DNA of 16,759 nt from a bacterium (GTDB taxonomy: Bacteria; SM23-81; DAOVCL01). A program made the position numbers and the translations under genes. Below, piece by piece: positions 1 to 16,759 of this stretch; position 1 is the first letter of the stretch; every line of letters begins with the position of its first letter. The notes below the pieces were generated by a model. That model was not told where the DNA came from and did not search any database. It saw nothing but the letters and a program-made list of their open reading frames with translations. The stretch lies in NCBI GenBank assembly GCA_029932675.1, contig JAOZPP010000077.1, positions 1-16,759 of the forward strand. Reading direction: 5' to 3'.

Positions 1-1
1 T

Positions 2-925
2 GACATTGCGGTGTATGAGTCTGGGCAGTCCTCTAAGCAGGTGTATATCTGTTGGGGGGACACCAGAGGTGAGCGTGAGGGGGTCTACTTTGCCAAATCC
101 TTGGATGGAGGGCAGACCTGGGGGAAGAATGTGCGAGTATCCTATAGTGATTATTGGGCCGAACATCCCCGGATGGCTGTAGACAGTGAGGGGGTGATCC
201 ATATTCTCTGTTCGGGGAGGAGGCCTGAGGGGCATATGAGTATCTTCTATGGCAAGTCCACTACTGAGGGGGATACCTGGAGATACAAGATGATCAGCGC
301 AGACACATTTGAGTTTCAGCATGATGTAGTCATCGCCGTAGATAGGTATGACAACATCTATGGGGTCTGGAAGGCCACACCGGAACTTCCTGGAAGCCAA
401 CTGGATTATCACATCTACTTTGCGATGACCCAGGACAAGTGGCACTGGAGTGACCCCATCAGGGTCGATGACAGCACGATAACATATGGTTTCTTGCCAT
501 ATATAGTGGTTGTTGATGACGGACGGATATATGTAGCGTGGGCTGGCCATGAGCAGTCTAGGCCAGGAGATAAATCTATCTTCTTCTCCTGGGCGCAGGG
601 GCCGGATTGGGTGGAGGAGAGGGGAGATGAGGTTTCCATCCCCCGGTTCAGGCTGGCTCAGAACTATCCCAACCCGTTTAATTCAAAAACAATTATCAAT
701 TATCAATTATCAATTATCAATTCTGCCCCTACCACCCTGAAGATCTACAACATCTTAGGAGAGGAGGTGAGGAGTTTAGTTAACCAGGAGCAAAGGGCGG
801 GGGAATATGAAGTGGTCTGGGATGGAAGGGACAGCAGGGGGAAGGAGATGAGTTCTGGGGTTTATCTCTGCTGTCTGAAGGTGGGGGGATGGGTGAAAAC
901 AAGAAAGCTGGTCCTATTGAGGTAA
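2..925 (+). CDS. Secreted Asp-box (BNR/sialidase-like) beta-propeller protein with T9SS sorting domain, 5'-truncated by window
   Basis: The reading frame is open from base 2, so the gene probably starts before the window and the GTG at 11 need not be its start. Counting from that GTG, residues 30-37 (SLDGGQTW) and 83-90 (STTEGDTW) are Asp-box motifs, SxDxGxTW, as in sialidase-like beta-propellers. They are separated by strands of the kind AVDSEGVIHIL and AVDRYDNIYGVW. From about residue 212 a T9SS C-terminal sorting domain begins with FRLAQNYPNPFN, has KIYNILGEEV near 244-253 and ends in the basic-hydrophobic KLVLLR. The protein is therefore likely exported and then anchored or released at the surface. 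Catalytic sialidase residues cannot be judged, because much of the propeller is missing. Residues 227-237 are encoded by a heptanucleotide tandem repeat (see the repeat entry). The next gene encodes another T9SS cargo. The fold and export route are well supported; the substrate is unknown. Confidence 0.8.
   Translation, partial: DIAVYESGQSSKQVYICWGDTRGEREGVYFAKSLDGGQTWGKNVRVSYSDYWAEHPRMAVDSEGVIHILCSGRRPEGHMSIFYGKSTTEGDTWRYKMISADTFEFQHDVVIAVDRYDNIYGVWKATPELPGSQLDYHIYFAMTQDKWHWSDPIRVDDSTITYGFLPYIVVVDDGRIYVAWAGHEQSRPGDKSIFFSWAQGPDWVEERGDEVSIPRFRLAQNYPNPFNSKTIINYQLSIINSAPTTLKIYNILGEEVRSLVNQEQRAGEYEVVWDGRDSRGKEMSSGVYLCCLKVGGWVKTRKLVLLR
691..722 (+). repeat. Perfect heptanucleotide tandem repeat inside a T9SS sorting domain
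   Basis: Four perfect copies of AATTATC plus a trailing AATT. The unit is 7 bp, so each copy shifts the frame by one, and three copies encode a seven-residue cycle, I-I-N-Y-Q-L-S. None of the three frames through the repeat contains a stop. It encodes the first beta-strand of the sorting domain; the neighbouring C25 protein has ITQINYALPE in the same place without any DNA repeat. Deleting one unit would give a TGA at 738-740, and adding one a TAA at 781-783. Both remove nearly all of the sorting domain. Confidence 0.9.
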
Positions 926-933
926 AGGAGGTG

Positions 934-1002
934 ATGCCCAAAAGATTATGCCGGGGAAAGCCAATAGAGGTTGTAAACCATAAACCAAAGGAGGAGAAAT
1001 GA
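934..1002 (+). CDS. Possible 22-codon leader ORF upstream of the C25 peptidase gene
   Basis: A short ORF starts at ATG 934, just after the stop of the upstream gene (923-925), and ends with TGA 1000-1002, which overlaps the ATG of the C25 gene (999-1001) as ATGA. The peptide starts MPKRLCRGKP and ends in a lysine/glutamate-rich KPKEEK. A near-perfect Shine-Dalgarno sequence, AAGGAGGTG, runs up to the ATG, but the spacer of about two bases is shorter than usual. The ATGA overlap could couple translation to the C25 gene, yet that gene also has its own strong ribosome binding site at 987-994. No homology or domain is recognisable. The SD-like sequence may be fortuitous in this purine-rich gap, so I give this low confidence. 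Confidence 0.17.
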   Translation: MPKRLCRGKPIEVVNHKPKEEK

Positions 1003-4000
1003 ATCGCTTAAGGGTGCTCTTCTTAGTGGCCCTTATAGCCTCAGTATCTGTCGGAGGGGCCAGGGCCAGCCTGGAGAGGGGATTCAGCTACTCCCCCTCT
1101 CAGCTAACCATAGTGGACTCCCTTGACTATAGTTACATTTCCTTAGCTGGCTGTGCACACATTGAGGAGCCGGGCCAGCCTGATCTGCCGGTAAAGGCCC
1201 TCAGCTATGCCATTCCCCTGGACAGGAGGGTGAGCGGCATCTCGGTTACGGTGGTTGATTCACAGCTCATTGGACTCTCCAAGCCGGTCTATCCCGGCCA
1301 ACTGCCCTATTTCTACTTAGCTGAGGACACCACCACCAGGGAGTTTATGGAGCCCGATTCCACCATCTACAGCTCCTCTGAGCTCTTTCCAGAGGTTCTG
1401 GCTACTGGTGGATATGAGGGCTACTTTGCGGGGTTAAAGATAGCCAACCTTCTGGTCTATCCGGTGCGGTATATCCCTGCGGCGGACACATTGATCCTCT
1501 ATACCAACTTCTCCATCTCCCTGCAGCTCGAGCCAACGGAGGACAACTCCCTGCATCCGGAGAAGAGGACAGCAGAGGGTCAACAGACTTATGAGAATTT
1601 GGCCAAGCTTCTGGTGGAAAACCCTGAAGATGTGGAGGGATACATCTATCGGCCACAGATAGTTGAGGACAGTAGCTTCGGCAGCTTAGGGGCGGTGACC
1701 TATCTTGTCATCACCGCCGACAGCCTCAAGTCCCAATTTCAGCCTCTGGCCGACTGGTATATCAGAAAAGGGATAAACACCCGGATACTTGGCCTGAGCG
1801 ACATCGAGGACAATTATTCCGGGGTTGACCTTCAAGAGAAGATACGCAACTGCATAAGGTTCTATTACGGTAAGCTTCAGACGGAGGCTGTGTTGCTGGG
1901 GGGAAGGCCGGAGATAGTGCCCCACAGGGAGTGGAACCGGAGCACCACTATGCAGTTTTTGGTTATGTGGGGCCTTAACCTCCCCACTCCCACCGATCTC
2001 TATTACTCGGCCCTGGATGGGAGCTGGGACCTGAACGGTAATGGGCTTTATGGGGACAGTTGCACCATAGAGACCCCCTGGGGAGGGATTGAGGAGAGCA
2101 AGCTTCTCGACTACTACGGAGAGGTCTGGGCCGGAAGGGTGCAGGTCTCCACCAGGGCTGAGGTGCAGACCTTCATCCAGAAGAGGTTGCGGTATGAGCA
2201 GGACCCACCGGTATATGACAATGGAACCGGTAAAGATTTCCTCTTCTTGGGGGCTGCTATAGATATTAAACCCCCAGAAGGAATTGTGGTGACATCCGGG
2301 GGGAAGATAAAGGAGGCCTCTGTCTCTGAGCTGGAGGAGGAGGTCAGCCGTTACAAGATGTATGATTACTATTATAGCGGGGAAATCAATGAGCTGATTT
2401 CGGCTTATGCGGCTGAGGAGAAGTTACAGGGTGGGTTCTATGGTATCAACCATGCCGGGCATGGCCACTGGGACTATATCGAGGTTAAACCAGATACGAG
2501 CCCTCATCCACAGAGGTTAACGATCGCTGACCTGGATGAGCTGACCAATGGCCCCAAGTATGGGGTCTTCTCCACCATCGCCTGTGTCAGTGCTGCCTTT
2601 GATACCACCAGCGACAAGTGCTTTGGGGAGCACTGGCTTTCCAATCCGAATGGAGGTGGTGTGGCCTTTGTAGGGCACAGCAGATATGGGGTTGGACTTG
2701 GAGGATACGCTGATACCCTGGATAAGAAGTATATGAAGTATCTCTTTGAGGGCTGGCCGGATCATCCATATCCTGTGCCAAGAAGGATTCACGGTATTGG
2801 GGGAATATATGGGATGGCCAAAAATGAGTATATCACCCGGCTGCCCAAGCCTTGGCAGGGTCTTCATAGCATGTTTTGGAACGATTACATATACGAGGTG
2901 TGCAATTGGACCTTGCTTGGGGATCCCGCTATGCCCGTCTGGACATCTCCTCCCGGAAGCCTGCAGGTCTCCCACCCCCTTTACACCTTCACACAGGAAT
3001 GTTCTTTCCCCGTGAATGTTTCCTCTGATGGGAGTCCGGTCTCGGGTGCCTGGGTCTATCTCTATAAAGATGAGGACATATACTCCAAGGCCCCGACCGA
3101 TAGCTCAGGGGATGTAAACTTCATAATTCACCCCCAATCCCCTGGTAGCCTTTATGTGACGGTGACCAAGACAAATAGGTACATCCCAGAGTACATCCCT
3201 TATCAGGGTAAGGCTACTGTTTTCCAGGATTGGAGTGGGGAACTTCTTATCTGCGGCGATGTCACGGTGGACAGTGGGGTGACCTTAACCGTTCAGCCAA
3301 ACACTACGGTTAAATTCGCCTCAGGAGCCAAACTAACCGTAGAGGGCGCTCTCGTTGCTCAGGGAACGGCTGATTCAAAGATAACATTTACTGCAGTAGA
3401 CACTTCACATAGATGGTATGGCATAGAGTTCATCGGCGAGAGTGACGACAGCAGTTGTGTGCTTAAACACTGCGTTATTGAGTGGGCCAGCATTGGCGTC
3501 TGGTGCAATAATGCCTCTCCTACATTAGAGCATAGCCTGATCCAATATTGCTCGGTGGCTGGTATTCAATGTGACCAAGCAAGCCCTGTTATCTCTAATA
3601 ACACCGTAAAGTTTTGCCTGGACGGAGCCGAGTTCTACTCCTCAAACCCTGTACTTAAAGGGAACTGCTTCATCGACAACGAGGGAATTGGCCTCCTTCT
3701 TTTTAACTCCTGCAGCAATACTGACATTATCCAGGACAACTATTTTAACGACAACGACTTTTACGGAATGTGGTTAGAAGGTCACTCTAAGCCGACAATA
3801 TCCCGCTGTGAGGTAAAGCACAACCATAGTATTGGGGTTTTCTGTTATGACCACAGTTCTCCTACCATAGACCATTGTCTTATTTTGAGCAATGGTGGAA
3901 CTGGGATTTATTGCAGCCAACACAGTTCTCCCATTTGTTGTTACATCCCTCGTGCAGGTGGCTATCCCGAGGGAGGATACAATCAGATCATCGACAATGG

Positions 4001-5105
4001 TGGCAGTGGTGTTTACGCCTGTTCTAGCTCCTACCCTTATCTGGGCCTTTCTGGCAAGCTTTATCCTCACCCTTATCCAGGGTATAACTCCATATACGCC
4101 AACGCAGTATATCAAGTGTCAAATGGCAACTCCTCTGGGTGGATTAGGGCCCAACTCAACTTTTGGGGTTATCCCCTTTCCCAACACCCCGACTCATCTG
4201 ACTTCTCCGGACTGGTGGTATGGGAGCCATATCTCACCAGTGATCCCAATGGACCTCCTCCTGTTCCCAGCCCCTTGAGTGAGGGAGATTGGACCTCTCC
4301 TGATGCTACCGATCCTGCACAGGATTTAACCCAGACAGCAGAGGGATACCAGACTCAGGGGCTGTATGAGGAGGCCATTGCGGCCTATGAACAAGTTGTC
4401 TCCAACTATCCAGCTTCCAGACAGGCCCACTGGGCCCTTGATCGGATTATACTTTGCTATCAAAATTTGGATAGAGAAGCTGAGATTGTCCCCTATCTGG
4501 AGAAGGTAGCTGCGGAGTGTGCAGACACTGGTCTGAAGGGGTTTGCTCTGGAGCAGTCGGTCTATTTCTTAGAGAGGAGAGGCGAATACGGCAAGGCACT
4601 TATCAGGTGTAATTATCTGATGGGAAACTATGAGGGGAGCACGATGCGGGAGAACCTGCTTTTCCAGAAGGGACTCATTTACAGATATGGGCTCAGAGAC
4701 AAGGGCAAAGCCGAGGAAGTCTTCACCCAATTCCTCAAGGATTATCCGAATAGCATTCGTGTGCCTATCGTCCAGATTATGTTAGGGCAGTCGGTGTCAC
4801 CTCCCCTTCCTAAGCAGACAACAGAGAAAGTCAAGCTTCCAATGGAATTTTCTCTTGCCCAGAACTATCCTAATCCATTTAATCCGATTACTCAGATCAA
4901 CTATGCTCTGCCTGAGGACTGTTGGGTAAAGCTGGAAGTCTTTAACATCTTAGGCCGGAAGATAGCCACCTTAGTTGATGGGGAGCAGAAGGCCGGCTAT
5001 AAGACGGTGAGTTGGGATGCCAGCCAGATGGCCAGTGGGATCTACTTCTACCGACTTAAGGCGGGGGGTTATATAAGGGCAAAGAAGATGATCCTGCTCA
5101 AGTAA
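999..5105 (+). CDS. Secreted gingipain-like (family C25) cysteine peptidase with beta-helix, TPR-like region and T9SS sorting domain
   Basis: This is a 1368-residue multidomain protein starting at ATG 999 behind AAAGGAGG (987-994). Residues 1-23 form a signal peptide with a likely ARA/S cleavage site. Residues 30-200 resemble a C25 propeptide. The peptidase domain spans about 230-650: TYLVITADSL at 234-243, then the predicted catalytic His488 in NHAGHGH and Cys529 in TIACVSAAF, with GGGVAFVGHSRYG and NWTLLGDPAMPVW closing the domain as in family C25. A linker or Ig-like segment follows (about 655-735). Residues about 740-1085 form a cysteine-rich parallel beta-helix with repeated SPxI-type coils. 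Residues about 1112-1262 hold TPR-like helices. The T9SS sorting domain occupies 1283-1368 (AQNYPNPFNP, VFNILGRKI, tail KKMILLK). Expected role: an exported surface or secreted protease. Specificity is not deducible. It lies directly before the dcw cluster but has no evident functional link to it. Confidence 0.9.
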   Translation: MNRLRVLFLVALIASVSVGGARASLERGFSYSPSQLTIVDSLDYSYISLAGCAHIEEPGQPDLPVKALSYAIPLDRRVSGISVTVVDSQLIGLSKPVYPGQLPYFYLAEDTTTREFMEPDSTIYSSSELFPEVLATGGYEGYFAGLKIANLLVYPVRYIPAADTLILYTNFSISLQLEPTEDNSLHPEKRTAEGQQTYENLAKLLVENPEDVEGYIYRPQIVEDSSFGSLGAVTYLVITADSLKSQFQPLADWYIRKGINTRILGLSDIEDNYSGVDLQEKIRNCIRFYYGKLQTEAVLLGGRPEIVPHREWNRSTTMQFLVMWGLNLPTPTDLYYSALDGSWDLNGNGLYGDSCTIETPWGGIEESKLLDYYGEVWAGRVQVSTRAEVQTFIQKRLRYEQDPPVYDNGTGKDFLFLGAAIDIKPPEGIVVTSGGKIKEASVSELEEEVSRYKMYDYYYSGEINELISAYAAEEKLQGGFYGINHAGHGHWDYIEVKPDTSPHPQRLTIADLDELTNGPKYGVFSTIACVSAAFDTTSDKCFGEHWLSNPNGGGVAFVGHSRYGVGLGGYADTLDKKYMKYLFEGWPDHPYPVPRRIHGIGGIYGMAKNEYITRLPKPWQGLHSMFWNDYIYEVCNWTLLGDPAMPVWTSPPGSLQVSHPLYTFTQECSFPVNVSSDGSPVSGAWVYLYKDEDIYSKAPTDSSGDVNFIIHPQSPGSLYVTVTKTNRYIPEYIPYQGKATVFQDWSGELLICGDVTVDSGVTLTVQPNTTVKFASGAKLTVEGALVAQGTADSKITFTAVDTSHRWYGIEFIGESDDSSCVLKHCVIEWASIGVWCNNASPTLEHSLIQYCSVAGIQCDQASPVISNNTVKFCLDGAEFYSSNPVLKGNCFIDNEGIGLLLFNSCSNTDIIQDNYFNDNDFYGMWLEGHSKPTISRCEVKHNHSIGVFCYDHSSPTIDHCLILSNGGTGIYCSQHSSPICCYIPRAGGYPEGGYNQIIDNGGSGVYACSSSYPYLGLSGKLYPHPYPGYNSIYANAVYQVSNGNSSGWIRAQLNFWGYPLSQHPDSSDFSGLVVWEPYLTSDPNGPPPVPSPLSEGDWTSPDATDPAQDLTQTAEGYQTQGLYEEAIAAYEQVVSNYPASRQAHWALDRIILCYQNLDREAEIVPYLEKVAAECADTGLKGFALEQSVYFLERRGEYGKALIRCNYLMGNYEGSTMRENLLFQKGLIYRYGLRDKGKAEEVFTQFLKDYPNSIRVPIVQIMLGQSVSPPLPKQTTEKVKLPMEFSLAQNYPNPFNPITQINYALPEDCWVKLEVFNILGRKIATLVDGEQKAGYKTVSWDASQMASGIYFYRLKAGGYIRAKKMILLK

Positions 5106-5196
5106 ATAGCATGAAAAATGGTACAGCTCATAGGGAACGGGGACAGGAAAATTTCGTGACAATTGGCAATCGACAACTGTGGAATACCTGTCTGCT

Positions 5197-5222
5197 GGTC
5201 TCTGACCGCTGAGAGTTAGACC
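5197..5222 (+). other. Bulged hairpin in the C25-mraY intergenic gap
   Basis: GGTCT (5197-5201) pairs with AGACC (5218-5222), and two more pairs form across a two-base bulge, leaving a loop of about ten bases. No T-run follows, so this is not a convincing intrinsic terminator. It lies 21 bases before the mraY start and could be part of an mRNA leader. I could identify no clear promoter in the 138-base gap. The hairpin may be chance. Confidence 0.2.
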
Positions 5223-5243
5223 AAATCTCAAACCAAGGAACAG

Positions 5244-6329
5244 ATGCTCTATCATCTTTTAGCGCCTTTAAGTAAGTATTTTATTGGCTTCAACCTCTTT
5301 CGCTATATAACATTTCGCGCCGCTGGGGCCGCCTTCACCGCCCTGGTGATCAGCTTTCTCCTTGGTCCAAGCATCATCCGTTGGCTCAAGGGGAAAGAGG
5401 TGATAGAGAAGATCAGGGAGGATGGTCCCACTTCCCATCTGATCAAGGAGGGGACCCCCACTATGGGAGGGATTATGATCTTAATTTCCCTCCTCCTTTC
5501 CACCCTCCTCTGGGCCCAACTGAATAATGAATATACCCTTCTCCTGATCCTGACCACTTTGTGGATGGGAGGCATAGGGCTCTTGGATGATTACCTAAAG
5601 GCAAAACGGGGGAAATCAAAGGGTTTAGTGGGGAGGTATAAACTGGCTGGACAGATTGTCTGGGGCTTGAGTCTGGGCCTCGTCTTGCTTCTATTCCCCC
5701 CTCACCCGAGCTATGCTACCTCTACGAGCCTCCCCTTCTTCAAAGATGTGGTCATCAGCTTTGGTCTCTTTTATATCCCTTTTGTAACTGTGGTCATCGT
5801 CGGTACATCAAATGCCATTAACCTCACTGATGGATTGGATGGCTTAGCCATCGGCCTAGTGGGGATTTGCGCACTCACTATGGCTATAGTGACCTATGTT
5901 ACGGGAAGGGTGGACTTCTCCAGGTACCTGAAGATTTTCTATCTCCCTGGGTGTGGGGAGTTGGCTGTCTACTGTGGAGCCATGGTGGGTGCCTCCTTGG
6001 GGTTCCTCTGGTTTAACTCCTTTCCCGCTCAAGTTTTTATGGGTGACACAGGAGCCCTAGGCCTGGGAGGTGCCCTGGGGGCTGTTTCCATCTTAGCCAA
6101 GCAGGAGTTCCTCTTGCTTATTCTGGGGGGCATCTTTGTTGCGGAGGCCGCCTCGGTCATTCTGCAGGTTGTTTCCTTTAAAACCCGCGGCCGGAGGATA
6201 TTCAAGATGGCCCCCCTCCATCATCATTTTGAGCTCTTGGGCTGGAGGGAGCCAAAGGTGGTGGTGAGACTGTGGATAATCGGTATCCTCCTTTCCGTCC
6301 TCAGCCTAAGCACCCTGAAGATAAGGTAG
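5244..6329 (+). CDS. mraY: Phospho-N-acetylmuramoyl-pentapeptide-transferase (lipid I synthase)
   Basis: MraY transfers phospho-MurNAc-pentapeptide from UDP to undecaprenyl phosphate, giving lipid I, at the inner face of the cytoplasmic membrane. The 361-residue length is typical, and the sequence is a run of hydrophobic segments joined by conserved loops. Diagnostic motifs are present: PTMGG at 72-76, Asp115-Asp116 in LLDDYLK, NLTDGLDGL at 193-201 with Asp196, FMGDTG at 265-270 with Asp268, and the cytoplasmic HHHFE at 326-330. These match the Mg2+ and substrate-binding residues of the family. The start at ATG 5244 is backed by AAGGA at 5235-5239. It is the first gene of the cell-wall run here; murF, which usually precedes it, is replaced by the C25 peptidase gene. 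The murD start lies 27 bases downstream, so the two are probably co-transcribed. Confidence 0.97.
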   Translation: MLYHLLAPLSKYFIGFNLFRYITFRAAGAAFTALVISFLLGPSIIRWLKGKEVIEKIREDGPTSHLIKEGTPTMGGIMILISLLLSTLLWAQLNNEYTLLLILTTLWMGGIGLLDDYLKAKRGKSKGLVGRYKLAGQIVWGLSLGLVLLLFPPHPSYATSTSLPFFKDVVISFGLFYIPFVTVVIVGTSNAINLTDGLDGLAIGLVGICALTMAIVTYVTGRVDFSRYLKIFYLPGCGELAVYCGAMVGASLGFLWFNSFPAQVFMGDTGALGLGGALGAVSILAKQEFLLLILGGIFVAEAASVILQVVSFKTRGRRIFKMAPLHHHFELLGWREPKVVVRLWIIGILLSVLSLSTLKIR

Positions 6330-6356
6330 CCAACCTTTGAGGCCCGTTTAGCCGAG

Positions 6357-7721
6357 ATGAAAGGCCAGAGGATAAGGGAACTTAAAGGCAAAAGGGTCAC
6401 CGTAATTGGGCTCTCCCGCAGTGGCCAAGCAGTGGTCAGGCTTCTCCAGGAGGCTGGAGCAAATGTTTTTGGTTCAGACATCAGTTCCCCTCCCGGCATC
6501 GAGAAGCTACGGGGGATAGAACTGGAGAGCGGCGGACATACCCAGAAGGCCCTCCGGGAGGCCGAGCTCATCGTCCTCTCCCCAGGGGTTCCCCTTACCT
6601 TGCCCCTCTTAGGGGAGGCGCGGAGGAGGGGGATTGAGGTGCTAAGCGAGGTGGAGGTAGCCTGGTGGTTTGCTAGGGCGCCCATCTGGGCGGTTACGGG
6701 CTCTAATGGTAAGTCGACCGTGGCATCACTTTTAGGCCACATCCTCAAATTGGCTGGTTGGGAAGCGGCGGTTGCTGGGAATATCGGACGGCCGCTCTCC
6801 GATGTGGTGGACAAGATCTCAGAAAAGGGGGTTATTGTAGCGGAGGTATCCAGTTTTCAGTTGGATACAGTTAGGGAATTCTCCCCCAATGTAGCTATTC
6901 TTTTAAACATTACTCCAGATCACTTGGATAGATATGCGAGTTTCCAAGATTATGCCCGATCGAAGAAGAGGATTTTTGCCAATCAAACCAACCATGACCT
7001 GGCCATACTCAATCGGGATGACCCCTTGGTCTATCCTTTGATCAAAGAATTGAAGGCTAAGGTGGTCACCTATTCTATTGGGGAAGGTGGGGATTCGGAG
7101 GTGGGGGTGGAGGATGGCTGGGTTGTAGCAAGGCTATCCCAACCCATGGAGAGGGTAATTAAGTTGGGCGATATCCCTCTTCCTGGTCCCCATAACCTTT
7201 CCAACTGCTTAGCTGTGGTAGCTGCCTGTCTGGCTGGGGGCCTCAGGAAGGAGGAGATTGTTTCCCATCTGGTCTCTTTCCCTGGCCTGGAGCATAGGTT
7301 GGAAGTGGTCGATACAATTGGGGGGGTAAAGTTTGTTAACGACTCCAAAGGAACGAATGTGGATGCCACCCGCTATGCGCTCTTGAGTTTCCCCCGCCCA
7401 ATTCTTCTCATCGCGGGAGGGAGGGATAAAGGCTCTGATTTTAGCCGTTTGCGGGAATTGATCCAAGAGAGGGTAAAAGCAGTGATCCTTCTGGGGGAGT
7501 CCAAGGAGAAGATGGCCAGTTGCTGGCAGGATTTGGTCCCAATCACTAAGGTGGATTCCCTGGCCCAGGCGGTCTGGGTTGCCTATGAGCTAGCTAGCCC
7601 TGGGGAGACGGTTCTCCTCTCTCCCGCCTGTGCCAGTTTTGATATGTTTACGGATTTTGAGGAGAGGGGGAAGGTGTTCAAGGAAGAGGTGAGGAAGCTG
7701 CGAATTCAAAGACGTGACTAA
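6357..7721 (+). CDS. murD: UDP-N-acetylmuramoyl-L-alanine--D-glutamate ligase
   Basis: MurD adds D-glutamate to UDP-MurNAc-L-Ala with ATP in the cytoplasm. At 454 residues the protein has normal length and three recognisable domains. The N-terminal Rossmann-like domain carries VTVIGLSRSG (14-23). The central ATPase domain carries the P-loop GSNGKST (115-121), followed by the NITPDHLDRY segment (184-193) and Lys203 in RSKKRIF, the position equivalent to the carbamylated lysine of E. coli MurD. The C-terminal domain carries FVNDSKGTN (327-335), AGGRDKG (353-359) and SPACASFDMF (422-431). MurD rather than MurC, MurE or MurF is indicated by the last motif and by its place between mraY and ftsW. 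There is no clear Shine-Dalgarno sequence before ATG 6357, so translation may depend on upstream mraY translation. Confidence 0.97.
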   Translation: MKGQRIRELKGKRVTVIGLSRSGQAVVRLLQEAGANVFGSDISSPPGIEKLRGIELESGGHTQKALREAELIVLSPGVPLTLPLLGEARRRGIEVLSEVEVAWWFARAPIWAVTGSNGKSTVASLLGHILKLAGWEAAVAGNIGRPLSDVVDKISEKGVIVAEVSSFQLDTVREFSPNVAILLNITPDHLDRYASFQDYARSKKRIFANQTNHDLAILNRDDPLVYPLIKELKAKVVTYSIGEGGDSEVGVEDGWVVARLSQPMERVIKLGDIPLPGPHNLSNCLAVVAACLAGGLRKEEIVSHLVSFPGLEHRLEVVDTIGGVKFVNDSKGTNVDATRYALLSFPRPILLIAGGRDKGSDFSRLRELIQERVKAVILLGESKEKMASCWQDLVPITKVDSLAQAVWVAYELASPGETVLLSPACASFDMFTDFEERGKVFKEEVRKLRIQRRD

Positions 7722-7752
7722 ACCAATAGTTCACCACAGTGCGAGAAGCTAA

Positions 7753-8880
7753 ATGAGACGAATGGACGAGCCTCCAAAGATGGGGAAGGTCGACCTGGGG
7801 TTAGTGATTCCCTTGGTCCTGCTCCTGGCTATAGGGACAATCGTTGTCTTTAGCTCCAGCTCATCGTTGACCCAACAGCCAAAATTTGGCTACGACTCCA
7901 CCTACTTCCTCCGCCGTCACATCTTTAAGCTGTTTATCGGCATCTGTGCACTGATGTTAACCTTGAGAGTAAACTATCGTTGGTTTAGGAGACAGATCCC
8001 TTTATTTTTAGCGATTAGCTTAATTCTTTTAGCCTTGATGGTGCTCTTCAAGATGGGAAGATGGCTGAGGATAGGGCCCATCTCGTTTCAACCCTCAGAG
8101 TTGGCCAAATTCTCTATTGTTCTCTACCTGGCTGATTTCCTGGAGAGGAAAGGGAAGGTGATAGGGGAACTGAGCCGCGGGCTTCTCCCCCCCCTCCTTG
8201 TGGTGGGGGTGGCCTTCGTCTTGGTGGCACTTGAACCTGACTTTAGCACGGCCTTTGTGATTCTCTCTCTGGCTGGAGTAATGCTTTTTTTGGGGGGGGC
8301 GAGGATTCGTCATCTCCTGGCCATCGCCCTTTCCTTTCTACCCGTTTTCTTCCTCTTTATCCATAAGGTTGATTATCGGGCGAACAGGATATGGGCCTTT
8401 CTCCATCCTTTGCAAGACACCAAGAGGGCGGGCTATCAGCTTCACCAGTCCCTTATCTCCTTAGGTTCTGGCGGGCTGTTAGGCACTGGTTTAGGGGAGG
8501 GAAAGGAGAAGCTCTTCTTCCTCCCCCAGCCCCATACCGATTTTATCCTCTCCTCCATAGGGGAGGAGTTAGGCTTTTTGGGGATTTTTTTTGTTTTTCT
8601 GCTTTTTCTCCTCTTCCTGGTGAGGGGAATTAGAGCCTCTGTCCATGCCCCCGATCTTTATGGTTCCTTCTTAGGGTTGGGACTGGTAATGATGGTTGGT
8701 TTAGGGTTCTTTCTCAATGTTGGAGTGGCCTGTGGTAAGTTGCCGACCACAGGTCTCCCCCTCCCCTTCATTAGTTACGGAGGTTCTTCCCTCCTCTTCT
8801 GTCTGATGGGGAGCGGGATTTTGCTCCAGCTATCTAAGAGGGGAAGAAAAAGCTGGTTCCCCCGATTTAACAGGGAGTAG
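7753..8880 (+). CDS. ftsW: SEDS-family septal peptidoglycan glycosyltransferase FtsW
   Basis: FtsW polymerises lipid II into glycan strands at the division septum, together with a class B penicillin-binding protein (FtsI), which is not encoded in this window. The 375-residue protein has a hydrophobic profile of about ten membrane segments. Family motifs are WLRIGPISFQPSELAKF (104-120), LEPDFSTA (160-167), the large-loop motif HTDFILSSIGEELG (261-274) containing Asp263, the position thought to be catalytic in SEDS enzymes, and LPTTGLPLPFISYGGSS (330-346). FtsW is preferred over RodA because of its position between murD and murG, though motif content alone does not settle this. The start is uncertain: ATG 7753 has only a weak purine run before it, and ATG 7762 or 7780 in the same frame are alternatives. 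The C-terminus is short and basic. Confidence 0.94.
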   Translation: MRRMDEPPKMGKVDLGLVIPLVLLLAIGTIVVFSSSSSLTQQPKFGYDSTYFLRRHIFKLFIGICALMLTLRVNYRWFRRQIPLFLAISLILLALMVLFKMGRWLRIGPISFQPSELAKFSIVLYLADFLERKGKVIGELSRGLLPPLLVVGVAFVLVALEPDFSTAFVILSLAGVMLFLGGARIRHLLAIALSFLPVFFLFIHKVDYRANRIWAFLHPLQDTKRAGYQLHQSLISLGSGGLLGTGLGEGKEKLFFLPQPHTDFILSSIGEELGFLGIFFVFLLFLLFLVRGIRASVHAPDLYGSFLGLGLVMMVGLGFFLNVGVACGKLPTTGLPLPFISYGGSSLLFCLMGSGILLQLSKRGRKSWFPRFNRE

Positions 8881-8967
8881 TGCTTCATTGGGAACAAAAC
8901 GGATGAAAGCCCCTGGATTATGTTGATGGAGCACCAATCATCCAAAAAGAGGAGAGGTAGCGTCACT

Positions 8968-8973
8968 GGAAGG
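8968..8973 (+). promoter_or_regulatory. Ribosome binding site fixing the murG start
   Basis: GGAAGG lies seven bases before ATG 8981. This supports the start that gives a 14-residue N-terminal extension before RVIIAAGGTGGH, rather than the GTG codon at 9023, which has no Shine-Dalgarno sequence. Confidence 0.6.
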
Positions 8974-8980
8974 TCTTCGC

Positions 8981-10093
8981 ATGCTCACATCTGGTGGGGG
9001 TTCGCCTAACCCTGCAGTAAGGGTGATAATCGCTGCCGGGGGAACTGGTGGTCATCTCTTTCCGGCTTTGGCTTTGGCTGAGGGGCTTCGAGAGAGAGGG
9101 GCAAGGGTTCTTTTCGTGGGTAGGAAGAAAGGAATGGAGGCCAAGTTATTGAATGGAAAAGGGTTTAGGTTGGCAAAGATAAGCTCATCTGCCTTGAAAA
9201 GGGGATTCTCCTTGACCACTCCCCTCCTTCCATTTGTGGTGGCTAAGGGGATACGGGAATCGTTATCCATCTTCAGGGAATTCCACCCCCGGGTAGTGGT
9301 GGGAATGGGTGGATATGTTAGCTTTCCCCTTTGCTTGGCAGCCAGGGTGAGAGATATCCCTATCCTCCTCCAGGAACAGAACCTTTTGCCCGGACTAACC
9401 AACAGGCTTTTGGCTCCCCTGGCTACAGAGGTCTGTTTAAGTTTCCCTGAGTCAAGGAGATATCTGAAAGGGAGATCGGTGAGGGTAACAGGGAATCCAG
9501 TGCGGGGGCTAAGGAGATGGGGGAGGAAGGAGGCTCGCCAGGAATTGGGTTTAGGGGGAAGCCAAAAGGTGCTGCTTGTTTTGGGGGGCAGTCAGGGGGC
9601 ACACTCCCTGAATCTGGCCATAGGGGCCTCCTTAGACGCCCTTTTGAGAAGGGGTATAGGCCTGATCTGGCAGACAGGAAAGAGGGACTACCAATGGGCA
9701 AAGGAGAGGACAAGGGGGTTGCAGGTTAAAGTCGAACCGTTTTTTGATGATATGGGTTTGATCTATTCAGCCGCGGATCTGGTAATGAGCAGGGCAGGTG
9801 GTTCCACGATAGCGGAGATCACCCTTTTGGGAAAGCCTTCAATCCTTGTCCCCTACCCCTTTTCCACCGGTGGGCATCAAAGGTTGAATGCCCAGGCCTT
9901 GGTGAGGAGGGGAGCAGCCCAAGTCTTAGAGGACAGGGACCTCACCGGAGAGGCTTTGGTGGGGTTAGTAATCCCCCTTTTAGGGGATGAGAAGAGGTTA
10001 AGGGGGATGGCCAATGCTGCAGCCCAAATGGCCAAACCGGGAGCCACGAAAGACCTGATGGACTCCGTTCTCAGGTTAGCCAATGCTCGATAG
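8981..10093 (+). CDS. murG: UDP-GlcNAc--lipid I N-acetylglucosaminyltransferase
   Basis: MurG adds GlcNAc to lipid I to make lipid II, as a peripheral protein on the cytoplasmic membrane face. The 370-residue protein shows the GT-B fold signatures of the family. The N-domain has AAGGTGGHLFPALALAE (18-34), with GGTGGH at 20-25, followed by GMGGYVS (108-114) and LLQEQNLLPG (129-138). The C-domain has VTGNPVR (169-175), LGGSQGA (201-207), the donor-binding RAGGSTIAEI (271-280) and STGGHQRLNAQAL (295-307). A 100-base gap separates it from ftsW and contains no convincing gene. Its stop codon overlaps the start of murC by 11 bases, suggesting coupled translation. Confidence 0.97.
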   Translation: MLTSGGGSPNPAVRVIIAAGGTGGHLFPALALAEGLRERGARVLFVGRKKGMEAKLLNGKGFRLAKISSSALKRGFSLTTPLLPFVVAKGIRESLSIFREFHPRVVVGMGGYVSFPLCLAARVRDIPILLQEQNLLPGLTNRLLAPLATEVCLSFPESRRYLKGRSVRVTGNPVRGLRRWGRKEARQELGLGGSQKVLLVLGGSQGAHSLNLAIGASLDALLRRGIGLIWQTGKRDYQWAKERTRGLQVKVEPFFDDMGLIYSAADLVMSRAGGSTIAEITLLGKPSILVPYPFSTGGHQRLNAQALVRRGAAQVLEDRDLTGEALVGLVIPLLGDEKRLRGMANAAAQMAKPGATKDLMDSVLRLANAR

Positions 10094-11465
10094 GCGATTC
10101 AGAAAGATAAAGAGGCTCCATCTGGTGGGAATTGGGGGTATTGGGATGAGCGGGATTGCCGAGATCTTGCTCAACATGGGATATCAGGTTACGGGGTCCG
10201 ATCTAAGAGCTACCCCCATCACTGAGAGGTTATCCAAACTTGGGGCCAAAATAATTTATGAACATCGAGGCCAGAACCTTGCGGGGGCAGATGTGGTGGT
10301 CATTTCCTCGGCAATAGAGGATTCAAACCCTGAGGTGAAGGCAGCCCGCTCCCAAGGGATCCCCCTAATTAGGAGGGCGGAGATGCTTGGTGAGTTAATG
10401 AGGATGAAGTTTGGGGTAGCTGTTGCTGGAACCCATGGTAAGACCACCACCACCTCGATGATTGGGGAGGTGCTTACTGGAGGAGGCTTTGACCCGACCA
10501 TCGTTGTCGGGGGAAGGGTGATAGCCCTAGGAACAAATGCCCTCTTAGGGAAGGGAGATTACTTCGTAGCCGAGGCCGATGAGTTCGATCGCTCCTTCTT
10601 GAGGCTTATTCCTACAATTGCAGTGATTACCACTTTGGAGGCTGAGCATATGGACTGTTATACCAGCCTCGGGGACCTCAAATCTGCCTTTGTGGAGTTT
10701 GCCAACAAGGTTCCCTTTTATGGGTCGGTAATCCTTTGCTTAGATGAACCCAGCCTACAGGATATCATCCCTCAAGTGGAGAGGGAACTTATTACCTATG
10801 GCCTCAACCCTAAAGCCGATATCCGGGGAGAAAGGCTTCGTTTCCGGAGGTCAGAGAGCCGCTTTTTCGTCCGTAAGGGCAGGGAGCTCTTGGGGGAGGT
10901 AAAGCTGCAGGTTCCTGGGGGGCATAATGTAAAGAATGCCTTAGCAGCCGTTGCCTTGGGACTGGATTTGGAGATCCCCTTCTCTCAAATAGCCTCGTCA
11001 CTGGAGGGTTTTAAGGGGGTTCATCGGAGGTTTGAAATAAAAGGGGAGAGGAAGGGAGTGATGGTTGTCGACGACTATGCCCACCACCCCACTGAGATAG
11101 AAGCTACCCTAAAGGCAGCCAAGGAAGGATGGAGGAGGAGGATAGTAGCCGTATTTCAACCCCATCTCTTTACCCGCACCAGGGACTTCTCCCGTCACTT
11201 TGGGGAGGCGTTAAGCAGTTCAGATGTCTTGGTGGTGACCGAGATCTATCCAGCCAGGGAGAAGCCGATCGAAGGGGTGTCTGGGGAGTTGGTGGCTCAG
11301 GCAGCAAAGGATTTTGGCCATAGTTCTGTCCACTGGGTTCCTTCTAAGGAGGATCTCCCCTCCTTTTTAAGCAAACTGGTAAAAAAGGGAGATATGGTAA
11401 TTACCATGGGAGCTGGAGACGTCTGGAGGGTGGGGGAGGAGCTTCTTGAGCTGTTGCGGGGATGA
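10083..11465 (+). CDS. murC: UDP-N-acetylmuramate--L-alanine ligase
   Basis: MurC adds L-alanine to UDP-MurNAc with ATP, the first step of stem-peptide assembly in the cytoplasm. The 460-residue protein carries all family landmarks: GIGGIGMSGIAE (16-27) in the N-domain, the P-loop AGTHGKTTTT (115-124), ADEFDRSF (165-172), the substrate segment GGHNVKNALAA (279-289), DDYAHHPTE (330-338), FQPHLFTRT (358-366) and MGAGDVW (442-448). The ATG at 10083 lies inside the last codons of murG, so no independent promoter is expected. The stop region, GATGA at 11461-11465, also provides an ATG for a possible short ORF that bridges to murB. Confidence 0.97.
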   Translation: MLDRRFRKIKRLHLVGIGGIGMSGIAEILLNMGYQVTGSDLRATPITERLSKLGAKIIYEHRGQNLAGADVVVISSAIEDSNPEVKAARSQGIPLIRRAEMLGELMRMKFGVAVAGTHGKTTTTSMIGEVLTGGGFDPTIVVGGRVIALGTNALLGKGDYFVAEADEFDRSFLRLIPTIAVITTLEAEHMDCYTSLGDLKSAFVEFANKVPFYGSVILCLDEPSLQDIIPQVERELITYGLNPKADIRGERLRFRRSESRFFVRKGRELLGEVKLQVPGGHNVKNALAAVALGLDLEIPFSQIASSLEGFKGVHRRFEIKGERKGVMVVDDYAHHPTEIEATLKAAKEGWRRRIVAVFQPHLFTRTRDFSRHFGEALSSSDVLVVTEIYPAREKPIEGVSGELVAQAAKDFGHSSVHWVPSKEDLPSFLSKLVKKGDMVITMGAGDVWRVGEELLELLRG

Positions 11466-11557
11466 AAAAAGTTTTTCGGAATCAGTTATTTCACCCTTCG
11501 CGGTGGTTTCTCATGGTGGCATTTTCTGTGATTAGGGGGTGTACCCTGTGGAGTTAG
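11462..11557 (+). CDS. Possible 31-residue small membrane peptide bridging murC and murB
   Basis: ATG 11462 overlaps the murC stop as ATGA, and GCGGGG lies just before it. The frame runs to TAG 11555-11557, past both candidate murB starts. The peptide begins MKKVFRNQLF, is basic at the N-terminus, and has a hydrophobic stretch around residues 16-24 (WFLMVAFSV), like a very small inner-membrane peptide or a leader. It fills the 73-base gap between murC and murB, where other junctions in the 3' half of the cluster overlap or abut. It could equally be the remnant of a lost gene, or chance. No family is recognised. Confidence 0.25.
   Translation: MKKVFRNQLFHPSRWFLMVAFSVIRGCTLWS
11534..11539 (+). 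promoter_or_regulatory. Ribosome binding site for murB
   Basis: AGGGGG overlaps the first base of the GTG at 11539 but lies eight bases before the GTG at 11548. It therefore favours 11548 as the real initiation codon. Confidence 0.4.
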
Positions 11558-12447
11558 GAGAACTCGCTGAGCGACTAAAGGGAGGTATCACCATAGGGGC
11601 ATCCCTCTCCTCCTACACCTCATTTGGCTTGGGTGGATGGATAGGTCTTCTGGCCGAGCCAGAGGATGAAGGGGATGTGGAAAATATCCTTGAATATGCT
11701 CGTCAGGAGGGAATGGAGGTGCTCGTGTTGGGGATGGGGACAAACCTCTTAGCGCGGGATGGAGGTTTTCCTGGAGTGGTGATTAGGTGCGGCCTAAGGT
11801 TTAAAGGCATCCATCCTACCCCGGATGGAATAGAGGTGATGGCCGGAACAAGGGGGAGGGAGGTTCTCGACTACTGTAGGGAAAATGGCCTTCAGGGGAT
11901 GGAGTTCGCCACGGGCATCCCCGGGACCATCGGGGGGATGGTAAAGACCAACGCGGGGGCGTTTGGTGGGGAGATGGGAGACATCGTGCAGAAAATTAAA
12001 GGGTTAAGCTTCGATGGAAGTTGGCGAGAATTAGGAAGGGATGAACTCAGATTCGCATACAGATCATCCAATCTGCCAAAGAATTTTATCATCACCAGGG
12101 TTTGGCTGAACTTGGCCAAGGGGAAGAAGTGGATGATCAGGAAGCTGATGAGTAGATATCTCAGGCTTAAATCCGCTACCCAACCCCTCTCCGAGAAAAG
12201 CGCGGGTTGTATCTTCAAGAATCCCTCTCAGGCTCCAGCGGCAAAGCTCATCGAAGAGGTGGGGGGAAAAGGGATGAGGGTGGGAGATGCTATGGTCTCC
12301 CCTCTCCATGCGAACTTCATCATTAACTTAGGGGGGGCTACGGCCTCCCAGGTCTTACATCTAATCGATGAGATCAGGGAGAGGGTGAAAAGGGCCTTCG
12401 GGGTGGATTTGGAGTTAGAGGTTGAGGTTGTGGGGAGGGAGAAGTGA
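11539..12447 (+). CDS. murB: UDP-N-acetylenolpyruvoylglucosamine reductase
   Basis: MurB reduces UDP-GlcNAc-enolpyruvate to UDP-MurNAc using NADPH and bound FAD. The 302-residue length fits the shorter (type II) MurB group. FAD-binding motifs are present: SFGLGG (28-33), GMGTNLLARD (65-74), and FATGIPGTIGGMVKTNAGAFGGE (123-145, quoted as separate blocks: FATGIPGTIGG then MVKTNAGAFGGE). YRSSNL (174-179) follows, then SAGCIFKNP (221-229) and SPLHANFIIN (254-263). In the SAGxxFKNP motif the proton-donor position, usually Ser, is Cys224. The start codon is GTG, either 11539 or 11548; the latter is better spaced (8 bases) from AGGGGG at 11534-11539 and would give a protein three residues shorter. 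An upstream in-frame stop at 11533-11535 excludes longer forms. Its end overlaps the ftsQ start by four bases. Confidence 0.96.
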   Translation: MYPVELGELAERLKGGITIGASLSSYTSFGLGGWIGLLAEPEDEGDVENILEYARQEGMEVLVLGMGTNLLARDGGFPGVVIRCGLRFKGIHPTPDGIEVMAGTRGREVLDYCRENGLQGMEFATGIPGTIGGMVKTNAGAFGGEMGDIVQKIKGLSFDGSWRELGRDELRFAYRSSNLPKNFIITRVWLNLAKGKKWMIRKLMSRYLRLKSATQPLSEKSAGCIFKNPSQAPAAKLIEEVGGKGMRVGDAMVSPLHANFIINLGGATASQVLHLIDEIRERVKRAFGVDLELEVEVVGREK

Positions 12448-13133
12448 TCAGGGGTGGAGCATTTATAAAAGTCCTGCTCGGCCTCTCCTTCTCTCTGGGT
12501 TTGGTCTGTCTACTCAGTAACTGGGCGCTTAAATCCTCTTATTTTCGCATTCAACAGATTAGGGTAGAGGGAAACCTGCTCTTGGACCAAGATGAGATCC
12601 TCCGAGTTGCTCAGGTGGCCAAGGGAGAGAATATCTTCCGGTTTGATGGTTCAGGGATAGAGGCCAAATTGGAAGCCAATCCCTTGGTAAAGAGGGTAAA
12701 ACTTCTCAAAAGGCCCCCCCATTTAATAGAGATTAAGGTTGTGGAGAAAGCCCCCCTCTTCTTGGTGAATAAAGGGGGAGGCTTGCTTGTGCAAGGGGAT
12801 GGTTTCACTATCCTACCCCATTCCCGCATTGACCTGCCGATTCTCAGTGGGGCAGATGAATTGGGAGAAAGATATGCAAAGGATCTTATTCTCTGGATAA
12901 GGGCCACGCACCCTCCTCTTTTGGATATGGTCTCTCAGATAGGGTGGAAGGGGGGGATCACCCTGTGGTTACAGAATGGATGCCGGGTTGCTTTGGGAGC
13001 AGGGAACTTCGGAGAGAAGATCTCTCATCTGAGAAGGCTTTTAGCCCTTATGAAAGATGCTGGGGATAATCCAAGGTTTATCGATCTCAGGTTCAGGGAT
13101 CAGGCTGTAGTGAGTAAAAAGGGAAGGCTATAG
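12444..13133 (+). CDS. ftsQ: Cell division protein FtsQ/DivIB (POTRA domain)
   Basis: FtsQ is a bitopic membrane protein linking early divisome parts to FtsL/FtsB and FtsW/FtsI. The 229-residue protein has a short basic cytoplasmic tip, one membrane segment at about residues 8-28, and then a POTRA-type domain at about 34-102. That domain opens with FRIQQIRVEGNLLLDQDEIL and continues with NPLVKRVKLLKRPPHLIEIKVVEKAP in two halves (NPLVKRVKLLKRPP, then HLIEIKVVEKAP). The rest is the FtsQ beta-domain, including FIDLRFRDQAVV near the end. The start is GTG 12444, overlapping the murB stop as GTGA, with GGGAGG at 12433-12438. Sequence similarity in this family is low, so the call rests on topology, the POTRA pattern and its position between murB and ftsA. 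There is no ddl gene in front of it. Confidence 0.9.
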   Translation: MIRGGAFIKVLLGLSFSLGLVCLLSNWALKSSYFRIQQIRVEGNLLLDQDEILRVAQVAKGENIFRFDGSGIEAKLEANPLVKRVKLLKRPPHLIEIKVVEKAPLFLVNKGGGLLVQGDGFTILPHSRIDLPILSGADELGERYAKDLILWIRATHPPLLDMVSQIGWKGGITLWLQNGCRVALGAGNFGEKISHLRRLLALMKDAGDNPRFIDLRFRDQAVVSKKGRL

Positions 13134-14366
13134 ATGGAAGACGAGGAGATATTGGTTGGTCTGGATATAGGAACGACTAAGGTGGAGGCCATAATAGCCA
13201 AGGACCTTGGGGAGGGGGAGTTTGATGTGATTGGGGTGGGAGTTTCCCCTTCTGAGGGGTTGAAGAAGGGAGTTGTGGTGAACCTGGAGAAGACCGTAGA
13301 GTCCATAACAAAGGCGGTGCGAGATGCTGAGCTTATGGCCGGGCTCAAGGTAGACTCAGTTTTTGCGGGAATTGCTGGGGATCACATCAGGAGCCTGAAC
13401 AGCAGAGGGGTCATCGCCATCTCTGAGCCCCATAACGAGGTGACCAAAAGGGATGTGGAGAGGGTGATAGAGGCGGCTAAGGCAGTGGCTATTCCGATGG
13501 ATAGGGAGGTGCTGCATGTTCTTCCCTTGGAGTTCTGGGTTGATGATCAACCAGGGATCAAGGACCCTGTGGGGATGATGGGGGTAAGATTAGAGGTGGA
13601 GGTACATATAGTGACTGGGGCGGTAACATCGGCACAAAATATATATCGAAGCATAAGGAAAGCTGGTCTTAAGGTGGACGATCTGGTCCTCCAACCTTTG
13701 GCCTCCAGCTATGCGGTTCTCTCTCCAGATGAGAAGAAATTAGGGGTGGCCCTTATCGATATCGGGGGGGGAACAGCGGATATAGCCATCTTTTATGATG
13801 GTTGTATAAGGCACACGGCAGTCGTTGGTTGGGGTGGAGAGAACGTCACTAAGGATATAGCCATTGGTCTCCGGACACCCTTAGAGCAGGCCGAGAGGAT
13901 AAAGAGGAATTATGGCTCTGCCCTTCCCTCACTGGTGGAGCCAGATGAGCAGATAGATGTGCCTGGCGTTGGCGGGAGGGAACCAAGACCAGTTTCCAGA
14001 AGGATTTTAGCCCAGATAATAGAGCCAAGGGTGGAGGAAATATTTACCCTCGCCCTTAGGGAGATCAGGAGAAGCGATTTCGCAGACCTACTTGCTGCTG
14101 GGGTTGTCCTCACCGGGGGAGCATCGATAATGGAAGGTATGGCTGAACTGGCCGAACAGGTCTTCGATATGCCAGCCAAGGTGGGAACTCCTGTTGCCCC
14201 GGGGGGATTAACCGATTTAGTCTCCAGTCCCATCCATGCCACTGGGTTGGGATTGATAAAGTGGGGCCTTCAGTCCCCAAAGGAGCGGAGAAGATCCAGA
14301 CTGAATAACGGATTGTTTGAGAAGATTCTTAAAATCATGAAAGGTTGGTTTAAGGAATACTTCTAA
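13134..14366 (+). CDS. ftsA: Cell division protein FtsA, actin-like membrane tether of FtsZ
   Basis: FtsA binds ATP, polymerises on the inner membrane, anchors FtsZ and recruits later divisome proteins. The 410-residue protein has the actin-fold phosphate motifs GLDIGTTK (9-16) and [12 protein letters not shown] (208-219), and the adenosine motif VVLTGGAS (324-331). The insertion characteristic of FtsA (subdomain 1C) is present at about 84-160, with [11 protein letters not shown] and [11 protein letters not shown]. The C-terminus ([19 protein letters not shown], 392-410) is an amphipathic helix rich in aromatic and basic residues, as expected for membrane targeting. The ATG directly follows the ftsQ stop with no gap, and GGGAAGG (13121-13127) is well spaced. 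A proline/arginine-rich linker (273-288) precedes the third quarter of the protein. Confidence 0.97.
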
Positions 14367-14385
14367 GTTATCTAACCCAAGGGAG

Positions 14386-14390
14386 GGAGG
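14386..14390 (+). promoter_or_regulatory. Strong ribosome binding site of ftsZ
   Basis: The run GGGAGGGAGGAGAG directly before ATG 14395 offers two overlapping Shine-Dalgarno sites (ending at 14386 and 14390). This is the richest purine leader in the cluster and fits the high FtsZ amount that cells need. Confidence 0.6.
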
Positions 14391-14394
14391 AGAG

Positions 14395-15546
14395 ATGAAG
14401 TTTAAGTTAGACGAAGAGGTGAATATCGGGGCAAAGATGAAGGTGATCGGAGTAGGAGGGGCTGGCGGAAATGCTGTAAACAGGATGATAGATGCTGATC
14501 TTCAGGGAGTGGAATTCATTACTGCTAATACAGATCTTCAGGTCCTGGAGAGGACAAAAGCCCCCCGGAAGATTCAGCTCGGGGCTAGGTTAACCAAAGG
14601 TCTGGGGGCTGGTTCTGATCCGGAGATAGGGAGAAAGGCCATTGAGGAGGAGAGGGAGTTGGTCGAAGAGGCGCTTGCGGGAGCCGATATGGTCTTTATC
14701 ACCGCCGGGATGGGAGGAGGTACGGGGACTGGAGCCAGTCCAGTTATTGCGGAGATCTCCAAACAATTGGGCTCCCTCACTGTGGGAGTGGTTACCAAAC
14801 CTTTCGGTTTTGAGGGGAAGAAGAGGATGGAGAGGGCAGAGAGGGGGATTGAAGAGTTAAAGGAGAAGGTTGATACCCTGATCGTCATCCCCAATCAAAG
14901 GCTGATCACCCTTGTATCCAAAGAGACCTCCCTTTTAGATGCTTTCAAACTTGCCGATGAGGTCCTCCTGCGAGCAACCAAAGGGATCTCTGATCTGATT
15001 ACTATCCCCGGCCTTATCAACCTGGACTTCGCCGATGTGCGGACGGTGATGTCAGAAATGGGAGATGCCCTGATGGGGACGGGTACTGGTAGCGGAGAGG
15101 GGAGATCAAAAGAAGCTGCTCAAGCAGCCATCTCCTGTCCGCTTCTGGATGAAGCCTCCATCGCTGGAGCCAAGGGTCTGCTGATAAATATAACCGGAGG
15201 CACAGATCTCTCCCTAAATGAGGTAAGTGAGGCTACCTCGGTCATTCAGGAGGCAGCCGGACCTGAGGCCAACATAATATTTGGGGCAGTTATAGAGGAA
15301 GATACTACAGAGGAGGTGAGGGTAACGGTCATCGCCACCGGGTTGAACCGGGCGCCCCTCACCTCTAAGCCAGAGCCGAAGGTAGTGGATTTTCACAGTC
15401 CGAAAATTCATTACATGGAGAGGCCCGCATATATTAGGAATAAGAGAACAGAGGAGGTGGAGGAAGAGCTCAAAAAGGAACCCTTTGGCGCATTCAGCCC
15501 AGATGATCTGGAGGTTCCTACTTTTTTAAGAAAACAGATGGATTAG
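14395..15546 (+). CDS. ftsZ: Cell division GTPase FtsZ
   Basis: FtsZ is the tubulin-like GTPase that forms the Z-ring at midcell. In this 383-residue protein, [11 protein letters not shown] (19-29), NTDLQVL (45-51) and the tubulin signature GGGTGTG (107-113) form the GTP site. The T7 synergy loop [11 protein letters not shown] (209-219) carries the catalytic Asp211 and Asp214 needed to hydrolyse GTP in the neighbouring subunit. A short acidic/basic linker (about 325-365) leads to the conserved C-terminal peptide [14 protein letters not shown] (370-383), which binds FtsA. It directly follows ftsA (28-base gap) and is the last gene of the cluster. No convincing intrinsic terminator follows at once; the nearest T-run hairpin is at 16072-16090. 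Confidence 0.98.
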
Positions 15547-15970
15547 CTGCAGTGGCCGGCAGCAACACTGATAAACGACTTCCTCTGGAGAGAAGGTAAA
15601 CAATTTCTTTCATTCTTGATTTATTTAACACTTATGGTGGGCTGGAGGTTTCCGCATTTTCCCGTGGCTTTGTGTGGAGGCTAAAGGCCCACCCTCACTT
15701 TTCCCTGATCCTGTAATCTGTTACGATTAAGAGATGATAACTTCAACAGGGAGATTGGACAAGGCTTTCGATTTTTTGACATAGTTCAATTTCTGACTCT
15801 GCTGTAAAAAGGGTTGTTTTAGCTTTGAATTTAAACTTAATATCCTCTATACCTGGACTTTGGCCATTTCATCTAGCAATTCAAGAACAGTAGATTTGAC
15901 TGAAGAGTAAATGCTTTAAGGTAGAACTGGCCAAGAGGGAAACTTCCTGTAAGGTAAGGTTTTATCAATT
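15547..15970. other. AT-rich intergenic region after ftsZ with a long-range inverted repeat
   Basis: No convincing gene is present in these 424 bases, and the sequence is visibly AT-richer than the cluster. GGTGGGC (15636-15642) is complementary to GCCCACC (15687-15693), with 44 bases between, enclosing weaker pairings such as CCGC with GTGG. On the - strand about 41 stop-free codons (15868-15743) have protein-like composition (EDIKFKFKAK) but no start codon. The stretch joins the conserved cluster to a decayed transposase and may be accessory DNA. Confidence 0.5.
15636..15693 (+). ncRNA. Candidate structured element closed by a 7-bp stem
   Basis: GGTGGGC and GCCCACC form a perfect 7-bp closing stem (plus one G-U pair), with a 44-base interior that is G-rich and contains a CTTT/AAAG pair (around 15668-15686) and CCGC/GTGG. 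No known riboswitch consensus is recognised. It could be an RNA fold in the 3' untranslated region of ftsZ, an end structure of a small mobile element, or chance. Confidence 0.15.
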
Positions 15971-16723
15971 TCATAATAGATGGTTAGGCAAAAAGTTTAA
16001 GCTTGCCCATTGGAGGCAGACGCTCTTTGATAGGCGGAATTGGGTAAAAGAGGCCACAATTAGTGAAGGAAAGGTCCGGGACCTCTTTTTAGCCCGCAAA
16101 AAGGTAGAGATTTTGGAGAGAATACCCTTAATAGAGGCACTTTCGGCCTTCAGTCTGGCAATTTGGGCAGAGGTCACCCTGAGGATGTTCAGCCCCAGGG
16201 CCTTGAGGGTCACACAGTAGCGCACAGCAGCAAACCCTCTTACCCGTAACCTCCCTGCTCCAGTATCCCACTTGAGATGGGAGTGCGTCCCCTCTGACCC
16301 TGCTCGCCAGCGATACTTCTCCCGGAAGGCAGCACTCTCTTGGTAGATCCTCCTCTCTGCCAGCCTTATCCCCTGGGCAGAGTAACGCAGATAGCCCCCT
16401 TTCTTCCCTAATTGCACAGGACACTCAGCCCTGAGGGCACATCCCCGACAATGCTCCAAACAGAAGAGAGCCACAAACCTCCCCTTCTCCCTCTTCCACC
16501 ACTTCTCTGGCTTATGGCCTTGGGGACAGGCTTCTACCTCTCCTCCCCTCTGGGAGAAACGGAAGTGCTCTAACCCTAACTTAGAGGGCCTGCGGCCCCC
16601 TACAGGAGAGATGACCTCTACCCCTAACTGGGCTGCTTTCCGGAGGTTCTCATCACTGCCATAGGAGGTATCTGCCGCCAGCTCTTGGGGGGCACAGCCC
16701 TGCTCTTTAACGCTTGGTGTGAA
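15971..16723 (-). pseudogene. DDE transposase C-terminal part (IS1182/IS5-like, DDE_Tnp_1_6 type), broken at 5' end
   Basis: Reading leftwards, the stop-free frame is 250 codons. It contains ELAADTSYGSDENL (around 16687-16640), the segment with the second catalytic Asp, and ISPVGGRRPSK. A cysteine cluster follows (C-x3-C-x2-C-x5-C, in FCLEHCRGCALRAECP, about 16465-16415). YRWRAGSEGTHSHLK comes next, with the catalytic Glu encoded at 16292-16294, and then the family motif GAGRLRVRG. Upstream the frame meets a TAA at 16724-16726. There is no ATG, GTG or TTG to start a full protein, and the first Asp and N-terminal domain are missing. An internal GTG at 16474 is unlikely to give a working enzyme. 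Downstream of the DDE domain a basic tail of about 60 residues is unlike the core and may be readthrough of the element end. Terminal inverted repeats could not be found. Confidence 0.85.
16072..16090 (+). terminator. Possible intrinsic terminator for rightward transcription
   Basis: AGGTC (16072-16076) and GACCT (16080-16084) form a five-pair GC-containing stem with a three-base loop, followed by CTTTTT. It could end transcription coming from ftsZ, or shield the antisense transposase. The stem is short and lies inside the transposase reading frame on the other strand, so confidence is limited. Confidence 0.3.
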
Positions 16724-16759
16724 TTACCAGCTAATTAAGTCGGCAAAAGCAAGGGGTGG

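Follow-up and report, generated by a model that had tools for sequence, protein, structure and literature searches.

The heptamer array and its gene

The window, the whole 16,759-nucleotide stretch that we analysed, constitutes contig C71 of a draft genome and opens with the 3′ part of a gene for a secreted protein that ends in a T9SS sorting domain (CTD). The open frame (positions 2–925, plus strand; 307 amino acids) is truncated at its 5′ end because the window is the entire contig. Its sorting domain, which runs from NYPNPFN to VLLR (662–922, plus strand), matched the CTD profile of the genus over positions 1–87 (E = 6.8e-43), and the C-terminal region of the frame scored 28.6 bits against PF18962 (Por_Secre_tail), above the cut-off of 27. 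The same region also matched FlgD_ig (40.4 bits) and, below the cut-off, CHU_C. T9SS machinery is encoded in the same genome, with SprA_N on contig C25 (129 bits) and PorV above the cut-off on contigs C55 and C44. The initial annotation had called the N-terminal part of the protein a beta-propeller; this label is plausible, as an Asp-box-like motif (SLDGGQTW) is present there, although no Pfam propeller family matched. The neighbouring gene, for a C25 protease, carries a plain sorting domain without a heptamer tract (4863–5102, plus strand), which served as an internal control.

We confirmed that four perfect AATTATC units followed by AATT (691–722) lie in frame within the sorting domain, in the last 87 codons of the frame. 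The perfectly 7-periodic tract spans 690–722 (plus strand), or 33 bp and 11 codons. Even two AATTATC units had an expected count of 0 in shuffled windows, no 7-periodic run in 200 third-order Markov windows exceeded 19 bp, and the tract is also the longest 7-periodic run in a 1.09-Mb sample of its own genome. Translation bore out that the unit encodes the cycle I-I-N-Y-Q-L-S whatever the frame. On the basis of the conserved TxIxYxL motif, we place the array in the putative first strand of the CTD; an AlphaFold model of the domain made without an alignment reached a pLDDT of 46 and was left unused. Loss of one unit brings a TGA at 738–740 into frame and gain of one unit a TAA at 781–783 (both plus strand), exactly as the initial annotation had predicted, and a one-unit change in either direction is therefore predicted to truncate the product, whereas losing or gaining three units keeps the frame. 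As in the contingency (phase-variable) loci of coding sequences, the repeat is uninterrupted, lies in coding DNA and has a unit length that three does not divide.

The surroundings of the gene also differ from those in a sister species, in which mraY lies directly 3′ of murF (L166). In the genome of the window, murF is found near the end of contig C102 (L170, 16952–19188) and is followed by a T9SS gene resembling that of the window, and mraY is on C71, preceded by the window gene and the C25 protease gene (window 1–5243). There seems to be an island of secreted-protein genes inside a division and cell-wall cluster. The gap between murF and mraY in the sister species (L166, 7495–7614, on its contig C34) consists largely of heptamer arrays with AAAGNCG and TTTTCNA units. 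At the other end of the window, a partial DDE transposase gene (PF13751; 15971–16474) lies close to the 3′ end of the contig.

Heptamer tracts across sorting domains

The initial annotation had suggested looking for AATTATC repeats in other sorting domains of the genome. This particular unit did not recur as an array: a search of the whole 3.03-Mb genome for AATTATCAATTATC found no second locus, and the array was absent from three other genomes of the phylum. In public genomes, at least 113 stretches carry four or more AATTATC units, mostly in cyanobacteria and Bacteroidota. These arrays commonly measure about 33–35 bp, and most fall beyond open frames or at their margins; none of the loci that we fetched had a sorting domain at the array. 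Thus, the unit belongs to a known class of heptameric tandem repeats, but its position here does not. Some public arrays are in frame: one in a protein that by eye resembles an NAD-dependent DNA ligase (Patescibacteria; L056) and one in a protein of two viral contigs (L150 and L158), each encoding QLSIINYQLSI.

By contrast, heptamer-periodic tracts as a class are strongly concentrated in sorting domains, a pattern that the initial annotation had named as support for its reading. We compared four genomes of the phylum, namely that of the window (G000), that of the sister species (G001) and two of another family (G002 and G003); CTDs number about 150 per genome. A lag scan of DNA from the window's own genome yielded numerous tracts at a lag of 7 but few at any other. 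In the 1.09-Mb sample, which was chosen to be rich in CTDs, 55 of 65 heptamer-periodic tracts lie inside CTDs, although CTDs make up 3% of the bases of that same sample. Most of the CTD tracts are degenerate. In a codon-shuffle control, 34 of 75 CTDs of this genome scored at least 13, compared with 0.6% of the shuffles; the corresponding counts were 14 of 32 in the sister species and 0 of 14 and 0 of 24 in the other family. In a fuller set, a tract occupies the strand-1 site in 44 of 116 CTDs of G000 and 19 of 55 of G001, so that in about one-third of the CTDs of the genus, strand 1 and the loop after it hold a 7-bp-periodic tract. No such tract was found in 38 CTDs of G002 and G003 or in 42 CTDs of other T9SS genomes; G002 and G003 do contain heptamer tracts, but outside CTDs. 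In the intergenic DNA of these two genomes there are long, degenerate mosaics built from several heptamer families, some arranged as inverted pairs (L228, 523–612; L238, 160–290; L244, 8448–8596; L232, 4917–4986).

At the strand-1 site, the tracts fall into several families: A (AATTATT, AATTATG and AATTRAG), B (CAGCTAT, CAGTTAT and CAGCGGT), C (TCGTTAC and TCGTAGA) and F (GTCCGCC and GTCGGCC). The window array occupies the family A position. Division of the tracts into 7-bp units places every family in a single register, and all keep I-x-Y-x-L; examples of the encoded peptides are TIINYQLSIINSAP and AISYQLSAV... A second tract site, with AGGTNNN or AAAGCNG units, is the last hairpin of the CTD, and tracts at the two sites tend to co-occur (Fisher P = 4e-6 in G000 and 0.015 in G001). 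Long TCGTNNN cassettes hold an inverted ACGANNN array (L170, 19047–19188; L179, 7–120 and 5798–5918; L195, minus strand, 773–893), and a hairpin is thereby encoded within the sorting domain. We considered whether the tracts are generally tied to inverted partners, as hairpin elements would be, and rejected this, as it is true only of these few long cassettes and of some intergenic arrays.

Apparent replacement of cassettes between genes and species

Orthologues of the two sister species whose bodies are 65–72% identical often carry tracts of different families (A versus F, B versus F or C versus F). In most such pairs, DNA identity in the 48-bp bin that contains the tract falls to 36–47% (57–65% in a few), whereas the flanks are around 70–90% identical, higher than the tract on both sides. 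Orthologue pairs with plain CTDs show no dip at this position. Conversely, unrelated genes of the two species share a cassette that is identical over 52 bp, whereas their cores are only 59% identical. In family A, the tracts are more alike than the cores (87% versus 69%), as they are in family F (84% versus 66%), but the tracts of families B and C are no more alike than their cores. We mapped the family labels onto a tree of the cores, which has about 200 bp per sequence and is weakly resolved, and counted 17 changes; shuffled labels gave a mean of 24 and a minimum of 20. This suggests that descent with the domain accounts for part of the distribution of cassettes and exchange for the rest.

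The clearest case of apparent replacement involves the window gene itself. Positions 581–681 (plus strand; 101 bp) are identical to the paralogue at the end of contig C102, downstream of murF, and identity drops to 34.6% over 682–740, starting at the residue after NPFN. This corresponds to the segment that is swapped in paralogues and orthologues (682–738, plus strand), which covers strand 1 and the loop and begins right after the NPFN codons. In place of AATTATC units, the paralogue has a TCGTNNN cassette with an inverted arm. The paralogous gene is damaged (L170, 18484–18839): it has a premature TGA and has apparently lost an internal part.

In summary, the tracts have a 7-bp periodicity in the DNA and one register, and they form several related families. 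Almost every gene has its frame preserved, and the tract varies among orthologues and paralogues even though the flanks are conserved. One explanation, which we consider probable, is that the window array belongs to a genus-specific collection of heptamer cassettes, made by slippage, spread by short-patch recombination and held in frame by selection. New units would arise by heptamer slippage, and whole cassettes would then be copied among the approximately 150 paralogous CTDs by short-patch recombination, for which the conserved NPFN and LKVYNILGQEV stretches may provide the homology. Copies that break the frame would be purged, with selection for the frame and for the I-x-Y-x-L strand, and the cassettes would reside in hairpins that tolerate them, within a domain present in many copies. 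We infer gene conversion from these patterns, and some of the apparent replacements might instead reflect separate re-expansions from compatible seeds; the tracts of families B and C and the shallower dips of 57–65% count against exchange.

It is also possible, though unlikely, that no exchange took place and that each gene expanded its own tract into the tolerant loop from codons for I-x-Y-x-L that already contain a 7-bp near-repeat (ATC AGC TAT CAG TTA, ATT CGT TAC TCG TTA or ATT ATC AAT TAT CAA TTA). The motif and register common to every family fit such seeding, as do the plain CTDs, which lack a tract and mostly have a shorter, 19-residue spacing. However, independent expansion does not readily account for identities of 52–101 bp between genes with different cores or tracts, for similar heptamers in intergenic DNA that lacks the motif, or for other T9SS genomes that have the domain but no tracts.

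Unit number, frame and relation to known repeats

The initial annotation had read the array as a phase-variation switch, in which slippage of AATTATC would toggle the sorting signal. This interpretation is partly supported. The perfection and record length of the tract favour it, as do the concentration of tracts in CTDs and the stops that fall where a unit change predicts them, and slippage at the window would be expected to truncate the sorting domain. Unit loss also seems to occur in nature: of the CTDs in the sister species, 58 are intact and four carry a frameshift. In two of these four the shift lies precisely at the tract, where 67 bp remain instead of 81, that is, two units fewer (−14 bp) with loss of frame. 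Such losses break the sorting frame but are rare. One lies in an otherwise open gene (contig C96), but the CTD of the other (C183) has decayed further. In the window's own sample, none of 116 CTDs is out of frame. The number of units is four in 11 of 11 family A CTDs, although their unit sequences differ, and the distance from NYPNPFN to the core is 78 bp in 10 of 10 family A CTDs; it is 75 bp in the window because there is one codon fewer after the array. The distance is 75 or 81 bp in family B and 81 bp in 10 of 10 family F CTDs. A few long compound forms reach 99–120 bp, so longer loops are tolerated, but we saw no in-frame alleles that differ by three units (21 bp) within a family, and relatives differ mainly by replacement of the whole tract with another family. 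An array of only four units and a predominance of degenerate tracts, which should damp slippage, also speak against switching. The spacers in other family A cassettes are ATT, ATG, RAG and AAG but all are ATC in the window, which looks like a recently homogenised four-unit cassette of an AATTNNN family; the unit turnover that this implies is the best remaining argument for slippage here. Regulated or frequent switching is conceivable, but a switch strikes us as a distinctly unlikely account of the array, which resembles a rapidly evolving DNA cassette more than a dedicated on/off device.

We give slightly less credence still to mobile, STRR-like heptamer elements that inserted in a transposition-like manner and were tolerated in the loop. 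Across many phyla, heptamer arrays are dispersed and mostly extragenic; intergenic arrays also occur in this phylum, and some form inverted pairs, as such elements might. However, cassette segments differ from plain CTDs by 6–12 bp rather than by one array length, and removing the 33 bp deletes the strand itself; the window array is thus not a clean insertion into an intact domain, a possibility that we ruled out. Finally, an assembly artefact is scarcely credible: the window is an entire contig of a 116-contig draft, but a 33-bp tract is much shorter than a read, the frame stays open and similar tracts occur in two separately assembled species.

Heptamer repeats are known from several bacteria. 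TAACTGA direct repeats of Beggiatoaceae, cyanobacteria and Bacteroidetes are perfect and mostly intergenic, upstream of starts, with coding cases mainly at protein ends (MacGregor 2015, PMC4679880). They share the 7-nucleotide unit and short arrays with the tracts described here, and the other strand of TAACTGA, TCAGTTA, is a member of family B and encodes the LSVISYQ cycle that was reported there (PMC4679880); by contrast, the present tracts are degenerate, belong to several families and lie in frame inside one protein domain. Work on STRR/LSSR repeats identifies heptamers as the over-represented repeat length in many bacteria; in cyanobacteria, Xanthomonas and Nostoc, such repeats are scattered across the genome, are under-represented on coding strands and typically have about four units with some fixed and some variable positions (PMC4692102 and the work it cites). 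Here, too, units combine fixed and variable positions, and tandem 7-nucleotide units occur well above chance. Dispersal over the genome holds only for the wider heptamer class and not for AATTATC, and the sampled tracts are mainly in sorting domains rather than intergenic. In Haemophilus influenzae, the promoters of hmw1a and hmw2a carry heptanucleotide repeats whose copy number varies among strains, with 13–38 copies in the strains quoted (PMC2651432). The 7-bp unit could in principle slip in both cases, but here four units lie in coding DNA and their number is constant across family A. Porphyromonas gingivalis diversifies its T9SS-secreted surface proteins by allelic exchange, with variation in adhesin or catalytic domains (PMC5266723); T9SS cargo would be diversified by recombination here as well, but through a cassette of about 50 bp within the sorting domain. 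Among the papers that we searched, none connects the sorting domains of the T9SS with tandem repeats or with phase variation.

We can only tentatively suggest, as an improbable extension, that the genus diversifies and occasionally silences the sorting hairpins of about 150 surface proteins by exchanging or shortening heptamer cassettes, giving lineage-specific variation in secretion or anchoring. In many bacteria, no long simple repeats are commoner than heptamers, and how these arise and spread calls for explanation. With about 150 copies per genome, a fixed tract site, several families and a frame that reports unit changes, the sorting domains offer a natural experiment in the birth, exchange and purging of repeats. 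Caution is also called for, as a single perfect repeat in such a domain should not be read as a switch. These data suggest that T9SS sorting signals can be remodelled at the DNA level faster than the proteins that they export.
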